Assembly: GCF_008704555.1 (NCBI RefSeq)
Contig: NZ_CP023702.1
Location: 5,556,001 to 5,620,000 of the forward strand
DNA from: Streptomyces nitrosporeus
GTDB lineage: Bacteria; Actinomycetota; Actinomycetes; Streptomycetales; Streptomycetaceae
Length of the DNA: 64,000 nt
Direction: 5' to 3'
This document shows, piece by piece, positions 1 to 64,000 of this stretch; position 1 is the first letter of the stretch, and each line of letters starts with the position of its first letter. The notes below the pieces were generated by a model. It saw only the letters and a program-made list of their open reading frames with translations. It was not told the origin of the DNA and searched no databases. The translations under genes were made by a program, and so were the position numbers.

Positions 1-163
1 CCCCGGCGAGCTGGACGTGCGCTGGATCCGCGGTCCGGAACACCCGCTGCCCGACCCGCTGACCCTGCTGGAGACCCTCACCGACGCCTGCGCGCAGTAC
101 GCCGACTCCGAAGCGGGCAGCGGTATCGACCAGGCCGCGGTGGCCTGGCCGCTGGGACGCTGA
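1..163 (+). CDS. C-terminal fragment of unidentified protein
   Basis: The window opens inside a plus-strand reading frame (codon phase begins at base 2) that ends in TGA at 161-163. About 53 residues are visible, ending AWPLGR. They are mixed acidic and aliphatic, with a segment LTLLETLTDACAQYAD that could be an amphipathic helix. There is no recognisable motif, signal or membrane segment. The composition and third-position GC bias fit a real Streptomyces gene. I do not recognise the family; the rest lies outside the window. Confidence 0.6.
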   Translation, partial: PGELDVRWIRGPEHPLPDPLTLLETLTDACAQYADSEAGSGIDQAAVAWPLGR

Positions 164-285
164 AGAACCGTTCAGCCGTTCTGTCCGTGGAAGGCGCCCG
201 CCCGGCGGGGGGTTCGTCCTCCTGTGGGCGAAGCGGCTCACTCCGCCGGTGAGCCCCCTCGTCCCGCGGCCGGGGCGCTCGCCCG

Positions 286-325
286 GCCGGTGAGGGGCGC
301 CCGCCCGCCGGTGAGGGCGCCCGCC
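286..325. repeat. Two-copy ~19-bp direct repeat next to a stop codon
   Basis: GCCGGTGAGGGGCGCCCGCC at 286-305 recurs at 307-325 with one G missing. The second copy ends one base before the stop codon of the minus-strand lipoprotein gene at 327. The repeat contains GGGCGCCC-type self-complementary stretches and could fold in the mRNA tail, but I see no clean terminator. It is one of several short duplications beside gene 3' ends in this window. Confidence 0.6.
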
Positions 326-326
326 G

Positions 327-1379
327 TCACGACCCCTGCGCCGCCACCAGGCCCGGCAGCCTGTTCAGCACGCGCACCTTGCCGGCGGTACCCCCGTCGG
401 CCGCGTCCCCCGCTCCGGCGCCGGCCTCGGGGACGTACACCAGCTGGCTGGAGACCCGCTCCTTGGTCAGGGTGCTCTTCACCTCGCCGGTCAGCAGGGC
501 CTCGACGTCCGGGGTGACCTCCGGGCGCAGGCCCCGGGCCGCCGTCTGGCGTTCGAAGTGCTTGCTGCTGAAGAAGACCAGCGCCCCGCCGTCCTTCGTC
601 ATCAGCCCCAGCGGGGCGAAGTCCCCGTCCTTCAGCGGCTGGTCGACGTACTGGTACGAGAACCCCGCCCGGCGGGTGTTCTCGCGGGCGTCCCGCCAGC
701 CCGAGGTCGTCGCCCCCGGGGCGAACACGTCCGGGGCCCCCTCCTGGAGGTACTTCGTGTACGTGGTGCTCAGCCCGGCCGGTTCCGTGGCCAGTTCCCC
801 GCCGCCCTCCGCGGGCACGGCCTCGGCCCACCCGTCGGCGTCCACACGGAACTCAGGAACCTGCGACGGGGCGACGGCCGCGAGATAGGCCGCCTTCCAC
901 GGGGCGTCCGGGCCGGTGCGCAGGAACATCAGCAGCCAGCGGGTGTCCGTCCCGCCGCCGTCCTTGTCGCGGTTGGAATCGGTGTCCGCGAGGAACCAGC
1001 GCGGCCAGCCCGCCTTCTTCGGTATGACGTAGGAGGCGTCGGTCAGCTCCAGCGGGTCGTGCGCCGGGTTGCCGTCCGGGCTGTTCTTGCCACGGGCCTT
1101 CAGCCCGGCCTGGTTGACCGCGCCGAGCGCACCGGTCACCCGGTCCGCGTCCAGCTCCGGATCGAACGCCTTGTCCGCCTTGTTGTACGCGGCGGTGAAA
1201 TCCGACAGGGCCCGCGCGGCCTCGGACTTCGTCGCCGACGGCACCACCGCCAGCTCCCCGTGCACCGTCACGCAACCGCTCGCGCCGGCACACAGCACCG
1301 TCGCCGTCACGAGCCCCGCCGTCAGTCGACCCAGCCTTGTCATCCGCTGCCTTCTGCGCCTTTTCGAATCCGTCGTCAT
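327..1379 (-). CDS. Putative lipoprotein of unknown function
   Basis: 350 residues. A basic N-terminus (SKRRRRQRM) is followed by a hydrophobic stretch and a lipobox ending ASGC, with the lipidated Cys at about residue 36, so the mature protein should be anchored outside the membrane. The mature part has no motif I can assign; it is alpha/beta-like, with segments such as ALSDFTAAYNKADKAF and a tyrosine-rich KYLQEGAPDVFAP. An ATG at residue 13 (MTRLGRL) is an alternative start that would keep the signal peptide. It is transcribed alone, 150 bp from the next minus-strand gene. The gene call and lipoprotein call are good; function is unknown. Confidence 0.8.
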   Translation of the reverse strand: MTTDSKRRRRQRMTRLGRLTAGLVTATVLCAGASGCVTVHGELAVVPSATKSEAARALSDFTAAYNKADKAFDPELDADRVTGALGAVNQAGLKARGKNSPDGNPAHDPLELTDASYVIPKKAGWPRWFLADTDSNRDKDGGGTDTRWLLMFLRTGPDAPWKAAYLAAVAPSQVPEFRVDADGWAEAVPAEGGGELATEPAGLSTTYTKYLQEGAPDVFAPGATTSGWRDARENTRRAGFSYQYVDQPLKDGDFAPLGLMTKDGGALVFFSSKHFERQTAARGLRPEVTPDVEALLTGEVKSTLTKERVSSQLVYVPEAGAGAGDAADGGTAGKVRVLNRLPGLVAAQGS

Positions 1380-1529
1380 CCGTCGTCCGCACCGACCGCC
1401 TGAACCCTACCGGGGCGGCGGGTGGTACGGGCGGGGGGCCGGGACACCGGGCCGGTACGACGGGAGCCGTGCGCGGGGACGGCGGCAGGGGGCGGCGGCA
1501 CCCGCCACCGCCCCCGCGCGTCCGGAACG

Positions 1530-3572
1530 TCAGACGCACTTCCCGTTCAGCCAGGACGCGAAGTCCTTCGTGTACGTGGTGGCCATCCGCGCCGAGGCGG
1601 TGGTGGAGCCGCGCTTCTCCCATTCGGCCTGCCACAGCGCGTAGTTGCCGGACGCCGCGGGAGGCGGCTCCTCCCAGCCGAGCTCCTTGCCCCAGGTGGG
1701 GTGGCCGCCGAGCGCGGCCCCGAGGCCCTCGGCCTCGACGCGCTCGATGAGTTCGGGCCTCAGCGTGGTGTCGTTCGTGGAGATCATGATCTCCTGCGTG
1801 GAGATGCGCTCCGCGATGGGCGCGAGGACCTCGTTCCACGCCGCCTCACGGATGGCCGGGTCGCTGTTGAGCAGCGACTGCTTGGCCTCACCCTTGAGTT
1901 CCACCAGCGGGATCATGTTCTGGGCCTTGGCGCTGTCGAGCCATTCGCGGAAGGTGTAGACGGTCTCACCCGCGTACGGACCACGGTCGATCGTGCGCCC
2001 CTTGAGCTGGTCCGCGCCGGACGCCCACCAGATCTCGGTGACGGCACGGCTGGTCCCCGTCAGTCCCCTGGTCGTGGTGTTGTGCCACATCACGGCCTTG
2101 GTCCCGTCCTTGGTGAGCTGGAGGTCCGCCTCCACGCCCTTCGCCCCCCAGCTCTTCTGCTGGGCGAGGCCCCTCGGGTGGTTCGGCTGGCGGACCTGGT
2201 CACGCTCCCAGGCGTTCGCACCGGTGGGGTAGCCGCCGTGCCCGAAGAGCTTCGGGCAGATGAGCGAAGCCTGGCTGTTGTGACGCTCGATCATGTGCAC
2301 CCCGGAGAAGGTCCAGTTCCCGGCGGGGGACTCCCAGCTGTGCAGGGAGCCGTTGAGCTTCCCGTCGGCCTTGGCGGTGAAGGTGATGGTCTTCACCCGC
2401 CCGTCGCTGTAGCCGTACAGGGTGGCCAGGTCGTCGCGGCCGTCACCGTTGTAGTCACCGGTGACGATCTTCATCCGGTTCCGCTCGTAGCCGGAGCTCG
2501 CCGCGAGGTTCAGGATCTCGGTGCGGTCGCCGAACGCGCCGTCCGCGCCGAGGCCGAAGCTGATCACCGCGTCGTGGCCGTCGCCGTAGTCGTACCAGGC
2601 GGCCAGTTCGTCACGGCCGTCCCCGTCGAAGTCACCGGCGTGCATGCTGGCCTGGGTGAAGGTCCAGCCGGTGGACTCCCAGCCGCGGACGGGTTCGGCG
2701 AACCCGCCGTCGGCCTTCGCGAGGAAGGACATCAGCTTCACGGTGCCCGAGGCGTAACCGTAGAGGGCACCGAGGTCGTCGCGCCCGTCACCGTCGAAGT
2801 CACCGGTGGCGAACCGCATGCGCTTGATGTCCCACCCGTCGGCCTCGACGCGTTCGAAGGACGAGAAGTGACCGCCGAAGCGGCCGCCGGCGCCGGCCAG
2901 GAGCGTGAAGAGCTTGTCGTCACCGTTGCCGTAGGCGTACCAGACGGCGACGTCGTCGCGCCCGTCCCCGTTGAAGTCACCGGCGTGGGCGGTCATGTTG
3001 GCGAAGGTCCAGTTGCCGGGAGCGGCCGTCCAGGAGGAGAAGGGGGCGGCGAAGGTGCCGTCACCCTTGCCGAGCCAGGTGAAGAGGGTGACCCGGCCGT
3101 CGTCGTACCCCTGGAAAGCGGCGACGTCACCCGTCCCGTCCCCGTCGAAGTCCCCGGTGACGCGCTTCATGTCCTCGGCGCGGAAGTCGCCGACGCCCGA
3201 CTCCCAGCCCACCAGCGGCGCGGAGAAGCCGCCGTCCGCCTTGGAGACGAAGGTGCGCAGGGCGTCGTGGCCGTCGCCGTAGTCGTACCAGGCGGCCATG
3301 TCGCTGCGGCCGTCGCCGTTGTGGTCGTGCCGGGGCGCGGAGCCGGCCACGGCGGTGTCCGCCTGCGCGGCGGCGGTGGCGGTACGCGCCTCGGTGCCGC
3401 CCTCCTCGCCCGTACCGCCGGACGCCGCACCCGCGACGACCGGCAGTTCCGCCTGCCCCACGGCGGCAGACGGTTCCCCGCCCACCGCGGCGGCCGCGCT
3501 GCCGGAACCCGTGTGCAGGCCCAGCACGGCGCACACGGCCATGGCACATATAACGCTGAAAGGTTTCCTCAT
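1530..3572 (-). CDS. Secreted FG-GAP/VCBS repeat protein with C-terminal glycerophosphodiester phosphodiesterase domain
   Basis: 680 residues. A signal peptide (about 1-27) is followed by six repeats of about 50 residues. Each carries a calcium-loop motif such as DFNGDGRDD and an aromatic strand, as in FG-GAP/VCBS beta-propellers. The last 260 residues match the GDPD TIM-barrel: FGHGGYP near the usual HRG, GVEADLQLTKDG supplying the metal-binding Glu/Asp, VMWHN supplying the second His, and VELKGE. GDPDs hydrolyse glycerophosphodiesters to glycerol-3-phosphate and an alcohol, here probably outside the cell. I chose ATG at 3572 because AAAGG lies just upstream; an in-frame GTG at 3596 is possible. 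The usual HRG is HGG here, so substrate or activity may differ. The propeller may bind a surface glycan or teichoic acid (inference). Confidence 0.85.
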   Translation of the reverse strand: MRKPFSVICAMAVCAVLGLHTGSGSAAAAVGGEPSAAVGQAELPVVAGAASGGTGEEGGTEARTATAAAQADTAVAGSAPRHDHNGDGRSDMAAWYDYGDGHDALRTFVSKADGGFSAPLVGWESGVGDFRAEDMKRVTGDFDGDGTGDVAAFQGYDDGRVTLFTWLGKGDGTFAAPFSSWTAAPGNWTFANMTAHAGDFNGDGRDDVAVWYAYGNGDDKLFTLLAGAGGRFGGHFSSFERVEADGWDIKRMRFATGDFDGDGRDDLGALYGYASGTVKLMSFLAKADGGFAEPVRGWESTGWTFTQASMHAGDFDGDGRDELAAWYDYGDGHDAVISFGLGADGAFGDRTEILNLAASSGYERNRMKIVTGDYNGDGRDDLATLYGYSDGRVKTITFTAKADGKLNGSLHSWESPAGNWTFSGVHMIERHNSQASLICPKLFGHGGYPTGANAWERDQVRQPNHPRGLAQQKSWGAKGVEADLQLTKDGTKAVMWHNTTTRGLTGTSRAVTEIWWASGADQLKGRTIDRGPYAGETVYTFREWLDSAKAQNMIPLVELKGEAKQSLLNSDPAIREAAWNEVLAPIAERISTQEIMISTNDTTLRPELIERVEAEGLGAALGGHPTWGKELGWEEPPPAASGNYALWQAEWEKRGSTTASARMATTYTKDFASWLNGKCV

Positions 3573-3793
3573 TCGGCCTTTCGTCCCCCTCGTCACCGGA
3601 CGGGGAGCGTGCCCCGCACCGGGGCCTCCGCTCCGCCGTGCCGCTCGGATGCCAACGCCGCCGGGACCGCGGGAGGTTGCCCCCGCGCCCCCGGCAAGGC
3701 GCCGATCATTAGATCATCCGGCCGGGGCCCCGGGGGCGGGGCGGGAGGAACCGCTTCGCCCCCGGGAGCCCGCCGTCCCGTGGCCGCCGCCCC

Positions 3794-4642
3794 TCACACC
3801 CCTCGCTCCGGCACCACCAGCGGCACCCCCGTCCGGGGATGCGGGAAGACCTCGACCGGCTGGCGGTAGACCTCGCCCAGGAGTTCGCCGGTGAAGACCC
3901 CGGCCGGCGGGCCGTCCGCCGCGACGCGGCCGTCGCGGAGGACCACCGCGCGGTCGGCGTAGGCAGCGGCGAGGCCCAGGTCGTGGAGGACCACGACCAC
4001 CGCGTCACCGGCGGCGGCCCGTTCGCGGCAGACACGCAGGACGAGCTCCTGGTGGCGGAGGTCCAGCGCGGCGGTGGGCTCGTCGAGGAGGAGGAGCGGG
4101 GCGCGCTGGGCGAGGACGCGGGCCAGGGCGACGCGGGCGCGTTCACCGCCGGAGAGGGCGGAGAAGGGGCGGCCCGCGAAGCGGGTGACCTCGGTGGCGG
4201 CCATCGCGGCGGCGACCGCCGTGTCGTCCTCGCCCTCCAGCGGCGTACCGGCCCAGGGCGCGCGCCCCATCCGTACGACGTCCTCGACCGGGAACGGGAA
4301 GGAGAGCGTGGCGGACTGCGGCAGCACCGCCCGGCGCAAGGCCAGTTCGGCCGGGGTCCAGGCGGCGGCCGGGCGGCCGTCGATGCGGACGGCGCCGCTG
4401 TCCGGGGGCAGGTCGGCGGCGAGGGCGGCCAGCAGGGTGGACTTGCCGGCGCCGTTCGGACCGACCAGGGCCACCACCTCGCCCGCGTGGGCGGTGAGGT
4501 CCACGGCGTCCAGGACCGGACGGCGGCCGAGCCGCAGCGTCAGCCCGGCCGCCTCGGCGACGGGGGCACCCAGGGGCACGGGGGCGGGGAGCACGCGGTC
4601 GGCGCCCGCCGCGAACAGTCGTCTCAGGGCCTTCACGGTCAC
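3794..4642 (-). CDS. hmuV: Haem ABC transporter ATP-binding protein HmuV
   Basis: 282 residues. Walker A GPNGAGKST is at 61-69, the signature is LSGGERARVALARVLAQ and Walker B is LLLLDEPTAALD, followed by the switch His (VVVLHDLGLAAAYAD). This is the layout of FecE/BtuD/HmuV-type importer ATPases. The GTG start overlaps the stop of the permease gene by 4 bp, implying translational coupling. With the permease, binding protein, two HtaA proteins and a haem oxygenase next door, haem is the likely substrate rather than a siderophore. It should be under iron control from the box at 6971. About 220 bp separates it from the next gene downstream. Confidence 0.9.
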   Translation of the reverse strand: MTVKALRRLFAAGADRVLPAPVPLGAPVAEAAGLTLRLGRRPVLDAVDLTAHAGEVVALVGPNGAGKSTLLAALAADLPPDSGAVRIDGRPAAAWTPAELALRRAVLPQSATLSFPFPVEDVVRMGRAPWAGTPLEGEDDTAVAAAMAATEVTRFAGRPFSALSGGERARVALARVLAQRAPLLLLDEPTAALDLRHQELVLRVCRERAAAGDAVVVVLHDLGLAAAYADRAVVLRDGRVAADGPPAGVFTGELLGEVYRQPVEVFPHPRTGVPLVVPERGV

Positions 4643-5835
4643 GCCCAGCCCCCTTGCTTGCGACGGGTCCTGCGCAGCAGCCAGAAGAAGAACGGGCTGC
4701 CGATGAGAGCGGTCAGTACACCGAGCGGCAGTTCGGCCGGGTCGGCGACGGTACGGGCCGCGAGGTCACCCGCGACCAGCACCAGTGCCCCGCCGAGCGC
4801 GCTACCCGGGACGAGGAAGCGGTGCCCGGGGCCGTTGGCCATCCGCAGCAGGTGGGGGACGAGCAGGCCGACGAAGGTGATGACGCCCGCGACCGCGACG
4901 GCGGCGGCCGTCAGCAGGGCGACGACCAGGACCAGCACGACCCGCAGCCGTTCGACGTCCACCCCCAGGTGCCGGGCGGGCCGTTCGCCGAGGGCCAGCA
5001 GGTCCAGCTTCCTCGCGTAGAAGGGGGCCACCAGCAGGCCCAGCAGCGCGCAGGGCAGTACGGCCAGCACCTTCGGCCAGGTCGCCTGGGCCAGCGAACC
5101 CAGCTGCCAGAAGGTGATCTGGGTGATCTGCGCGTTGTCCGCGAAGAAGATGAACAGGCCGATCAGCGCGCCCGCGAAGGCGTTCACGGCGATACCCGTG
5201 AGGATCAGCGTCACCACCTCCGTACGCCCGCCCGAGCGCGACAGCGCGTACACCAGGAGCACGGTGACCAGCCCCGCGGCGAACGCGCAGACGGTGCCGG
5301 TCCAGTTGCCGAAGAAGGTCAGCCCGAGCGCGATCGAGGCGACCGCGCCGACCGCCGCACCGGAGGAGATCCCGATGACCCCCGGTTCGGCGAGCGGGTT
5401 GCCGAACACCCCCTGCATCAGGGCGCCCGCGCAGCCGAGCGACGCCCCGACGAGCAGGGCCAGGACGACCCGGGGGAGGCGTACGTTCCACAGGACGCTC
5501 TCGCCGACCCGGTCCAGGGCGTGCCCGCCCAGGCCGGTCCGGTGCCGGACGGAGGACAGGACGTCCCCGAGCGGGATGTCGTACGCGCCCATGCCGGCCG
5601 ACAGCAGGCAGCCGAGGAGCAGGGCCGCCGTGAGGGCGGCGGTGAGGACGTAGGTCCCACCGCGCCGCCGGGGCGGTGCGGTGGGCGCGCCCGTGTCCAC
5701 GTCCGCGTCCGCCGGGGCGGGGGCACCTGCGTTCGTGCCTGTGTCTGTGCCCGCGCCCGTGTCCGGCTCCGTCGGGGCGGGGGCGCCCGCGTCCGTTTCC
5801 GCCGTGGCGGGTGTGCCGTGCGGGGCGGCCGTCAT
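4639..5835 (-). CDS. hmuU: Haem ABC transporter permease HmuU (FecCD family)
   Basis: 398 residues. After an unusual low-complexity N-terminal tail of about 55 residues, rich in Thr, Gly, Ala, Pro and Asp (GTDTGTNAGAPAPADADVD), come about ten hydrophobic segments. Typical FecCD motifs are present: RLPRVVLALLVGASLGCAG, GNPLAEPGVIGISSGA, and LGVDVERLR for coupling to the ATPase. It forms the membrane channel for HmuV and receives substrate from HmuT. The ATG overlaps the hmuT stop (ATGA). The hydrophilic tail is not needed for the family fold and looks like expansion of a simple-sequence region. Confidence 0.9.
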   Translation of the reverse strand: MTAAPHGTPATAETDAGAPAPTEPDTGAGTDTGTNAGAPAPADADVDTGAPTAPPRRRGGTYVLTAALTAALLLGCLLSAGMGAYDIPLGDVLSSVRHRTGLGGHALDRVGESVLWNVRLPRVVLALLVGASLGCAGALMQGVFGNPLAEPGVIGISSGAAVGAVASIALGLTFFGNWTGTVCAFAAGLVTVLLVYALSRSGGRTEVVTLILTGIAVNAFAGALIGLFIFFADNAQITQITFWQLGSLAQATWPKVLAVLPCALLGLLVAPFYARKLDLLALGERPARHLGVDVERLRVVLVLVVALLTAAAVAVAGVITFVGLLVPHLLRMANGPGHRFLVPGSALGGALVLVAGDLAARTVADPAELPLGVLTALIGSPFFFWLLRRTRRKQGGWA

Positions 5836-6902
5836 CGCTGTCCACCGCCCTCCGGGTAGAGCCGGCCGATCAGTTCGGCCAGTACGCGGTCGGTGCGCGG
5901 CCCGTAGTTCAGCAGCACCCCGTCGTCGACCGAGACCACCCTGCGGTCCATCCCGGCGGGCGTCTCCGCGATGCCGGGGATCTTCACCAGGCCGTCGACA
6001 CCGCCCACCGAGTCCAGGCCCTTGGACATGACGAGGATCGCGTCCGGAGCCGCCTTCGCGAGGGCCTCGGCGGTGATGGCGGTGAAGTCCTTCGTCAGCC
6101 CGGACGCCTTGCCCGCGTCCACCGCACCGGCCGCCTCCAGCAGCGAACTCGCCCCGGACTCCGCCCCGCCCAGCAGGTAGACGGAGGCCGAGCCGCGCAG
6201 ATAGAGGAAGGCGACCCGGAGGGCCGGCCCGTTCCGGTGCGCGGGGACCGTCTCCCGTACGGCGTCGATCCGGGCCTCCGTACGCGCCGTCAGCTCGTCG
6301 CCGGACGCGGGCACGCCCAGCGCGGCGGCCACGGCGCCGATCCGGCGGCTCACATCGGCGAGTTCCCCGGCCGGCTCGACGACGACCAGCGGGACACCCG
6401 CGTCCCGGATCTGGCCGATCGCCTCGGCCGGGCCGGTCGTGGTGTCCGCCAGGACGACGGTCGGTTCCAGCGACAGCACGCCTTCCGCCGACACGTCGTG
6501 GGCGCGCGTCACCACCGGGAGTTCCTCGGCCTGTTCGAAGGTGGCGGTGATGTCGCGGGCCACCACCCGCTCACCGAGGCCGAGCGTGAAGACGATCTCG
6601 CTGAGCGAGCCGGTGAGCGGAACGATCCGGTCGGCGGAGGCGACGGTGACCTTCGTGCCGTCCGCCGACTCCACCGTGACCGGGAGCTGCGGATCGGGTG
6701 CGGTGGTCAGTGGCTCGATCACGTCGGTGGCGGTCTTGGTCTTCGTCGCCGTCGCGGGGGTGCCGGACGTTTCTCCGGAAGGGGTGCCGCAGCCGCTGAG
6801 CCCTACGGAAAGCGCAACTACCGCTGCCAGGGCCCCGATACGCCCGGTGCGGGCTCGCGCGACTCGGCGTACCGATAGGGCCGGGTACAAGTGAAATCGC
6901 AC
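5832..6902 (-). CDS. hmuT: Haem-binding lipoprotein HmuT (periplasmic-binding-like)
   Basis: 356 residues. The N-terminus has a signal with lipobox LSGC (Cys 38), then a Thr-rich linker and a class III substrate-binding fold: RIVPLTGSLSEIVFTLGLGERVVARD, then VLSLEPTVVLADTT, then a C-terminal lobe. A His in TRAHDVSAEG (135) and a Tyr in FLYLRG (234) fall where the His/Tyr haem ligands of Corynebacterium diphtheriae HmuT lie. That correspondence is recalled, not aligned. The GTG start at 6902 begins the operon hmuT-hmuU-hmuV, divergent from htaA across a 112-bp region holding the iron box. It captures haem at the cell surface for HmuUV. Confidence 0.88.
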   Translation of the reverse strand: MRFHLYPALSVRRVARARTGRIGALAAVVALSVGLSGCGTPSGETSGTPATATKTKTATDVIEPLTTAPDPQLPVTVESADGTKVTVASADRIVPLTGSLSEIVFTLGLGERVVARDITATFEQAEELPVVTRAHDVSAEGVLSLEPTVVLADTTTGPAEAIGQIRDAGVPLVVVEPAGELADVSRRIGAVAAALGVPASGDELTARTEARIDAVRETVPAHRNGPALRVAFLYLRGSASVYLLGGAESGASSLLEAAGAVDAGKASGLTKDFTAITAEALAKAAPDAILVMSKGLDSVGGVDGLVKIPGIAETPAGMDRRVVSVDDGVLLNYGPRTDRVLAELIGRLYPEGGGQR

Positions 6903-6970
6903 GAATGCACCGTCCTGGGATGTTGCGAAGTGTTATGGGCCAGGGGGTTCCGGCCAAGATTGATTTCATC

Positions 6971-6989
6971 TTAGGTTAGCCTTACCTCA
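6971..6989. promoter_or_regulatory. Iron box (DmdR1/IdeR-type operator) between hmuT and htaA
   Basis: TTAGGTTAGCCTTACCTCA matches the actinobacterial iron-box consensus TTAGGTTAGGCTCACCTAA at 16 of 19 positions. It lies 69 bp upstream of the hmuT start and 26 bp upstream of the htaA start, so an Fe(II)-loaded DtxR-family repressor bound here could shut off both directions at once. The site is seen; regulation is inferred from the family. Confidence 0.88.
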
Positions 6990-7014
6990 CCTTCTAGCCC
7001 TTCGGAGGGTTCCC

Positions 7015-8436
7015 ATGCCGTCGTCCGGACCGGTCCGCGCGCTCGCCGCAGCGCTCTTCGCGGTGCTGCTGGGCACACTGCTGCCCACGGCCTCCGCCCA
7101 GGCGGCGAGCCGCACGGTGCAGGGCGGCCGGCTGGACTGGGGCATCAAGTCCTCCTTCCAGAGCTACGTCACCGGGCCCGTCGCCCAGGGCGACTGGAGC
7201 CTGACCGGCGGGGCCGCCACGGTCGGCGGCAGCCGGTACCGCTTCCACTCCGCCACCGGTTCCTACGACCCGTCGAGCGGTGCCCTCCAGGCCGGCTTCT
7301 CGGGCGGGGTCCACTTCACCGGGCACCGGCAGGCCGACGGGAGCGACCAGCTCGACCTCACCCTCTCCCGCCCCACCGTCCGGATATCGGGCGGCGCGGG
7401 CACCCTCCACGCCGACGTGGTCAGCAAGGACCGGGAGAGCGGCCGGGTCACCCGCGCCGCCCAGGTACCGCTCGCCACCCTCGGCCTCGGTTCCGTCGAC
7501 ATGCGGGGCGCGACCACACCCGTCGTCCTCACCGATGTCCCGGCGACGCTGACCTCGCAGGGCGCCACCGCCTTCGCCGGCTACTACACGGCGGGCACCC
7601 CCCTGGACCCGGTCAGCCTGTCGGTGGACACCACCGGCCCGGTGGCTGAACCCGGCGCGCCGAAGTCCGCCACCCCGTCCGGGGCCGCCCCGTCGAAGTC
7701 CGCCCCGGCCACGGACGCGAAGAAGAAGCGGAAGGCCGTCCGCTTCGAGGACGCCGCCGTGGACTGGGGGGTGCGCCGCACCTTCCGTGAGTACGTCACC
7801 GGTCCCATCGGCCAGGGGGCGTGGGCGCTCACCGGCGGAGCCCGGGACGGCGGCGCGCTCTTCCGCTTCCCGCAGGGGGAGGGCACGTACGACGCGGAGA
7901 AGCGGGCTCTGGACGCCTCCTTCGCCGGCGGTGTCCAGTTCACCGGCAAGGGCGGTCTCGACCTGGCCATGACCCGCGTCACCGTCACCGTGGCCTCCGG
8001 CAAGGGCACCCTCCGCGCCGACGTCACCAACGAGGGCACCTCGCACCGGAACATCCCGCTGGTCACCTTCGAGGCAGAGGACTTCGCCCCCGAAGGCGGC
8101 CTCGCGGTCCTCACCGAGGCCCCCGCGACGCTGACCGCCGAGGGTGCCGAGGCATTCGGTTCCCTCTACACCGAGGGCACCGCGATGGACCCGGTCTCGC
8201 TGGCCGTCGCCGTGGACGAGAAGGCGGAACTGCCCGCACTGCCCGACCTGGGCAGCACCGCCGCACCCTCCGCCCCGGCCGCCGCGCGGCAGACGGCCGC
8301 CCCCGCCGCGCAGCCCGCCGGTTCCGGCACCGGCGCCGGTACGTACGCGGCCGTGGGCGGCGGAGCCGTCCTGCTGGCGGCCGTGGCCGCCGGACTGCTG
8401 ACGGCCCGTCGGCGCAGGGCGGCGCAAAACCCCTGA
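7015..8436 (+). CDS. htaA: Two-domain HtaA haem-binding surface protein
   Basis: 473 residues. A signal peptide (about 1-32, cleavage near AQAAS) is followed by two HtaA domains (about 36-205 and 243-400). Both open with LDWGIKSSFQSYVTG-like or VDWGVRRTFREYVTG-like sequence, which supplies the conserved Tyr. A Pro/Ala linker, a membrane segment (about 443-463) and ARRRRAAQNP end the protein. HtaA domains bind haem and pass it to HmuT in corynebacteria. Domain 1 keeps the His of HFTGH, whereas domain 2 reads QFTGKG, so it may bind haem weakly. There is no sortase motif; it is held by the C-terminal membrane helix. GGAGG precedes the ATG. Confidence 0.88.
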   Translation: MPSSGPVRALAAALFAVLLGTLLPTASAQAASRTVQGGRLDWGIKSSFQSYVTGPVAQGDWSLTGGAATVGGSRYRFHSATGSYDPSSGALQAGFSGGVHFTGHRQADGSDQLDLTLSRPTVRISGGAGTLHADVVSKDRESGRVTRAAQVPLATLGLGSVDMRGATTPVVLTDVPATLTSQGATAFAGYYTAGTPLDPVSLSVDTTGPVAEPGAPKSATPSGAAPSKSAPATDAKKKRKAVRFEDAAVDWGVRRTFREYVTGPIGQGAWALTGGARDGGALFRFPQGEGTYDAEKRALDASFAGGVQFTGKGGLDLAMTRVTVTVASGKGTLRADVTNEGTSHRNIPLVTFEAEDFAPEGGLAVLTEAPATLTAEGAEAFGSLYTEGTAMDPVSLAVAVDEKAELPALPDLGSTAAPSAPAAARQTAAPAAQPAGSGTGAGTYAAVGGGAVLLAAVAAGLLTARRRRAAQNP

Positions 8437-8518
8437 CCACCCCGGCGCCACCCCCGAACCGCTTCCCCCGTCCCCCCACGCCTTCCATCCACCCCCCGTA
8501 GGCCCAGGAGTCACCGCC

Positions 8519-10150
8519 ATGGCAGCAAACCGCCGCCCCGTAGCCCTCGCAGCCGCCGTCGCCACCGCCGCCGCGCTCGGCGCCGCCTTCGCCCTCCCCG
8601 CGATCGCCGCCGACAGGACCACGCCCACCACCAGCGCGTCCCCCACCGCCTCGAAGCCCACGACCATGGAGCTGACGGACGGCACCCTGGACTGGGGCCT
8701 CAAGGAGTCCTTCCGCCGCTACATCGGCGGGGCCGGCAAGATCACCGCCTCGGACGGTGCCACCCAGGCCGCCGGGAACGGGGTCTTCACCTTCGGCAAC
8801 GGCCGGGGCACCTACGACACGACGGACAACAGCACCGGCACGGCCTTCGACGGCAGCGTCAACTTCAACGCCCACGGCGGCGTGCTCGACATCACCCTGT
8901 ACGACGTGAAGGTCTCCACGAGCGGCACCACCGGGGCCGTCACCGTGGACATGAAGACCCCCCAAGGAACCTCGGACGACGTCGAGTTCGCGAAGCTGGA
9001 CCTGTCCTCGGTCCGGCCCGGCCAGGGTGAGGGCGGGGCGATGGTCTTCAAGGACATCCCCGCGACGCTGACCGAGGCCGGTTCCAAGGCGTTCAACGGC
9101 ATGTACAAGGAGGGCGACGCCCTCGACCCGGCCACCCTCTCCGTCAAGGCCGTCCAGCCCCCGGTCACCGAACCCACCCCCGATCCCACCAAGGAGCCGA
9201 CCCCCGGCCCGACCGACCCCACGACGGACCCGACCACCGGCCCCACGACGGACCCGACCACCGACCCGACGGGCCCGGCCACCGGCCCCGGCACGGACCC
9301 GTCGGCCGCCCCCACCGCCCCGGCCTCCCCGTCCGCCACGGCCACCGCCCCGGCCGCCCAGCAGGGCGCCCTCGCCGACGGCGCCCTGGACTGGGGCGTC
9401 AAGGAGTCCTTCCGCTCGTACGTCACGGGCTCCATCGCGCACGGCAGGATCGAGACCGCCGACGGAGCCGCCGCCACGGCCTCTGGCTACCGGTTCCCCG
9501 ACGCCACCGGCCGCTTCGACGCCGCCGGGCAGACCCTCGACGCCGCGTTCGAGGGCAAGGTCCGCTTCCTCGGCCACAAGGAGGGCGGCGCCTACACCCT
9601 GGACCTCTCCCTCAGCAACCTGACGGTCCGGGCCGAAGGCGGCAAGGGCACCCTGCTCGCCGACGTCTCCAGCAAGGACCGCACGTCCAAGAAGGTCAGC
9701 ACCTACACCGGCCTCACCCTCGCGGACCTGAAGCTCCCCGCCGGCGGCCTGGCCGCGAAGAACGGCGTCGTCACCCTGTCCGGTGTCCCGGCCGTCCTCA
9801 CCGCCGACGGTGCCGCCAAGGCCTTCGGCGGCATGTACGAGAAGGGCGACCCGCTCGACACCCTGACGGTCTCGGTCGCCCTCGACGAGGACGCCGAACT
9901 CCCGGGCGCCACAGGCGGTTCCGGCTCCGCCGGCGGCAGCGGGACCACGGGCGGCGCCGGTACGGCCGGCGGAGCGGGCACGGCCGGTGGCGCCGGCACC
10001 GCGGGCGGCTCCGGGTCCCTCGCCTCCACCGGCGCCGGCGTGCCGGCCGGCGCGCTGCTCGCAGCCTCCGGCCTCGTCGTCGCCGCGGGCGCCGGAACGG
10101 TGATCGTGGCACGCCGCCGCCGCGGCGACGGCCCGGCCACCGCCGCCTGA
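8519..10150 (+). CDS. htaB: Two-domain HtaA haem-binding protein with LAxTG sortase signal
   Basis: 543 residues. A signal peptide (about 1-33) precedes HtaA domain 1 (about 52-215), a linker rich in Pro, Thr and Asp (DPTTDPTTGPTTDPT), HtaA domain 2 (about 290-465), a Gly/Ala/Thr spacer (GGAGTAGGAGTAGG), then LASTG at 501-505, a hydrophobic helix and RRRR. LAxTG is the signal recognised by class E sortases of Streptomyces, so this copy is probably linked to peptidoglycan. Both domains keep a His after the central strand (NFNAH, RFLGH). AGGAG precedes the ATG; the gene lies 82 bp after htaA, probably in one transcript. Haem could move from this wall-anchored copy to membrane-anchored HtaA, then HmuT (inference). 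Confidence 0.88.
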   Translation: MAANRRPVALAAAVATAAALGAAFALPAIAADRTTPTTSASPTASKPTTMELTDGTLDWGLKESFRRYIGGAGKITASDGATQAAGNGVFTFGNGRGTYDTTDNSTGTAFDGSVNFNAHGGVLDITLYDVKVSTSGTTGAVTVDMKTPQGTSDDVEFAKLDLSSVRPGQGEGGAMVFKDIPATLTEAGSKAFNGMYKEGDALDPATLSVKAVQPPVTEPTPDPTKEPTPGPTDPTTDPTTGPTTDPTTDPTGPATGPGTDPSAAPTAPASPSATATAPAAQQGALADGALDWGVKESFRSYVTGSIAHGRIETADGAAATASGYRFPDATGRFDAAGQTLDAAFEGKVRFLGHKEGGAYTLDLSLSNLTVRAEGGKGTLLADVSSKDRTSKKVSTYTGLTLADLKLPAGGLAAKNGVVTLSGVPAVLTADGAAKAFGGMYEKGDPLDTLTVSVALDEDAELPGATGGSGSAGGSGTTGGAGTAGGAGTAGGAGTAGGSGSLASTGAGVPAGALLAASGLVVAAGAGTVIVARRRRGDGPATAA

Positions 10151-10190
10151 TCAGGCCCGACGCCGTCCCCGCCCGGCCGGGCGGGGCCCC

Positions 10191-10224
10191 GGGGCCGTAC
10201 CGGTGACACCGCCGGTACGGCCCC
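10191..10224 (+). terminator. Hairpin terminator after htaB
   Basis: GGGGCCGTACCGG (10191-10203) pairs perfectly with CCGGTACGGCCCC (10212-10224) around an 8-nt loop. It follows the htaB stop by 40 bp. There is no T-run, which is common for Streptomyces terminators. Confidence 0.75.
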
Positions 10225-10257
10225 GGTGGCGTGGGAGCGGTCCCGGACGGTGCTTGA

Positions 10258-10947
10258 ATGCCCCACGTGAACGACTACGAGGTACCCGAAGGCATCGACG
10301 TACTGCGCGTGTTCTGCGGCCCCGACGGGCGCCACGGCAACCCGCTCGGTGTCGTACGCGACGGGCGCCGGTACCCGGACAACGACTCCCGGCAGGCGCT
10401 CGCCCGGAAACTCGGCTTCAGCGAGACCGTGTTCGTGGACGACCCCGAACGCGGCACCGTCGACATCCGCACCCCCGGGCTCCGCCTCCAGTTCGCGGGG
10501 CACCCGCTGGTCGGTGCGGCCTGGCTGCTGGACCTGGAGATCCTGGAACTTCCGATCGGAGACGTGTTCGCCCGCCAGGACGGCGAGTTCACCTGGATCG
10601 GCGCCCGCCCGGAGTGGGTCCCGCCACGGAGGCTGGAGCAGTACGCGTCGGTGGCCGAGGTCGAGGCGCTGACGGGGCCGCCGCCGGGGGAGGGCTGGCT
10701 CTACGTCTGGGCCTGGGAGGACGAGGCCGCCGGCCGTGTACGGGCGCGGGCGTTCCCGCGCCGCGACGACGGGATCGAGGAGGACGAGGCGACCGGGGCG
10801 GCGGCCCTGCTGCTCAGCGCACAGCTCGGCCGCGCCCTCAACATCGCACAGGGACGCGGCTCCCAGATTCTCACCGCACCCGGGCCGGACGGCACGGTGG
10901 AGGTCGGGGGCCGCGTCCTGCTGGCCGCACGAGGGGTCAGGCGCTGA
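10258..10947 (+). CDS. PhzF-family isomerase-like protein
   Basis: 229 residues, shorter than the usual 260-300 of the family. It has the PhzF/DAP-epimerase-like hallmarks: FSETVFVDDP, containing the catalytic Glu seen in PhzF, GHPLVGAAWLL, and EEDEATGAAALLL near the C-terminus. Members catalyse isomerisations or epimerisations of small acids; the substrate here cannot be told. Its 3' end overlaps that of the convergent haem oxygenase gene by 11 bp. No phenazine genes are near, so a phenazine role is not supported. GTG at 10267 is an alternative start. Confidence 0.82.
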   Translation: MPHVNDYEVPEGIDVLRVFCGPDGRHGNPLGVVRDGRRYPDNDSRQALARKLGFSETVFVDDPERGTVDIRTPGLRLQFAGHPLVGAAWLLDLEILELPIGDVFARQDGEFTWIGARPEWVPPRRLEQYASVAEVEALTGPPPGEGWLYVWAWEDEAAGRVRARAFPRRDDGIEEDEATGAAALLLSAQLGRALNIAQGRGSQILTAPGPDGTVEVGGRVLLAARGVRR

Positions 10948-11611
10948 GCGGGAACACCTCGCCCAGCTCACGGAAGACCGCCGTGTTCAGCGCGAAGGCG
11001 CGCTTGCACTCGTCGATGATCCGCTGCTTCTCCAGATCGTCGGCGTTCACCGCGTCCAGCAGTTCCCGGTAGTCCCGCTTGAAGGCGGCCGGGTTGGAGA
11101 TCTGCTCGAAGACGTAGAAGCGGACCCCGTCGCCCTTGCGCTCGAAGCCCCAGGTCTTCTCCGCCGTGCCCCGGATGATCTGCCCGCCCGACAGGTCGCC
11201 GAGGTAGCGGGTGTAGTGGTGCGCTATGTACCCGGCCGGCCAGTCGCGGGCGCACTCGGCGACCCGCCCGGCGTACGCGGCGGTCGCCGGGAGCGGCTCC
11301 AGGCCCTCGCGCCACCCCTCGCCCCGCAGATGGGCCAGGTCCCGCTCCAGCTCGGCCCCGCGCATCAGCTCCGGCCGGACGAAGGGGCCCGCCACCGGGT
11401 CCTCGCGCAGCGCCTCGGCGCCGTCCTCCAGGGCCCGGTACACGAACCACAGCTGCTCCGTGTAGCGCGTGTACGCGTCCACCCCGAGCCGCCCGCCCAG
11501 CATGTCGCTCATGAAGGACGAGGACTCCGCCTCGGTGTGCTGCTCGTGCGACGCGGTGCGGATCAGCGTCGAGAAGGGCGTACCGGCGGCGGTTGCGGCG
11601 GTTGCGTCCAA
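10937..11611 (-). CDS. hmuO: Haem oxygenase (biliverdin-producing)
   Basis: 224 residues. It has the haem oxygenase-1 fold signatures: proximal His in EQHTEAES (residue 25), then FMSDMLGGRL, YIAHHYTRYLGDLSGGQI with the distal-helix glycines, and FYVFEQISNPAAFKRDYR. It opens haem to biliverdin, CO and Fe(II) using reductant, completing iron release from haem imported by HmuTUV. I chose TTG at 11611 because GGAGG lies 7 nt upstream and the family begins here. An ATG at 11719 would add a 36-residue Pro/Arg-rich extension. An iron box lies upstream at 11746. Confidence 0.88.
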   Translation of the reverse strand: MDATAATAAGTPFSTLIRTASHEQHTEAESSSFMSDMLGGRLGVDAYTRYTEQLWFVYRALEDGAEALREDPVAGPFVRPELMRGAELERDLAHLRGEGWREGLEPLPATAAYAGRVAECARDWPAGYIAHHYTRYLGDLSGGQIIRGTAEKTWGFERKGDGVRFYVFEQISNPAAFKRDYRELLDAVNADDLEKQRIIDECKRAFALNTAVFRELGEVFPLSA

Positions 11612-11745
11612 GGGGGGCCTCCGGGGGAGCGGGGGGAGCGGACGTCCGTACGGACACGGACATGCCGGACGTGCGGATACGGGCGGGCGTACCGGAACGG
11701 TGAAGACGCGGGAGCGCATGGCCGTTCCGATAAGCTGATCCTCTT

Positions 11746-11763
11746 ACTTAGGTTTACCTAAGT
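11746..11763. promoter_or_regulatory. Iron box upstream of haem oxygenase
   Basis: ACTTAGGTTTACCTAAGT is a perfect inverted repeat: 8-bp arms, 2-bp centre. It matches the TTAGGTnnnnnACCTAA-type core of DmdR/IdeR boxes. It is about 135 bp upstream of the TTG start of hmuO and 27 bp from the alternative ATG, which places the promoter here and gives a long 5' untranslated leader if TTG is used. Confidence 0.85.
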
Positions 11764-11804
11764 CAACATGTTCCCGACTCCTTGTCGGTAAAACGCCGGA
11801 AAGA

Positions 11805-11846
11805 AGGAGGGGGCGGTGACCGTCCTGACGGTCACCGCCCCCTCCT
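11805..11846. terminator. Strong hairpin between map and hmuO promoter
   Basis: AGGAGGGGGCGGTGACCGT (11805-11823) is fully complementary to ACGGTCACCGCCCCCTCCT (11828-11846) with a CCTG loop. This gives a 19-bp perfect stem. It sits downstream of map (minus strand) and upstream of the iron-controlled hmuO promoter, insulating hmuO from read-through. Confidence 0.85.
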
Positions 11847-11902
11847 CGCGCGGCATCCGCCCACCCCGGCCCCGGCCGGGGTGGGGCCGGGGCGGGGGAG
11901 GC

Positions 11903-12760
11903 TCAGGGAAGGGTCAGGATGTCGGCCCCGGTCTCCGTCACCACCAGGGTGTGCTCGAACTGCGCGGTCCGCTTGCGGTCCTTGGTGACCACGGTCCAGC
12001 CGTCGTCCCACATGTCGTACTCGTGCGTCCCCAGCGTCAGCATCGGCTCGATGGTGAACGTCATCCCCGGCTGCATCACGGTCGTCGCCTGCGGACTGTC
12101 GTAGTGCGGGATGATCAGCCCGGAGTGGAACGAGGAGTTGATCCCGTGCCCCGTGAAGTCCCGCACCACGCCGTAACCGAACCGCTTGGCGTACGACTCG
12201 ATGACCCGGCCGATGACGTTGATCTGCCGCCCGGGGCGCACGGCCTTGATCGCGCGGTTCAGCGCCTCACGGGTCCGCTCGACCAGCAGCCGCGACTCCT
12301 CGTCGACGTCCCCGCAGAGATAGGTGGCGTTGTTGTCGCCGTGCACCCCGTCGATGTAGGCGGTGACGTCGAGGTTCACGATGTCCCCGTCGCGCAGCAC
12401 CGTGGAGTCGGGGATGCCGTGGCAGATCACCTCGTTGAGCGAGGTGCACAGGGACTTGGGGAAGCCCCGGTAGCCGAGGGTCGACGGGTACGCCCCGTGG
12501 TCGATCATGAACTCGTGGGCCACCCGGTCGAGTTCGTCGGTGGTGACCCCCGGCGCGATGTGCTTCGCGGCCTCCTCCATGGCCTGCGCCGCGATCCGCC
12601 CCGCGATCCGCATGCGCTCCACGGTCCCGGGGTCCTGGATCTCGGGTCCGGTGTACGGGGTGGGGGCGGGCTTCCCCACGTACTCGGGGCGCCGGATCTT
12701 CCCCGGAACGGAACGGATGGGAGTGATCTCCCCAGGTGCGAGAAGCGACTGACCAGACAT
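11903..12760 (-). CDS. map: Type I methionine aminopeptidase
   Basis: 285 residues, the length of actinobacterial MetAP-Ib with an N-terminal PYTGPEIQ-type extension. The five metal ligands sit in family contexts: [24 protein letters not shown] (two Asp), DFTGHGI (His), TIEPM (Glu) and FEHTLVV (Glu). It removes the initiator Met from nascent proteins in the cytoplasm. ATG at 12760 is chosen; in-frame codons further upstream code for unrelated sequence. It is transcribed alone, divergent from the small gene at 12819, and ends before the strong hairpin at 11805. Confidence 0.95.
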
Positions 12761-12818
12761 GTCGGCGAGTCTAACCAGCACCCCCGGGGCACCATGGCTG
12801 CGAGGAAAGGAAGCGGCG

Positions 12819-13049
12819 ATGGCCCTGTTCAAGAAGCGTACGGTCGGCAAACCGGGCGAATGGTACTACTGCCTGGTCCACAAGAAGGTCGAGGAAGGCC
12901 CCGAGTGCCCGGCGAAGGACCGTTTCGGCCCGTACACCACCCGCGAGGAGGCCCAGCACGCGATGGACACCGCGCGTGAGCGGAACCTCGAATGGGAGAA
13001 CGACCCCAAGTGGCACGACCGCACGGACGAGACACCCGGCGGCCCCTGA
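12819..13049 (+). CDS. Small conserved hypothetical protein
   Basis: 76 residues, charged and aromatic: [29 protein letters not shown], then [15 protein letters not shown] and WENDPKWHD. No signal or membrane segment. The GPY-x-T-REEAQ pattern followed by an amphipathic helix resembles small cytoplasmic Streptomyces proteins of unknown role. A GGAAAGGAAG purine stretch precedes the ATG. Its stop codon lies inside the first unit of a 28-bp repeat. Confidence 0.75.
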
Positions 13050-13150
13050 GAGCCGGGCCCCGGGAGACGGCCCCTGAGAGCCGACCTCTGGGAGACGACC
13101 CCTGGGAGACGGCCCCTGAGAGGCGCCCCCCGGGAGTCGGCTCCTGAGGG
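13041..13150. repeat. 28-bp tandem repeat starting at a stop codon
   Basis: Units begin at 13041, 13069 and 13111 (each 28 bp, of form GGCCCCTGAGAG then a 16-bp tail ending GGGAGAC or GGGAGTC). A 14-bp half unit lies at 13097-13110 and a partial unit starts at 13139. The first unit contains the last two codons and TGA of the upstream gene. Confidence 0.8.
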
Positions 13151-13190
13151 CCGCCCCGCCGCCCCGGTGCGGGGACGGGGCGCGCGCCGT

Positions 13191-13234
13191 CACCGGCGGG
13201 GGCACGCGCTCTCACCGGCAGGGGGACGCGCTCT
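13191..13234. repeat. 22-bp direct repeat at gene 3' end
   Basis: Two 22-bp copies, 13191-13212 and 13213-13234, start CACCGGC and end ACGCGCTCT. They are followed at 13235 by the related CACCAGCGGGG, the 3' end of the minus-strand gene. Confidence 0.75.
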
Positions 13235-13836
13235 CACCAGCGGGGCGGCGGCGGTGCCGTCAGCTGGTCGGCCAGCCGGGACAGCCGGTCCCGGAACGTG
13301 CCGCGCCCCCGGCCGGCCGGTGCGACGTTCTCCCCGGCCGCCGCGCTGACCAGGTGCTGCACGGTGTCCAGATCCACCTCGTCCGCGTCGGTCACCGTCA
13401 GCGCCTCGTGGGCCAGCGCCTGGATCTCCGGATCACCGCCGTCCAGCGCCAGCACGGTCGCCCCCGCCCGGCGCGCGTCGTGCACGCGTTCCAGCAGCGC
13501 GCCGTCCGGGGCCGCCGGGGCGACCATCAGCAGCGTCTCGCCCCGGCCCGCCGCCTCGATCCGGCCCAGGCCCACCGCCAGATGCGCCGGGTCGTCGGGC
13601 CTGGCCCGGTGGCGCACCAGGGTGGGCCGCAGCTCCGGCAGGCCCGCCCAGGTGGACTCGTCCACCAGGTGGGCGGCCAGGTGCCACGGCTCGTACACCG
13701 GGGTCCCGACGAGCAGCAGCCCGCCGCCGTGCGGGACGACGGAGGAACGCAGGGTCCGGGCGAACTGCCGGGCGGCGGTGGGCCACCGGGTCCCGGCGAG
13801 CACCTCACGCAGCAGGGCTACACGTACGGCGTCCAT
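13234..13836 (-). CDS. Conserved hypothetical protein, possible SIS-like fold
   Basis: 200 residues. There is an alternation of predicted strands and helices: GGGLLLVGTPVYEPWHLAAHL, GRGETLLMVAPAAPDG, RRAGATVLALDGGDPEIQALAHEALTV. These resemble the nucleotide- or sugar-binding core of SIS-type proteins, without a diagnostic motif. No signal peptide or membrane segment. The C-terminal 40 residues are Gly/Arg/Pro-rich. ATG at 13836 is supported by clean coding composition from there. It is divergent from the F420 oxidoreductase gene, with a 213-bp gap that holds a 22-bp direct repeat. Confidence 0.75.
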   Translation of the reverse strand: MDAVRVALLREVLAGTRWPTAARQFARTLRSSVVPHGGGLLLVGTPVYEPWHLAAHLVDESTWAGLPELRPTLVRHRARPDDPAHLAVGLGRIEAAGRGETLLMVAPAAPDGALLERVHDARRAGATVLALDGGDPEIQALAHEALTVTDADEVDLDTVQHLVSAAAGENVAPAGRGRGTFRDRLSRLADQLTAPPPPRW

Positions 13837-13897
13837 GGCCCGGCATCATGCCGCCGCCTGCCGCCCCGCGGGGGCCCGACGCCGGTATCCCACCCGA

Positions 13898-13941
13898 ACG
13901 GGGACGCGCCACGGCCGGTACGGGGACGCGCCACGGCCGAC
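13898..13941. repeat. 22-bp tandem direct repeat, two copies
   Basis: ACGGGGACGCGCCACGGCCG is the shared core at 13898 and 13920; only the last two bases of each 22-bp unit differ. It lies in the divergent promoter region between 13836 and 14050. Confidence 0.75.
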
Positions 13942-14049
13942 GGGGGAACGCGAGGGCGCGTGAGGGCGTGCGGGGCCGACGCGGTGACGGATCTCGCACA
14001 GCGGTAACAGCGCGCGGATCCTCCGGTACCCCGCAGTAGTGTCGAGGCC

Positions 14050-14760
14050 ATGACTACGCATGACAGTGGAAGCGCACCCAAGCCCCCGGCCAAGGACCCC
14101 TGGGACCTCCCCGACGTCTCCGGCCTCACCGTCGGCGTCCTCGGCGGCACCGGCCCGCAGGGCCGCGGCCTCGCCTACCGCCTGGCCCGCGCCGGACAGA
14201 AGGTCGTCGTCGGCTCCCGCGCCGCCGACCGCGCCCAGGCAGCCGCCGCCGAACTCGGCCACGGCGTCGAGGGCGCCGACAACGCCGAGTGCGCACGGCG
14301 CAGCGACATCGTGATCGTCGCCGTCCCCTGGGACGGGCACGCCAAGACGCTGGAGTCCTTGCGCGAGGAACTCGCCGGGAAGATCGTCGTCGACTGCGTC
14401 AACCCGCTCGGCTTCGACAAGAAGGGCGCCTATGCCCTGAAACCGGAGGAGGGCAGCGCCGCCGAGCAGGCCGCCGCCCTGCTGCCCGGCTCCCGGGTCA
14501 CCGCGGCCTTCCACCACCTGTCGGCGGTCCTGCTCCAGGACGAGTCGATCGAGGAGATCGACACCGATGTGATGGTCCTCGGCGAGGCCCGCGCCGACAC
14601 CGACACCGTGCAGGCGCTCGCCAACCGCATCCCCGGCATGCGCGGGGTCTTCGCGGGCCGGCTGCGCAACGCCCACCAGGTCGAGTCGCTGGTGGCGAAC
14701 CTGATCTCGGTCAACCGCCGCTACAAGGCACACGCGGGCCTGCGCACCACCGACATCTGA
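14050..14760 (+). CDS. npdG: F420-dependent NADP oxidoreductase
   Basis: 236 residues. An N-terminal Rossmann domain has TVGVLGGTGPQGRGLAYRLA and the NADP-selective VVVGSRAADRA. SDIVIVAVPWDGH, VVDCVNPLGF, VTAAFHHLSAVLLQ and the C-terminal RLRNAHQVESLVANLISVN are characteristic of Fno/NpdG. It transfers hydride between NADPH and coenzyme F420 in the cytoplasm, supplying F420H2 for enzymes such as luciferase-like oxidoreductases (one candidate lies at 32671). GAGG precedes the ATG; single gene. Confidence 0.92.
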   Translation: MTTHDSGSAPKPPAKDPWDLPDVSGLTVGVLGGTGPQGRGLAYRLARAGQKVVVGSRAADRAQAAAAELGHGVEGADNAECARRSDIVIVAVPWDGHAKTLESLREELAGKIVVDCVNPLGFDKKGAYALKPEEGSAAEQAAALLPGSRVTAAFHHLSAVLLQDESIEEIDTDVMVLGEARADTDTVQALANRIPGMRGVFAGRLRNAHQVESLVANLISVNRRYKAHAGLRTTDI

Positions 14761-14853
14761 GGCGGAACGGACCTCCCCCAGGGCGAACCGAAACGGGCAT
14801 GAGGGACACTGGACGGGACCGCGCACCATCCCCGGACAGGAGCGAACCCCCTC

Positions 14854-15045
14854 ATGCCCCGCCTCGCCCTCTACTCCCTCGCCGTCTGTGTCCTCGCCGT
14901 CGTGGCCGCCGTGGTCTCCTTCGCCGAGGGCAGCTTCCTGGGCATCGTCTGGGTGCTGCTGGCCGGCCTCTCGTCCAACATGGCGTGGTTCTACTTCCGC
15001 AAGCACAAGGCGGAGAAGGCCGCCACCGCGGCCCCGGCGGCCTGA
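14854..15045 (+). CDS. Small two-helix membrane protein
   Basis: 63 residues. Two hydrophobic helices (about 5-24 and 28-48) are joined by a short EGS turn and followed by a basic cytoplasmic tail FRKHKAEKAATAAPAA. GGAG lies about 10 nt before the ATG. It sits 93 bp after npdG on the same strand and could be co-transcribed. No family function known to me. Confidence 0.7.
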   Translation: MPRLALYSLAVCVLAVVAAVVSFAEGSFLGIVWVLLAGLSSNMAWFYFRKHKAEKAATAAPAA

Positions 15046-15150
15046 GCCCCCCGCCTCTCCCGGACACACCCGGGGCGCCTCTTCCGGAGGCCCGGGACGT
15101 TCCTTCCGGACGGTCCCGGGGCCGTTCCTTCCGGACGGTGCCGGGACGCG

Positions 15151-15214
15151 TCACCCGTCCAGGAGCGCCGCGCACCCCGGGTGTGTGTCACCCGTCCAGG
15201 AGCGCCGCGCACCC
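15151..15214. repeat. 27-bp direct repeat duplicating the end of the protease gene
   Basis: An identical 27-bp sequence (TCACCCGTCCAGGAGCGCCG plus 7 more bases) is present at 15151-15177 and 15188-15214. The second copy encodes the last eight codons (GCAALLDG) and stop of the minus-strand protease gene, so the first copy is a precise duplicate of the gene's 3' end. Just before it, CCTTCCGGACGGT is also repeated (near 15098 and 15128). Confidence 0.85.
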
Positions 15215-15997
15215 GGGGTCCTGGTCGCCGAACCACTCCTGCCAGAAGCGGTAGACGTCCAGCCCGCAGTACGTCTCGACCTCGCCGACCCCCAGCCCCC
15301 GCAGCACCGCGTCCACCGCGTCGAAGAACACCGCGTTGACCTCCGGGACCCACAGCAGTCCGAACACCGCGAGCAGCCCGAACGGCGCGAAGGGCTCCAC
15401 CTGCCGCCGGATCCGGTACGGCAGCCACGGCTCGACCACCCCGTAACCGTCCAGCCCCGGCACCGGCAGGAAGTTCAGGATCGCCGCCGTCACCTGGAGC
15501 AGTGCCAGGAACCCCAGCGCGAACCGGAAGGCGAGCGGCACCCCGTCCAGCCCGCCCAGCCAGAACGGCGCCGTGCACACCACGGCGAACAGCACATTGG
15601 TCAGCGGCCCGGCGGCCGAGATCAGGCTGTGCTTCCACCGCCCGGAGATCCGCCCCCGCTCGATGTAGACCGCGCCGCCCGGCAGACCGATACCGCCCAT
15701 GATCACGAACAGCACGGGCAGCACGATGCTCAGCAGGGCGTGCGTGTACTTCAGCGGGTCGAGTGTCAGATAGCCCTTCGCCTCGACCGACAGGTCCCCG
15801 CTGTGCAGGGCGGTCCGGGCGTGGGCGTACTCGTGGAGGCAGAGCGACACGACCCAGGCCCCGGTGACGAAGAGGAAGACCGCGAACCCGGTCTGCTCGG
15901 CGAACCCGGTCCACACCGCCCACCCGGCCACGGCCGTCACGGCGGCGATCCCCAGGAACAGCGGACTGATCCTGTTGTTCCTGCGTGTCACGCTCAT
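15188..15997 (-). CDS. Site-2 protease family (M50) zinc metallopeptidase
   Basis: 269 residues with about six membrane segments. The zinc motif HEYAH lies in the second segment (SLCLHEYAHARTALHSGDL), and the third ligand lies in NFLPVPGLDGYG, as in the M50/S2P family (HExxH and NxxPxPxLDG). Such proteases cut membrane-embedded substrates, often anti-sigma factors; the partner here is unknown. The basic N-terminus SVTRRNNR is cytoplasmic. It is transcribed alone, upstream of a 334-bp gene-free stretch. Confidence 0.9.
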   Translation of the reverse strand: MSVTRRNNRISPLFLGIAAVTAVAGWAVWTGFAEQTGFAVFLFVTGAWVVSLCLHEYAHARTALHSGDLSVEAKGYLTLDPLKYTHALLSIVLPVLFVIMGGIGLPGGAVYIERGRISGRWKHSLISAAGPLTNVLFAVVCTAPFWLGGLDGVPLAFRFALGFLALLQVTAAILNFLPVPGLDGYGVVEPWLPYRIRRQVEPFAPFGLLAVFGLLWVPEVNAVFFDAVDAVLRGLGVGEVETYCGLDVYRFWQEWFGDQDPGCAALLDG

Positions 15998-16331
15998 GTG
16001 CCCTCCACCTCGGACGGACCGGGCGGCCCGCTCGGACGAGGCTAAGCGCTGCCCCGTGACTGAGGGACCCTGACGAGGAGGGCGTTCGGCCCGTGGTGCC
16101 CGGCACGTCCCTCGCGTGCGCCGCAGAGAAGGTGCCGCAGACGTGACGAACAGGATATTCGGGAATTCTGGAAAACTTCAAGATCAAACTTAAACATGAC
16201 AGGTACGTGACATATGACACTCCCTCGCCTATCACGGTATGGGCACTTCGGGTCAGTTGTTCCGTTGCGGCTCCGTCTTTTCCTGCGCCAAGATCATCTC
16301 CCGTAAACGCGTCTCACCACTGGGAAGTCAC
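15998..16331. other. Gene-free divergent region
   Basis: 334 bp between the protease start and the secreted protein start. The stretch 16146-16215 is unusually A/T-rich for this genome (GGATATTCGGGAATTCTGGA and AAACTTAAACATGACAGGTA are examples), which fits one or two promoters. I see no clear operator, hairpin or small ORF. Confidence 0.5.
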
Positions 16332-16817
16332 ATGCGACGGATTACTTCAATTCTTGCCGGAATTCTCCTGCTCCTGGGCGGAGGTCTCGTCATGGCGCCG
16401 TCCGCCAGCGCTGCGGCCGCCGGTGCCTACGGATGCGCCGGGAACCAGATCGACTCCTACCAGGTGAAGACCAGCGGTGGTGCGGTCTACGGCAACATCT
16501 ACCTGTACTACGACTCCTCGACCGGGAAGAACTGCGCGGTCAACGTGGCCACGAGCGCAGGCGCGTACGGTAAGCCCACCTTCAAGTTCGTCATGCTCGT
16601 GAAGTGTGTCGCCGGTACCTCCGCGGGGTCCACCTGTGTGCAGGACACCTACATCCAGGACCCCACCAACACGGGCGTCAACTACAGCCAGTACGCCGGT
16701 CCCGTCAGCATTTCCGCTGCCGGCCGGTGCATCTCGGTGACGGGCATTATCAGCCTTTCCAGCGGACCGACCTCCTCGCAGGCCGCTTACACCGGCAATG
16801 CGACCCACTGCGGGTGA
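16332..16817 (+). CDS. Small secreted protein, unknown function
   Basis: 161 residues. A clear signal peptide (MRRITSILAGILLLLGGGL, cleavage near ASAAAAG) is followed by a beta-rich mature part of about 130 residues with six cysteines (YGCAG, GKNCAV, VKCVAG, GSTCVQ, GRCISV, THCG), probably in three disulphides. Internal tyrosine and glycine-rich strands (GAVYGNIYLYYDSSTG) suggest a compact extracellular domain. GGAAG precedes the ATG, and a textbook terminator follows. No enzyme motif; role unknown. Confidence 0.8.
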   Translation: MRRITSILAGILLLLGGGLVMAPSASAAAAGAYGCAGNQIDSYQVKTSGGAVYGNIYLYYDSSTGKNCAVNVATSAGAYGKPTFKFVMLVKCVAGTSAGSTCVQDTYIQDPTNTGVNYSQYAGPVSISAAGRCISVTGIISLSSGPTSSQAAYTGNATHCG

Positions 16818-16833
16818 TCACGCTTTCCTCCGG

Positions 16834-16866
16834 CGGCCCGGCGGTTTTCCGCCGGGCCGTTCTTTT
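16834..16866 (+). terminator. Rho-independent terminator
   Basis: CGGCCCGGCGG (16834-16844), TTTT loop, CCGCCGGGCCG (16849-16859), then TTCTTTT. An 11-bp perfect GC stem with a U-tract directly after the secreted protein gene. Confidence 0.92.
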
Positions 16867-16923
16867 CGGTGCCCGAGGGATTTTTCGGTGCCTCGGGGTC
16901 TTTTCGGTGCCTGAGGGGATTTT
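16867..16923. repeat. Three tandem 19-bp repeats after a terminator
   Basis: Units at 16867-16885, 16886-16904 and 16905-16923 share CGGTGCC, then a G-rich run and a T-run. Each copy reproduces the T-tract side of the preceding terminator, which may give back-up termination. Confidence 0.75.
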
Positions 16924-16977
16924 CGGGGGGCGGCGGCGCGGCCGGCCCGTACCTGGGCGCCGGATCGCCGGACCGCC

Positions 16978-17181
16978 TCAGGGCGCGGGCTCGATGTTGT
17001 CGGCGGAGGTGGCGAACTCGATGCCGCCCGCGGGCCGGATGTGGGCGATGCGGCGGATGCCGCCCCGGTGGTGTTCTCGGGTGACGGCGACGAGTTCGCC
17101 CTCGGTGCGGCTGGGGATGTCACGGACACGGGTGTGGAGCAGGGGATGCGGCTCGTGTCCGGTGCGCTCGGTGGGGCTCAC
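16978..17181 (-). CDS. Small hypothetical protein
   Basis: 67 residues, starting GTG at 17181 and overlapping the stop of the preceding small gene by 4 bp (GTGA). Hydrophilic, His/Arg-rich (RTGHEPHPLLHTRVRDIPS, EHHRGGIRRIAHIRPAGG), with a predicted strand-turn-strand GELVAVTREHH. No signal or known domain. Short genes of this kind often accompany XRE-type regulators in Streptomyces; the divergent regulator starts at 17527. Confidence 0.65.
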   Translation of the reverse strand: MSPTERTGHEPHPLLHTRVRDIPSRTEGELVAVTREHHRGGIRRIAHIRPAGGIEFATSADNIEPAP

Positions 17182-17360
17182 GTCTCGTCCCCGGTCTCCG
17201 CGCTCCGGCGGTGGCCGTCCTCGTCGCACCGGTCCAGGAAGGCGGCCCACCCGCGTTCCGCGCGCGCCATGAGGGCGGGGCTCGGGGCGGACGGCGGTAC
17301 GGGGGCTGCGAGTTCGTACACGTCGGTGTCATCGGGGTCGTGCGGCTCACACGGGTTCAT
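17178..17360 (-). CDS. Small hypothetical protein, partner of divergent regulator
   Basis: 60 residues, acidic: MNPCEPHDPDDTDVYELAAP, then ALMARAERGWAAFLDRCDEDG. First gene of a two-gene operon coupled to 16978-17181, transcribed away from the XRE-TPR regulator. A GGAAGAA stretch precedes the ATG. The helical second half could bind another protein. Function unknown. Confidence 0.65.
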   Translation of the reverse strand: MNPCEPHDPDDTDVYELAAPVPPSAPSPALMARAERGWAAFLDRCDEDGHRRSAETGDET

Positions 17361-17495
17361 CACGTGGGGTTCTTCCTTCGAGTGCCATGTCGGGCGGGGG
17401 CCGAGTGCCTGGTGGCCGGACGCCAACCGACTGCGGTGCGTGTAGACCTAACCGCGCTGCGTGCCCGCACGGGTACCGTGGAGAGGAGGGCACAA

Positions 17496-17513
17496 CATAA
17501 ATCCCATAAATCC
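17496..17513. promoter_or_regulatory. Tandem 9-bp repeat in regulator promoter
   Basis: CATAAATCCCATAAATCC is two adjacent copies of CATAAATCC, an A/T-rich island ending 13 bp before the GTG start at 17527. Its position and periodicity suggest an operator or core promoter element of the regulator gene. Confidence 0.5.
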
Positions 17514-17526
17514 GCGGGGAGATGAC

Positions 17527-18876
17527 GTGACGGAAGCGTCCGGCAAGCAGCGGAACGAAGCACTCCGCGGCCTGCTCCGCCAAGCGGACTGGTCGGAGAC
17601 GAAGCTCGCGCACGCGGTGAACAGGCTGGGAACCGAGGCGGGAATGAGCCTGACCTACAGCCAGCCGTCGGTGGCCGCCTGGATCAGGGGATCCCAGCCG
17701 AACGAGCGGGTCAGACCCCTGGTGGTCGCGGCGTTCGAACGCAAGCTGGGACGACCGGTCACCTACGCGGAACTCGGCCTGATCCGACCGGAATCGGCGG
17801 CGGGTGCCGAATCGTGTGACACCGTCGAGTCACTGCTCGATCTCGGAAAGGACGACATGAACCCTTCCCGGCGCAGCCTCCTGGCCGCGAGTGTCTACTC
17901 GGCCGCACTCTCCGTCCCGCTCTTCGCCGATGTCGCGAACGCGGAGGAACGGGAGCGCATCACCGGTCCCACCGCCCGCATCGGCCAGGGCGAGGTCGAT
18001 GTCGTCCGGCGGATGACCGGCAAGATCGCGGACATCCTGGACGAACTGGGCGGCGGCCACGCCCGCCCCATGGCCGCCGCGTTCCTGGTGAACACCGTCG
18101 CTCCGTACCTCCGCGCCGGTGCACGCGAGGCGGTGCACCGGGACATGCTGTCGGCGGCCTCGGACCTCACGTACCTGACGGGCTGGATGGCCATGTACGA
18201 GCGGGCGCACGGGCTCGGCCAGAAGTACTACCACCAGGCGCTGAAGCTGGCCGGGGAGTCCCAGGACCAGCTCACCTACTGCCGGACGCTGCGGGGGATG
18301 AGCCTGCAGGCGTCCAATCTGCGCCATGGCCGCAAAGCCCTCGACCTCGCGGACTCCGCCGCCGAGGCCGCCCCCAAGGCGGGGCCCCGGCTGGTCGCCT
18401 TCCTTCGGGGCCAGCAGGCCCACGCGTCCGCCATGGTGGGAGACCACAGGACCGCGTTCGCCAGACTCCGGGAGACGGAGGCCGCCCTGTCGAAGGCGGA
18501 CTCCCGGCGTGAGGCGGTGGGAGGCTACGACCGTGCCGCGTACCTCTTCCACGTCTCCCACGTCCACTACGAGGGGCGGGACCTCCTGGCCTCCATCAGC
18601 GCCCTGAAGCAGTCGGTCAGAGCCATGCCGCGCCAGGAGCGCCAGGGCCGTCTGCACGCCAACGCGGTGCTCGCACAGCGGCAGTACGAGCTGGGACACC
18701 TGGACGAGGCGTGCGCCTCGTGGGGCACCTTCCTCGACGACTACATGGTGCTCTCCACCTCACGGGGGGACGAGCACTTCGAGAAGATGCGCACGAGCCT
18801 CGCGCTGCACCCCCGGGCACGCCCGGTGCGCGGTCTGGCCGAGAGGGTACGGACGGTGGCGGCGCTGAAGGGGTGA
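17527..18876 (+). CDS. XRE-like regulator with TPR-type C-terminal domain
   Basis: 449 residues. The N-terminal 75 residues (RGLLRQADWSETKLAHAVNR, YSQPSVAAWIRGSQP) form a lambda-repressor-like helix-turn-helix. A segment NPSRRSLLAASVYSAALS resembling a twin-arginine signal sits at about 117-135, well inside the protein, followed by an all-helical TPR-like domain (YYHQALKLAGESQD, RKALDLADSAAEAAP). This architecture is common among Streptomyces developmental and antibiotic regulators. GTG start, with GGGGAGA upstream. It is divergent from two small genes that may be its partners. Confidence 0.82.
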   Translation: MTEASGKQRNEALRGLLRQADWSETKLAHAVNRLGTEAGMSLTYSQPSVAAWIRGSQPNERVRPLVVAAFERKLGRPVTYAELGLIRPESAAGAESCDTVESLLDLGKDDMNPSRRSLLAASVYSAALSVPLFADVANAEERERITGPTARIGQGEVDVVRRMTGKIADILDELGGGHARPMAAAFLVNTVAPYLRAGAREAVHRDMLSAASDLTYLTGWMAMYERAHGLGQKYYHQALKLAGESQDQLTYCRTLRGMSLQASNLRHGRKALDLADSAAEAAPKAGPRLVAFLRGQQAHASAMVGDHRTAFARLRETEAALSKADSRREAVGGYDRAAYLFHVSHVHYEGRDLLASISALKQSVRAMPRQERQGRLHANAVLAQRQYELGHLDEACASWGTFLDDYMVLSTSRGDEHFEKMRTSLALHPRARPVRGLAERVRTVAALKG

Positions 18877-18944
18877 CCGGTCCCGGCGGGTGCGGTCCGG
18901 CCGACAGGGGCACGGAAAAAATTCCGGGAAAAGTTGTCGGGGGA

Positions 18945-18972
18945 TGTCGAGACCGTGTTTCCTGCTCCGACC
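18945..18972 (+). promoter_or_regulatory. Candidate ECF sigma promoter
   Basis: TGTCGA (18945-18950), then 17 bp, then CGACC (18968-18972), lying 53 bp upstream of the YCII gene. The TGTCG / CGA spacing is that of ECF-type promoters and fits autoregulation by the sigma factor encoded just downstream. Inference from position and motif only. Confidence 0.5.
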
Positions 18973-19024
18973 AAGGGGTGACAGCGCGCCGACGGGGCGC
19001 GCGGGACACGAGGGGACACCCGCA

Positions 19025-19387
19025 ATGAAGTACGTCGCGATGATCTACGGCAACCAGGCGAAGTGGGACTCCTTCCCGGCCGAGGCGTGGCCGGAGGCGA
19101 TCGCCAAGCAGGAGGCGTTCAACGCGAAGTACCGCGAGAGCGGTGAACTGCTGGGCGCCTACGGGCTGGCCGACGCGGCCGACGCCCAGCTGGTGCGGCG
19201 GCGGGACGGGGCGCCGGTGGTGACCGACGGGCCGTACCTGGAGACGAAGGAGTACATCGCCAGCTTCTACATGCTCGACTGCGCGTCCCTGGAGCGGGCG
19301 CAGGAGATCGCCGCGGACATGCCGTTCGCCGACACGGACCCGGTCGAGCTGTGGCCCGTACCGCACGAGTCCCCGGCGGACGTGTGA
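19025..19387 (+). CDS. YCII/DGPF-family protein
   Basis: 120 residues with the whole YCII/DGPF domain: MKYVAMIYGNQAKW, LLGAYGLADAADAQ, VTDGPYLETKEYIASFYMLD (the DGPF-like motif), then AQEIAADMP and a VELWPV end. These small dimeric proteins accompany ECF42 sigma factors. The 3' end overlaps the sigma gene start by 4 bp (GTGA), so the two are translated together. Biochemical role unknown; it may be a target or modulator of the sigma factor. Confidence 0.88.
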   Translation: MKYVAMIYGNQAKWDSFPAEAWPEAIAKQEAFNAKYRESGELLGAYGLADAADAQLVRRRDGAPVVTDGPYLETKEYIASFYMLDCASLERAQEIAADMPFADTDPVELWPVPHESPADV

Positions 19388-20637
19388 GCACCGTGCACCA
19401 CGGGACGGAGGACCTGCTGCGCGAACTGGCGCCGCAGGTCCTCGGCGTGCTCGTCCGCCGGTACGGCGCCTTCGACACCTGCGAGGACGCCGTACAGGAG
19501 GCGCTGCTCGCCGCCGCCCTGCAGTGGCCCGGGGGCGGTGTCCCGGACAACCCGCGGGGGTGGCTCGTCACCGTCGCCTCCCGCAGGCTCATCGACCAGG
19601 TACGCGGCGAGGCCGCGCGCCGGCGCCGGGAGGAGGCGCTCGCCCTGGCCACACCGCAGTCGGCGCTGGTCGGGCACGCGGCCGACGAGAGACCGGCGGC
19701 GGACCGGGACGACTCCCTGGCCCTGCTGTTCCTCTGCTGCCACCCCGCGCTGTCCCCGGCCGGCCGGATCGCGCTCACCCTCCGGGCCGTCGGCGGACTG
19801 ACGACGGCGCAGATCGCCGCCGCCTTCCTGGTGCCCGAGGCGACGATGGCCCAGCGCATCAGCCGCGCCAAACAGACGGTCAGGGGCGCGGGCGAACCCC
19901 TCGCCCTGCCCGAAGGAGCAGACCGGGCCGAGCGGCTGCGCGAGGTGCGGCACGTGCTGTACCTGGTCTTCAACGAGGGCTACACCACCACCGGCGGCAC
20001 CGGCCTGACCGCGCCGGAACCGTCCACCGAGGCGATCCGGCTCACCCGGCTGCTGCACCGCCTGGTCCCCGACGACGCCGAGACGGCCGGGCTTCTCGCC
20101 CTCATGCTGCTCACCGACGCGCGCCGCCCCGCCCGCACCGGCCCCGACGGGGAACTGGTCCCGCTCGCGGAACAGGACCGCGGACGCTGGGACCAGGCAC
20201 TCGTCGCCGAGGGGACCGCACTCATCAGCCGGGTGCTGCCACGCGGGGAGGCGGGCCCGTACCAGATCCAGGCGGCCGTGGCCGCCGTCCACGACGAGGC
20301 GGCGCGCGCCGAGGACACCGACTGGCCGCAGATCCTCGCCCTGTACGACCTCCTCGGACAGTTCGGCCCGAACCCGGTGGTCGCGCTGAACCGGGCCGTC
20401 GCCGTCGGCATGGTGCACGGCCCGGCCGCCGGCCTCGACGCGCTCGCGGATCCGGCGGCGGACAAGCGCATGGCCCGCCACCACCGGCTGCTCGCCACCC
20501 GCGCCCACTTCCTCGCGATGCTCGGGGAGACCGGCCCCGCCGCCGAGGCCTACCGCGAGGCCGCCCGCCACACCGCCGACGGCCCCGAACGCCGCTATCT
20601 CACCGCCCGCGCGCACCGCTTGGAGCACCCGGTGTGA
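19384..20637 (+). CDS. ECF42-type RNA polymerase sigma factor with C-terminal extension
   Basis: 417 residues. Sigma region 2 has RRYGAFDTCEDAVQEALLAA and PRGWLVTVASRRLIDQ. Region 4 has LRAVGGLTTAQIAAAFLVPEATMAQRISRAKQ. A 230-residue C-terminal extension follows, TPR-like: VRHVLYLVFNEGYTT, NPVVALNRAVAVGMVHGPAAGLDAL. This is the ECF42 group, where the extension, rather than an anti-sigma factor, controls activity, and where a DGPF gene is the usual neighbour. GTG start coupled to the YCII gene. Confidence 0.9.
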   Translation: MSTVHHGTEDLLRELAPQVLGVLVRRYGAFDTCEDAVQEALLAAALQWPGGGVPDNPRGWLVTVASRRLIDQVRGEAARRRREEALALATPQSALVGHAADERPAADRDDSLALLFLCCHPALSPAGRIALTLRAVGGLTTAQIAAAFLVPEATMAQRISRAKQTVRGAGEPLALPEGADRAERLREVRHVLYLVFNEGYTTTGGTGLTAPEPSTEAIRLTRLLHRLVPDDAETAGLLALMLLTDARRPARTGPDGELVPLAEQDRGRWDQALVAEGTALISRVLPRGEAGPYQIQAAVAAVHDEAARAEDTDWPQILALYDLLGQFGPNPVVALNRAVAVGMVHGPAAGLDALADPAADKRMARHHRLLATRAHFLAMLGETGPAAEAYREAARHTADGPERRYLTARAHRLEHPV

Positions 20638-20641
20638 CCGG

Positions 20642-20692
20642 CCGGCGGCGGATGGATGATTCCGGCGGAGGAATACCGGTTGCCGCCGCCGG
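20642..20692. terminator. Long-loop inverted repeat between convergent genes
   Basis: CCGGCGGCGG (20642-20651) is complementary to CCGCCGCCGG (20683-20692), with 31 nt between that themselves contain a short CCGG-based hairpin. It lies between the sigma gene and the convergent crystallin-like gene and may terminate both. Confidence 0.45.
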
Positions 20693-20760
20693 ACCCGAAA
20701 AGGCGGCACCCGGAGGAATGCGGCCGGTCATCGGGTTTTCCGATTACGGAATCACACCGG

Positions 20761-21117
20761 TCACAGGATCTCGATCGCGTTGATCTTCGGAGGATTGTTC
20801 GGGTAGGTGACCACCCGGTGCCGCGGGATGTTCACCACGGAACCGTTGGCGTCATGGAGCCGGACGTCGTTGTTCCCCGTGGAGATCTTGTCGATCCACC
20901 AGCCGCCGAAGTCGGTCCTTCCGCGGTTCGCGTAGCAGTCCTCGCTGGTGATGCCGGTGCTGTGGTGCGACTTGATCCTCAGGAAGTCCCCCTGGTCGGC
21001 GCAGCTGACCTCGTTGATGGCGAAAGCCGTTCCGGTCGGAACGGTCAGGGTGAAAGCGGCGGCCGCGGCCAGTGCCGTGGCCATGGTGCGCGCGGTGGTC
21101 TTCAATGTGGAAATCAT
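20761..21117 (-). CDS. Secreted beta/gamma-crystallin-like protein (SKLP type)
   Basis: 118 residues. A signal peptide (about 1-33, ending GTAFA) precedes a mature domain INEVSCADQGDFLRIKS, DCYANRGR, WWIDKISTGNNDVRL and VVTYPNNPPKINAIEI. The Cys pair, the ISTGNN loop and the N-terminal INxV match the Streptomyces killer-toxin-like crystallin family. Members are small extracellular proteins, one of which inhibits yeast growth. An A/T-rich leader (AAAGAGAATAAAAA) precedes the ATG. Toxicity cannot be read from sequence. Confidence 0.78.
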   Translation of the reverse strand: MISTLKTTARTMATALAAAAAFTLTVPTGTAFAINEVSCADQGDFLRIKSHHSTGITSEDCYANRGRTDFGGWWIDKISTGNNDVRLHDANGSVVNIPRHRVVTYPNNPPKINAIEIL

Positions 21118-21416
21118 TTTTTATTCTCTTTCGGTGGCCTATGAATGCCCTGCACCGTGATTATGGCGCCGCACGGAGCGCGTCGGGCCTCTGCCGCACC
21201 CTGGAAAAAGAAATCCGCGGGAAAAGGGGATCCGCGGCCCGTCTCCGCCCACCGTCCCGCCCCCGCCGCCCCACCGTCCGGTGCCGACGCCTGCCGGAAC
21301 GCGCGACACGGTCTCGCCGAAAGATTCCGGCCGATGGTGATCCGTGTCTGGATACGGTCGTTCGCGAGGGTGTGGGCCCCGTTGACCCGGTTGTGCCGTT
21401 CGGTCACTATGGCCCA

Positions 21417-22073
21417 ATGGCTGGCCGGGCTGAACCCTCACTATTACGAGCCGTCACCCTGCTCGTCGTCCTGTCGGGGACGGTGGGCCTCTCCGGCTGC
21501 GGCGGCGGTGACAGCGGGAACAGCGGTGACGCCGCTCCGGGGCCATCCTCGTCCTCCCCGTCCGCGCCGGCGAGTCCGCCGTCCTCCGCCGTGGCGCCCC
21601 CGCCCCCTACGCCTTCCTGTGTCCCGGGCGACAAGGACTGGCTGGACAGCGCTCTGCTCGGGCACAGCGTGAGCGGCTATCTGCCCGTCGAGTTCGGCGG
21701 GCCGCCGGAACTCTGCGAACCCGTGACCGTCCACGTCGGCTATTTCGACGTCTTCTTCACCACTGCCATGGACGGGGCCGAACCGAAGCAGGGCTACACG
21801 GTGGAGACGGTCGACCGGCAGCGGTTCACCGTGGACGGCTCGGCACCGGTCAGGGCCGTCCCGCCCCCCGGCGGCGTCCCCGACTTCCCGTGCACCGGAC
21901 GGCTGATGACCATCACGCTCGGCAAGCAGGTGGGACCCGGCGACATCGAGACCATCAGCTGGTCGCAGTACGAGGGGGACGACGTCGTCGGCAACGTGGG
22001 GATTTCGTTCAAGGAGAACGAGAGGATCGTCCGGTACGACCTGCAGACCCCCACCGGGCTCTCCGCCTGCTGA
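21417..22073 (+). CDS. Putative lipoprotein of unknown function
   Basis: 218 residues. The signal ends in lipobox LSGC (Cys 28), then a Gly/Asp/Ser/Pro linker (about 29-67), then a domain of about 150 residues with three or four Cys (PSCVPGD, PELCEPV, FPCTGR, final LSAC) and beta-rich segments (VTVHVGYFDVFFTTAMDG). It should be tethered to the outer membrane face. The start is uncertain: ATG at 21417 gives a proper signal, but no good ribosome site precedes it. The 299 bp upstream hold no gene that I can support. Confidence 0.72.
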   Translation: MAGRAEPSLLRAVTLLVVLSGTVGLSGCGGGDSGNSGDAAPGPSSSSPSAPASPPSSAVAPPPPTPSCVPGDKDWLDSALLGHSVSGYLPVEFGGPPELCEPVTVHVGYFDVFFTTAMDGAEPKQGYTVETVDRQRFTVDGSAPVRAVPPPGGVPDFPCTGRLMTITLGKQVGPGDIETISWSQYEGDDVVGNVGISFKENERIVRYDLQTPTGLSAC

Positions 22074-22186
22074 CGCGGGGAACACCGACGGCGGGCGGGA
22101 AGGAAGGTGTCCGGGGAAGCGGCCCGGGATCCGCGCGGTCCGCCCTGCGTGCCACCCCGCCCGCACCCGTCGACCACAATGGGCGG

Positions 22187-25100
22187 GTGCACTACGGCAT
22201 CCTCGGCACCACCCGGGCCCTTCGCGACGACGGCACCCCCGCGGCACTCGGCGGGGCGCGGCTGCGTGCCCTGCTGACCGTGCTCGCCCTGAGCCCGGGG
22301 CGTACCGTCCCCGCCGGGGTGCTGGTGGGCGAGGTGTGGGACGGGGACCCGCCCGCCGACGCGGCGGGCGCGCTCCAGGCGCTCGTGGGACGGCTGCGGC
22401 GGGCCATCGGGCGGGACGCCGTCGAGTCCGTGGAGAGCGGGTACCGGCTGGCCGCCGCCCCCGACTCCGTCGACCTGCACCGTTTCGAACGGCTCGCGGG
22501 GGAGGGGGCGCGGGCGCTGGAGGGCGGTGACGCGGTGAAGGCGCTGGCCGTCCTCGACGACGCGCTCGCCCTCTGGCACGGGCCGGCCCTCGCCGACCTG
22601 CCGGACCGGGCCGTGGCCGCCGCCCGCTGGGAGGCCCGGCGGCTCGACGCGCGGCGCACCCGGTGCGGGGCCCTGCTGGCCCTGGGACGGGCCGAGGACG
22701 CGCTGCCGGAACTGGCGGCGCTCTGCGCGGACCACCCCCTGGACGAGCCTCTGCAGGCGCTGCGGATCAAGGCGCTGGCGGGCGCCGGACGCGCCGCGCA
22801 GGCCCTCGCGGCCTACGACGAGGTGCGCACCCTGCTCGCCGACCGGCTCGGCACCGACCCCGGGCCCGGACTCCGCGCCCTGCACGAGGTGCTGCTGCAC
22901 CAGGGCACACAGGGTCAGGGCCCACAACACCAGGGCCCACAGCACCAGGGCACACAGCACCAGGGCGCACAGGGCCCACAGGGCGCCGCCCGCACCGGAC
23001 CCGAGCCCGCCCCGGCCCCCGCCCGGCGGGGCAACCTGCGGGCCCGGCTGACCAGCTTCGTCGGGCGGGAGGCCGAGATCGCGGCCCTGGGCGAGGACCT
23101 CTCCCGGGCCCGGCTGGTCACCCTGCTCGGCCCCGGCGGGGCGGGCAAGACCCGGCTGTCCCAGGAGGCCGCCGAGGCCGTCGCCGACGCCTGGCCCGAC
23201 GGGGTGTGGCTGGTGGAACTGGCCCCGGTCGACGACCCGGCGGTGGTCACCGAGGCGGTACTGAGCGCACTGGGCGCCCGCGAGACCGTGCTGCGCGGAG
23301 CCGGGGCCGAAGGGCTCCGCGTGGCCGAACGCGGTACGGAGGGTACGGACGGACAGGCCCTGTCCCAGCTCACCGAGTACTGCTCCAAGCGCCGGATGCT
23401 GCTGCTCCTGGACAACTGCGAGCACCTGGTCGAGGCCGCGGCGCGGCTCGCCGAGCACCTGCTGGCCCGCTGCCCCGGCCTCACCGTCCTCGCGACGAGC
23501 CGTGAACCCCTCGGCGTCCCCGGCGAGACGGTACGGCCCCTCGATCCGCTGCCCGACCCCATGGCGCTGCGGCTGCTGGCCGAGCGGGGAGCCGCCGCCC
23601 GGCCGGGCTTCCGGACCGACGCGGACGAGGAGAGTGCCGCGGCCTGCGCCGAGATCTGCCGGCGGCTCGACGGGTTGCCGCTCGCCATCGAACTCGCCGC
23701 CGCGCGGCTGCGGATGCTCGGCCCGCGCCAGATCGCCGACCGTCTCGACGACCGGTTCCGGCTGCTGACCAGCGGAAGCCGTACCGTGCTGCCCCGGCAG
23801 CAGACCCTGCGGGCCGTCGTCGACTGGTCCTGGGAACTGCTGGACCCCGCCGAACGCGCCGTGCTGCGCAGACTGTCGGTCTTCGCCGGGGGCTGCGCGC
23901 TGGCCGCGGCGGAGGAGGTCTGCGCCCAGGAGGACGCGGCGGGGACCCCCCTCACCCCGGCCGAGGTGCCGGGGCTCCTCGGCTCGCTGGTGGACAAGTC
24001 GCTGGTCGTCGCGTCACCCGGGGACGACGGGGACATGCGCTACCGGCTGCTGGAGACCGTCGCGGAGTACGCCGCCGAGCGCCTCGACGAGGAGGGGGAG
24101 CGGGCCGCCACCGAGCGGCGCCACCTCGTCCACTTCCGCGAGCTGGCCCGCACCACCGACCCCCTGCTCCGCGGCGCGGGCCAGCAGGCGGCCCTCGCCC
24201 TGTTCCTGCGGGAGTACGAGAACGTACGCGTGGCGCTGCGGCACGCCGTGGCCGTCCGGGACGAACACGAGGCGCTCTGCCTGGCCCTGTCCCTCGCCTG
24301 GTACTGGCAGATGCGGGACCTGCGTGCCGAGGCCCGGCTGTGGACCGAGGCGGTCGCGGAACTCGGCCCCGACCCGTTCGCCGGACCCGTCGAACCCGCA
24401 CCCTCCCTGTACGAACGCTGTACCGACAGCCCGCCGCCGATGGCCCCCGAACAGCTGGGGGAGGCGCGGCGCGGGCTGCGGCTCGTCCAGCTCGTCAACC
24501 GGGACCACACGGCGGACGACTGGATGTCCGAGGAGGGCAGGGGGCGGCTGAGGGCGATCGCCGCCACCTACCGGCCCGGCCAGCCGCAGACCTGCCGCAC
24601 CCCGGGCTCGCTGTGGATGTTCGCCCTCCTGTTCACCGGTGACATCCAGCGGTTCCGCTCCGTTATGGACGAGACCGTCGCCACCTGCCGTGAGCTGGGA
24701 TACGAGTGGGAGCTGGCCATGGCCCTCCAGATACGGGCCAACGCCCTCGCCAACCGGTCGGACTGGGAGAGCGAGGCACTCGCCGGCCCGCCGGCCGGAG
24801 CGGACAGCACGGGTGAAGCGGGCGGGACGGACAGGGCAGGCGGAGCGGACGGGGCTGGCGGAGCGGACAGGGCGGGCCGGGACGCCGACGAGAGTCTGGA
24901 GATCTTCGTCCGGCTCGGTGACGCCTGGGGCGCCGCGGAGGCCCTCGCCTCCCGGGGCGAGGCCAACGAACGCCGGGGCGACAGCGCGGCCGCCGCCGAG
25001 GACTTCCGCGCCGGGATCGCCTACGCCCGGCAGCTCGGCGCCCAGGCGCAGGTGGCCGTGCTGCGGGCCAGGTACGCCTCGGCGCTCTGCGAGACCGGCC

Positions 25101-25711
25101 GCGGCGAGGAGGGGGAGCGCATCCTGCGCGAGGTCCTCGCCGACGACCGGCACACGGGGTCGGAGTCCATGCCCGCGGCCCGGATCTATCTGGCGCTGTG
25201 GCTCGGCAACACCGGCAGGGTCACCGAGGCGCGGGAGCAACTGGACGTGCTTTCCGAGGTGTTCGCCTCGGACGCTGTCGCCCTCTTCGAGGGCTTCGTG
25301 ACCGGACTGCAGGCCTGGCTGGACAACCTCGACGGCATCTACGGCCCGGCGCTGGCCGGATCGCTCCGCGCCCTGGAACGCTCCCAGGACGCGATGGCAC
25401 AGATGGTGGCCCCCCACATGACCGCGCTCCACCTGGTCAGCGCGGCCTGGGCCCTGGCCGGTACGGGCGGCGCACGGCGCGCCGCCGACGCGGCCCGGCT
25501 GCTCGGGCTCCACGGGAAGCTGCTCCCCCCGGGGCACGCGCCGACCCTGGGCGAACGCCGGAACAGGGCCGTGGCCGAGGACATGGTGCGCGCCCAGCTG
25601 CCGGACGACGCGGCCTACGCGCGCGCGTACGCCGAGGGCGGCGGCCTCACCGTGGAGGAGGCCACCGCCCTCGTGGGCGCGTACGTCCGGGAGACGGACG
25701 CCGTGGGATGA
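22187..25711 (+). CDS. AfsR/SARP-family regulator with NB-ARC ATPase and TPR domains
   Basis: 1174 residues, the size of the largest SARPs. The N-terminal OmpR-like winged helix (LGGARLRALLTVLALSPGRTV, LQALVGRLRRAIG, VESGYRL) is followed by a bacterial transcriptional activation domain (about 95-245). A Gln/His/Gly repeat linker and an NB-ARC ATPase come next, with Walker A LLGPGGAGKTRL at about 313-324 and Walker B LLLLDNCEHLVEA. Long helical TPR-like repeats end the protein. SARPs bind direct repeats next to the -35 region and recruit RNA polymerase; the ATPase part usually restrains this. The gene is convergent with, and directly abuts, the ABC transporter operon, sharing TGATCA. The likely target is the array at 27594. 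Confidence 0.9.
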   Translation: MHYGILGTTRALRDDGTPAALGGARLRALLTVLALSPGRTVPAGVLVGEVWDGDPPADAAGALQALVGRLRRAIGRDAVESVESGYRLAAAPDSVDLHRFERLAGEGARALEGGDAVKALAVLDDALALWHGPALADLPDRAVAAARWEARRLDARRTRCGALLALGRAEDALPELAALCADHPLDEPLQALRIKALAGAGRAAQALAAYDEVRTLLADRLGTDPGPGLRALHEVLLHQGTQGQGPQHQGPQHQGTQHQGAQGPQGAARTGPEPAPAPARRGNLRARLTSFVGREAEIAALGEDLSRARLVTLLGPGGAGKTRLSQEAAEAVADAWPDGVWLVELAPVDDPAVVTEAVLSALGARETVLRGAGAEGLRVAERGTEGTDGQALSQLTEYCSKRRMLLLLDNCEHLVEAAARLAEHLLARCPGLTVLATSREPLGVPGETVRPLDPLPDPMALRLLAERGAAARPGFRTDADEESAAACAEICRRLDGLPLAIELAAARLRMLGPRQIADRLDDRFRLLTSGSRTVLPRQQTLRAVVDWSWELLDPAERAVLRRLSVFAGGCALAAAEEVCAQEDAAGTPLTPAEVPGLLGSLVDKSLVVASPGDDGDMRYRLLETVAEYAAERLDEEGERAATERRHLVHFRELARTTDPLLRGAGQQAALALFLREYENVRVALRHAVAVRDEHEALCLALSLAWYWQMRDLRAEARLWTEAVAELGPDPFAGPVEPAPSLYERCTDSPPPMAPEQLGEARRGLRLVQLVNRDHTADDWMSEEGRGRLRAIAATYRPGQPQTCRTPGSLWMFALLFTGDIQRFRSVMDETVATCRELGYEWELAMALQIRANALANRSDWESEALAGPPAGADSTGEAGGTDRAGGADGAGGADRAGRDADESLEIFVRLGDAWGAAEALASRGEANERRGDSAAAAEDFRAGIAYARQLGAQAQVAVLRARYASALCETGRGEEGERILREVLADDRHTGSESMPAARIYLALWLGNTGRVTEAREQLDVLSEVFASDAVALFEGFVTGLQAWLDNLDGIYGPALAGSLRALERSQDAMAQMVAPHMTALHLVSAAWALAGTGGARRAADAARLLGLHGKLLPPGHAPTLGERRNRAVAEDMVRAQLPDDAAYARAYAEGGGLTVEEATALVGAYVRETDAVG
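22905..22985. repeat. Minisatellite encoding QHQG linker of the SARP
   Basis: Repeated CAGGGC(A/C)CACA(G/A)CAC-like units of 15 bp encode QGPQHQGPQHQGTQHQGAQG. They fall exactly between the activation domain and the ATPase, where length changes should be tolerated. Confidence 0.75.
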
Positions 25712-26560
25712 TCAGGTCTTCCTGCGGAACTTGCGGACCGCGAGCGGCGCCGTCACCGCGGTGATGCCGGCGGCCCAGGCCAGGGTCATCCACACCGAGT
25801 CGGCGACCGGGCCGCCCATCATCAGGCCGCGTACCGCGTCCGCCAGGTTGGACAGCGGGTTGTAGTCGGTGAACGCCTGGAGCCAGCCCGGCATGGTCTG
25901 CGTCGGGGCGAAGATGGACGAGCCGAACTGCAGAGGCATCAGCACCAGGAACCCCACTCCCTGAACCGCCTGCGGCGTCTTCATGGTCAGCCCCAGCAGG
26001 ACGAAGATCCACATGATGGCGGCGCCGAACACCATGGCCAGCGCGACCGCTCCGAGCATCCCGGCCACCGAGGTGCCCAGCTCCATGCCGAGCGCGAAGC
26101 CCATGCCGAGCAGGATGACGGTGGCGACCATCATCCGGCCGAGCTCGACGACGATCTTCGCTATCAGGACCGAGGAACGGGCGATCGGCATCGTGCGGAA
26201 CCGGTCCATGACGCCCTTGTTGAAGTCGTCGTTGACCCCGCTGCCCACCGCCGAGGCGATGTTCATGCCCATCATCGCCATCAGGCCCGGCACCAGGTAG
26301 TTCAGGTAGTCCTGCCGGTCACCGCCCAGGCTCCCGCCGATGGACCCGCCGAAGACGTACACGAAGAGCAGGGTGAAGACGATCGGCATCAGAAGGACGT
26401 CGAACATCGACTCCGGGTCCTTCTTGATCTGGAGCATGTTGCGTCGTGCGAGCGCGCCGATGTGCCGGAGGTTGGCACGCAGCCCGATCCTGCCCTCGCC
26501 CTGCACGGTCCTCACCGGAGCGGGGGCGGCGGGGGCGGGCTTCAGTGTCGTGGTGCTCAT
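25712..26560 (-). CDS. ABC-2 type transporter permease (DrrB-like)
   Basis: 282 residues with about six membrane segments. The ABC-2 core has IKKDPESMFDVLLMPIVFTLLFVYVFGG, YLVPGLMAMMGMNIA, DFNKGVMDRFRTMPIARSSVL and PLQFGSSIFAPTQTMPGWLQ. These are hallmarks of DrrB-type drug or lipid exporters. The ATG overlaps the stop of the ATPase gene by 4 bp, so both form one exporter. Its stop codon abuts the stop of the SARP gene. The substrate is unknown; the family exports anthracyclines and other hydrophobic compounds. Confidence 0.88.
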   Translation of the reverse strand: MSTTTLKPAPAAPAPVRTVQGEGRIGLRANLRHIGALARRNMLQIKKDPESMFDVLLMPIVFTLLFVYVFGGSIGGSLGGDRQDYLNYLVPGLMAMMGMNIASAVGSGVNDDFNKGVMDRFRTMPIARSSVLIAKIVVELGRMMVATVILLGMGFALGMELGTSVAGMLGAVALAMVFGAAIMWIFVLLGLTMKTPQAVQGVGFLVLMPLQFGSSIFAPTQTMPGWLQAFTDYNPLSNLADAVRGLMMGGPVADSVWMTLAWAAGITAVTAPLAVRKFRRKT

Positions 26561-27570
26561 GCCGAGACCTCCTGGGGGACCGGGCCGGTGGGAAGCGTGT
26601 TCTTCTCGCCCGTGATGGCCAGGAACACCTCGTCCAGGCTGGGCAGCGCGGTGGCGACGTGGGCGAGGGAGAACCCTCCGGCGCCCAGCAGGCCGATGAC
26701 CGCGGTGAGCTGTGCGTCGCTCAGGATCGGGACGTACAGCAGTCCTTCGTCCGGGACGGCCTGCGCGCCGCCGACCCCGTCCAGCCCCGCGTCCCGCAGT
26801 GACTGGGCCATGGCGGCCAGCTGGGCCGGGTCCGAGGGGCGGATCTGCAGAGTGCGGCCGCCGACCTTCGCCTTGAGCTCCTCCACCCCGCCGCCGGCGA
26901 TGATCCGGCCCTTGTCGATCACCGTCAGCTCGTCGGCGAGCTGCTCGGCCTCCTCCATGTACTGCGTGGTCAGCAGTACGGTCGCCCCTTCGGCGACCAT
27001 GCGCTGCACCTCGTCCCACACCTCGTTGCGGGTCCGCGGGTCGAGGCCCGTCGTCGGCTCGTCGAGGTAGAGGACCGACGGGTTGCCGATCATGGAGGCC
27101 GCCAGGTCGAGCCGGCGCCGCATGCCGCCGGAGTAGTCCATCGCGGGGCGCCTGGCCGCCTCGGTGAGGGAGAACCGTTCCAGCAGCTCGTCGGCGCGGG
27201 ACCGGGCGGTCCTGCGGGACAGGTCGAGCAGCCGCCCGATCATGTAGAGGTTCTCCCGGCCGGAGAGCTTCTCGTCGACCGAGGCGTACTGCCCGGTCAG
27301 ACCGATGGTGCGGCGCAGCTGCCGGGGCTGCCTGACCACGTCGTAACCGGCGACCACCGCGTGTCCGGCGTCCGGCGTGACCAGGGTGGACAGGCAGCGT
27401 ACGAGGGTCGTCTTGCCGGCGCCGTTCGGGCCGAGCACACCGAGGACGGTGCCCTCGCGTACATCGAGGTCCACGCCGTCCAGCGCCTTGGTCCCGCCGT
27501 AGTGCTTGACCAGCCCCCGCACCTCGACGGCGTTCGGGCCGCTCCTGGGGTTCTTGTCGTTTCGCGTCAT
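26557..27570 (-). CDS. DrrA-like ABC transporter ATP-binding protein
   Basis: 337 residues. The ATPase domain has Walker A LGPNGAGKTT, signature DYSGGMRRRLDL, Walker B VLYLDEPTTGLDP and switch TTQYMEEAEQLAD. The C-terminal extra domain (LQIRPSDPAQLAAMAQSL, LPSLDEVFLAITGE) is typical of daunorubicin-resistance ATPases. It energises the permease at 25712. ATG 27570 has GGTGG upstream; ATG 27579 is equally possible. The promoter region carries five evenly spaced CCGACA repeats. Confidence 0.88.
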   Translation of the reverse strand: MTRNDKNPRSGPNAVEVRGLVKHYGGTKALDGVDLDVREGTVLGVLGPNGAGKTTLVRCLSTLVTPDAGHAVVAGYDVVRQPRQLRRTIGLTGQYASVDEKLSGRENLYMIGRLLDLSRRTARSRADELLERFSLTEAARRPAMDYSGGMRRRLDLAASMIGNPSVLYLDEPTTGLDPRTRNEVWDEVQRMVAEGATVLLTTQYMEEAEQLADELTVIDKGRIIAGGGVEELKAKVGGRTLQIRPSDPAQLAAMAQSLRDAGLDGVGGAQAVPDEGLLYVPILSDAQLTAVIGLLGAGGFSLAHVATALPSLDEVFLAITGEKNTLPTGPVPQEVSA

Positions 27571-27593
27571 GTCCACCATGACAACAGCCGCCA

Positions 27594-27644
27594 CCGACAA
27601 GTCACCGACATATCGCCGACAGTGCCACCGACAGTCTGCCGACA
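27594..27644 (-). promoter_or_regulatory. Five-copy TGTCGG direct repeat array (putative SARP operator)
   Basis: CCGACA occurs at 27594, 27605, 27616, 27628 and 27639 (TGTCGG in the direction of the ABC operon), with spacing 11, 11, 12 and 11 bp. The nearest copy ends 23 bp before the ATG. SARP regulators bind direct hexamers or heptamers repeated every 11 bp on one DNA face, and a SARP gene lies at the other end of the operon. The match of layout is seen; the binding partner is inferred. Confidence 0.75.
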
Positions 27645-27648
27645 CAGG

Positions 27649-27685
27649 CGACAGCCCGCCGATGGGGGATGTCGGCGGGCTGTCG
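27649..27685 (-). terminator. Hairpin terminator after panB
   Basis: CGACAGCCCGCCGA (27649-27662) pairs perfectly with TCGGCGGGCTGTCG (27672-27685) around a 9-nt loop. It lies 26 bp past the panB stop and directly upstream of the repeat array that precedes the ABC operon. Confidence 0.8.
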
Positions 27686-27711
27686 GTGGTGCGGCAGTGG
27701 TCAGCTGTGCG

Positions 27712-28599
27712 TCAGTGGAACGTGTGCTCCGCGGCGGGGAAGGAACCCCCGACGACCTCTTCGGCGTACTGCTTCGCGGCGTCGCCGAGCACCTGGCGCA
27801 GGTTCGCGTACTGCTTGGTGAAGCGCGGCACCTTGCCGCCGGTCAGCCCCGCCATGTCCGTCCAGACCAGCACCTGGGCGTCCGTGTCCGGACCGGCGCC
27901 GATGCCGACGGTCGGGATGTGCAGGGTGCGGGTGACCTCGGCGGCCAGCTCGGCCGGTACGAGCTCCAGGACGACGGCGAACGCGCCCGCGTCCTGCACC
28001 GCCTTCGCGTCCCGCAGCAGCTGCTGGGCCGCCTCCTCGCCGCGGCCCTGCACCCGGTAGCCCATGGCGTTCACCGACTGCGGGGTCAGGCCGATGTGGC
28101 CCATGACCGGAATGCCGGCCTCGACCAGCAGGCGGATCTGCTCGTGGGAGCGTTCGCCGCCCTCCAGCTTCACCGCGCCCACCCCGGCGTCCTTGACCAG
28201 CCGGGTGGCGTTGCGCAGGGCCTGGACGGCCCCCTCCTGGTACGCCCCGAACGGCAGGTCGGCGACGATGAGGGCGCGCCTGGTGCCGCGTACGACGGCG
28301 GCGGAGAGCATGGTCATCTCGTCCATCGTGACGGGCACGGTGGTCTCGTAACCGAGGTGGCAGTTGCCCATCGAGTCACCGACGAGCATCACCGGGATGC
28401 CGGCCTCGTCGAACACGGACGCGGTCATCGCGTCGTAGGCGGTGAGCATGGGCCACTTCTCACCGCGCTCGGTGGCGGCGGTGACGTCGTGGACGGTGAC
28501 ACGGCGGGAGCTCTTGCCCCCGTACAGTGCCTTCCCCGCGGACGGGGCGGGGCCCCCGGGGGGAGGGGAGGGCTGATTCTGCGCAGCCTGAAGCGACAT
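27712..28599 (-). CDS. panB: 3-methyl-2-oxobutanoate hydroxymethyltransferase
   Basis: 295 residues. The (beta/alpha)8 enzyme signatures are present: [27 protein letters not shown] with metal-binding Asp, [16 protein letters not shown] with the second acidic ligand, [19 protein letters not shown] and the catalytic Glu region VVLELVP. It makes ketopantoate from 2-oxoisovalerate with 5,10-methylene-THF, the first step to pantothenate and CoA. ATG 28599 is chosen because AAGGAG is correctly spaced; an in-frame ATG at 28620 lacks a site. The N-terminal 25 residues are Gln/Pro-rich and dispensable. Confidence 0.95.
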
Positions 28600-28820
28600 G
28601 GCCAACGGCTCCTTCGTCATCTCGAGGCGCCCTGACGGCGTCCCCGGATCCCTTCCATGGTGGCATCCCGCCTCCCCTCCCGGGAAGTGGGCCCGCACCG
28701 GTCCGCGGGAGGCCCCGCCGCGCGGGCCGGCGATGCGGGTTGGTGGCGCGGCCCGGCGGCGCGGGCCGGCCGGGGGCGGTCCGCGTGTCGGGACGGCGAC
28801 GAGACGGTAAAGACTTTCCA

Positions 28821-28839
28821 ATACGAGACGGTCTCGTAT
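28821..28839. promoter_or_regulatory. TetR-type operator upstream of MFS pump
   Basis: ATACGAGACGGTCTCGTAT is a perfect 19-bp palindrome with 9-bp arms around a central G. It ends 23 bp before the pump's ATG, over the expected -10 to start region, so repressor binding should block transcription. The TetR gene at 30590 is the natural candidate. Confidence 0.85.
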
Positions 28840-28862
28840 CGTATTGACGTTAGGGTCGTGGC

Positions 28863-30482
28863 ATGTCCATACCGTCCGGCGCCCCTGTCGCCGCGCCCCG
28901 TGTCCCCGAGGCGGTCCACCGCCGCCGCTGGGCGATCCTCACCGTCCTCATGTTCAGCCTGCTCATCGTCGTACTCGACAACTCGATCCTGAACGTCGCG
29001 GTCAAGACGATCGCCGGCCCCGCGCCGACCGGCATCGGCGCCACCCAGAGCGAACTCGAGTGGGCGATCAACTCCTACACGCTCGTCTTCGCCGGACTGC
29101 TGTTCACGGCCGGACTGCTCGGCGACCGCATCGGCCGCAAGAAGGTGCTGCTCGGCGGCATCCTGGTCTTCGGCCTCGGCTCCGCCCTCGCGGCGTTCTC
29201 CGGCACCCCGGGCGAACTCATCGCCTGGCGGGCCGTGATGGGCCTCGGAGCGGCCTTCGTGATGCCGGCCACCCTCGCCGTCCTGATGAACGTCTTCGAA
29301 CCCGACGAGCAGCCCAAGGCGATCGGGATCTGGGCCGGCAGCGTCGGCCTCGCCATCGCGATCGGCCCCATCACCGGCGGACTGCTGCTGGACCACTTCT
29401 GGTGGGGCTCGATCTTCCTGGTCAACGTGCCGGTCGTGGCCATCGCCCTGGTCGCGATGGTCGTGCTGGTACCCGACTCCAAGGACCCGGCGCCCGGCAG
29501 GATCGACCCGGTGGGCGTGCTGCTGTCCGTCGTCGGCCTGGTCCTGCTGGTCTACGGCATCATCCGCGGCGGCGAGCTCGCCGACTTCACCGACGTCACC
29601 GTGCTCGCCCCGGCCGTCGGCGGCCTGCTGGTCCTGGTGGTCTTCGTCCTGCACCAGAAGCGCAGCAGCCACCCCTCCATCGACATCTCCACCTTCCGCG
29701 ACCCGGCCTTCTCCGCGGCCGTCGCCGCCATCGCGCTGGTCTTCTTCGCGCTGATGGGCGTCACCTTCTTCTCCGCCTTCTACCTGCAGAGCGTGCGCGG
29801 CTACAGCGCGCTCCAGTCCGGGCTGCTCATCCTGCCGCTGGCGGTCGCCCAGATGGTGTTCTCCCCGCGCGCCCGGCTGGTCGTGGACCGTTTCGGCGCC
29901 CGCGCCGTCTGCACGACCGGGATGCTGCTGGTCGCGGCGGGCCTCGCGGCGTTCGCCGTCTTCGACGCCGGCACCCCGGTCTGGGTGATGTGCGTGGTCT
30001 TCTTCGTCCAGGGCACCGGGATGGCGCACATCATGCCGCCGGTCACCGTCGCCGTGATGCAGGCGCTGCCCCGCGAACGCGCGGGTTCCGGCTCGGCGAT
30101 CAACAACACCTTCCGCCAGGTCGGCGGGGCGCTCGGCATCGCGGTGCTCGGCTCGGTGCTCTCCACCGTCTACCGGGGCGACATCGAGGGCCACCTCGAC
30201 GGGGTGCCGGCCGCCGCGAAGGACGTCGCGGGGGAGTCGATCGAGGCGACGCTCGGCGTCGCCGCACAGCTCGGCGAGGCGGGCAGGCCGCTGGCCGCCG
30301 CGGCGAACGACGCCTTCGTCGGGGCTATGCACGTGACGGCCCTCGGCTCGGCGGCGGTCGCCCTGATCGGCGCCCTCGTCGTGGGCCTCTTCCTGCCCGG
30401 CAGGGCCGGTGCGCAGGACGGCCCCCGGAAGAAGGAGGAACGGGAGCCCGCCCCGGCCGCCGGGGCCGGTTCACGCGGCTGA
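28863..30482 (+). CDS. MFS drug:H+ antiporter, DHA2 (14-helix) family
   Basis: 539 residues with about fourteen hydrophobic segments. Motifs of EmrB/QacA exporters are present: [13 protein letters not shown] in helix 1, [20 protein letters not shown] (motif A), and [20 protein letters not shown] with [23 protein letters not shown] (motif C region). It probably expels hydrophobic toxins using the proton gradient. A 19-bp palindrome precedes it and a TetR gene follows on the same strand, the usual repressor-pump pair. Confidence 0.92.
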
Positions 30483-30589
30483 CGGCCGGCGCCGCGGGCG
30501 GGCGGGTCGCCCCGCCCGCCCGCGGTCGGTGAGAATCAGGTCGGTACGGCGTGCCCGGCGCGGCGTACGGGTGAACGGCGCAGCGAGAG

Positions 30590-31402
30590 GTGACCCACGT
30601 GCAGGAGGCCCAGGACCAGTCGCGGGAACCGTCGCGGGACGGCTCACGCGATCACGCGCGGGACACCTCGCGCGGCCGGGCGCGGGGCACCGCGCCGGAC
30701 CGGGCACCGGACCACGCGAAGGCCCCCTCGCCGCAGCCCCGCGGCGGCCGGGCGTGGGAGCCGTGCGGCGGACCGGACACCGGGCCCCGCCGGGGCCGCC
30801 CCCGCAGCGCCGCCGCCGAACGGGCCATCCTCGACGCGGTCACCGGCCTGCTGGAGGCGGGCGAACCGCTCGGAGCCCTGTCCGTCGAGCGCATCGCCCG
30901 GACCGCGGGCGTCGGCAAGGCCACCATCTACCGGCGCTGGAGCGGTAAGGAGGAACTCTTCGTCGACGTCCTGCGCGACATGGAACCCGCGGAACCCGTC
31001 CTCTCCGGCACCGCCGGCCTCGACGACCTGCGGATCCTGCTGGAATCCATGCGCACCCGCGGCGTCGCCCAGCGCTCGTCCGTCTTCCTGCACAACGTGT
31101 TCGCCCAGATGAAGAGCCACCCCAGGCTCTGGGCCGCCTACCAGGACACCGTCGTCGCCCCGCGCCGGGCCGCCCTGCTGGCCGCCGTGCGCCGGGCGGT
31201 GGACGCCGGGGAGCTCCGCGGCGACCTCGACGCGGAGCTGCTGAGCGACCTGTTCGCGGGCCCCGTCCTCGTACGCACCATCCACCGCCCCGACGCCCCG
31301 CTGCCCGAGGAACTGGTCGAGCACATCCTGAGTGCCCTGCTCCAGGGCCTGGCGCCGGAGGCGCGGGCCGCGGCGGACGGAGCGGGGCCCGCGCCCGTGT
31401 GA
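30590..31402 (+). CDS. TetR-family repressor with disordered N-terminal tail
   Basis: 270 residues. The first about 65 are a low-complexity Arg/Asp/Ser/Pro tail (SREPSRDGSRDHARDTSRG). A typical TetR DNA-binding domain follows: RAILDAVTGLLEAGEPLGAL, IARTAGVGKATIYRRWSGKEEL. A helical ligand-binding domain with VFLHNVFAQMKSHPRLWAAY ends the protein. GTG at 30590 is the longest sensible start, but the true start may lie closer to GPRRGRPRSAAAE. It probably represses the pump 107 bp upstream through the palindrome at 28821. Confidence 0.85.
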   Translation: MTHVQEAQDQSREPSRDGSRDHARDTSRGRARGTAPDRAPDHAKAPSPQPRGGRAWEPCGGPDTGPRRGRPRSAAAERAILDAVTGLLEAGEPLGALSVERIARTAGVGKATIYRRWSGKEELFVDVLRDMEPAEPVLSGTAGLDDLRILLESMRTRGVAQRSSVFLHNVFAQMKSHPRLWAAYQDTVVAPRRAALLAAVRRAVDAGELRGDLDAELLSDLFAGPVLVRTIHRPDAPLPEELVEHILSALLQGLAPEARAAADGAGPAPV

Positions 31403-31569
31403 CCGTTCTGTCACAGCGGCCCCCGCAGTCCCACCCGTCCGGAACCCGCCACGCCGTCCCGCTCGTCCTCGTGACAGAACAGTCGTCGTCGACGGCGGGA
31501 ACGGCGTCGCCCATCGCCTAGGGTCATGAGGCGCGGCGATGTGTACGGCAAGGCAGTGAGGACAGCGCG

Positions 31570-32595
31570 ATGGTGCAGGCGTACAGGGCGGAAACCGAGA
31601 ACGCCGAGCCGGGCCCGGAGCGGCCCGGCGCCCGCCTGCGGGCCCTGTGCCACAGACTGGGCAGCGACCGCGGCATCTGGCGGCGCGGGATCGTCCTCGC
31701 CCTCTGCGCGGTCCTGCTGACCCTGGTGCTGGTCCTCCACGCGCAGATCCCCAACAGCGTCGGCAACGCCGGCAGCCTCATCGAGACGTTCCTGCCCTGG
31801 TTCGGGCTCCTCGTCCCCGTCCTCCTGCTCCTCGGGCTGCTCCGGCGCTCTGCCACCGCGGTGGTCTCACTGGTCCTGCCGGCCGTGGTCTGGCTCAACG
31901 TCTTCGGCGGCCTGCTCCTCACCGGCAAGTCCCATCCCGGCGGCGACCTCACCGTCGCCACCCACAACGTCAACGCCGGCAACCCCGACCCCGCGGGCAC
32001 CGCCCAGCAGGTCGCCGGATCCGGCGCGGACATCGTGGCCCTCCAGGAACTCCCCGCCGGCAAGGTCGGGGCGTACGAGGACGCGCTCGCCGACCGCTAC
32101 CCGCACCACTCGGTCCAGGGCACCGTCGGCCTGTGGAGCAAGTACCCGCTGGGCCGGTCCCGCCCCGTCGACATCAAGATGGGCTGGACCCGCGCCATGC
32201 AGGCCACGGTCACCACCCCCGAAGGCCCCGTCTCGGTCTTCGTCGCCCACCTGCCCTCCGTACGGGTCAAGCTGGACGCCGGGTTCACCGCCGGCCAGCG
32301 CGACCGGAGCGCCGACGCGCTGGGCGAGGCGATCGCCGACGCGCCGAACAGCCGGGTGGTCCTGCTCGGCGACCTCAACGGCACCATGAACGACCGCTCG
32401 CTGAACGCCGTCACCGCCCAGATGCGCTCCACCCAGGGCGCGGCCGGCGACGGGTTCGGCTTCAGCTGGCCGGCGTCCTTCCCGATGGCCCGCATCGACC
32501 AGATCATGGTCAGGGGCGTCGAGCCCGTCTCCTCCTGGACCCTTCCGGCCACCGACAGCGACCACCTCCCGATCGCCGCCCGTATCCAGCTCTGA
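31570..32595 (+). CDS. Membrane-anchored endonuclease/exonuclease/phosphatase-family protein
   Basis: 341 residues. Three membrane helices (about 40-120) are followed by an extracellular EEP domain. DLTVATHNVNAGN carries the first catalytic Asn, IVALQELPA the metal-binding Glu, VVLLGDLNGTMND the Asp/Asn pair, and ATDSDHLPI the catalytic Asp-His. The layout matches the Streptomyces three-helix EEP proteins. It may hydrolyse phosphodiesters or phospholipid headgroups outside the cell; the substrate is unknown. Transcribed alone after the TetR gene. Confidence 0.88.
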   Translation: MVQAYRAETENAEPGPERPGARLRALCHRLGSDRGIWRRGIVLALCAVLLTLVLVLHAQIPNSVGNAGSLIETFLPWFGLLVPVLLLLGLLRRSATAVVSLVLPAVVWLNVFGGLLLTGKSHPGGDLTVATHNVNAGNPDPAGTAQQVAGSGADIVALQELPAGKVGAYEDALADRYPHHSVQGTVGLWSKYPLGRSRPVDIKMGWTRAMQATVTTPEGPVSVFVAHLPSVRVKLDAGFTAGQRDRSADALGEAIADAPNSRVVLLGDLNGTMNDRSLNAVTAQMRSTQGAAGDGFGFSWPASFPMARIDQIMVRGVEPVSSWTLPATDSDHLPIAARIQL

Positions 32596-32670
32596 GGGGC
32601 CCGGACGGGCCTGGGAGCCCTGGCCGGGAGGGCGAGTCCCGGCTCTCCGGGAGCCGCCCGCCGGGCGGGC

Positions 32671-33690
32671 CTACCCTCCGGGCGCGGCCTCCCCGGCGGG
32701 GAAGTGCGGCAGGAGGTAGGCGGCCAGCTCCTCCATCACCTCCGGCGCGGGACGCGTGTTGTGCCGGAGGTTGACCATCAGCTGGTCGACGCCGGCCTCC
32801 TCGTAGGTCTTGAAGAGGTCCAGCAGGGGCTCGCGCCCCATCGCCCAGCCCTGCGGCAGCGGGCGCGGCGACGCGCGCGGGTCCTCGTCGAGCACCAGAT
32901 AGCCCGCCTGCGCGTACGGCTTGTACCCGGGGGAGCCCGGCTCACCGGTCAGCCGGCGCCAGCGCGCGGTGTTGGCCCGCTGCTGCTCCGGCGCGAGCGC
33001 CGTGTAGAGCCAGCCGTCCGCGTGCCGCGCGGTCCACTCCAGCGGCTGCCCGCCGCGTCCGGTCATCAGCATCGGCAGCCGTCCGCAGGCGGGCGGGGGC
33101 AGCACGACCTGTCCGGGCGGCACCGTGCCGAGCGGGGAGAGGAAGCCGGAGGGACCCGGCTCGGTGAGGTGGCGTACGTACTCCCACCCGTGCCGCAGCC
33201 CGGCCGCGAGGCCGGCCGGTTCGAGGCCGAAGGCGGGCACCTCCCCGGGGCGGTCGCCACGGGCGGCGCCGAGGAGCATCCGGCCGCCCGAGAGCGCGTC
33301 CACCGAGTTCGCGGCCTTGGCCACGTGGACCGGATGCCGCAGCGGCAGGACGGTGCTCGCCGTGCCGAGGGCGATGTGCCGGGTGGCCACCGCCAGCGCC
33401 CCCAGATAGACCCACGGGTCGAAGAGCTGCCCGCCGTCCCCCTCCCCGGGCACGAGCAGGGGCACATCACGCAGCCACAGGGTGGAGAAGCCCAGGTCCT
33501 CGGCCGTCCGGGCCAGCCGGAGGTGGCCGGCCATGGTCGGTACGTCCCCGGTGAACGACTCCAGCGGGGCGATGAGACCGAGTGTGGCCCGCCCGCCGGG
33601 GAAGGCCCGCAGCATCCCGGGGTGCCGCAGCAGCCCGGGATGCCGGTGCTCCCCGGCGGCGGGCCCGGCCGGGGAGCAGCCGGCGCTCAC
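32671..33690 (-). CDS. Luciferase-like monooxygenase (FMN or F420 dependent)
   Basis: 339 residues from GTG 33690, which overlaps the stop of the preceding flavoprotein gene (GTGA); ATG 33615 gives 314 residues and is close to where homologues begin. Family motifs: AEDLGFSTLWLRDVPL, FDPWVYLGALAVATRHIALGTASTVLPLRHPVHVAKAANSVDALSGGRMLLG, and PMLMTGRGGQPLEWTARHADGWL. It probably oxygenates a small molecule with reduced flavin, or uses F420. Third gene of the HPP-flavoprotein-monooxygenase operon. Confidence 0.85.
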   Translation of the reverse strand: MSAGCSPAGPAAGEHRHPGLLRHPGMLRAFPGGRATLGLIAPLESFTGDVPTMAGHLRLARTAEDLGFSTLWLRDVPLLVPGEGDGGQLFDPWVYLGALAVATRHIALGTASTVLPLRHPVHVAKAANSVDALSGGRMLLGAARGDRPGEVPAFGLEPAGLAAGLRHGWEYVRHLTEPGPSGFLSPLGTVPPGQVVLPPPACGRLPMLMTGRGGQPLEWTARHADGWLYTALAPEQQRANTARWRRLTGEPGSPGYKPYAQAGYLVLDEDPRASPRPLPQGWAMGREPLLDLFKTYEEAGVDQLMVNLRHNTRPAPEVMEELAAYLLPHFPAGEAAPGG

Positions 33691-34322
33691 GGCGTCCGCC
33701 CGCCCGCCCGCGCGGCCTCCAGCAGCCGGGCGTTCTCCCGCTCCAGCTCGGCGATCCGCTCCCGCACCGGCTTCAGCGCCTCCTCCAGTTCGGCGACGGT
33801 GTAGCGCGGCTGGATGTGCTGGGGGCAGTTCCAGTCGTAGGCCTCCACGGTGATGAGGAGGACCCGCTCGGGCACGGCCCGGTAGCCCTCGGGGACCAGC
33901 GGGCCGGCCGAGGCGGGCCACCGGTCCGGGGTGCCGGTCCGGGCGCGCCCCAGGATCTTGAGCCGCCTGCGCGCGGGGTAGTCCATCAGCAGCAGGGAGA
34001 CCCGGTCGTCGGTGTCCAGGTTCCCGGTGGTGATGTACTGCTTGTTGCCCCGGTAGTCCGCGAACCCCAGGGTCCGGTCGTCGACGACCCTCAGGAACCC
34101 CGGCGGTCCGCCCCGGTGCTGCACGTAGGGCCAGCCCGAGGAACCGGTGGTCGCCAGGTAGAAGCTCTCGGCCCGCGCGATGAAGGCGGCCTCCGAGGGG
34201 GTCAGCCGGTCGGCCTCCGCGGGCCCTTCGGCCATCGCGGCGTAGTTGCGCCGGCTGCCCTGTTCCTCCTGGTGCGCCTGGACCGGCGGCGTGAACAGCA
34301 GCTGCGCGTAACGGCTGGTCAT
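33687..34322 (-). CDS. Pyridoxamine-phosphate-oxidase-like FMN-binding protein
   Basis: 211 residues. The split-barrel flavin-binding domain has AESFYLATTGSSGWPYVQHRGGPPGFLRVVDDRTLGFADYRGNKQYITTGNL and VSLLLMDYPARRRLKILGRAR. A C-terminal WNCPQHIQPRY motif and a coiled coil (LEEALKPVRERIAELEREN) follow. Members bind FMN, sometimes haem. It lies 7 bp after the HPP gene and overlaps the monooxygenase gene, so it may supply reduced flavin to that enzyme (inference). Confidence 0.85.
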   Translation of the reverse strand: MTSRYAQLLFTPPVQAHQEEQGSRRNYAAMAEGPAEADRLTPSEAAFIARAESFYLATTGSSGWPYVQHRGGPPGFLRVVDDRTLGFADYRGNKQYITTGNLDTDDRVSLLLMDYPARRRLKILGRARTGTPDRWPASAGPLVPEGYRAVPERVLLITVEAYDWNCPQHIQPRYTVAELEEALKPVRERIAELERENARLLEAARAGGRTP

Positions 34323-34329
34323 CTGGGGC

Positions 34330-34866
34330 CTACCACCAGTAGGTGGGGTAGCGGGGGGTCCGGCCGCTGCGGCCCGCGAGGATGCCGACGCCGACGATCA
34401 CCGCGGTGGCCAGGAGCAGCAGGAGGAGGAAGAGCACCGTGGAGGGCTGGGTGACGACCACGATGACGGCGGTCGCCGCCGCCGGGGAGTGGGGCGTCCT
34501 CGCCAGGGCCATCGCCCCGATCGCCAGACCGCCGGCGACCGCCGAGGTCCACACCGAGCTGCCGCCGACGGCCAGGCACACGAAGCCGACGACGGCCGAG
34601 ACCAGCTGACCGCCGATCACACTGCGGGGCTGCGCCAGGGGGAGTGCGGGTGCGGCGAAGACCAGGGCGGCACTCGCGGCGAGCGGCGGGATGAGCACGG
34701 TCTGGTCGAGGAGCACGCCGAGCGCCACCAGGGCGACGAGGGCCGTGACGCCGCCGAGCGTGGCCACCGAGACGACGGGCAGCGCGGGCCGGGCCGGGGC
34801 CTTGCTCGTGAGCACGGAGCTGAGACGGCGCTGCGAGGGGAGCTCGGACACCTGGGTGTCGGACAC
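34330..34866 (-). CDS. HPP-family membrane protein
   Basis: 178 residues with about five membrane helices. The HPP-type motif is seen in VLIPPLAASAALVFAAPALPLAQPRSVIGG and SAVAGGLAIGAMALARTPHSPAAATAVI. HPP proteins have been linked to nitrite transport in plants and cyanobacteria; that role is unproven here. GTG 34866 is chosen because GGAAGGA lies 6 nt upstream; ATG 34881 is the alternative. First gene of a three-gene operon, divergent from a CGNR regulator across a 35-bp inverted repeat. Confidence 0.82.
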   Translation of the reverse strand: MSDTQVSELPSQRRLSSVLTSKAPARPALPVVSVATLGGVTALVALVALGVLLDQTVLIPPLAASAALVFAAPALPLAQPRSVIGGQLVSAVVGFVCLAVGGSSVWTSAVAGGLAIGAMALARTPHSPAAATAVIVVVTQPSTVLFLLLLLLATAVIVGVGILAGRSGRTPRYPTYWW

Positions 34867-34955
34867 GGACGTTCCTTCCATGGGGGACGTGATGAGCCGG
34901 GGAAGCGGGTACCGGGGATGCGCGTACCGAGGGGTGCGTGAACGGTGAGCGCATG

Positions 34956-34990
34956 AGCTAATGGATGCATCCTATGCGCATCCATTAGCT
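34956..34990. promoter_or_regulatory. Long inverted repeat, putative CGNR operator 1
   Basis: AGCTAATGGATGC (34956-34968) and GCATCCATTAGCT (34978-34990) are perfect 13-bp arms with a 9-bp spacer. It lies between the divergent HPP operon (start 34866) and CGNR gene (start 35025). Half-site CTAATGG matches the CTAACGG half-sites near the second CGNR gene; half-site centres are 24 bp apart. Confidence 0.82.
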
Positions 34991-35024
34991 TCTGGCGGCG
35001 AAATCGAGACGGCAGGATGGGGAC

Positions 35025-35678
35025 ATGAGCGAGCAGACGGACCGGCAGCGCGGCCGGTCACCCATGGACGAACTCCCGTTGACGGGAGAGCCGCTGGCCC
35101 TGGAGCTGGTCAACACCACCTACATCAGGGGCGGGGTGAGGGGACACCTCGTGGATGCGCTCACCACCCCCGAGGACCTGCGGAACTGGCTCGTTTCACA
35201 CCGGGAGGCCCTCCCCGCGGGGGCGGCGGAACGGATCGGGGCGGCGGCCCCGGCCGGCCCGGACCACCTGGAGGGGTTCCTGGAGCTGCGCGGGGCCCTG
35301 AGATCACTGGCGTCCGCGCTCACCGCGGACCGGCCCCCGGACCCGGCGGACCTGGCCGTGGTGAACAGGGCGGCGGGGCGGGGCGCGCGATGGCGCGAAC
35401 TGAGGCCCGCCGGGAGGGGGGCGGGAGGCGGCGCCCTGCGGGTGGTGGACCGATGTCCGGAGCCCGATCCGTTCCTGGTGGCGCTCGGCGCGACGGCCGG
35501 CGCGGCGGTGGAACTCCTCGGCGGACCGGACGCCGGGAAACTGCGCGCCTGCGAAGCGCCCGGCTGCATCCTCTACTTCGTCCGGAGCCATGCCCGCCGC
35601 GCCTGGTGCACGGTCGGGTGCGGCAACCGCGTGCGGGTCTCACGGCACAGCCGCCGCTCCCGGGGGAGCGACGGCTGA
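35025..35678 (+). CDS. CGNR zinc-finger regulator 1
   Basis: 217 residues. The N-terminal ligand-sensing part starts LTGEPLALELVNTTYIRGG. The C-terminal zinc ribbon has a Cys pair in CEAPGC and a second in WCTVGCGNR, followed by basic residues (SRHSRRSRGS) suited to DNA contact. CGNR proteins are a poorly studied actinobacterial transcription factor family. It probably controls the divergent HPP-flavoprotein-monooxygenase operon and itself through the palindrome at 34956. Compared with copies 2 and 3 it has a longer N-terminus and lost the YARH motif after CGNR. Confidence 0.88.
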   Translation: MSEQTDRQRGRSPMDELPLTGEPLALELVNTTYIRGGVRGHLVDALTTPEDLRNWLVSHREALPAGAAERIGAAAPAGPDHLEGFLELRGALRSLASALTADRPPDPADLAVVNRAAGRGARWRELRPAGRGAGGGALRVVDRCPEPDPFLVALGATAGAAVELLGGPDAGKLRACEAPGCILYFVRSHARRAWCTVGCGNRVRVSRHSRRSRGSDG

Positions 35679-35705
35679 CACCTGCCACGGGCGTTGCGCC
35701 GCGGG

Positions 35706-37106
35706 TCAGTTCAGGATGTTCCGGTACACCTCGTCGGAGAGGTCGTAGCCCAGTTCGAGGGCGGCGGCGTTGTCCCACTCGAAGTGCACGCCGATGTACT
35801 TACGGCTGTCGGCCTTCTCCTGGGCCGCGGCGCTCAGGCTCGGGAAGGAGCGCGTGACGCCCTGGGCCAGCGGGTCGTCGGTGCCCCCGGTGAAGGAGAG
35901 ATTGTCCGTGCCGAAGTAGTTGCGCACGATACCGGCCCAGGCGGCGCCGATCCCGGAGTGGCCGGAGACGTAGGTGGGGAAGTTGGGGCTGAAGCTGTTG
36001 CCCGCCAGGTCCTGCTCCTCGGGCTGCCAGGACGGGTCGGCGACGATGCCCGGGTTGGGGACCTCGTTCGCGCGGGTGATGGCGTCCACCGGGCGCCACA
36101 CGTCCCAGTCGGTGCCGTACTTCGAGTCCCAGATCGCGATCGCCGCGTCGGCGAGGGCGACCGACGTCAGGCCGAACAGCTTGGCGCTCTCGAAGGAGCT
36201 CCCGTACGGGCGGTACTTCCGGAAGATCACGGCCGTGTGCTCGAACTGCTGGCCGACGGGCTTGTACGTGCCCTCGATGTCGTTGGCCCAGAAGTGGGCG
36301 ATCTCCGTCTGGTCGGCCGTACGGGCGGTGGAGTTCTTCCCGCCGATCTGCTTGATCTCGTTGACCTGCGCGGCGTACTCGGGGCTCTTCAGGAGCTCCT
36401 CGGCGGAGGCGAAGCCACCGATGTTGCCCGGCCGGAACTGGCTGCCGGAGGAGATGCCGAAGGGCTTCACCTTGCCCCAGTTGGGCGCACCCGCGGGCTT
36501 GCCGGGGGCAGGCTGCCAGTGACCGGGGGCGGTGTTCACGACGTACGGCGTGGTGTCGTTTGAGCCGTCTCCCACCCGGTGGGCCAGCAGGGCCTTGGCG
36601 ATCCTGGTCCCGAGGTCGCGGCCGAACGCCCGCTGGGACGAGTTGCCGAAGTCGGGCAGGGCCAGGGCGGCGTTCAGCTTGGCGTCGAGGTCGGCGACCG
36701 GGTAGGCGGGGAAGGCGCCCCGCAGCGCGGTGTACGCGGCGTAGTCGATGGCCGTGTTCAGGGACCCGTAGGCGCCGGCCGCCGAGGCGTCCTTGGTGAG
36801 GTACGGCTTGCCGATGGTGCGGATGGAGTTGACGGAGTCGTAGATCGAGAGGTCCAGGATCGCGCCGCCGCGGGTGAGCGGTCCGGGCGTCCCGCCGGTC
36901 TTGCGGAACACGTCCAGCAGCACGTTGTTCCAGTACAGGACGTGGTCCTGGGAGCCGCGCGCCGTGGAGGGCACGGAACTCTCGCCGGCGGGGGGCGTGA
37001 CCTCGGCCGCGGCGGGGACGGAGGGGGCCAGCGTGGCGATGCCCGCGAGGGAGAGGCCGGCCACGGCCACGCGCAGAGTCCTGCCCTTGCGTATGGAGCG
37101 GAGCAT
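35706..37106 (-). CDS. Secreted vanadium-dependent haloperoxidase-like enzyme (PAP2 superfamily)
   Basis: 466 residues. A signal peptide (about 1-34, ending PAAAE) precedes an all-helical body. The three vanadate/phosphate-binding motifs are KYGTDWDVWRP (Lys-x8-Arg-Pro), TYVSGHSGIGAA (Ser-Gly-His) and SRKYIGVHFEWD (Arg and His). They match vanadium chloroperoxidase relatives, which oxidise halides with H2O2; some relatives are only phosphatases. It lies downstream of CGNR gene 2 on the same strand with 220 bp between, and its own promoter region carries the CTAACGG inverted repeat. Halogenating activity is not shown by sequence alone. Confidence 0.88.
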   Translation of the reverse strand: MLRSIRKGRTLRVAVAGLSLAGIATLAPSVPAAAEVTPPAGESSVPSTARGSQDHVLYWNNVLLDVFRKTGGTPGPLTRGGAILDLSIYDSVNSIRTIGKPYLTKDASAAGAYGSLNTAIDYAAYTALRGAFPAYPVADLDAKLNAALALPDFGNSSQRAFGRDLGTRIAKALLAHRVGDGSNDTTPYVVNTAPGHWQPAPGKPAGAPNWGKVKPFGISSGSQFRPGNIGGFASAEELLKSPEYAAQVNEIKQIGGKNSTARTADQTEIAHFWANDIEGTYKPVGQQFEHTAVIFRKYRPYGSSFESAKLFGLTSVALADAAIAIWDSKYGTDWDVWRPVDAITRANEVPNPGIVADPSWQPEEQDLAGNSFSPNFPTYVSGHSGIGAAWAGIVRNYFGTDNLSFTGGTDDPLAQGVTRSFPSLSAAAQEKADSRKYIGVHFEWDNAAALELGYDLSDEVYRNILN

Positions 37107-37292
37107 GAGATGAGTTCCCTGTCTGTCGGCGCCCGGTGACGTTCCTGACGCGTCGTCACCGCGGCGGTGCCTTCTTCGCCGAGAAACGTAAGACGGCTCC
37201 GCCCCCGGTCACCGATGGCTCCCCAGATGCCAGCCATCGGGAATCCCGATGGGCCGCGGATGGCCAGGGGTTTCATGCGATGTCCACACTTC

Positions 37293-37323
37293 TCTAACGG
37301 CATGTTGGCAATGAACCGTTAGA
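37293..37323. promoter_or_regulatory. Putative CGNR operator upstream of haloperoxidase gene
   Basis: TCTAACGG (37293-37300) and CCGTTAGA (37316-37323), perfect 8-bp arms with a 15-bp spacer; half-site centres are 22 bp apart. It lies 187 bp upstream of the haloperoxidase ATG and 4 bp past the CGNR 2 stop. The low GC and long spacer argue against a terminator. Confidence 0.75.
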
Positions 37324-37326
37324 GGC

Positions 37327-37965
37327 TCACTCGGCATGCCGGTCCGCCGGGTGGAGCTCCGCGGGATGGTGCCGGGCGTAGTGCCGGGCGGCGCGCGCCC
37401 TGTTGCCGCACCCCGTCGAACACCACTGCCTGCGGGAGCGCCCGCGGTCGAAGAAGAAGACGCACCCCGGCGCGGTGCACGGCGCGGGCTCCACGCCGGA
37501 CGAGCCGGCCAGCAGCCCGATCAGGGCATGGGCGATCTCGGCCTGGGCCGCGACCACGGGCGTTGTCGTGCACCAGTGCCTCACGGCCGGCCGCTCCCCC
37601 GGTGCCCAGCACAGCAGCGGCAGTGAACGGCCCATGTTCGCAGCCCGGTTGACCTGCGCGACATCCCACGGTTCGGGGTCCTCGCCGCGCACATAGGAGT
37701 CGACCAGGCGCCGGCCCGCGTCCCTGAGCAAGGTGAAACAGAGGACGTCGGCCCCGTCGACGGAGGCGAGGGAGCCGTCGTCGAGCGGGGTGGTGAACAG
37801 GGTGCGACAGGAACGCAGCCACCAGGCGAGGTGCGCGGGTGACCGGAAACCGTCGTGGAGCTCCCCGCGCACCGGGAAGACGGTGTTGAGGAATTCGAGC
37901 GGCAACGGCTCGCCGTTCAGCGGCGGGACGTCCGGGGGAGCGGGGAACGGATCGGTCTGAGTCAT
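37327..37965 (-). CDS. CGNR zinc-finger regulator 2
   Basis: 212 residues. It has the same plan as the copies at 35025 and 45634: LNGEPLPLEFLNTVFPVRGE at the N-terminus and Cys pairs CTAPGC and WCSTGCGNR at the C-terminus, followed by ARAARHYARHH. GAGGA precedes the ATG. It is divergent from the LysR gene and upstream of the haloperoxidase gene, and both flanks carry CTAACGG inverted repeats. It is therefore the likely autoregulator and controller of the haloperoxidase. Confidence 0.88.
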   Translation of the reverse strand: MTQTDPFPAPPDVPPLNGEPLPLEFLNTVFPVRGELHDGFRSPAHLAWWLRSCRTLFTTPLDDGSLASVDGADVLCFTLLRDAGRRLVDSYVRGEDPEPWDVAQVNRAANMGRSLPLLCWAPGERPAVRHWCTTTPVVAAQAEIAHALIGLLAGSSGVEPAPCTAPGCVFFFDRGRSRRQWCSTGCGNRARAARHYARHHPAELHPADRHAE

Positions 37966-38029
37966 CTGGGTCCTCGGACGGGGGAGGAGGTGGCGCTTGT
38001 TCGAGGCACATGCCCCATGGCAGGATCTA

Positions 38030-38061
38030 GCTAACGGGATACATACCTACAGCCCGTTAGC
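38030..38061. promoter_or_regulatory. Putative CGNR operator between CGNR 2 and LysR
   Basis: GCTAACGGG (38030-38038) and CCCGTTAGC (38053-38061), perfect 9-bp arms with a 14-bp spacer; half-site centres are 23 bp apart. It lies 65 bp upstream of CGNR 2 and 142 bp upstream of LysR. Same half-site as 37293. Confidence 0.8.
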
Positions 38062-38202
38062 CTGGCTAGGCTAGCGGAGTGGGTGCCCGAAGTGTCCCGC
38101 TCGTCGAGGAGCGAGGGTTCCTGGGCCGGGGGGCGTGCGAAGAGGGGTGTCCCGCGCCGGGGACGGTTCCCGTACGACGCCGTTTTTTCTGTGGGGGAGA
38201 AA

Positions 38203-39120
38203 ATGACATTGGATCTTGCGCTCTATCAGTTGAGAACTTTCCGTGAGGTCGCCCGGCTGGGCAGCTTCACGAAGGCTGCACGCAGCCTCGGATACGCACA
38301 GTCCAGTGTCACTTCACATATCCGGTCGCTGGAATCGCGTATCGGTATGCAGCTGGTGCAGAGATTGCCGCACGGTGTCCGGCTCACACCGTCCGGAGAC
38401 ATCTTCCATGAATACGCGAACCGTATCTTCCATGTGGTCGACGAGATGTCCAACGCCCTCAAACCGTCCGGCGAACTGGAGGGGCGCGCGACCGTCGGAG
38501 CCTCCGCGCTCCTCATGGAGACCCGGGTCGGGGCCCTGGTGCAGGACTGCCGCTACCGGTACCCCAAGGTGCAGGTGTCACCCCGGCAGCTCGTCATCAG
38601 CAACGCCGCCCGTGCCGTCCACGCCAACGAGGTGGACCTGGCGCTGGTGCACGGCGACTTCGTCGGGGCGGGGGACTTACCCGCCGGCCTGACGGTCGAG
38701 GAACTGCCGGACCTGGAAGTGGTACCGGTCGGATCGGTGGAGCTGGCCCACAGCGCGGACCGGGGGCGGGCGCTCTCGCAGGTGAAGGTGCTCGCGGTCG
38801 ACCCCGACTGCTCCTCGCACCAGGTGATGGTGACCGCCCTCCGCGAGATCTACGGCATCGAACCGCAGGTCATCGAGGCCGGATCGGTCGGCGGCGCCCG
38901 GGAGCTGGCCCGCGTCGGATACGGGGTCGCGATGCTGCCCGCCGAGTCGGTGCGGGCGGAGGGGGAGGGCAGCGGGCTCGCCGTCATCCCCGGCCTGCCC
39001 CGCGTGCGGCTCGGCGTCCGCGCCCTGTGGGCCGGGCGTGAGCTCTCGGCGGCGGCGGTGTCCGCCTTCTGCGACGTGGCCGTCAGGGTGGGCAGGCAGC
39101 GGGAGACGCAGCCGGCCTGA
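38203..39120 (+). CDS. LysR-family regulator with a TTA codon
   Basis: 305 residues. The winged helix (LYQLRTFREVARLGSFTKAA, QSSVTSHIRSLESRIG) is followed by a periplasmic-binding-like effector domain (GRATVGASALLMETRVGALV, ARVGYGVAMLPAES). GGGGGAGA precedes the ATG. Codon 159 (38677-38679) is TTA, read only by the bldA tRNA, so synthesis should be confined to late growth or development. Rare TTA codons in Streptomyces concentrate in pathway regulators. It points toward the cupin-glmS-glmE cluster, after a strong terminator, and is its likely activator (inference). Confidence 0.9.
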   Translation: MTLDLALYQLRTFREVARLGSFTKAARSLGYAQSSVTSHIRSLESRIGMQLVQRLPHGVRLTPSGDIFHEYANRIFHVVDEMSNALKPSGELEGRATVGASALLMETRVGALVQDCRYRYPKVQVSPRQLVISNAARAVHANEVDLALVHGDFVGAGDLPAGLTVEELPDLEVVPVGSVELAHSADRGRALSQVKVLAVDPDCSSHQVMVTALREIYGIEPQVIEAGSVGGARELARVGYGVAMLPAESVRAEGEGSGLAVIPGLPRVRLGVRALWAGRELSAAAVSAFCDVAVRVGRQRETQPA

Positions 39121-39138
39121 CCGGTCCGCAAACGACGC

Positions 39139-39186
39139 GGGGCGGGTGGGTGAAGAACGGGTGACCGTTCTTCACCCACCCGCCCC
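39139..39186 (+). terminator. Strong terminator after LysR
   Basis: A 22-bp perfect stem (39139-39160 with 39165-39186; core GGGTGGGTGAAGAACGG) and a GTGA loop, followed by TTCCGCTTTTCC. It separates LysR from the metabolic genes, which must have their own promoter in 39187-39336. Confidence 0.9.
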
Positions 39187-39336
39187 TTCCGCTTTTCCGG
39201 GGGACCGGCCGGCGCCGGTGGAACAGGCCCATCGAAAAAAGTGATGGCGCCCATCGAATACGGTGCGGATCGGCTGGGCGCAGCCGTACATAGCCTTCTC
39301 GAAGAGATGCAAGATAAACCTTTGAGAGGTGGGAAT

Positions 39337-39753
39337 GTGTCCGACATCGCCTACATTCCGAATGTCTTTCGCAGCGGCTTCGAGCTGGACGACCTGAACT
39401 GGGTCACCTGGTCCGAGCCCGGCCGTACCGGGGTCGAGCACCACGTGCTGTGGGCCCCCGACGAGGCGAAGGGCGAGGACTCCGTCGGCCTGCTCCTGCG
39501 TTTCCCGCCGGGCGCGCACGGAGACTTCCACGAGCACCTCGGCCACGAGCTGATGCTGGTCCTGGACGGGGTCCTCGACCACAGCGACGGCATCTCGTAC
39601 GTGAAGGGCGACCTCGTCGTCGAGGGACCGGGCACCGAGCACCAGATGTCCAGCCGCACGGGCTGCACCGTACTGGCGATCCGCACCGCGCCCGCCGCCG
39701 CGCGCACCCCCCAGAAGCCGCTCCGCCCGGTCGGCGTCACCGCCGCCCCCTGA
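39337..39753 (+). CDS. Cupin-domain protein
   Basis: 138 residues. A single beta-barrel with cupin motif 1 RFPPGAHGDFHEHLGHELMLVLDG (metal-binding His/His/Glu) and motif 2 GDLVVEGPGTEHQM (final His). The fold resembles ChrR-type cupins. I chose GTG 39337 for its AGGTGGGAAT site; an in-frame ATG at 39244 would add 31 residues. First gene of the putative 3-methylaspartate cluster; the role could be dioxygenase, isomerase or sensor. Confidence 0.85.
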   Translation: MSDIAYIPNVFRSGFELDDLNWVTWSEPGRTGVEHHVLWAPDEAKGEDSVGLLLRFPPGAHGDFHEHLGHELMLVLDGVLDHSDGISYVKGDLVVEGPGTEHQMSSRTGCTVLAIRTAPAAARTPQKPLRPVGVTAAP

Positions 39754-39945
39754 CCGGTGCGGGCAGGGCGTGCGCGTCCCCCCGCCGCGTGGCCCGCTCT
39801 GCCCGCACCACACAGCGCCGCCCCCCACCGCACAGCACCGCGCCGCACCGCGCCCCCACCGCACAGCACAGCACCGCACCACGGGCGTCCCGCCCGGCTC
39901 CATCGCCCCCCGTCCGACATCCCGCCGACCCGAAGAGAGCGGACC

Positions 39946-40461
39946 TTGTCCACGTACAGCCTCCAGAGCCCGCACGGCCCGACTCCGGCGGAGCCGGTGA
40001 AGGGGCCGGCCGCCGCCACCGAGCACGGCGGCCGCAGGGTCCTGGTCTCCAGCGTCTCCTCCGACTCGCACACCTGGAACCTCGTCTTCCTCCAGCTCCT
40101 CATGGAGGAGATGGGGCACGAGGTGACGAACATCGGCTCCTGCGTCCCGGACGACCTCCTCATCGAGGAGTGCCGGCGGGTCCGCCCCGACCTCGTCGTC
40201 ATCAGCAGCGTCAACGGACACGGGGCCCTGGACGGCGCGCGCGCCGTGCGGCGGCTGCGCAGCCAGCCCGACCTGCGCGACCTGCGCGTCGTGATCGGCG
40301 GGAAACTCGGGGTCCGCGGTCCCGACGCGGAGCCCTGCGGACCCGAACTGGTCGAGGCCGGATTCGACGCCGTCTTCGAGGACACCTCCTCGGTCACCGA
40401 GTTCCGGAGCTACCTCGCCGGGACCGCGCAGCCCCGGCTCACCGCGTCCGGAGCCCGGTGA
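39946..40461 (+). CDS. glmS: Glutamate mutase small (B12-binding) subunit homologue
   Basis: 171 residues from a TTG start (AAGAGAGCGGACC upstream). After a 28-residue Pro-rich tail comes a Rossmann-like cobalamin domain: VLVSSVSSDSHTWNLVFLQLLMEEMGHEVTNIG (DxH at 40-42, whose His replaces the lower B12 ligand), then VVISSVNGHGALDG and VVIGGKLGV. GlmS plus GlmE convert L-glutamate to (2S,3S)-3-methylaspartate by radical carbon-skeleton rearrangement. The usual DxHxxG ends in Asn rather than Gly. The next gene overlaps by 4 bp. The 192 bp upstream is C/A-rich with internal repeats and no gene. Confidence 0.85.
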   Translation: MSTYSLQSPHGPTPAEPVKGPAAATEHGGRRVLVSSVSSDSHTWNLVFLQLLMEEMGHEVTNIGSCVPDDLLIEECRRVRPDLVVISSVNGHGALDGARAVRRLRSQPDLRDLRVVIGGKLGVRGPDAEPCGPELVEAGFDAVFEDTSSVTEFRSYLAGTAQPRLTASGAR

Positions 40462-41789
40462 CCACCGTGGAGCGCTCCCTACAGCACCGTCCCGGCACGC
40501 CGCCCGCCCCGCCCGCGCCGGGCACGTTCGCCGCCGCGGTGGCCGCGGGCGTCCGGGCCGGCGAACTCGTCGTACAGCCCAGAATGGGCTTCGCCGACAT
40601 CCCCCGGATGCGCGAGGGCCTGCACGCGGTGAAGCAGGCCCGGGCCCGGACGGTGGGCACCCTGACGATCGACAGCTACACCCGGGTCGGCGACAACGAG
40701 TCGGCCCGCCAGGCACTCGCCGACGGCACGGACCTCAACGGCTACCCCATCGTCGCCCACGGCCCGCGGACCACCCGCGAGCTGACCCGCCCGCTCACCG
40801 GCTCCGGCTTCGCGGTCCAGGTACGGCACGGCTCCGCGGACCCGCACCACATCATCCAGGCCCTGCTGGACGCCGGCCTCGACGCGACGGAGGGCGGGCC
40901 GGTCTCCTACTGCCTGCCGTACAGCAGGACACCGCTGGACGACTCCGTCGAGGCATGGGCCCGCAGCTGCGAACTGCTCGCGTCCCGGCCGGGCACCCAT
41001 CTGGAGAGCTTCGGCGGCTGCATGCTCGGCCAGCTCTGCCCGCCGGGACTGCTGGTCGCGCTCTCCGTCCTGGAAGGCGTCTTCTTCCGGCAGCGGGGAC
41101 TGCGCAGCGTGTCGCTGAGCTACGCCCAGCAGACCCACCACGCACAGGACGTCGAGGCACTGCTGGCGCTGCGCACCCTGGCCGGCGAGTACCTCGACGG
41201 CATCGACTGGCACGTCGTCCTCTACACCTACATGGGCGTCTTCCCCCGGACCACGGAAGGGGCGCTGGGACTGCTGCGCGACAGCGCCCGCCTGGCGGTG
41301 CTCACCGGGACCGAGCGCATGATCGTCAAGACGCCCGCCGAGGCACACCGCATCCCCACCGTCCAGGACAACGTACGCGCCCTGGAGGAAGCCGCCCTGG
41401 CCGCCGCCGGATGCGCCGGCCCGGCCGCGCCGGCGGACCAGGAGTTCGGCGTCCTGGCCGAGGCACGCACCCTGGTGGAGACCGTCCTGGAGCTGCACCC
41501 GGACACCGGGCGGGCCCTGGCCGACGCGTTCCGGCGCGGACTGCTGGACGTGCCGTACTGCCTGCACGCCGACAACGCCAACCGGTCCCGCAGTTACATC
41601 GACGCCCGGGGCGCCCTCCAGTGGCACTCCACGGGCGCCATGCCGATCCGCGCGCTCCCCGCGCCGGAACGCGAACGGCTGCGGGCGGACGATCTGCTCG
41701 GCATGCTCTCGTACACCCAGGAATCCTTCGACCGGGCCGCCCTGGGCGAGCGCCGGTACGCCGTGGAGAGCACCCAGGCATCCAGCTGA
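40458..41789 (+). CDS. glmE: Glutamate mutase large (epsilon) subunit homologue
   Basis: 443 residues, somewhat shorter than clostridial GlmE (about 483). A TIM barrel with substrate-binding signatures: TIDSYTRVGDN, VQVRHGSADPHHI (121-133), and EGGPVSYCLPYSR (145-157), matching the Glu-Gly-Gly and two Tyr of the known active site. YAQQTHHAQDVEALLALR and DNANRSRSYID are further family blocks. GTG start overlaps glmS (GTGA). With GlmS it should give 3-methylaspartate, a building block in several Streptomyces natural products; a changed substrate is possible. Confidence 0.87.
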   Translation: MTTVERSLQHRPGTPPAPPAPGTFAAAVAAGVRAGELVVQPRMGFADIPRMREGLHAVKQARARTVGTLTIDSYTRVGDNESARQALADGTDLNGYPIVAHGPRTTRELTRPLTGSGFAVQVRHGSADPHHIIQALLDAGLDATEGGPVSYCLPYSRTPLDDSVEAWARSCELLASRPGTHLESFGGCMLGQLCPPGLLVALSVLEGVFFRQRGLRSVSLSYAQQTHHAQDVEALLALRTLAGEYLDGIDWHVVLYTYMGVFPRTTEGALGLLRDSARLAVLTGTERMIVKTPAEAHRIPTVQDNVRALEEAALAAAGCAGPAAPADQEFGVLAEARTLVETVLELHPDTGRALADAFRRGLLDVPYCLHADNANRSRSYIDARGALQWHSTGAMPIRALPAPERERLRADDLLGMLSYTQESFDRAALGERRYAVESTQASS

Positions 41790-41830
41790 GCGCACCCCGC
41801 GTATCACTTCTCACCCGTTAGGAAGTAGCT

Positions 41831-43846
41831 GTGTCCGGATTCCCCTCCGATACGCGCCCCCTCGTCATCGCCGTCATCGGCAGCGGCCCCCGGGGCATCT
41901 CCGTGCTGGAACGCCTCGCCGTGCGGACGGCGGCCGAGGCGGAGCAGGCCGGCGGCGGTACGCCCCGGCCCGTCCGCGTCCATCTGATCGACGCCACCGA
42001 GGTCGGTGCCGGCCGGGTCTGGCGCACCGACCAGGACGACTGGTTCACCATGAACACCGTGGTCAGCCAGGTGACCATGTACTCCGGCGACCCGGACGGC
42101 GGTCCCGACCGCCCCGGCGCCGGGCCCTCGCTCGGCGACTGGATAGCCCGGCGGGCACGGGACGCGGGCGAGGAACTCCTCGGCCCCGACGACTACGCGC
42201 CCCGGGTCCGCTACGGCCACTACCTCGCCCATGTCCTCGGCACCGTCGCGGCCGCGATGCCCGCCCATGTGGAACTCCTGCCGCTGAACGGCCGGGTCAC
42301 CTCGCTGCGGCCGGCCGCCGGCGGCGGCTACCGCCTCGGCATCGACGGCCACGAGGCCCCCCTGGAGGCCGACCGCGTCGTCCTGGCCACCGGCCACCCG
42401 GTCAACGCACCGGGCGCCTTCGAACGCGAGATGCTCGGCTTCGCCGCGAAGACCCCCGGCACCCGCTACCTCTGCGGTGACTCCGCGGCGGACATGCCCC
42501 TCGGCGAGGACGACATCCCCGCCGGGAGCGTCGTCGGCGTCAAGGGACTCGGCCTCTCCTTCTACGACGTGATGCTCGCCCTGACCGTGGGCCGCGGCGG
42601 CGAGTTCCGCACCGGCCCGGACGGCGTGCTCCGCTACCGGCCGAGCGGCCGGGAACCCCGGATCGTCGCCGGATCACGCAGCGGACTGCCGATCCCCGCA
42701 CGCGGCCGCAACCAGAAGGAGCCGGACTACAGCCACCGCGCGCTCTTCCTCACCCCCGACGCCCTGGAGCACGCCCGGCAGGCCCGCCGGGCCCTGAACG
42801 GCAGCGGGCAGCTGGACTTCGAGCACGACGTGCTGCCGCTGCTCCGCGCGGAGATCGACCACGTCTACTACACCACCCTGGTACGGCGGGCCCAGGGGGC
42901 CGCCGCGGCCGAGGTGTTCGCCCAGGCGCACGCGAAGGTGCTGCACGAGGGCGGGGACCGCCGCGCCCTGCTGATGGAGGCCGGACTGGCCGATGTGGAG
43001 CCGGTGGACCTGGACGCGCTGGCCCGCCCGTTCGGCCAGGAGGTCTTCGACTCGCCCGAGGACTTCCGCACCCACCTGCTGAAGGTGATGGACGAGGACC
43101 TGGCCGCCGCCGAACTCGGCACGCTCGACGGCCCGTTGAAATCGTCCCTGGACGTGCTCCGGGACATCCGCAACGTGGTCCGGCAGGCCGTCGACTACGG
43201 CGGCCTGCTGCCCGCGTCGCACACCGGGTTCTTCCACGGCCGCTTCCTGCCCGTCAACGCCCTGCTGTCGGCGGGCCCCCCGATGGCCCGGGTGGAACAG
43301 CTCAGGGCGCTGATCACGCAGGGTGTCGTCGAGGTCGCGGGACCGGACACCGTCTTCGAGGCGGCGCCGGAAGCCGGCGGTTTCCGGGTCGGCTCCCCCC
43401 GCGTCAACGGCTCCGAGCGGATCGCGCAGACCCTGATCGACGCCCGCATCCCCACCCCCGACCTGCTGCGCGACACCTCCCCGCTGACCCGGCAGCTGGT
43501 GGACGACGGCATGGTCCGCCCCTATGTGATCGAGGGCCCGGACGGGGACCGCCATGTGACCGGCGGACTGGACGTCACCGTCAGCCCCTTCCACGTCGTG
43601 GACTCCTCCGGCCGGTCCCAGCCCGACCTGTACGCCCTCGGCATCCCGACCGAGCACACCCGCTGGTTCACCCAGGTCGGCAGCAGCCGCCCGGGGGTCG
43701 GCACCCTCTTCTACCGGGACGCCGACGCGATAGCGGCGGACGCGCTGCGCCCGGCGGGGCCCGTCGTCCTGCCCCGGCAGGCGACCGGAGAGCGGCGCCC
43801 GGCCGCCCCCGCCCGTACCTCCGTCCGTGAGGGGGAGCCCGCATGA
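41831..43846 (+). CDS. FAD/NAD(P)-binding oxidoreductase, possible amino-acid N-oxygenase
   Basis: 671 residues. The N-terminal dinucleotide motif is VIGSGPRGISVLERLA (17-22 GxGxxG), then VHLIDATEVGAGRVWRTDQ and VVLATGHP. The C-terminal half has SHTGFFHGRFLPVNALLSAGPP and LYALGIPTEHTRWFTQVGSSRPG. This is the large FAD-NAD(P)-binding family to which, from memory, aspartate N-oxygenases of nitro/diazo pathways (CreE, FzmM) also belong. In a cluster making 3-methylaspartate, N-oxidation of that amino acid is an attractive but untested idea. GTG start with GGAAG; it ends overlapping the ligase gene (ATGA). Confidence 0.82.
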   Translation: MSGFPSDTRPLVIAVIGSGPRGISVLERLAVRTAAEAEQAGGGTPRPVRVHLIDATEVGAGRVWRTDQDDWFTMNTVVSQVTMYSGDPDGGPDRPGAGPSLGDWIARRARDAGEELLGPDDYAPRVRYGHYLAHVLGTVAAAMPAHVELLPLNGRVTSLRPAAGGGYRLGIDGHEAPLEADRVVLATGHPVNAPGAFEREMLGFAAKTPGTRYLCGDSAADMPLGEDDIPAGSVVGVKGLGLSFYDVMLALTVGRGGEFRTGPDGVLRYRPSGREPRIVAGSRSGLPIPARGRNQKEPDYSHRALFLTPDALEHARQARRALNGSGQLDFEHDVLPLLRAEIDHVYYTTLVRRAQGAAAAEVFAQAHAKVLHEGGDRRALLMEAGLADVEPVDLDALARPFGQEVFDSPEDFRTHLLKVMDEDLAAAELGTLDGPLKSSLDVLRDIRNVVRQAVDYGGLLPASHTGFFHGRFLPVNALLSAGPPMARVEQLRALITQGVVEVAGPDTVFEAAPEAGGFRVGSPRVNGSERIAQTLIDARIPTPDLLRDTSPLTRQLVDDGMVRPYVIEGPDGDRHVTGGLDVTVSPFHVVDSSGRSQPDLYALGIPTEHTRWFTQVGSSRPGVGTLFYRDADAIAADALRPAGPVVLPRQATGERRPAAPARTSVREGEPA

Positions 43847-45543
43847 GCCGGGAACGGCACGAGGACCGGCGGGAGGACTCTGCCGCGCGGGAGTTCCTGC
43901 GCGCCCGGGACACCCTGCTGCTGCACCGCACCGACCTGGAGAAGGCGGTGGCCGAATTCAGCTGGCCCCGGCCGGAGTTCTTCAACTGGGCGCTCGACTA
44001 CTTCGACGCCGTCGCCACCCGTACGGACCGGCCCGCCCTGCGGATCGCCGGCCCCGGCGGGCCGGAGACCGACGAAGTGTACGGCTACGGCGACCTGTCC
44101 CGCCGTTCCGCCCGGATCGCCAACGGCCTGCGCGCCGCGGGCGTACGCCGGGGGGACGTCCTGCTGCTGATGCTGGGCAACCGGGTGGAGGTGTGGGAGA
44201 CGATGCTGGCCGCGGTCAAGACCGGTGCCGTCGTCATCCCCACCTACACGACGGCCACCCCCGCGGAGCTGGCGGACCGCGTCGGCCGGGGCGAGGTGCG
44301 GTACGTCGTCGCCGAGGCGGCGCTGGCGGACCGGTTCGCCGGCGTACCGGGCGGGTGGACCGGCTTCACCGTCGGGGGCGAGGCGGAGGGCTGGCTGTCC
44401 TACGACACCCTCGGGCAGGCGTCCGACGCCTTCGAGCCGGACGGTCCCACCCGGGCGGACGACCCGCTGTTCCGGTACTTCACCTCGGGCACCACCTCCA
44501 AGCCCAAGCTGGTGGAGCACACCCACACCAGCTACCCCGTCGGCCACCTGTCGGGGATGTACTGGAACGGGGTCCAGCCGGGCGACGTCCACCTGAACAT
44601 CTCCGTGCCGGGCTGGGCCAAGCACGCCTGGAGCTCGCTCTTCGTCCCCTGGAACGCCGAGGCGACGGTGCTCGCGCTGGACGCCGCTCGCTCGGGTCCC
44701 GCCGAGATCCTCGACGCCCTGTGCACCCGCCAGGTCTCCACCTTCTGCGCCCCGCCGACCGTCTGGCGCGCGCTGGCGGGCCTCGGCCTGGGTGAACGCC
44801 CGCCCGCGCTCAGGGAGGCCGTCGCGGCGGGCGAGCCGCTGGAGGCATCCCTGATCGAACAGGTCGCCCACGACTGGGGAATCCACCTGCGCGACGGTTA
44901 CGGGCAGACGGAGACCACCGGGCAGATCGGCAACCCCCCCGGCCGTACGCCGGTCCCCGGCCGCATGGGTTTCCCGCTGCCCGGGTACACCGTCGTCCTC
45001 GTCGACCCGGAGTCCGGCACACCCGTCCCCGACGGCACACCGGGGGAGATCTGCCTGGACCTGTCCACGGCGCCGCTGGGCGTCATGAAGGGGTACGTGG
45101 GCAACCCGGCCCGCACGGCCGAGGCGCTGGCCGGCGGCTACTACCACACGGGCGACCTGGCCGTACGGAACGCGGACGGCTCCCTCGGCTACCTGGCGCG
45201 GGCCGACGACATGTTCAAGTCGTTCGACCACCGCATCTCGCCGCGCGAGCTGGAGGAGGCGCTGCGCCGCCACCCCGCGGTGGCCGACGCGGCCGTGGTC
45301 CCGGTGCCCCACCCGGTCGGCCTGTGGGCTCCGAAGGCGTACGTGGTCCTGGCCCCGGGCAGTCCGGCCTCGGCCGGCACGGCACGGGACCTGCTCGGCC
45401 GCGCCTGCGCCGAGCTGCCCCCCGAGAAGTGGGTGCGCTCCGTGGAGTTCGCGAAGTCCCTGCCGCGCACGGCGTCGGGAAAGGTGCGCCGGGCCGAGCT
45501 GAGGGAGCGCCCGGCCGGCACGGAGTACCCGCTCGACGCCTGA
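43843..45543 (+). CDS. AMP-forming acyl-CoA synthetase/ligase
   Basis: 566 residues. The adenylation superfamily motifs are complete: TSGTTSKPKLVEHTH (214-228), DGYGQTETTGQIG, YYHTGDLA, and the C-terminal catalytic Lys in RTASGKVRRAEL. It is closest in pattern to medium-chain or aryl acyl-CoA synthetases (VPGWAKHAWSSLFVPWNAEAT). It should activate a carboxylate as acyl-AMP, for transfer to CoA or an amine. No carrier protein is nearby. Coupled to the FAD enzyme by a 4-bp overlap and last in the operon, before a bidirectional terminator. Confidence 0.88.
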   Translation: MSRERHEDRREDSAAREFLRARDTLLLHRTDLEKAVAEFSWPRPEFFNWALDYFDAVATRTDRPALRIAGPGGPETDEVYGYGDLSRRSARIANGLRAAGVRRGDVLLLMLGNRVEVWETMLAAVKTGAVVIPTYTTATPAELADRVGRGEVRYVVAEAALADRFAGVPGGWTGFTVGGEAEGWLSYDTLGQASDAFEPDGPTRADDPLFRYFTSGTTSKPKLVEHTHTSYPVGHLSGMYWNGVQPGDVHLNISVPGWAKHAWSSLFVPWNAEATVLALDAARSGPAEILDALCTRQVSTFCAPPTVWRALAGLGLGERPPALREAVAAGEPLEASLIEQVAHDWGIHLRDGYGQTETTGQIGNPPGRTPVPGRMGFPLPGYTVVLVDPESGTPVPDGTPGEICLDLSTAPLGVMKGYVGNPARTAEALAGGYYHTGDLAVRNADGSLGYLARADDMFKSFDHRISPRELEEALRRHPAVADAAVVPVPHPVGLWAPKAYVVLAPGSPASAGTARDLLGRACAELPPEKWVRSVEFAKSLPRTASGKVRRAELRERPAGTEYPLDA

Positions 45544-45574
45544 GGGCGCGGCACCCGGGGACCGCTCCGGACGA

Positions 45575-45616
45575 CCGCGGCGCCGGACCCCGTACGACCG
45601 GGGTCCGGCGCCGCGG
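45575..45616. terminator. Bidirectional terminator
   Basis: CCGCGGCGCCGGACCCC (45575-45591) pairs perfectly with GGGGTCCGGCGCCGCGG (45600-45616), loop GTACGACC. It lies between the convergent ligase and CGNR 3 genes. Confidence 0.88.
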
Positions 45617-45633
45617 TGCTGCGCCGGGCCGGT

Positions 45634-46209
45634 TCAGACCGTGCGGTGGCGGGCGTAGTGCCGCTGGGCCTTGGCCCGGTTGCCGCAGCCGGCCATCGAA
45701 CACCAGCGGCGGGTGCCGTTCTTGGACACGTCGTAGAAGTGCAGGACGCACTCGTCGTTGGCGCAGGGGCGCACCCGGTCGGGCCGGTCGTCCATCAGCC
45801 GGAGCCAGTCCTCGGCGGCGTGCCAGGCCGGCAGCCAGGACGCGGCCTCCACCTCGACGGCCGACCCGGGCCGCCCGTCCGCGTCCATGCTCCGCAGGAT
45901 CCGCCCGTGCGAGAGGACCTCGTTGAGGGCCGCCACCGCATCCGGGCCGGGCCGGCCGGGCGCCGTGACCAGCACGTCCAGGGCCCCGCGCACACGGAGC
46001 AGGTGGTCCAGGGTGGCGCGGTCCGCGGGCACCGGGGTGGTGCCGAGGTGCTCGCGTACGGCCGGGGACGCCAGCCAGAGCGCCAGACCGCCCGGACGTT
46101 CCAGCAGGTCGTGGGGGCCCTCGGCGTCGATCCACCGGGTGTTGAGCAGGTCGAGGGCGAGCGGTTCGCCGGTCAGCGGACGCGGGTCGGGCGCGGGGGA
46201 GGGCGGCAC
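45634..46209 (-). CDS. CGNR zinc-finger regulator 3
   Basis: 191 residues. LTGEPLALDLLNTRWIDAEG opens the sensor part; Cys pairs CANDEC and WCSMAGCGNR end it, with AKAQRHYARHRTV after. There is one extra residue between the last two Cys compared with copies 1 and 2. GTG start with AAGGA. It is divergent from the VOC gene across 159 bp. That region lacks a CTAAYGG palindrome but has TAACC half-sites (46256, 46298) and the small palindrome AGAAACGGTTTCT (46233-46245). Confidence 0.87.
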   Translation of the reverse strand: MPPSPAPDPRPLTGEPLALDLLNTRWIDAEGPHDLLERPGGLALWLASPAVREHLGTTPVPADRATLDHLLRVRGALDVLVTAPGRPGPDAVAALNEVLSHGRILRSMDADGRPGSAVEVEAASWLPAWHAAEDWLRLMDDRPDRVRPCANDECVLHFYDVSKNGTRRWCSMAGCGNRAKAQRHYARHRTV

Positions 46210-46324
46210 GGCGAGGTCCTTCCGGCAGAGGCAGAAACGGTTTCTCCTCCGATACTAACCAGCCAACCGCCCGTGAGCGGTTGACTCGCTTCGGTTCTAA
46301 CCCCTAAAGTTCTTTTCAACGGTT

Positions 46325-46339
46325 ACGAGATCGTCTCGT
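46325..46339. promoter_or_regulatory. Palindrome resembling the TetR operator at 28821
   Basis: ACGAGATCGTCTCGT, 6-bp arms with a 3-bp centre, 29 bp before the VOC start. The core TACGAGA-N3-TCTCGT is shared with the operator of the MFS pump 17 kb away, so the same TetR protein, or a close paralogue, may act here. Confidence 0.65.
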
Positions 46340-46368
46340 GGCTCCGACGAAGGCACAGGTGTTTGACG

Positions 46369-46824
46369 ATGACCAAGGCACAGAACCTCCAGACCGGGCA
46401 CGTCGGCGTGAACGTCACCGACCTGGACCGTTCTCTCGCCTTCTACCGCGAGGTCTTCGACTTCGAGGTCCTCGCCGAGGGCAAGGAAGGCGACCGCCGC
46501 TGGGCGTTCCTCGGCCGCGGCTCCCGGCTCCTGGTCACCCTGTGGCAGCAGAGCACCGGCACCTTCGCGACCGACCGCCCCGGCCTGCACCACCTCTCCT
46601 TCCAGGTGGACACCGTCGAGGAGGTCCGGGCCACCGAAGAGGTGCTGCGCGCGCTGGGCGCCGAGTTCACCTACCAGGGCGTCGTCCCGCACGGCGAGAA
46701 CGCCACCTCGGGCGGCATCTTCTTCAACGACCCCGACGGCATCCGGCTGGAGATCTACGCGCCGACCGGCGCCGACCCGGCCGACGCCCCCACCACCGGC
46801 GCTCCCACCTGCGGCTTCTTCTAG
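46369..46824 (+). CDS. VOC-family (glyoxalase/dioxygenase fold) protein
   Basis: 151 residues. Two beta-alpha-beta-beta-beta modules: HVGVNVTDLDRSLAFYREVFDFEVL, LHHLSFQVDTVEEV and FFNDPDGIRLEIYAP. Likely metal ligands are the His of TGHVGVNV, the His pair near GLHHLSF and the final Glu of LEIY. VOC proteins act as glyoxalases, dioxygenases or drug-binding resistance proteins; which applies is unclear. ATG 46369 is preferred over TTG 46363. It heads a plus-strand series with the flavoprotein and ferredoxin genes. Confidence 0.85.
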   Translation: MTKAQNLQTGHVGVNVTDLDRSLAFYREVFDFEVLAEGKEGDRRWAFLGRGSRLLVTLWQQSTGTFATDRPGLHHLSFQVDTVEEVRATEEVLRALGAEFTYQGVVPHGENATSGGIFFNDPDGIRLEIYAPTGADPADAPTTGAPTCGFF

Positions 46825-46850
46825 GCCGCGGTCCAAAGGACCCGCCCGTC

Positions 46851-46920
46851 CGGCGGCGTCCGGCACCCGCGGTACCAGGGCGGCCCCCCGCCCCGCGACC
46901 GTACGCGCCGGACGCCGCCG
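46851..46920. repeat. Inverted repeat in the VOC-flavoprotein gap
   Basis: CGGCGGCGTCCGGC (46851-46864) and GCCGGACGCCGCCG (46907-46920) are perfect 14-bp arms 42 bp apart, followed by a second short hairpin CGCCCGCCGGGCG. It may attenuate read-through from the VOC gene to the next. Confidence 0.6.
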
Positions 46921-46992
46921 GGCCCGCCCGCCGGGCGGACGACGCCACTTCTGAAACGCGCACCCGGCCGCCCCTGCCCCGAAAGGAACGCC

Positions 46993-47913
46993 GTGGCCAC
47001 CTATCACAGCGGCGAGAGCGCCGTACAGGAACGAGCCGGCCTGGAACGCCAGGCGGACTTCTCCCGGGGCGGCATCGGCGACACCGTGCCCGACGTGGCG
47101 GCGGAGTTCCTCGCCGCACAGCCCATGCTGGTGGTCGGCGGGACGGACGCCGCCGGCCGGGTCTGGGCCACCCAGCTGACCGGGGAACCGGGCTTCCTCC
47201 GGGTCCCCGGCCCGCGCACCCTCCTCGTGGACGCGCTGCCCGAACCGGGCGACCCGCTGCACGAGACCCTCACCGGCGCGCACGGCACCGCCGTCCGGAT
47301 CGGCATGATCGGCATCGAGCCCGCCACCCGGCGCAGGATGCGCATCAACGGGCGCGCGGTCCGGACCGGGGACGGCCTGCGGGTGGAACTGGACCAGGTC
47401 ATCGCCAACTGCCCCAAGTACCTGCAGAAACGCGACCACCGGTTCCTGGGACCCGGTGAGACCGCCACCCCGCGCACTGTCACCGGGGCCACCGCCCTCA
47501 CCGCCGGACAGCAGCGGGTGCTCCGCGAGGCCGACACCTTCTTCGTCGCCACGGCCTCCGACCGCGGTGACGCGGACGCCTCCCACCGGGGCGGCAACCC
47601 GGGCTTCGTCCAGGTGCTCTCCCCGACCCTGCTGCGCTGGCCCGACTACACGGGCAACGCGATGTTCCTGACCCTGGGCAACCTCCTCCTCAACCCGGCC
47701 GCGGGCATCCTCGTCCCGGGCTGGGACACCGGCACCGCACTGCACCTCAGCGGTACCGCCCGCACCGTCTGGGACGAGGAGGAGACCCGGAGCGTGCCGG
47801 GCGCCCAGCGGCTCGTCGAGTTCTCCGTCGAAGAGGTACGCGAGATCACCGCCGCGTCCGGCCTGCGCTGGTCCGAGCCCGCCTACTCCCGCTTCAACCC
47901 GGCCGTCGCCTGA
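46993..47913 (+). CDS. Pyridoxamine-phosphate-oxidase-like flavoprotein, long form
   Basis: 306 residues. An N-terminal half contains VPDVAAEFLAAQPMLVVGGTDAAGRVWATQLTG. A C-terminal split barrel contains ADTFFVATASDRGDADASHRGGNPGFVQVLSPTLLRWPDYTGNAMFLTLGNL and VPGWDTGTALHLSGTARTVWD. The conserved NCPKYLQKRDHR segment joins them. Long PPOX-like proteins of this form often occur next to ferredoxin-reductase genes. It should bind FMN and pass electrons or reduce a substrate. GTG start with GAAAGGAACG upstream. Confidence 0.85.
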   Translation: MATYHSGESAVQERAGLERQADFSRGGIGDTVPDVAAEFLAAQPMLVVGGTDAAGRVWATQLTGEPGFLRVPGPRTLLVDALPEPGDPLHETLTGAHGTAVRIGMIGIEPATRRRMRINGRAVRTGDGLRVELDQVIANCPKYLQKRDHRFLGPGETATPRTVTGATALTAGQQRVLREADTFFVATASDRGDADASHRGGNPGFVQVLSPTLLRWPDYTGNAMFLTLGNLLLNPAAGILVPGWDTGTALHLSGTARTVWDEEETRSVPGAQRLVEFSVEEVREITAASGLRWSEPAYSRFNPAVA

Positions 47914-48058
47914 CCGCCCGGCCGCCCCCGGCCCGGCCCTCCCCTCCGGACACCCGGGGCCGGCCGGGCGGCCGCACCGGCCCCGGCGCCCCAGCCGGTC
48001 CCACCGGCCCCAGCAGCCCTGATGAACCCACCCACCCACGATCCCGAGGGAGTTCACG

Positions 48059-48253
48059 ATGCGCGTCGCCGTGGACATGAAACTGTGTGAGAGCCACGGA
48101 CAGTGCGTCTTCGCGGCACCCCAGGTCTTCTCGTTCGACGACGAGGAGTACCTCGTGTACGAGCCCGAGCCCGACGACGCCCTGCGCGACCGGGTGGAGA
48201 AGGCCGCGGCCGCCTGCCCGGTCCGCGCCATCACCCTGGGACCCGCCTCATGA
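48059..48253 (+). CDS. [3Fe-4S] ferredoxin
   Basis: 64 residues. LCESHGQCVFAAP gives Cys10, His13 and Cys16; AACPVRAI gives Cys53. Cys-x2-His-x2-Cys with a distant CP is the pattern of single-cluster [3Fe-4S] ferredoxins that feed P450s and some oxygenases. GGGAGTTCACG precedes the ATG. The reductase gene overlaps its stop (ATGA), so the pair is made together. No P450 is in the window; the Rieske oxygenase at 52759 or the flavoprotein upstream are possible acceptors. Confidence 0.93.
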   Translation: MRVAVDMKLCESHGQCVFAAPQVFSFDDEEYLVYEPEPDDALRDRVEKAAAACPVRAITLGPAS

Positions 48254-49470
48254 CCGGGGACGGCCGGCGCCACCTGGTGATCGTCGGCGCCTCCCTGGCC
48301 GGCCTGCGGGCCGCGCAGACCCTGCGCGCGGAGGGCTTCGAGGGTGAACTGACCGTCGTGGGCGCCGAACTCCACGCCCCGTACGACCGGCCACCCCTGT
48401 CCAAGCAGGCGCTCACCGCGCCCGGCGGCCCCCCGGACACGGCACTCCCGGTACCGGACGGCATCCGGGCCCGCTGGCTGCTCGGCCGCCCCGCGGTCGC
48501 CCTCGACCCGCGCGCCGCCACCGTGACCCTGGCGGACGGGACCACGCTGCCCTACGACGGACTGCTCGTCGCGACCGGCGCCGCCCCCCGCCGCCTCCCG
48601 CCGGACCGGGGTGCCCCGCCCCGGCGGGTGTTCACCCTGCGCGACCGCGAGGACGCCCACGCCCTGCGCGCCGAACTCACCCCCGGCAGAAGGCTGCTGG
48701 TCGTCGGCGCGGGTTTCCTGGGAAGCGAGGTGGCCGCCGCGGGCCGGGCCCTGGGCCTGGACGTCACCGTCGTCGAGGCGGGCCGGCTGCCCCTGGAACG
48801 CGTGGCCGGCAGTGCGGTCGGCGCCTTCGTCGCGGACCTGCACAGGACGGCGGGCGCCGACCTCCGGGTGGAGACCACCGCCGAGACGCTCCACTCCGGC
48901 CCCGACGGCGCGCTCACCGGGGCCACCCTCGGCGACGGCACCACCGTGACCGCCGACGTGGCGGTCCTGGCCCTGGGCGCCGTACCGGCCACCGGGTGGC
49001 TGGCCGGCTCCGGGCTGGACGCCGAGGGAGGCGTGCGCTGCGACCGGTGGCTGCGGGCCCTGGACACCGAGGGCCGGGTCGTCCCCGGGGTGTTCGCCGC
49101 CGGGGACGCCGCCAGGGTGCCGCAGCCGCTCGCCGACGGGCAGCCGATGGCCCTCGGCCACTGGAGCGACGCCCTCGACCAGGCGGCCACGGCCGCCCGT
49201 ACCATGCTCACCCCGCACAGCCCGCACGCCCTCGACGCGGTGCCGTCCTTCTGGTCGGACCTCTACGGGGCCAGGATCCGCTCCGTGGGCCTGCCCGGCG
49301 CGGCCGACGAGGCCCGGGTCGTCGAACACGACGCCGTCGCCCGGCGCATGGAGGTCAGCTACCACCGCGAGGGCCGGCTCGTCGGGGCACTGACGGTGGG
49401 GCGCACCGCCCGCCTCGCCGCCTACCGCGAGGAACTGCACCGCCGGAGCACCACGGTACCGGCCGGCTGA
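48250..49470 (+). CDS. NAD(P)H:ferredoxin reductase, FAD dependent
   Basis: 406 residues. The first FAD motif is LVIVGASLAGLRAAQTLR; then APYDRPPLSKQAL; the NAD motif is LLVVGAGFLGSEVAAAGRALG; FAAGDAARVP is the second FAD-binding block. The C-terminal ferredoxin-reductase-like domain includes FWSDLYGARIRSVGL. It matches rhodocoxin/putidaredoxin reductase types. It passes electrons from NAD(P)H to the overlapping ferredoxin. Confidence 0.92.
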   Translation: MTGDGRRHLVIVGASLAGLRAAQTLRAEGFEGELTVVGAELHAPYDRPPLSKQALTAPGGPPDTALPVPDGIRARWLLGRPAVALDPRAATVTLADGTTLPYDGLLVATGAAPRRLPPDRGAPPRRVFTLRDREDAHALRAELTPGRRLLVVGAGFLGSEVAAAGRALGLDVTVVEAGRLPLERVAGSAVGAFVADLHRTAGADLRVETTAETLHSGPDGALTGATLGDGTTVTADVAVLALGAVPATGWLAGSGLDAEGGVRCDRWLRALDTEGRVVPGVFAAGDAARVPQPLADGQPMALGHWSDALDQAATAARTMLTPHSPHALDAVPSFWSDLYGARIRSVGLPGAADEARVVEHDAVARRMEVSYHREGRLVGALTVGRTARLAAYREELHRRSTTVPAG

Positions 49471-49521
49471 GACCGGGCACGGGCCCGCCGCACCACCGCG
49501 GCGGGCCCGCGCCCGCGCGGT

Positions 49522-49607
49522 AACCCGCGCCCCGCGCGTACGGGCGGGACCCGCGACCCACGCGTACGGAGGCGTACGGAGAAGGAACCCGCGCCCCGCG
49601 CGTACGG
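49522..49607. repeat. 22-bp direct repeat and related tandem units
   Basis: An identical 22-bp sequence beginning AACCCGCGCCCCGCGCGTAC lies at 49522-49543 and 49586-49607. The second copy is followed by GGAGAAGGAGCCGCGCCCC, which again resembles the sequence before it. The repeats lie downstream of the reductase gene. Confidence 0.75.
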
Positions 49608-49666
49608 AGAAGGAGCCGCGCCCCGGAGAGCGGGCGGGAAGCGTCCCGTTACGCCCCGCGGGGAGG

Positions 49667-49672
49667 TAAACT
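49667..49672 (+). promoter_or_regulatory. -10 element for a leaderless leader peptide
   Basis: TAAACT (49667-49672) fits the TAnnnT -10 pattern. The ATG of the leader ORF lies 7 bp further on, so the transcript would begin at or next to its start codon. GTTA lies 13-19 bp upstream. I infer a leaderless mRNA. Confidence 0.6.
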
Positions 49673-49679
49673 CCCGCCC

Positions 49680-49754
49680 ATGTCCACCCCCGAGTCCGAC
49701 AGACTCAGGCCGCCGGTCCGCCGGCGGCCGATCCGCGACACCCGGAACCCCTGA
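49680..49754 (+). CDS. 24-residue leader peptide
   Basis: ATG to TGA, 25 codons, beginning MSTPESDRLRPPVRRRPIRD. It is Arg-rich and includes the rare codon pair AGA (8) and AGG (10). It lies 248 bp upstream of the MFS exporter gene. Codons 10-17 form a perfect hairpin and alternative pairings follow. A ribosome paused here by an antibiotic could change the fold and allow read-through. Too short to be proven by composition; the call rests on promoter, position and RNA structures. Confidence 0.6.
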   Translation: MSTPESDRLRPPVRRRPIRDTRNP

Positions 49755-49827
49755 CCCCCAGCGGTCACCGCCGTCGTGTCGCCGGTCGCAGGCCGCCGCC
49801 GGATCCCGCGGCGATGCGGGGGCGGCC
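49708..49827 (+). promoter_or_regulatory. Four-segment attenuator upstream of MFS exporter
   Basis: Segment 1 GGCCGCCGG (49708-49716) pairs with segment 2 CCGGCGGCC (49721-49729) inside the leader ORF. Segment 3 GGCCGCC (49791-49797) pairs with segment 4 GGCGGCC (49821-49827) around an inner CCCGC/GCGGG stem, forming a terminator-like hairpin. Segment 2 is also complementary to segment 3. The 1:2, 2:3 and 3:4 pairings are mutually exclusive, the layout of ribosome-controlled attenuators. Confidence 0.65.
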
Positions 49828-50001
49828 TTCATGCCCGGTCGAGAACGGTCGGCGTACCCCGGCACACAGCCGGAGGACAGCCGACGGGCACCGGCATTCC
49901 GTCGCTCCGCCGTCCCACGCCTCATCGCGTGACGGGCGCGACCCGCATCCCCGCGTACCCCGATCGTTCCCGTCGGTTCCGTACAAGGGGTCTGTTTCCT
50001 C

Positions 50002-51222
50002 ATGGTCCGCACCACTCGTATGCCATTCGCCGTCCACATGCTCGGGCTGGCGGTCTTCGCCCAGGGCACCTCGGAGTTCATGCTCTCCGGCCTGCTCTCG
50101 GGCATCGCCGGCGACCTGGACGTCTCCCTGTCCGCCGCAGGTCTGCTGACCTCCTCCTTCGCGGTCGGAATGGTGGTCGGCGCCCCGCTGACCGCCCTGG
50201 CCGCACGCACCTGGCCCCGGCGGCGGGCCCTGCTGTTCTTCCTGGCGGTCTTCGTCACCGTCCACGTCGTCGGCGCGCTGACGAGCAGTTACGGGGTGCT
50301 GCTCGCGACCCGGGTCGTCGGGGCTCTCGCCAACGCCGGATTCTGGGCGGTGGCGCTGGTCACCGCGACCGCCCTGGCCGGTCCGGAGCGGCGCGCCCGG
50401 GCCACCGCCGTGGTCGTCGGCGGAGTCACCGTCGCCTGCGTGGCGGGCGTGCCGGCCGGAGCGGCGCTCGGTGAACTCTGGGGCTGGCGCGCGGCGTTCT
50501 GGGCGGTCGCCCTGGTCTCCCTGCCGGCGGCGCTCGCCCTGTTCCGGGCGGTTCCCGGCGGGCGGCCCGAGGACGCCGGGAAGGTGGGCGTCCGCGCCGA
50601 GCTCCGTACCCTGGGCCGCCCGCGGCTCCTGCTCACCCTGCTGGTGATGGCCCTGGTCCAGGGCGCCACCTTCTGCGCGTTCTCGTATCTGGAACCGCTG
50701 GTCACCCGGGTCACCGGGTTCGGCGCCGGACGGGTCCCCCTGGTGCTCGCCCTGTTCGGCGCCGGCGCCTTCGCCGGGGTCACCCTGGCCGGGCGGCTGG
50801 CCGACGCCCGCCCGGCCGCCGTCATCGGCACCGGCATGGCGGCGCTGACCGCCGGATGGGCCGCCCTGGCCCTCACCGCCGCCCACCCGGCCGCCGTACT
50901 CGCCCTGGTGCTGCTGCTGGGCGCGCTCGCCTTCGGCACCGGGACCGCGCTGATCACCCGGGTCTTCCATCTGGCCCCCGAGGCCGGGACCCTGGGCGGC
51001 TCCTTCGCCACGGCCGCCTTCAACGTGGGCGCGGCGGTGGGCCCTTGGCTCGGCGGCCTGGCTCTCGGCGCGGAAGCCGGTTACCGCGCCCCGGTCTGGG
51101 TGAGCACCGCTCTGATGGGTGCGGCCCTCGTGCTGGCGGCGGTGCCGGCCGCGGTGACCGCCGGCACCGCACGCGTCCGGGCCGGATTCCCCGACCGGAG
51201 CGAACCGGCGCCCGAACGCTGA
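50002..51222 (+). CDS. MFS exporter, chloramphenicol-resistance (Cml/CmlR) type
   Basis: 406 residues, twelve membrane segments. The N-terminus FAVHMLGLAVFAQGTSEFMLSGLLSGIAGDL and SFAVGMVVGAPLTALAARTWPRR follow the actinobacterial chloramphenicol-efflux family of DHA1 transporters. It probably exports an antibiotic, either foreign or the product of the neighbouring cluster. The gene is preceded by a leader ORF and attenuator, suggesting induction by translation inhibitors. The resistance spectrum is not readable from sequence. Confidence 0.87.
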   Translation: MVRTTRMPFAVHMLGLAVFAQGTSEFMLSGLLSGIAGDLDVSLSAAGLLTSSFAVGMVVGAPLTALAARTWPRRRALLFFLAVFVTVHVVGALTSSYGVLLATRVVGALANAGFWAVALVTATALAGPERRARATAVVVGGVTVACVAGVPAGAALGELWGWRAAFWAVALVSLPAALALFRAVPGGRPEDAGKVGVRAELRTLGRPRLLLTLLVMALVQGATFCAFSYLEPLVTRVTGFGAGRVPLVLALFGAGAFAGVTLAGRLADARPAAVIGTGMAALTAGWAALALTAAHPAAVLALVLLLGALAFGTGTALITRVFHLAPEAGTLGGSFATAAFNVGAAVGPWLGGLALGAEAGYRAPVWVSTALMGAALVLAAVPAAVTAGTARVRAGFPDRSEPAPER

Positions 51223-51388
51223 CGGCGAGGCTCCGGTACGGGCGGGGAGCGAACGGCGGGGCGGGGCGCGGCAGATGGAGCGCGTCCCGCACCGCCGCCC
51301 CCGGCGGGCGGGCGGAGTGACGCGCACATCACACCCCGCCGCAACAGTTCGTTCACCTGCGGGCATAAAACGTCTGAGAGACTTTGTT

Positions 51389-51413
51389 CCGGACAGATAC
51401 ATAACCTGTCCGG
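51389..51413. promoter_or_regulatory. Inverted repeat upstream of second MFS gene
   Basis: CCGGACAG (51389-51396), 9-bp A/T-rich spacer ATACATAAC, CTGTCCGG (51406-51413). The spacer contains TACATA, a possible -10, so a repressor bound to the arms would cover the promoter. This is the only notable element in the 300-bp gap between the two MFS genes; no regulator gene adjoins it. Confidence 0.65.
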
Positions 51414-51522
51414 CATGTGGTCCGGCGACGAAGCCGACGCTCCCGCACGATCCTCCACCTCCGCACGCAGTCGCCCGGCCCGTCACGAGCCGGGTGCCGC
51501 CCCGCCCGAAAGGTCACCCACC

Positions 51523-52731
51523 ATGCCCCTGGCCCTGCTCGCCCTCGCTGTGAGCGCCTTCGGCATCGGCACCACCGAGTTCGTGATGATGGGCCTGCTG
51601 CCCAACGTCGCGGACGATCTGGGAACGTCCGTACCCACCGCCGGATACCTCGTCTCGGCGTACGCGATCGGCGTCGTCCTCGGTGCCCCGCTGCTCACCG
51701 GCCTCGGTTCCAGGATCCCGCGCAAGCGGATGCTCCTGCTGCTGATGGGCCTCTTCACCGTCGGCAACCTCGCCTCCGCCTTCGCGCCCGGCTTCGGCTG
51801 GCTGATGGCCGGGCGGTTCCTGGCCGGTCTGCCGCACGGCGCGTTCTTCGGCGTCGGCGCCGTCGTCGCCGCCCGGCTCGTGCCCCACGGCCGGCAGGCC
51901 CGCGCCGTCGCCACCATGTTCCTCGGCCTCACGGTCGCCAACGTCGTCGGCGTACCGGCCGCCACCCTGCTCGGACAGCACCTCGGATGGCGCGCCACCT
52001 TCATGGTGGTCGCGGTGATCGGCCTCGCCGCGATGGCCGCACTCGCCCGCCTCGTCCCACAGATCCCGGTGGAAGCACGCCAGGACGTACGCCACGAGAT
52101 CCGCGCGCTGGGCAACCGCCAGGTACTGCTCGGCCTGCTGACCGCCGTCCTCGGGTTCGCCGGTGTGTTCGCGGTCTACTCCTACCTCTCGTCCATGACG
52201 ACCGAGGCGATGGGCTTCGGGGAGTCCTCGGTGACGCTGGTCCTCGCCCTCTTCGGCATCGGGATGACGCTCGGCGCACTGGCCGCCGGCCCGCTGACCG
52301 ACCGGGCGCTGCGCCCCACCCTGTACGGCTCGCTGGGAGCCCTGGCCGTCGTCCTGACGGTCTTCCCGTTCGTCGCCGATGTGCGGTGGGCGGCGCTGGT
52401 GGCGGTCGTGCTGCTCGGCGGGGTCGGCTTCATGACGACCACCCCGCTCCAGATGCTGGTGATGAGCAAGGCCCAGGACGCCCCCACCCTGGCCTCCGCC
52501 TCCAACCACTCCGCGTTCAACCTGGCCAACGCGGGCGGTGCCTGGCTCGGCGGGGTGGCCATCGCGGCCGGCTGGGGCTGGACCTCCCCGGCCCTCGTCG
52601 GCGCCGTCCTGGCCGCCGCCGGTCTCGCGGTGGCGGTCACGGCGGGCCTGCTGGACCGTACGCCGGGAACCTCGCGGATCGTCGCGGGCGGCGCGGTGGT
52701 GCGCGAGGAGCAGCGGACCGCCGTGCACTGA
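51523..52731 (+). CDS. MFS transporter, AraJ/DHA1 type
   Basis: 402 residues, twelve membrane segments. Motifs: LALLALAVSAFGIGTTEFVMMGLLPNVADDLG, VVLGAPLLTGLGSRIPRKRML (motif A) and SAYAIGVVLG. It is related to the exporter upstream but of the arabinose-efflux/purine-efflux subgroup. AAAGG precedes ATG 51523. An in-frame ATG at 51415 directly after the inverted repeat could give a 36-residue hydrophilic extension. It is convergent with the Rieske oxygenase gene. Confidence 0.88.
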   Translation: MPLALLALAVSAFGIGTTEFVMMGLLPNVADDLGTSVPTAGYLVSAYAIGVVLGAPLLTGLGSRIPRKRMLLLLMGLFTVGNLASAFAPGFGWLMAGRFLAGLPHGAFFGVGAVVAARLVPHGRQARAVATMFLGLTVANVVGVPAATLLGQHLGWRATFMVVAVIGLAAMAALARLVPQIPVEARQDVRHEIRALGNRQVLLGLLTAVLGFAGVFAVYSYLSSMTTEAMGFGESSVTLVLALFGIGMTLGALAAGPLTDRALRPTLYGSLGALAVVLTVFPFVADVRWAALVAVVLLGGVGFMTTTPLQMLVMSKAQDAPTLASASNHSAFNLANAGGAWLGGVAIAAGWGWTSPALVGAVLAAAGLAVAVTAGLLDRTPGTSRIVAGGAVVREEQRTAVH

Positions 52732-52758
52732 CCCGGCCACACCGGCCCGGGTGCGCGC

Positions 52759-53958
52759 TCATCGGCCTACCGAGGGGCGCAGCACCGGCCCGGCCCCGGA
52801 GGGTGTCCCGGACCCGGGGGACGGACCTGATCCGGAGGGCGCTGCCGCGCCGAGGGGCGCCCCGGCCCCGGCCGCCCGTTCGCCGTGAGCGGTCCGCGCC
52901 GTCCCGCTGCCCCCAGCCTCCGCTTCCGGCGGGGGCGGGTAGAACCGCCGGGCCCAGTGCCGGAACGGACCGATCGGGCCGTCGCCGTGGGTGAGCCGGG
53001 GCGGCTGCCGGTACTCCTTGTGGTGCCAGACCGGGAAGTCGGCTGCGGTGAACTCGCAACTGGACCGGAAGACGGCGCGGTCCAGGAGCCGGGCCGCGGC
53101 CCGGCTCGCCGCCCGTGCGAGCGGCGCCGGCAGGGCGGACGGCTCGTCGAAGGCGATGCGGTTCCGCTGCCGGAACTGCATCCGGTTGGGCGCGATCGCC
53201 GTCGGCATCACCATCGTGCACATCCGCAGACCGATCCGGGCCGTGTACACATCGGCGTGCAGACAGCCGAGCCCGTAACCGTCCACCTCCACGTTCACGA
53301 CGAAGTCACCCAGCAGCGGTGCCGACTCATGGGCGCGCATCGACACGTGGAAGGCGGAGTCGCCGTACACCACCGGTCCGCCCATCTCCGCCTTGGACCA
53401 GCCGTGCAGGGTGGCGAAGTGCCCGAGGTCGACGGAGTTCTCGATGACCTCCTGGACGTTGCCCGCGAACTCCCAGGCGGCGCTCCGGGCGGGCCGGTGG
53501 CCGATCTCGTGCCACTCGGGGACGAACCAGTCCGGGGCCCTGCCGTCATGGTGCCGCCAGACGAAGACGGCGCCGTTGACCTCGTGCACCGGCAGCCGGG
53601 TCAGCGGTGAACGCGGCGGCGGGGTGTCGTACCCCGTACGCACGCAGGCGCCGTCGGGGCCGAACGCGAAGAGATGGAAGGGGCACACGAGGTCGTCTCC
53701 CTCGACCTTCGCCAGGCCGAGGTGGGCGCCGAGGTGCGGACAGTACGGATCGACGGCGCGGACCGCTCCCGTACCGAGCCGGTAGAGCACCACGTCCCGC
53801 CCCGCCAGCGGCCGGGTGAGCACCGTGCCGGGGCGTAACTCCTCGGAGAAGGCCAGGGCGGACCAGCCGCTCGGGTACGGCAGCGCGGGCGTGCCCGCGG
53901 TGTCGGCCGGTGTCGGTCCCTCGGTGATGGCGTGCCTGCGAACGCGTGACAGTCCCAC
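52759..53958 (-). CDS. Rieske non-haem iron oxygenase, alpha subunit type
   Basis: 399 residues. The Rieske [2Fe-2S] ligands are Cys73/His75 in CPHLGAH and Cys92/His95 in CPFH. The mononuclear iron site lies in ENSVDLGHFATLHGW (Asp, His, His). The order and length fit KshA/VanA-type monooxygenases. A C-terminal tail of about 45 Gly/Ala/Pro/Ser residues is unusual. GTG 53958 has GGAGGGGAGCT upstream. It needs a reductase, and the ferredoxin/reductase pair at 48059 is the nearest supply. Substrate unknown; it could tailor the cluster product. Confidence 0.9.
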   Translation of the reverse strand: MGLSRVRRHAITEGPTPADTAGTPALPYPSGWSALAFSEELRPGTVLTRPLAGRDVVLYRLGTGAVRAVDPYCPHLGAHLGLAKVEGDDLVCPFHLFAFGPDGACVRTGYDTPPPRSPLTRLPVHEVNGAVFVWRHHDGRAPDWFVPEWHEIGHRPARSAAWEFAGNVQEVIENSVDLGHFATLHGWSKAEMGGPVVYGDSAFHVSMRAHESAPLLGDFVVNVEVDGYGLGCLHADVYTARIGLRMCTMVMPTAIAPNRMQFRQRNRIAFDEPSALPAPLARAASRAAARLLDRAVFRSSCEFTAADFPVWHHKEYRQPPRLTHGDGPIGPFRHWARRFYPPPPEAEAGGSGTARTAHGERAAGAGAPLGAAAPSGSGPSPGSGTPSGAGPVLRPSVGR

Positions 53959-54073
53959 AGCTCCCCTCCAGGGTCGGATCACCTGGAGACTGCCCGGCCC
54001 GCCCGTGAATCCACCCGACACACCGCACACCACTCGAACGGGATGAAAAGTGCCATGAGTTGACGTCGGGGAC

Positions 54074-54105
54074 GCGGGGACGCGGAGGTGCGGGGACGCG
54101 GAGGT
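54074..54105. repeat. 16-bp tandem repeat
   Basis: GCGGGGACGCGGAGGT is repeated exactly at 54074-54089 and 54090-54105, followed by GCGG. It lies upstream of the Rieske gene and downstream of nadE. Confidence 0.75.
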
Positions 54106-54198
54106 GCGGCATGGAGGCGTACAGGCCGAGGCGCGAAGGCGCGGAGGGGCCGGGCACGCGGAGACCGGTCCGGCTCCCGCACGCACCCGGCCGGCCCC

Positions 54199-55953
54199 TC
54201 AGTCAGACTCGCGCCACCGGTTGGTGACCGGCAGGCGGCGGTCCTTGCCGAAGCCCTTGGGGGAGATCTTCGTGCCCGGCGGGTACTGGCGGCGCTTGTA
54301 CTCCGCCGCGTCCACCATCCGCAGCGTCCTCGTCACCAGCTCCGCGTCGAAACCCGCCGCGACGATCGCGTCCCGCCCCTGGTCCCGGTCGACGTACAGC
54401 TCCAGGATCCGGTCCAGGACCTCGTAGTCCGGCAGCGAGTCCGTGTCCACCTGGTCCGGACGCAGTTCCGCGCTCGGCGGCTTGGTGATCGAGGACTCGG
54501 GGATCGGCGGAATCCGGCCGCGCTCCCCGGCGGCGCGGTTGCGCCACTTCGCGAGGCGGAGGACCGACGTCTTGTACACGTCCTTGATCGGCCCGTACGC
54601 GCCGACCGAGTCCCCGTACAGCGTGGAGTAACCCACCGCCAGCTCCGACTTGTTGCCCGGAGCGAGGACGATCTGGCCCTCCTGGTTGGAGATGGCCATC
54701 AGCAGCGTGCCGCGCAGCCGTGACTGCAGGTTCTCCTCCGCCAGCCCGGTCAGACCCAGCGAGCCCATGTAGGCGTCGAACATCGGCTCGATCGGTACCG
54801 TGCGGAAGCTCAGCCCGGTGCGCCGGGCCAGTTCCGCCGCGTCCTCTCTGGAGTGGTCCGAGGAGTACTTCGACGGCATCGACACGCCGTACACGTTCTC
54901 CGCGCCCAGCGCGTCGCAGGCGATCGCCGCGACCAGCGCCGAATCGATTCCGCCCGACAGTCCGACCAGGACGGTGCCGAAACCGTTCTTCGCGGCGTAC
55001 GCCCTCAGGCCCACCACCAGCGCCGAGTACAGCTCCTCGTCGTCGTCGAGCCGGTCCGCGTGCCCGCCGGTGAACTCCGGCGCGTACGGGGCGAGGGGCT
55101 CCTCGGACAGCACCGCATGGTCGATCCGCAGACCGTCGTCGACGACCCCGGAAGGCGGCACGCCGGCCGCGGCGGGGAGTTCCAGGTCCACGATCACGCT
55201 GCCCTCGGAGAACTGCGGCGCGCGGGCGATGACCTCACCGTCCACGCCGACGACGATCGAGTCGCCGTCGAAGACGAGTTCGTCCTGGCCGCCGGTCATC
55301 GCCAGGTACGCCGTCGTGCAGCCGGCCTCCCGCGCACGCCTGCGGACCAGCTCCAGCCGGGTGTCGTCCTTGTCGCGCTCGTACGGCGACGCGTTGACCG
55401 ACAGCAGCAGACCGGCCCCGGCGGACCGGGCGGCCGGGACCCGGCCGCCGTCCTGCCAGAGGTCCTCGCAGATCGCCAGCGCCACATCGACGCCGCGCAC
55501 CCGCACGACGGGCATCGAGTCGCCCGGCACGAAGTAGCGGAACTCGTCGAACACGCCGTAGTTGGGCAGGTGGTGCTTGGCGAAGCTCAGGGCGATCCGC
55601 CCGCGGTGCAGCACCGCCGCCGCGTTGCGCGGAGAGCCCGCGGGCTGCCCGTAGCGCACCGCCGCGTGCTCCGAGCGGTCGAGGTAGCCGACGAGCACGG
55701 GCAGTTCACCGAAACCCTCGTCGTCGAGACGGACGGCGAGCGCGCGCAGCGCCTGACGCGATGCCTCGACGAAGGACGACCGCAGCGCCAGGTCCTCGAC
55801 GGGATAACCGGTCAGCACCATCTCGGGGAACGCCACCAGGTGGGCGCCCTGCCCGGCGGCATGCCGTGTCCAGCGGACGACCGACTCGCTGTTGCCGGCC
55901 AGATCACCGACGGTGGAGTCGATCTGATTCAGGGCGAGACGTAGTTGAGGCAC
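54199..55953 (-). CDS. nadE: Glutamine-dependent NAD+ synthetase
   Basis: 584 residues with an N-terminal nitrilase-type glutaminase: Glu in VAFPEMVLTGYP, Lys in FAKHHLPNYGVFDE, Cys in ALAICEDLW. The C-terminal synthetase has the ATP pyrophosphatase loop GLSGGIDSALVAAI, then PSKYSSDHS and GNKSELAVGYSTLYGD. It amidates nicotinate adenine dinucleotide to NAD+ with glutamine and ATP. GTG start. Transcribed alone; conserved core gene flanking the accessory region. Confidence 0.95.
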   Translation of the reverse strand: MPQLRLALNQIDSTVGDLAGNSESVVRWTRHAAGQGAHLVAFPEMVLTGYPVEDLALRSSFVEASRQALRALAVRLDDEGFGELPVLVGYLDRSEHAAVRYGQPAGSPRNAAAVLHRGRIALSFAKHHLPNYGVFDEFRYFVPGDSMPVVRVRGVDVALAICEDLWQDGGRVPAARSAGAGLLLSVNASPYERDKDDTRLELVRRRAREAGCTTAYLAMTGGQDELVFDGDSIVVGVDGEVIARAPQFSEGSVIVDLELPAAAGVPPSGVVDDGLRIDHAVLSEEPLAPYAPEFTGGHADRLDDDEELYSALVVGLRAYAAKNGFGTVLVGLSGGIDSALVAAIACDALGAENVYGVSMPSKYSSDHSREDAAELARRTGLSFRTVPIEPMFDAYMGSLGLTGLAEENLQSRLRGTLLMAISNQEGQIVLAPGNKSELAVGYSTLYGDSVGAYGPIKDVYKTSVLRLAKWRNRAAGERGRIPPIPESSITKPPSAELRPDQVDTDSLPDYEVLDRILELYVDRDQGRDAIVAAGFDAELVTRTLRMVDAAEYKRRQYPPGTKISPKGFGKDRRLPVTNRWRESD

Positions 55954-56045
55954 GCCCTCCAGTGTAATCGTCGTACTGACGCGATGTCCCGGCGACCACG
56001 TGCCCGGCGGCTGTGTGCCGTCGGATGCGTGCCGGGCGGGTGTGT

Positions 56046-56071
56046 GCCGGGCGGGCGCGTGCCCGCCCGGC
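56046..56071 (-). terminator. Hairpin after multicopper oxidase
   Basis: GCCGGGCGGG (56046-56055) pairs with CCCGCCCGGC (56062-56071), loop CGCGTG. Nearby GCGGGCCG-type repeats continue to 56095. It lies downstream of the minus-strand oxidase gene. Confidence 0.7.
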
Positions 56072-56098
56072 GCGGGCCGCCGCCCGGCGCGGGCCGGC

Positions 56099-57691
56099 TC
56101 AGCGCAGATAGCCGAGGACCGTCATCATGCCCGCCTCCGCGTGGTACAGGTTGTGGCAGTGCAGCATCCACAACCCCGGGTTGTCCGCGTCGAGATCGAC
56201 CGTCAGCCTGCGTCCCGGCAGGACGATCGCGGTGTCCTTGCGGACGCCCGGAGCCGCCCCCGCGGCCGTGGCCGCCAGCGCGAACGTGTGGCCGTGCAGA
56301 TGCAGCGGGTGCCACATCCGGGTGCGGTTGGCGAAGACCAGCCGCACCCGTTCCCCGGCCCGGACGCCGCTGCGCACCGCCGGATCGTAGGGGGTGCCGT
56401 CGAAGGTCCAGTCGTACGCCTCCATGGAGCCGCTGAGCCGGAACCGCACCGTCCGGTCCGGCTCGCGCGCGGTGAGGGCGACCGACCCGTCCGGTGCCAG
56501 ACGGTCCGCCGTGAGCACCTCGCGGGTCAGCTCGTCCGGGCGCGTGCCGGCCGGCGGCAGCGCGCCCGCCCCCGTGCGCAGCACGGCGAGGCCCGAGGCG
56601 CCCTTCCCCTCGGCGAGCGCGGTCAGCGGGAACACCCCGTCCCCGGCCGTCACCAGCACGTCGTACCGTTCACCCATCCCGATCAGCAGTGCGTCCGTCT
56701 CGGTGTGGCCCACCGGGAAGCCGTCGGAGTGCGTCACGGTCATCCGGTGGCCGCCCAGCGCCAGCCGGAAGGCGGTGTCCCCGCCGGCGTTGACCACCCG
56801 TAGCCGGATCCGGTCGCCGGGACGCGCCTCGAAGACCGAAGGGTCCTGTTCTGTACGGCCGTTGACCAGGTAGTACGGGTAGTCGACGTCACCGGCGTGC
56901 CCGCCGAGGAGATCGCTCTCCGCGCCCACCAGCAGGCGCGAGGGCGGGGCCTCGTCCGGCGCGGACGCCGTGTGCCCGGTGGTGCCGTGGATGCTTCCCC
57001 GGCCGCCGGTCAGTTCGTCGAGCACCGCGTCGGGGGTCGAGCCCTCCACCCCGTCGAGCCAGTCGTCGAGGACGACCACCCACTCCTTGTCGTAGGCGAG
57101 CGGTTCCCTCGGGTCGTCCACGACCAGCGGCGCGTACAGCCCCCGGTCGAGCTGCACGCCCGAGTGCGGGTGGAACCAGTAGGTGCCCGGGTGGGTGACG
57201 GCGAAGCGGTAGGTGAACTCCGCGCCCGGCTCCACGGGCCGCTGGGTCAGTCCCGGCACCCCGTCCATGTCGTTGCGCAGGGCCAGGCCGTGCCAGTGCA
57301 CCGATGTGGACTGCGGCAGATGGTTGGCGAGGGTGAGCTCCAGGGTGTCACCCGCGGTGATCCGGACCGGGTCCCCGGGCAGCCGGTCGCCGTAGGACCA
57401 GGTCGGGACGGTGAGACCGCCGCCCAGTTCGAGACGGGACGCGGTGGCCGTCAGCGCGACACTCCGTACCGGGCCGCCGCCCCGCGCGGCCTCGGCCCGG
57501 GCGACCTCCGGGCCGTCGGGGAGCACATAGGGGTCGTCGTCGGCGGCCCGGCGGAGGTCCCGGACGGGGGCAGGTGCGGCCGGTGGCTTCGGGAGGGGCG
57601 CGGCCGTGGCGGGCGCGGAGGAGGCGGCCGACGCCGTCAGGGCGGCGATACCCGCGCCGAGTACGGCGCGACGATGGGGCATTTCAGACAT
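56099..57691 (-). CDS. Tat-exported multicopper oxidase
   Basis: 530 residues. The twin-arginine start HRRAVLGAGIAALTASAA is followed by three cupredoxin domains. All four copper-binding blocks are present: HWHGL, YWFHPHSG, HPLHLHGH and MLHCHNLYHAEAGMM (type 1 Met axial ligand). It oxidises phenols or metal ions with reduction of O2 to water, outside the membrane; related enzymes help copper tolerance. ATG 57691 is chosen, with 57682 also possible. No strong metal operator is visible. Confidence 0.92.
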   Translation of the reverse strand: MSEMPHRRAVLGAGIAALTASAASSAPATAAPLPKPPAAPAPVRDLRRAADDDPYVLPDGPEVARAEAARGGGPVRSVALTATASRLELGGGLTVPTWSYGDRLPGDPVRITAGDTLELTLANHLPQSTSVHWHGLALRNDMDGVPGLTQRPVEPGAEFTYRFAVTHPGTYWFHPHSGVQLDRGLYAPLVVDDPREPLAYDKEWVVVLDDWLDGVEGSTPDAVLDELTGGRGSIHGTTGHTASAPDEAPPSRLLVGAESDLLGGHAGDVDYPYYLVNGRTEQDPSVFEARPGDRIRLRVVNAGGDTAFRLALGGHRMTVTHSDGFPVGHTETDALLIGMGERYDVLVTAGDGVFPLTALAEGKGASGLAVLRTGAGALPPAGTRPDELTREVLTADRLAPDGSVALTAREPDRTVRFRLSGSMEAYDWTFDGTPYDPAVRSGVRAGERVRLVFANRTRMWHPLHLHGHTFALAATAAGAAPGVRKDTAIVLPGRRLTVDLDADNPGLWMLHCHNLYHAEAGMMTVLGYLR

Positions 57692-57736
57692 GTTGCGCAC
57701 CGTACTCCCGCCCGGTATAAGGAGGCGCCCCGACAC

Positions 57737-57861
57737 CCGGCCTCCCGCGACGACGGCCGGTCTCCCGCACGACGGCCCGGTCTCCCGCAACGACTGCGGC
57801 CCGGTTTCCCGCGACGGCGGCCCGGCCTCCCGCGACGACGGCCCGGTCTCCCCGCCGATGT
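57737..57861. repeat. Six tandem ~21-bp units related to the adjacent terminator
   Basis: Units of 20-24 bp starting CCGGYYTCCCGC and ending ACGGC begin at 57737, 57757, 57777, 57801, 57822 and 57843. The last forms the left arm of the terminator at 57840. The others look like copies of that arm without the partner strand. Confidence 0.8.
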
Positions 57862-57877
57862 GCGGGGAGACCGGGCC
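57840..57877 (-). terminator. Terminator after CBS-domain gene
   Basis: GGCCCGGTCTCCCCGC (57840-57855) pairs perfectly with GCGGGGAGACCGGGCC (57862-57877), loop CGATGT: a 16-bp stem located 50 bp past the CBS gene stop on the minus strand. Confidence 0.88.
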
Positions 57878-57926
57878 GGGTACGCGAGAAGGGCAGTGGG
57901 CGGGTGGGGGAGGGGGGAGGTGCGGG

Positions 57927-58352
57927 TCAGGCGCGGGAGTAGACCCTCTCCGCCCAGCCGGCGACCTGCTCGTCGGAGAGGTGCAGGGCCAGATCCGCCT
58001 CGCTGATCATGCCGATCAGCCTCTTGTTCTCGATCACCGGAAGCCGGCGGATCCGGTGGCTCTGCATCTCGTCGAGGACCGCCTCGACATCGGCGGTCGC
58101 GTCGATCCAGCGCGGGGTGCCCTCGCAGAGTTCACCGGCCGTCACCTTCGACGGATCGTGCCCCGACGCCACACAGCTGACGACGATGTCGCGGTCGGTG
58201 ATGATCCCGACCATCTTGTCCTGCTCGCCGTTGGCGGAGACCGGCAGCGCACCGACCTCGTGGTCCCGCATCATCTGGGCGGCGCGGTCGAGCGTCTCGT
58301 GGGCCGGGATCCACTGGGCCCCGGCGCTCATGATGTCCTTGGCGGTGGTCAT
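57927..58352 (-). CDS. Two-CBS-domain protein
   Basis: 141 residues made of two CBS domains: MTTAKDIMSAGAQWIPAHETLDRAAQMM, VGIITDRDIVV, then GTPRWIDATADVEAVLDEMQSHRIRRLPVIENKRLIGMISEADLA. Stand-alone CBS proteins bind adenine nucleotides and act as energy sensors; the partner is unknown. AGGAGGAAGAACCC gives an ideal ribosome site before the ATG. Transcribed alone between a terminator and a gene-free 304-bp stretch. Confidence 0.92.
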   Translation of the reverse strand: MTTAKDIMSAGAQWIPAHETLDRAAQMMRDHEVGALPVSANGEQDKMVGIITDRDIVVSCVASGHDPSKVTAGELCEGTPRWIDATADVEAVLDEMQSHRIRRLPVIENKRLIGMISEADLALHLSDEQVAGWAERVYSRA

Positions 58353-58530
58353 GGGTTCTTCCTCCTGCGTGCCGGTGGGCATGCCGTACAACCCCGAGCA
58401 CTGTCCATTGTGCTGGGGCCGTCCTGGGCCCGCCACCGCTGGACTTCACCCGCACGGGTGCACGCGGTACGGGGCGATCCGGTACACCCGGACGGGGGAG
58501 AGGCGGCCCGCAGCCGGCCGGCGGAGGCCC

Positions 58531-58590
58531 GGCCGACGGGGTCCAGGCCGGCGTGGTTCAGGCCGGCGGGGTCCAGGCCGGCGGAGACCC
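58531..58590. repeat. Four tandem 15-bp repeats in gene-free stretch
   Basis: Units GGCCGACGGGGTCCA, GGCCGGCGTGGTTCA, GGCCGGCGGGGTCCA and GGCCGGCGGAGACCC follow one another at 58531, 58546, 58561 and 58576. The rest of the 304-bp gap (58353-58656) holds the CBS promoter region and GC-rich sequence with no gene that I can see. Confidence 0.8.
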
Positions 58591-58656
58591 GCCCGGCCCG
58601 GGCATCCGCCCGCCCGGCCCGGGCCCCCGCCGACTGCTGGGCCGCCCGGCCTGCTC

Positions 58657-59355
58657 CTACGGCCGGGGCGCCGCGCCCCGCTCGGCGAGCATGTCCGCCA
58701 TCAGGTCCAGCTCCGAGCGCTGCCCCCGCACCATGCCCTCGGCGAGCCGCTTCTCCGCCGGAACCGCGCACAGTCCGGCGCACCCCTCGGCCATCGCGAC
58801 CCCGCCCAGGTGATGGTCGGTCATCAGCTGGAGGAAGAGGACCTCGGCCTCCACGCCGTCGGCCGCGCCCAGCTCCCTCAGCTCGGTCCTGGTCGCCATG
58901 CCGGGCATCAGCGCCCCGTCGCGCGGGGCGGACGAGGCGCCCGTGTGACGCCCCGGGTGCGTGTGATGGCCGGAGGACGGCATCCACGCCATCGGCTCCT
59001 GGCCGGCGGGCGCCGTCTTGGGCAGCCCCCACAGGTCCAGCCAGCCGAGCATCATGCCCCGCTGGTTCGCCTGCGTGTTCGCGATGTCGTACGCGAGCCG
59101 CCGCACCTCCTCGTCCTTCGTCCGGTCCCGCACGAGGAAGGACATCTCCACGGCCTGCTGATGATGGACGGACATGTCACGGGCGAAACCCGCGTCCGCC
59201 GATCCGGCGGCCGGGACGGCGAGGGTCCCGGCCGGGGCCGCCGCATCCCCGCCGCCCCGCCCCGAAGCGACCGCCGCCGCCCCGGCGAACAGCAGGGCGA
59301 GCAGCACCGCACCGCCGGCCGCCCACCGCACGCGCCCCTCGCGCACCCGGCTCAC
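58657..59355 (-). CDS. DUF305 (ferritin-like, metal-associated) protein
   Basis: 232 residues. One membrane helix (about 11-31) is followed by two DUF305 halves: FARDMSVHHQQAVEMSFLVRDRTKDEEVRRLAYDIANTQANQ and FLQLMTDHHLGGVAMAEG, with MPGMATRTELREL between. The paired His residues (VHHQQA, DHHLGG) are typical and are thought to bind metal, possibly copper. A His-rich GHHTHPGRHTG loop adds to this. GTG start overlaps the DUF3105 gene stop, so the two act as a unit. Located outside the membrane. Confidence 0.9.
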   Translation of the reverse strand: MSRVREGRVRWAAGGAVLLALLFAGAAAVASGRGGGDAAAPAGTLAVPAAGSADAGFARDMSVHHQQAVEMSFLVRDRTKDEEVRRLAYDIANTQANQRGMMLGWLDLWGLPKTAPAGQEPMAWMPSSGHHTHPGRHTGASSAPRDGALMPGMATRTELRELGAADGVEAEVLFLQLMTDHHLGGVAMAEGCAGLCAVPAEKRLAEGMVRGQRSELDLMADMLAERGAAPRP

Positions 59356-60035
59356 CCGTCGACCCCGCCCGTGCACGGCGCGCCGGGCTCCGGGGTCTGG
59401 GGCCCCTGGACGTACCGTGCGAGGAACCGAGCCACCCGGGGGTCGTCCGCGCCGTCGACGGCGACCTGCTTGCCCCAGGCGCTCAGCACGATCGCCCCGT
59501 CCTGCCCGTCGTACGGGCTCATCAGCGTGTACGGCGTACCGGCGACCTTCGACGCCAGCGCGCGCACATCGGCGTCCGTGGCCCGGTCGTCGTACGTCAC
59601 CCACACCGCACCGTGCTCCAGGGCATGCACCGCGTGGACGTCCGGAACGGCCTTCTCGTATACGACGCCGTCGCAGTTGAGCCAGGCCGGATCGTGGTCA
59701 CCGCCCACCGGCGGCCTCATCGGATACGTCACGGGCGTGGTGACGTGGTCACGGCCCAGCTTCTCCGGGTCCCAGGACCTCTCGCCCTCGACGGCCCCGG
59801 CGGCAGCCGCCTCCTCCGGTTCCGCCTGCTTGGCGTCGCCCGCCCGGGAGGCCGCCGTGGAGACCTCGCCCGCCGCGTCCGCCTCCGGTCCCTTCAGCAG
59901 CGTGTACGAGCCGAAACCGAGCAGACCGGCGACCACGGCGGCGCTCACCGCTATGACGGCGACACGGTTGCGGCGGTCGTGCGCACGGCCTGCACCGGGC
60001 GTCTGCTCCTCACGGGTCCTGCGGTCGAAACTCAT
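59352..60035 (-). CDS. DUF3105 membrane-anchored protein
   Basis: 227 residues. A basic cytoplasmic start (FDRRTREEQ, RAHDRRNRV), one membrane helix (about 26-46), an Ala/Glu linker, then the DUF3105 domain: DHVTTPVTYPMRPPVGGDHDPAWLNCDGVVYEKAVPDVHAVHALEHGAVWVTY. His- and Cys-rich segments suggest metal binding. First gene of the DUF3105-DUF305 operon. Function undefined; the genomic partner and nearby multicopper oxidase hint at copper handling (inference). Confidence 0.9.
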   Translation of the reverse strand: MSFDRRTREEQTPGAGRAHDRRNRVAVIAVSAAVVAGLLGFGSYTLLKGPEADAAGEVSTAASRAGDAKQAEPEEAAAAGAVEGERSWDPEKLGRDHVTTPVTYPMRPPVGGDHDPAWLNCDGVVYEKAVPDVHAVHALEHGAVWVTYDDRATDADVRALASKVAGTPYTLMSPYDGQDGAIVLSAWGKQVAVDGADDPRVARFLARYVQGPQTPEPGAPCTGGVDG

Positions 60036-60277
60036 GTCGGCGGTCCTTCTGCCAAGAGGTGGGAGGGACATGGAACGAGCCGGCGCACACGGGCCCGCGA
60101 AGCCCTCACGAGCCTTCGGACCCCCTGCGCACCGGGCGCGCCGATCGTAGTGGGTGGCTGAGTGCTCCCTCTCACACCGAGTGCGTAATCTGGGTGAAAT
60201 CCCGGGTCGTGATACTGAGGTGTCCCCCTACCCCCGGGCGGTGATGCACGGACCGTCTGAACTGCAAGGATGTGGCT

Positions 60278-61639
60278 ATGGACAAGCAGCAGGAATTCGT
60301 CCTCAGGACCCTTGAGGAGCGCGACATCCGTTTCGTACGGCTGTGGTTCACCGACGTGCTCGGTTACCTCAAGTCCGTCGCCGTCGCGCCCGCCGAGCTG
60401 GAACAGGCCTTCGACGAGGGCATCGGCTTCGACGGCTCGGCCATCGAGGGCTTCGCCCGCGTATACGAATCGGACATGATCGCCAAGCCGGACCCCGGCA
60501 CGTTCCAGATCCTGCCCTGGCGCGCGGAGGCACCCGGCACGGCCCGGATGTTCTGCGACATCCTGATGCCGGACGGCTCGCCCTCCTTCGCCGACCCGCG
60601 CTACGTACTCAAGCGCATCCTGGCCAAGACCTCGGACCTGGGCTTCACCTTCTACACCCACCCCGAGATCGAGTTCTTCCTGCTGAAGGACAAGCCGGTC
60701 GACGGCACCCGCCCCACCCCGGCCGACAGCTCCGGCTACTTCGACCACACCCCGCAGAACGTCGGCATGGACTTCCGCCGCCAGGCGATCACCATGCTCG
60801 AATCCATGGGCATCTCGGTCGAGTTCAGCCACCACGAGGGTGCGCCCGGCCAGCAGGAGATCGACCTCCGCTACGCCGACGCGCTGTCCACCGCCGACAA
60901 CATCATGACCTTCCGGCTGGTCATGAAGCAGGTGGCGCTGGAGCAGGGCGTCCAGGCCACCTTCATGCCGAAGCCGTTCTCGGAGTACCCCGGCTCGGGC
61001 ATGCACACCCACCTCTCCCTCTTCGAGGGCGACCGCAACGCGTTCTACGAGTCGGGTGCCGAGTACCAGCTCTCCAAGGTCGGCCGGTCCTTCATCGCGG
61101 GCCTGCTCAAGCACGCCGCGGAGATCTCCGCCGTGACCAACCAGTGGGTCAACTCCTACAAGCGCATCTGGGGCGGCTCCAGCCGCTCCGCCGGAGCAGG
61201 CGGCGAAGCCCCCTCCTACATCTGCTGGGGCCACAACAACCGCTCCGCACTGATCCGCGTCCCGATGTACAAGCCCGGCAAGACCGGCTCCTCCCGCGTC
61301 GAGGTCCGCTCCATCGACTCCGGCGCCAACCCCTACCTGACGTACGCGGTACTGCTCGCCGCCGGACTCAAGGGCATCGAGGAGGGCTACGAACTCCCGG
61401 CCGGCGCCGACGACGACGTCTGGGCGCTCTCCGACTCCGAGCGCCGCGCCATGGGCATCGAGCCGCTGCCGCAGAACCTGGGCGAGGCGATCTCGCTGAT
61501 GGAGAAGAGCGAACTGGTCGCGGAGACGCTCGGCGAGCACGTCTTCGACTTCTTCCTGCGAAACAAGAAGCAGGAGTGGGAGGAGTACCGCAGCGAGGTC
61601 ACCGCCTTCGAGCTGAAGAACCTGCTGCCGGTGCTGTAG
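60278..61639 (+). CDS. glnA2: Glutamine synthetase-like ligase GlnA2 (gamma-glutamylpolyamine synthetase)
   Basis: 453 residues. GS type I fold: RLWFTDVLGYLKSVAVAPAELEQAFDEGIGFDGSAIEGFARVYESDM at the N-terminus, EIEFFLL, FMPKPFSEYPGSGMHTHLSLF, WGHNNRSALIRVP and RVEVRSIDSGANPYL for ATP and metal binding. The C-terminal adenylylation Tyr loop of GlnA is absent. Length and sequence fit GlnA2 (SCO2241 in S. coelicolor), shown in that species to gamma-glutamylate polyamines rather than ammonia. AAGG precedes ATG 60278. Single gene, followed by a terminator. Confidence 0.88.
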   Translation: MDKQQEFVLRTLEERDIRFVRLWFTDVLGYLKSVAVAPAELEQAFDEGIGFDGSAIEGFARVYESDMIAKPDPGTFQILPWRAEAPGTARMFCDILMPDGSPSFADPRYVLKRILAKTSDLGFTFYTHPEIEFFLLKDKPVDGTRPTPADSSGYFDHTPQNVGMDFRRQAITMLESMGISVEFSHHEGAPGQQEIDLRYADALSTADNIMTFRLVMKQVALEQGVQATFMPKPFSEYPGSGMHTHLSLFEGDRNAFYESGAEYQLSKVGRSFIAGLLKHAAEISAVTNQWVNSYKRIWGGSSRSAGAGGEAPSYICWGHNNRSALIRVPMYKPGKTGSSRVEVRSIDSGANPYLTYAVLLAAGLKGIEEGYELPAGADDDVWALSDSERRAMGIEPLPQNLGEAISLMEKSELVAETLGEHVFDFFLRNKKQEWEEYRSEVTAFELKNLLPVL

Positions 61640-61668
61640 ACACGGGCCAAAGGCCCAGGCAGTACTAC

Positions 61669-61712
61669 GCGGGCGGGTCGCCTCCCGGACCACCGGGAGA
61701 CGCCCCGCCCGC
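61669..61712 (+). terminator. Hairpin terminator after glnA2
   Basis: A 20-bp stem (61669-61688 with 61693-61712; outer GCGGGCGGG/CCCGCCCGC, inner CTCCCGG/CCGGGAG) with two mismatches and an ACCA loop, 30 bp past the glnA2 stop. Confidence 0.82.
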
Positions 61713-61927
61713 AGCCACACCGGTCCCGGGCCGTCCACGGGCCGTCAGACAGGAACGGACGGCCCGGACACACGCTGTCCGTGGCGACGTGGGCCCGCCC
61801 CCCTCGCCGCTCGGCAGCGAGGGGGCCGGGGCGTGAAAGAGCCCTACGCCCGCCCGTATCCGCCGAGGCCCTGACCGCCTGCCCGGATCGACGGCAGCGG
61901 CATAGAAGGAAGAACGGAGGGGCCGCC

Positions 61928-62680
61928 GTGGCAGCCAGCTCTTTGGACCAGGCCAAACAGGCGGTACGCACACAGGTCTGGGACTCCCTGACAGCCGCGG
62001 ACGCCGTCCACGACGCCTCCGTCCACGGCCGAATCCCGGACTTCAAGGGCGCCGGGGAAGCCGCTGCCCGACTGGCGGCGCTCCCGTCCTGGCAGTACGC
62101 GAGTGTCGTCAAGGCCGTACCGGACAAGGCCCAGCTCCCGGTCCGGGCACGGGCGCTGGAGGAGGGCAAGACGGTCTACATGGCTGTACCGAAGCTGGCC
62201 ACCCCCAAGCCCTTCTACCTCCTTGAACCGGCCGCCCTCACCGTCCCGCCGGCCGAGGCCGCCGACAGCCGCACGGCCGCCTCCATCGCCCCGGCCGTCG
62301 AGGTCGACGCACTCCGCCCGCTCGACCTGATCATCCTCGGCAGCGTCGCCGTCAACCGCGACGGCGCCCGCGTCGGGAAAGGCGCCGGCTACTCCGACAT
62401 CGAGTTCGCCCTTCTCGCCGAGGCCGGCCTGGTGACACCGAAGACCCTCGTCGTCACCACCGTCCACGCACTCCAGGTGACCGAGACGACCGTCCCCACC
62501 AGCGGACACGACGTCGGCGTCGACCTCATCGTCACGCCCGCCGAAACCATCGTCTGCCCGAAATCCCAACGACCCTCCGGGATCCACTGGCCCGATCTCA
62601 CGCCGGAGAAGATCGCCGCCATTCCGGCACTGGCGGCACGGTGCAGCGCCCGCCTGATGCCCGGGAAGGGAAGCACCTGA
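61928..62680 (+). CDS. 5-formyltetrahydrofolate cyclo-ligase family protein
   Basis: 250 residues. It starts LDQAKQAVRTQVWDSL. ATP/substrate motifs are VYMAVPKLATPKPFYLLEP, LDLIILGSVAVNRDGARVGKGAGYSDIEFALL and VTTVHALQV. The GKGxGYSD form is that of the MTHFS-domain branch (FAU1-like) rather than the GxGGGYYD form. It converts 5-formyl-THF to 5,10-methenyl-THF with ATP. GGAGGGG precedes GTG 61928. Its last codons converge on the next gene with 23 bp between. Confidence 0.88.
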   Translation: MAASSLDQAKQAVRTQVWDSLTAADAVHDASVHGRIPDFKGAGEAAARLAALPSWQYASVVKAVPDKAQLPVRARALEEGKTVYMAVPKLATPKPFYLLEPAALTVPPAEAADSRTAASIAPAVEVDALRPLDLIILGSVAVNRDGARVGKGAGYSDIEFALLAEAGLVTPKTLVVTTVHALQVTETTVPTSGHDVGVDLIVTPAETIVCPKSQRPSGIHWPDLTPEKIAAIPALAARCSARLMPGKGST

Positions 62681-62703
62681 TTCTGGCGCGGCAGAAATTT
62701 CTC

Positions 62704-63153
62704 TCATTCCATGCGGATCACACGCCACGTACCGTTCTGCCGGTCCACCAGGAGTCCGGTGTAACCGAAGGGCTCGGCGTCCAGGCGTACGGTGTGCCGC
62801 GTTCCCCGTTTCTCCGCTCTGGTGTCGTCGTCGGTCAGCTTCATGGCCGCCACGGCTTCGCGTTCCGCGGCGGTCAGCGAGTCGGCCAGATCCCGTACGG
62901 CGGAGGGGCAGTCGTCCTTTCCCCGCTGGGTGGCCAGAGCAGTGGCAGCGGGTTTCGCCAGGAGGCCACAGGCCTCTGCCCCGTCTCCTCGGCCGAGCGC
63001 GTGCAGCAGCGTGTCGGCGGTACCGGTGGCCGCGTCCTCATCCGCCTGGGCCTCCCGGCCCGACGGTATGACGAACACGGTGAAGGTGATGCCGAACACG
63101 ACGACCAGGACACCGAGGATGATGAACGTTGCGGCGTGATCGCGGTTGCTCAT
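62704..63153 (-). CDS. Small membrane-anchored protein of unknown function
   Basis: 149 residues. One N-terminal membrane helix (about 9-31, TFIILGVLVVVFGITFTVFVI) is followed by an external domain: ATGTADTLLHALGRGDGAEACGLLAKPAAT, GKDDCPSAVRDLADSLTAAEREAVAAMKL and a beta-rich end HTVRLDAEPFGYTGLLVDRQNGTWRVIRME. The pattern resembles lumazine-binding/NTF2-like folds found in actinobacterial exported proteins. Two Cys may pair. Role unknown. Confidence 0.75.
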   Translation of the reverse strand: MSNRDHAATFIILGVLVVVFGITFTVFVIPSGREAQADEDAATGTADTLLHALGRGDGAEACGLLAKPAATALATQRGKDDCPSAVRDLADSLTAAEREAVAAMKLTDDDTRAEKRGTRHTVRLDAEPFGYTGLLVDRQNGTWRVIRME

Positions 63154-63281
63154 GGCACGGAGCCTATAGAGAACGGGCCACCCGGTCACCGTCGGACGCC
63201 ACGGGCATGGGGACGGGGCTGAAAGCGGCAGAGGCCGTCCTCTCGTACCGTGGGCGGCCGGGGCGGAACCCGGTCGGCCCG

Positions 63282-63806
63282 TCAGCGCAGTTCGCCCTCC
63301 AGCATGCCCATGAGGATGCTGTCGTGCCAGACGCCGCCGTCGCGGACGGTGTCGCGGGCCCGGCCCTCCTCGGTGAAGCCGGCCTTCCTGTAGGCCCGGA
63401 TCGCGGCGGTGTTGGCGTCGGCCACCCACAGCATGACGCGGTGCAGACGCATCGTGTCGAAGCCGTACCGGCACATGAGGCGGGTGGCCTCGGTGCCGTA
63501 GCCCTTGCCCCAGCAGTCCTTCTCGCCGATGTAGATGTCGAGTTCGGCGCCCCCGGCCTCGGGCCCGTCCGTGGTCAGTCGGACGAGGCCGATCAGCCGC
63601 TCGTCCGCGAGGGTCTCGATGCCGAAGACGATCTGCGCGTAGGACGCGGCGGGGAACTCCGCCTTGTAGGCGCGGAACTGGGCGAGGGTCATCGGGTAGC
63701 CGTTGTCCATCCAGCGCATGACGTCCGGGTCGTGCTTCCAGCGCCAGTGCGCCTCCGTGTCGTCCTCGTCCATCAGCCGGAGCCGCACCGATTCACCTGT
63801 CAGCAA
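63282..63806 (-). CDS. GNAT-family N-acetyltransferase (RimJ/RimL-like)
   Basis: 174 residues. It begins LLTGESVRLRLMDEDD. Central strands are QIVFGIETLADERLIGLVRLTTDG and GGAELDIYIGEKDCWGKGYGTEATRLMCRYGFD, with the acetyl-CoA loop GKGYGT, then LHRVMLWVADANTAAIRAYRKAGFTEEG. It transfers acetyl from acetyl-CoA to an amine of a protein or small molecule. TTG 63806 is chosen since GAGGG lies 8 nt upstream and homology starts there; upstream in-frame sequence is Pro-rich and unlikely to be translated. Confidence 0.88.
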   Translation of the reverse strand: MLTGESVRLRLMDEDDTEAHWRWKHDPDVMRWMDNGYPMTLAQFRAYKAEFPAASYAQIVFGIETLADERLIGLVRLTTDGPEAGGAELDIYIGEKDCWGKGYGTEATRLMCRYGFDTMRLHRVMLWVADANTAAIRAYRKAGFTEEGRARDTVRDGGVWHDSILMGMLEGELR

Positions 63807-64000
63807 TGTTTTTCCCTCAACTCTGTGTCGGGACAACGGGTTTCGCGCCTTCCTACCAACGAGGGCAGGACAGGGCAAAGGATTTCCGGGGAGCGGCGGC
63901 GCCGGTTCGTACTGCCGGGTTCCGGCAGTGAAGAGGGGCGGGAAGGTGCCTGTGACCGGCATGGTCCGGCAGCCGGCCGGGGGCGCACCATGCACCGGTG
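63807..64000. other. Window edge, no gene supported
   Basis: Upstream region of the acetyltransferase. It contains GGTTTCG- and A/T-containing stretches fitting a promoter near 63850-63890 and a short GCCGGCCGGGGGC tract. An ATG at 63991 on the plus strand is too close to the edge to judge. Confidence 0.4.

What the first reader, a model, noticed from the sequence alone, without database searches (positions are those of the whole stretch)
49667..50001. Leaderless leader peptide plus four-segment attenuator controlling a Cml-type MFS exporter
TAAACT sits 7 bp before the ATG of a 24-codon ORF. Within and after it, four segments allow mutually exclusive pairings 1:2 (9 bp), 2:3 (7 bp) and 3:4 (7 bp plus an inner 5-bp stem). 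The exporter start is 248 bp downstream. This is the architecture of ribosome-mediated attenuation, expected to switch on the pump when ribosomes stall. AGA and AGG codons before segment 2 could tune pausing.
Basis: partly seen in the sequence, partly recalled or inferred. Interest (0 to 1): 0.8.

Follow-up and report, generated by a model that had tools for sequence, protein, structure and literature searches.

The report
Chloramphenicol-sensing leader before an exporter
In front of a probable chloramphenicol pump gene lies a tiny, strongly conserved peptide gene that seems to start at the very tip of its message and looks built to make ribosomes stall when the drug is present, so that the pump is made only when needed.

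Summary
TAAACT lies 7 nt before a 24-codon ORF, followed by hairpin 1:2 and a Cmx/CmrA-family chloramphenicol exporter (510.7 bits, cut-off 400). The leader is conserved: among exporter homologues found by protein alone it is present at 51 of 51 genus places (one ORF has lost its in-frame start) and intact at 26 of 27 further class-wide loci. Core: [M/V]-x-[S/T/C]-P-E-[S/A]-x-[usually R, AGA]. TAnnnT sits 6-8 nt before the start in all 112 leaders measured. Plasmid cmx has MSSPESDR..., Rhodococcus cmrA MSSPKASRL. Residue 6, left free in the first search, is Ser or Ala in 48 of 48, matching the published penultimate-residue rule for phenicol arrest; such arrest would put the ribosome on segment 1. 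The output step is unsettled. Hairpin 1:2 shows compensation, but full-length folds do not always favour it; 2:3 has no covariation of its own; the refolding switch appears only in the consensus of the window's closest relatives. Long leaders have a covarying helix 4:5; short ones may pair segment 3 with the Shine-Dalgarno. No consensus terminator lies on 3:4. The kind is known (cat/cmlA attenuation); leaderless start, peptide core and breadth make a distinct variant. Nothing was tested by experiment.

The parts
49667..49672 (+). TAAACT, -10 element (TAnnnT) 7 nt before the leader start codon
   Evidence: TAnnnT at 6-8 nt in 112 of 112 leaders measured (7 nt in 77)
49680..49754 (+). leader ORF MSTPESDRLRPPVRRRPIRDTRNP*, inferred to be translated from a leaderless mRNA
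   Evidence: homologous ORFs
49680..49703 (+). conserved sensor core, codons 1-8 (codon 6 Ser 49695-49697; codon 7 Asp 49698-49700, predicted P site; codon 8 rare AGA 49701-49703, predicted A site)
   Evidence: codon tallies (48 leaders; 26 leaders); penultimate Ala/Ser/Thr rule from PMC8987054 (passages); AGA 22 of 16,289 codons in 40 long ORFs of the window; stall position inferred
49708..49716 (+). segment 1, GGCCGCCGG (5' arm of hairpin 1:2; predicted to lie under a ribosome arrested at codon 7)
49721..49729 (+). segment 2, CCGGCGGCC (3' arm of hairpin 1:2; possible partner of segment 3)
49791..49802 (+). segment 3, GGCCGCCGCCGG (pairs with 2 in the masked model, with 4 in the free model)
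   Evidence: window; consensus of 7 relatives; motif enrichment
49942..49949 (+). segment 5, CCCGCATC, perfect 8-bp complement of GATGCGGG; the two stretches covary among type-A leaders
49985..49990 (+). AAGGGG, likely Shine-Dalgarno of the exporter
   Evidence: AAGGGG, ATGGGG or the like at this place in type-A leaders
50002..51222 (+). Cmx/CmrA-family chloramphenicol efflux MFS transporter (406 aa; the start shared with homologues corresponds to ATG 50020)
   Evidence: (NF033135 510.7 bits, cut-off 400)

Best explanation
A phenicol-inducible, ribosome-mediated attenuator. RNA polymerase starts at or next to the leader start codon, so the message begins with the ORF itself. Ribosomes read M-S-T-P-E-S-D-R... 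Without drug they move on, hairpin 1:2 forms, and the exporter's ribosome-binding region stays shut (or transcription is cut short). With a chloramphenicol-type drug on the ribosome, arrest is predicted with Ser/Ala at residue 6 penultimate, codon 7 in the P site and the rare AGA codon 8 in the A site. The arrested ribosome lies over segment 1, hairpin 1:2 cannot form, segment 2 is freed, and the downstream RNA refolds so that the pump is made. Shown by sequence: ORF, -10 element, exporter family, peptide conservation with synonymous change, hairpin compensation, covarying 4:5 helix in long leaders. Inferred: leaderless transcription, arrest, inducing drug, the refolding route, and whether the last step is mainly translational (my preference, about 60:40) or transcriptional.
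For: Protein-only searches: leader at 51 of 51 genus homologues (50 with an intact ORF) and intact at 26 of 27 further class-wide loci, the usual hairpin alone remaining at the 27th. DNA-pattern scan (biased by its pattern): 78 of 80 loci carry the exporter within 2.2 kb on the same strand; the other 2 loci end within about 170 nt of the leader. Seven of eight more distant MFS paralogues of the own genome were read and none has it. In 48 genus leaders residue 6 was left free by the expression and is Ser (27) or Ala (21) in all; in 26 class leaders, where the expression allowed Ser, Ala or Thr, it is Ala 18 and Ser 8. Chloramphenicol and linezolid stall best with Ala, less with Ser/Thr, in the penultimate position (PMC8987054, passages). 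Codons 4-6 vary synonymously or between Ser and Ala. cmx of C. glutamicum/C. striatum has MSSPESDRSGVVGHTASPLNH, R. qingshengii cmrA MSSPKASRL; all nine plasmid records read (of 23 matched) have such a leader. Hairpin 1:2: one pair A-T 87, G-C 16, G-T 8 of 111; 4 pairs with a double change, reached by 26 of 1000 shuffles (42 of 1000 on the 36 distinct stems). Helix 4:5 in 25 distinct type-A leaders: 83.7% of cells paired against 32-49% when slid; 12 double-change cells, reached by 2 of 2000 permutations. 46 type-B leaders: segment 3 with own Shine-Dalgarno tail better than permuted, 1 of 5000. Two-step model of 31 type-A leaders: Shine-Dalgarno more open with segment 4 available than blocked, 0.09 against 0.02.
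Against: No transcript end, reporter or toeprint. Residues 4 and 5, and AGA in the 48, were fixed by my expressions, so only the recovery rate speaks for them. Segment 2 has no own-versus-other advantage downstream (4479 of 5000); single-leader 2:3 tests reach p <= 0.05 in only 4 of 34 (A), 11 of 58 (B), 1 of 14 (C), tail-helix tests in 2, 6 and 0. Hairpin 1:2 has probability < 0.2 in 26 of 107 full-length folds, 8 of 14 in type C. In the consensus folds the switch is seen for A1 only: A2 and A3 have 4:5 in both states, B2 pairs 2 with 3 in both, C lacks a plain 1:2. In one search the percentage paired is reached by 51, further pair types by 661 and double-change pairs by 829 of 2000 permutations. 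Masking nt 1-36 opens the Shine-Dalgarno only slightly (A 0.03 to 0.10, B 0.14 to 0.19, C 0.08 to 0.08), and masking nt 1-24 does as much in A. Permutations do not remove relatedness. Five of 26 class leaders lack Arg at codon 8 (Lys 3, Thr 1, Glu 1); L027 has Gln; L222 lacks the usual stem; L015 has no in-frame ATG/GTG; R. qingshengii has Lys for Glu at residue 5.
Confidence: 0.78

Rival explanations
1. Same sensor, but the output is transcription attenuation: 3:4 (or another leader hairpin) stops RNA polymerase, without a U-run or through Rho, and 2:3 prevents it.
For: Long GC-rich 3:4 hairpin in the window and its relatives. Transcriptional attenuation by uORFs is described for Streptomyces lmrC (PMC8546547, passages) and stated for wblC (PMC7157823, passages); some leaderless leader peptides of S. 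lividans lack a typical terminator (PMC8079986, passages).
Against: No U-rich tract follows 3:4; the only terminator-like consensus site on the + strand overlaps the Shine-Dalgarno at 49975-49992. In the consensus of 16 short type-B1 leaders and in the L082 fold, segment 3 pairs with the Shine-Dalgarno itself.
Confidence: 0.35
2. An amino-acid or rare-codon attenuator: the ribosome pauses at AGA for want of charged tRNA-Arg rather than because of a drug.
For: AGA is rare (22 of 16,289 codons in 40 long ORFs of the window) and is codon 8 in 17 of 26 class leaders, where it was not required.
Against: A single codon, replaced by AGG, CGC, AAG, ACG, GAG or CAA in some leaders; the target is a drug exporter, not arginine metabolism.
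Confidence: 0.06
3. A macrolide-type arrest peptide: the window's Arg-Leu-Arg at residues 8-10 acts like the Arg-Leu-Arg motif of ErmDL.
For: The window peptide contains R-L-R; the ErmDL motif is mentioned in PMC13410324 (passage).
Against: 18 of 48 leaders stop at codon 10 and residue 9 is variable.
Confidence: 0.05
4. The conserved block is a promoter plus an RNA hairpin and the ORF is not translated.
For: Strong conservation of the -10 element and stem; one leader lacks an in-frame start codon (L015).
Against: Codons 4-6 vary at third positions or between Ser and Ala, and the frame from start to codon 8 is kept while the stop position and the stem differ.
Confidence: 0.06

Closest known systems
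Chloramphenicol-inducible translation attenuation of cat genes and the cmlA exporter cassette
   Same: short leader ORF before a phenicol-resistance gene, drug-dependent arrest, alternate stem-loops masking the Shine-Dalgarno (as described in PMC8876359, passages); cmlA, a chloramphenicol-resistance cassette, has a 9-aa leader, as long as the short leaders here
   Different: PMC8876359 gives the cmlA leader ORF a proper translation initiation region; here 3 of 112 leaders show an SD-like motif in the last 15 nt and TAnnnT sits 6-8 nt before the start. The peptides differ; cat-86 MVKTDK and CmlA MSTSKNADK are recalled, not read in a call; their T-D-K and A-D-K resemble S-D-R here.
Leader of plasmid/transposon cmx (C. 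striatum pTP10, C. glutamicum pXZ10145) and of Rhodococcus cmrA
   Same: same peptide core, same -10 spacing, same exporter family; 'chloramphenicol resistance leader peptide' is already an annotation name in C. striatum genomes (PMC10486106, one passage)
   Different: cmx uses another stem (GGGGUU...AGCCCC); leader about 166 nt. Older papers on cmx, Rhodococcus cmr and S. lividans cml may describe leaders; those I asked for were not held.
uORF attenuators of Streptomyces lmrC and wblC
   Same: antibiotic-dependent uORF in a Streptomyces 5' region (PMC8546547, passages; PMC7157823, passages)
   Different: other genes; lmrC answers lincosamides, streptogramin A and pleuromutilins and its terminator was shown by experiment
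Leaderless amino-acid leader peptides of S. lividans (leuL, trpL, ilvL, thrL, metL)
   Same: leaderless leader ORFs followed by hairpins (PMC8079986, passages)
   Different: those hold codons of the regulatory amino acid; this core does not, and the target is an exporter

Membership tests
Chloramphenicol-inducible leader-peptide attenuators (cat/cmlA kind) | short ORF upstream of a phenicol-resistance gene, with signs of translation | tested here: met
   exporter passes the NF033135 cut-off; ORF conserved with synonymous change; translation itself not measured
Chloramphenicol-inducible leader-peptide attenuators (cat/cmlA kind) | arrest-prone residue (Ala, Ser or Thr) penultimate to a stall codon beside the 5' arm of the stem | tested here: met
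   residue 6 Ser or Ala in 48 of 48 where it was left free and in 26 of 26 where Ser/Ala/Thr were allowed; rule from PMC8987054 (passages); stall position inferred
Chloramphenicol-inducible leader-peptide attenuators (cat/cmlA kind) | drug-dependent ribosome arrest and induction | not testable with these tools
   needs toeprinting and reporters
Chloramphenicol-inducible leader-peptide attenuators (cat/cmlA kind) | alternate structures that mask or free the Shine-Dalgarno | tested here: inconclusive
   for: A1 and B1 consensus folds, 4:5 covariation, segment 3 with tail; against: A2, A3, B2 and C consensus folds, small modelled effect, weak 2:3
Chloramphenicol-inducible leader-peptide attenuators (cat/cmlA kind) | leader ORF with its own ribosome-binding site (as described for cmlA) | tested here: not met
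   SD-like motif in 3 of 112 leaders; TAnnnT at 6-8 nt in 112 of 112. It may work like this kind without being a cmlA leader.
trp-type transcription attenuator | 3:4 hairpin followed by a U-run | tested here: not met
   no terminator-like site at 49791-49827; one elsewhere at 49975-49992
trp-type transcription attenuator | codons of a regulatory amino acid in the leader | tested here: not met
   core SPE[S/A][D/S]R
Cmx/CmrA chloramphenicol efflux MFS transporters | score above the curated cut-off | tested here: met
   510.7 bits against 400
Curated Rfam, Pfam or NCBIfam leader families | match to a curated model | tested here: not met
   no match at E up to 1 (Rfam, window 49400-50200) or up to 10 (NCBIfam with 4 peptides, Pfam with 3)

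The most novel reading that the evidence does not exclude
A family of phenicol-sensing arrest peptides, conserved through many Actinomycetes genera and carried by the mobile cmx gene, in which the sensor is the first 24 nt of a leaderless message. In long Streptomyces leaders the stall signal is passed on by a relay of exclusive RNA helices (1:2, then 2:3, then 4:5) over about 200 nt to the exporter's ribosome-binding site.
Probability: 0.28. Interest if true: 0.75.

Novelty: new variant of a known kind. Interest (0 to 1): 0.55.

Why it matters
If true, one compact sensor explains drug-dependent control of an exporter family that ranges from soil actinomycetes to transposon-borne cmx in clinical corynebacteria. 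It would be a natural test of the phenicol penultimate-residue rule (Ser/Ala at residue 6), and of whether ribosomes that start on leaderless mRNA arrest in the same way.

Tried and rejected
Rejected: arginine/rare-codon attenuation (codon 8 is replaced in several leaders); macrolide R-x-R arrest (not conserved); untranslated conserved RNA (synonymous pattern); U-run terminator on 3:4.

Led nowhere or weak: single-leader shuffle tests of 2:3 and of Shine-Dalgarno partners; thermodynamic masking; own-versus-other test of segment 2; Rfam, Pfam and NCBIfam models. Rows dropped: of 129 leaders 118 were distinct in their first 130 nt and 112 had a resolved exporter hit, 111 with a start codon; leaders longer than 440-450 nt were left out; the tail test used 46 of 62 type-B leaders, chosen for a good segment-3 match; one search dropped L024 and L028 for want of an anchor, and its anchor for L029 and L031 fell on another site than, both rows being kept. 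The types A, B and C were assigned by a text rule on the last 34 nt and a few leaders may be misfiled (L085 and L168 look like type B). A wide pattern search (0 of 396 genomes) was useless: my pattern had the hairpin one base out of place and missed the window itself. A first script timed out. Literature: ten searches; in their listings and the passages read I saw no description of this leader's mechanism. Only CC-licensed PMC papers are held, so this is no claim that it is unpublished. Four papers asked for by id were not held.

Full report
What is there. The exporter matches the Cmx/CmrA chloramphenicol efflux model NF033135 with 510.7 bits (cut-off 400). The leader folds more stably than all 100 dinucleotide shuffles (z -3.3). 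The combined -10/ORF-core pattern occurs once in the window and in none of 100 shuffles.

Is it conserved? I searched with the exporter protein only, so the leader was not selected for. In the genus, 51 of 199 genomes (the own one included) had a homologue at E <= 1e-120. Upstream of these 51, an expression fixing Pro 4, Glu 5 and AGA 8 but leaving codon 6 free found the leader in 48; the other three, read by eye, have it too: L027 (MSSPEASQR), L084 (VSSPEASRL, AGG) and L015, where no in-frame ATG/GTG start remains. In the class, 36 of 394 genomes had a homologue at E <= 1e-95. Of the 37 places listed, three (L001, L025, L037) were already counted, 27 came as new loci, and seven had no locus and were not examined. 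Of the 27, 26 have the leader; in L243 the usual hairpin remains but the ORF start is gone, apparently through an insertion (my reading, not verified). L222 has the ORF without the usual stem. Of eight more distant MFS paralogues of the window's genome, seven were read and none has such a leader.

78 of 80 loci carry the exporter within 2.2 kb on the same strand; the other two loci end within about 170 nt of the leader. That pattern fixed AGA and the hairpin arm, so it says nothing about their conservation. Two more genus genomes found through leader DNA also have the exporter behind it, at 65% and 54% identity (L090, L091).

Plasmid records extend this to named resistance genes. Of 23 records with the exporter I read nine, and all nine have such a leader: cmx of C. 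glutamicum pXZ10145 and of C. striatum pTP10 has MSSPESDRSGVVGHTASPLNH with TAGAGT 7 nt before the ATG; R. qingshengii cmrA has MSSPKASRL, with Lys for Glu. A 'chloramphenicol resistance leader peptide' is mentioned as an annotation in C. striatum (PMC10486106, passages); I saw no mechanism described in those passages.

Evidence for a translated peptide. In 48 genus leaders codon 4 is CCC, CCT or CCG, codon 5 GAG or GAA, and codon 6, unconstrained, is Ser (27) or Ala (21) with six different codons. In 26 class leaders codon 4 takes all four Pro codons, codon 5 both Glu codons, and codon 6 (Ser, Ala or Thr allowed by the expression) is Ala 18 and Ser 8. Codon 8, free in that set, is AGA 17, AAG 3, AGG 2, CGC 2, ACG 1, GAG 1. 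TAnnnT lies 6-8 nt before the start in 112 of 112 distinct leaders measured, and an SD-like motif within 15 nt of the start in only 3; this is what a leaderless mRNA would show. AGA is 22 of 16,289 codons in 40 long ORFs of the window.

Why phenicols. PMC8987054 (passages) states that chloramphenicol and linezolid arrest ribosomes best with Ala, less with Ser or Thr, in the penultimate position of the nascent chain. With residue 6 penultimate, codon 7 is in the P site and codon 8 in the A site. From my own knowledge, not from a call, the cat-86 (MVKTD-K) and CmlA (...NAD-K) leaders arrest at Thr-Asp|Lys and Ala-Asp|Lys; Ser-Asp|Arg here is alike. A ribosome there would reach about nt 35 of the leader (recalled footprint), over segment 1 (nt 29-37).

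RNA structure, for. In 111 leaders one pair of hairpin 1:2 is A-T 87, G-C 16, G-T 8, another C-G instead of G-C in one leader; four pairs have a double change against 3.0 in shuffles (reached by 26 of 1000; 42 of 1000 on the 36 distinct stems). In Cmx-type leaders (L234-L236, L239, L241, L242, L244 and cmx) a different stem, GGGGCU...AGCCCC or close to it, stands at the same place. RNAalifold on the window and six relatives (A1) gives 1:2 + 3:4 when free and 2:3 + 4:5 when nt 1-36 are masked, and the window alone folds with 3:4 free and 2:3 masked. In 32 type-A leaders (25 distinct) helix 4:5 pairs 83.7% of cells, against 32-49% when slid by 1-3, with 12 double-change cells against a permuted mean of 5.6 (2 of 2000 reach it). 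In 46 of 62 type-B leaders, segment 3 pairs better with its own Shine-Dalgarno tail than with permuted ones (1 of 5000). A segment-3-like motif CNCCGGAYC is in 43 of 111 leaders against 4.2 expected (A 25 of 34, B 18 of 62, C 0 of 15).

RNA structure, against. Segment 2 pairs no better with its own downstream region than with others' (4479 of 5000 permutations as good), though it hardly varies. Single-leader tests of 2:3 and of the tail helix are mostly not significant. In one search the percentage paired is reached by 51, further pair types by 661 and double-change pairs by 829 of 2000 permutations. In full-length folds 1:2 has a probability below 0.2 in 26 of 107 leaders (8 of 14 in type C) and above 0.8 in 65; in the window it is 0.52. 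The consensus folds of A2 and A3 have 4:5 in both states, that of B2 pairs 2 with 3 in both, and C shows no plain 1:2. Modelled opening of the Shine-Dalgarno on masking is small, equals that of a shorter mask in type A, and is absent in type C. Permutations do not remove relatedness. I therefore hold the sensor half firmly and the output half loosely.

Mechanism and verdict. I commit to phenicol-dependent arrest at codon 7 of a leaderless leader ORF, which prevents hairpin 1:2 and lets the leader refold to express the exporter; I favour a translational output, with a transcriptional one as the main rival. The kind, drug-inducible leader-peptide attenuation of cat and cmlA, is known (PMC8876359, passages). 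Streptomyces uORF attenuators (PMC8546547, passages) and leaderless amino-acid leader peptides (PMC8079986, passages) are known too. The combination here, a leaderless conserved SPE[S/A] core across Actinomycetes and on mobile cmx, I did not see in the listings and passages of my ten paper searches, which cover only CC-licensed PMC text. S. coelicolor cmlR2 is listed in the WblC regulon (PMC7157823, passages), so a second level of control is possible for such exporters; I did not test whether cmlR2 has this leader.

Noticed in passing
window 51388-51520: Second MFS gene (51520-52731, or 51415-52731 with a 35-aa extension): TAACCT 51402-51407 lies 7 nt before ATG 51415, within an inverted repeat CCGGACAG...CTGTCCGG that looks like a repressor operator.
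   Followed up: no
L243 (class-wide locus): The usual exporter-leader hairpin is present but ORF start and -10 are replaced by other sequence, apparently an insertion element (not verified).
   Followed up: partly
L015: A genus leader with hairpin, -10 and exporter kept but no in-frame ATG/GTG start for the peptide.
   Followed up: partly
window 49686-49690 with 49987-49991: In the minimum-energy fold of 49680-50001 ACCCC of leader codons 3-4 pairs with GGGGU at the exporter's Shine-Dalgarno, so a ribosome merely starting on the leader might open it; masking nt 1-24 alone has as much effect as nt 1-36 in type-A leaders.
   Followed up: partly
L218 (P. aeruginosa plasmid) and L219 (Dietzia plasmid): cmx copies on plasmids of other bacteria, the Pseudomonas one beside sul1, carry the same leader peptide as the corynebacterial ones.
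   Followed up: partly
segment 3 of several leaders, e.g. L075, L110, L138: The segment-3 motif CCGGATCACC resembles the 3' end of 16S rRNA (GGATCACCTCC, recalled), which may reflect anti-Shine-Dalgarno mimicry.
   Followed up: no
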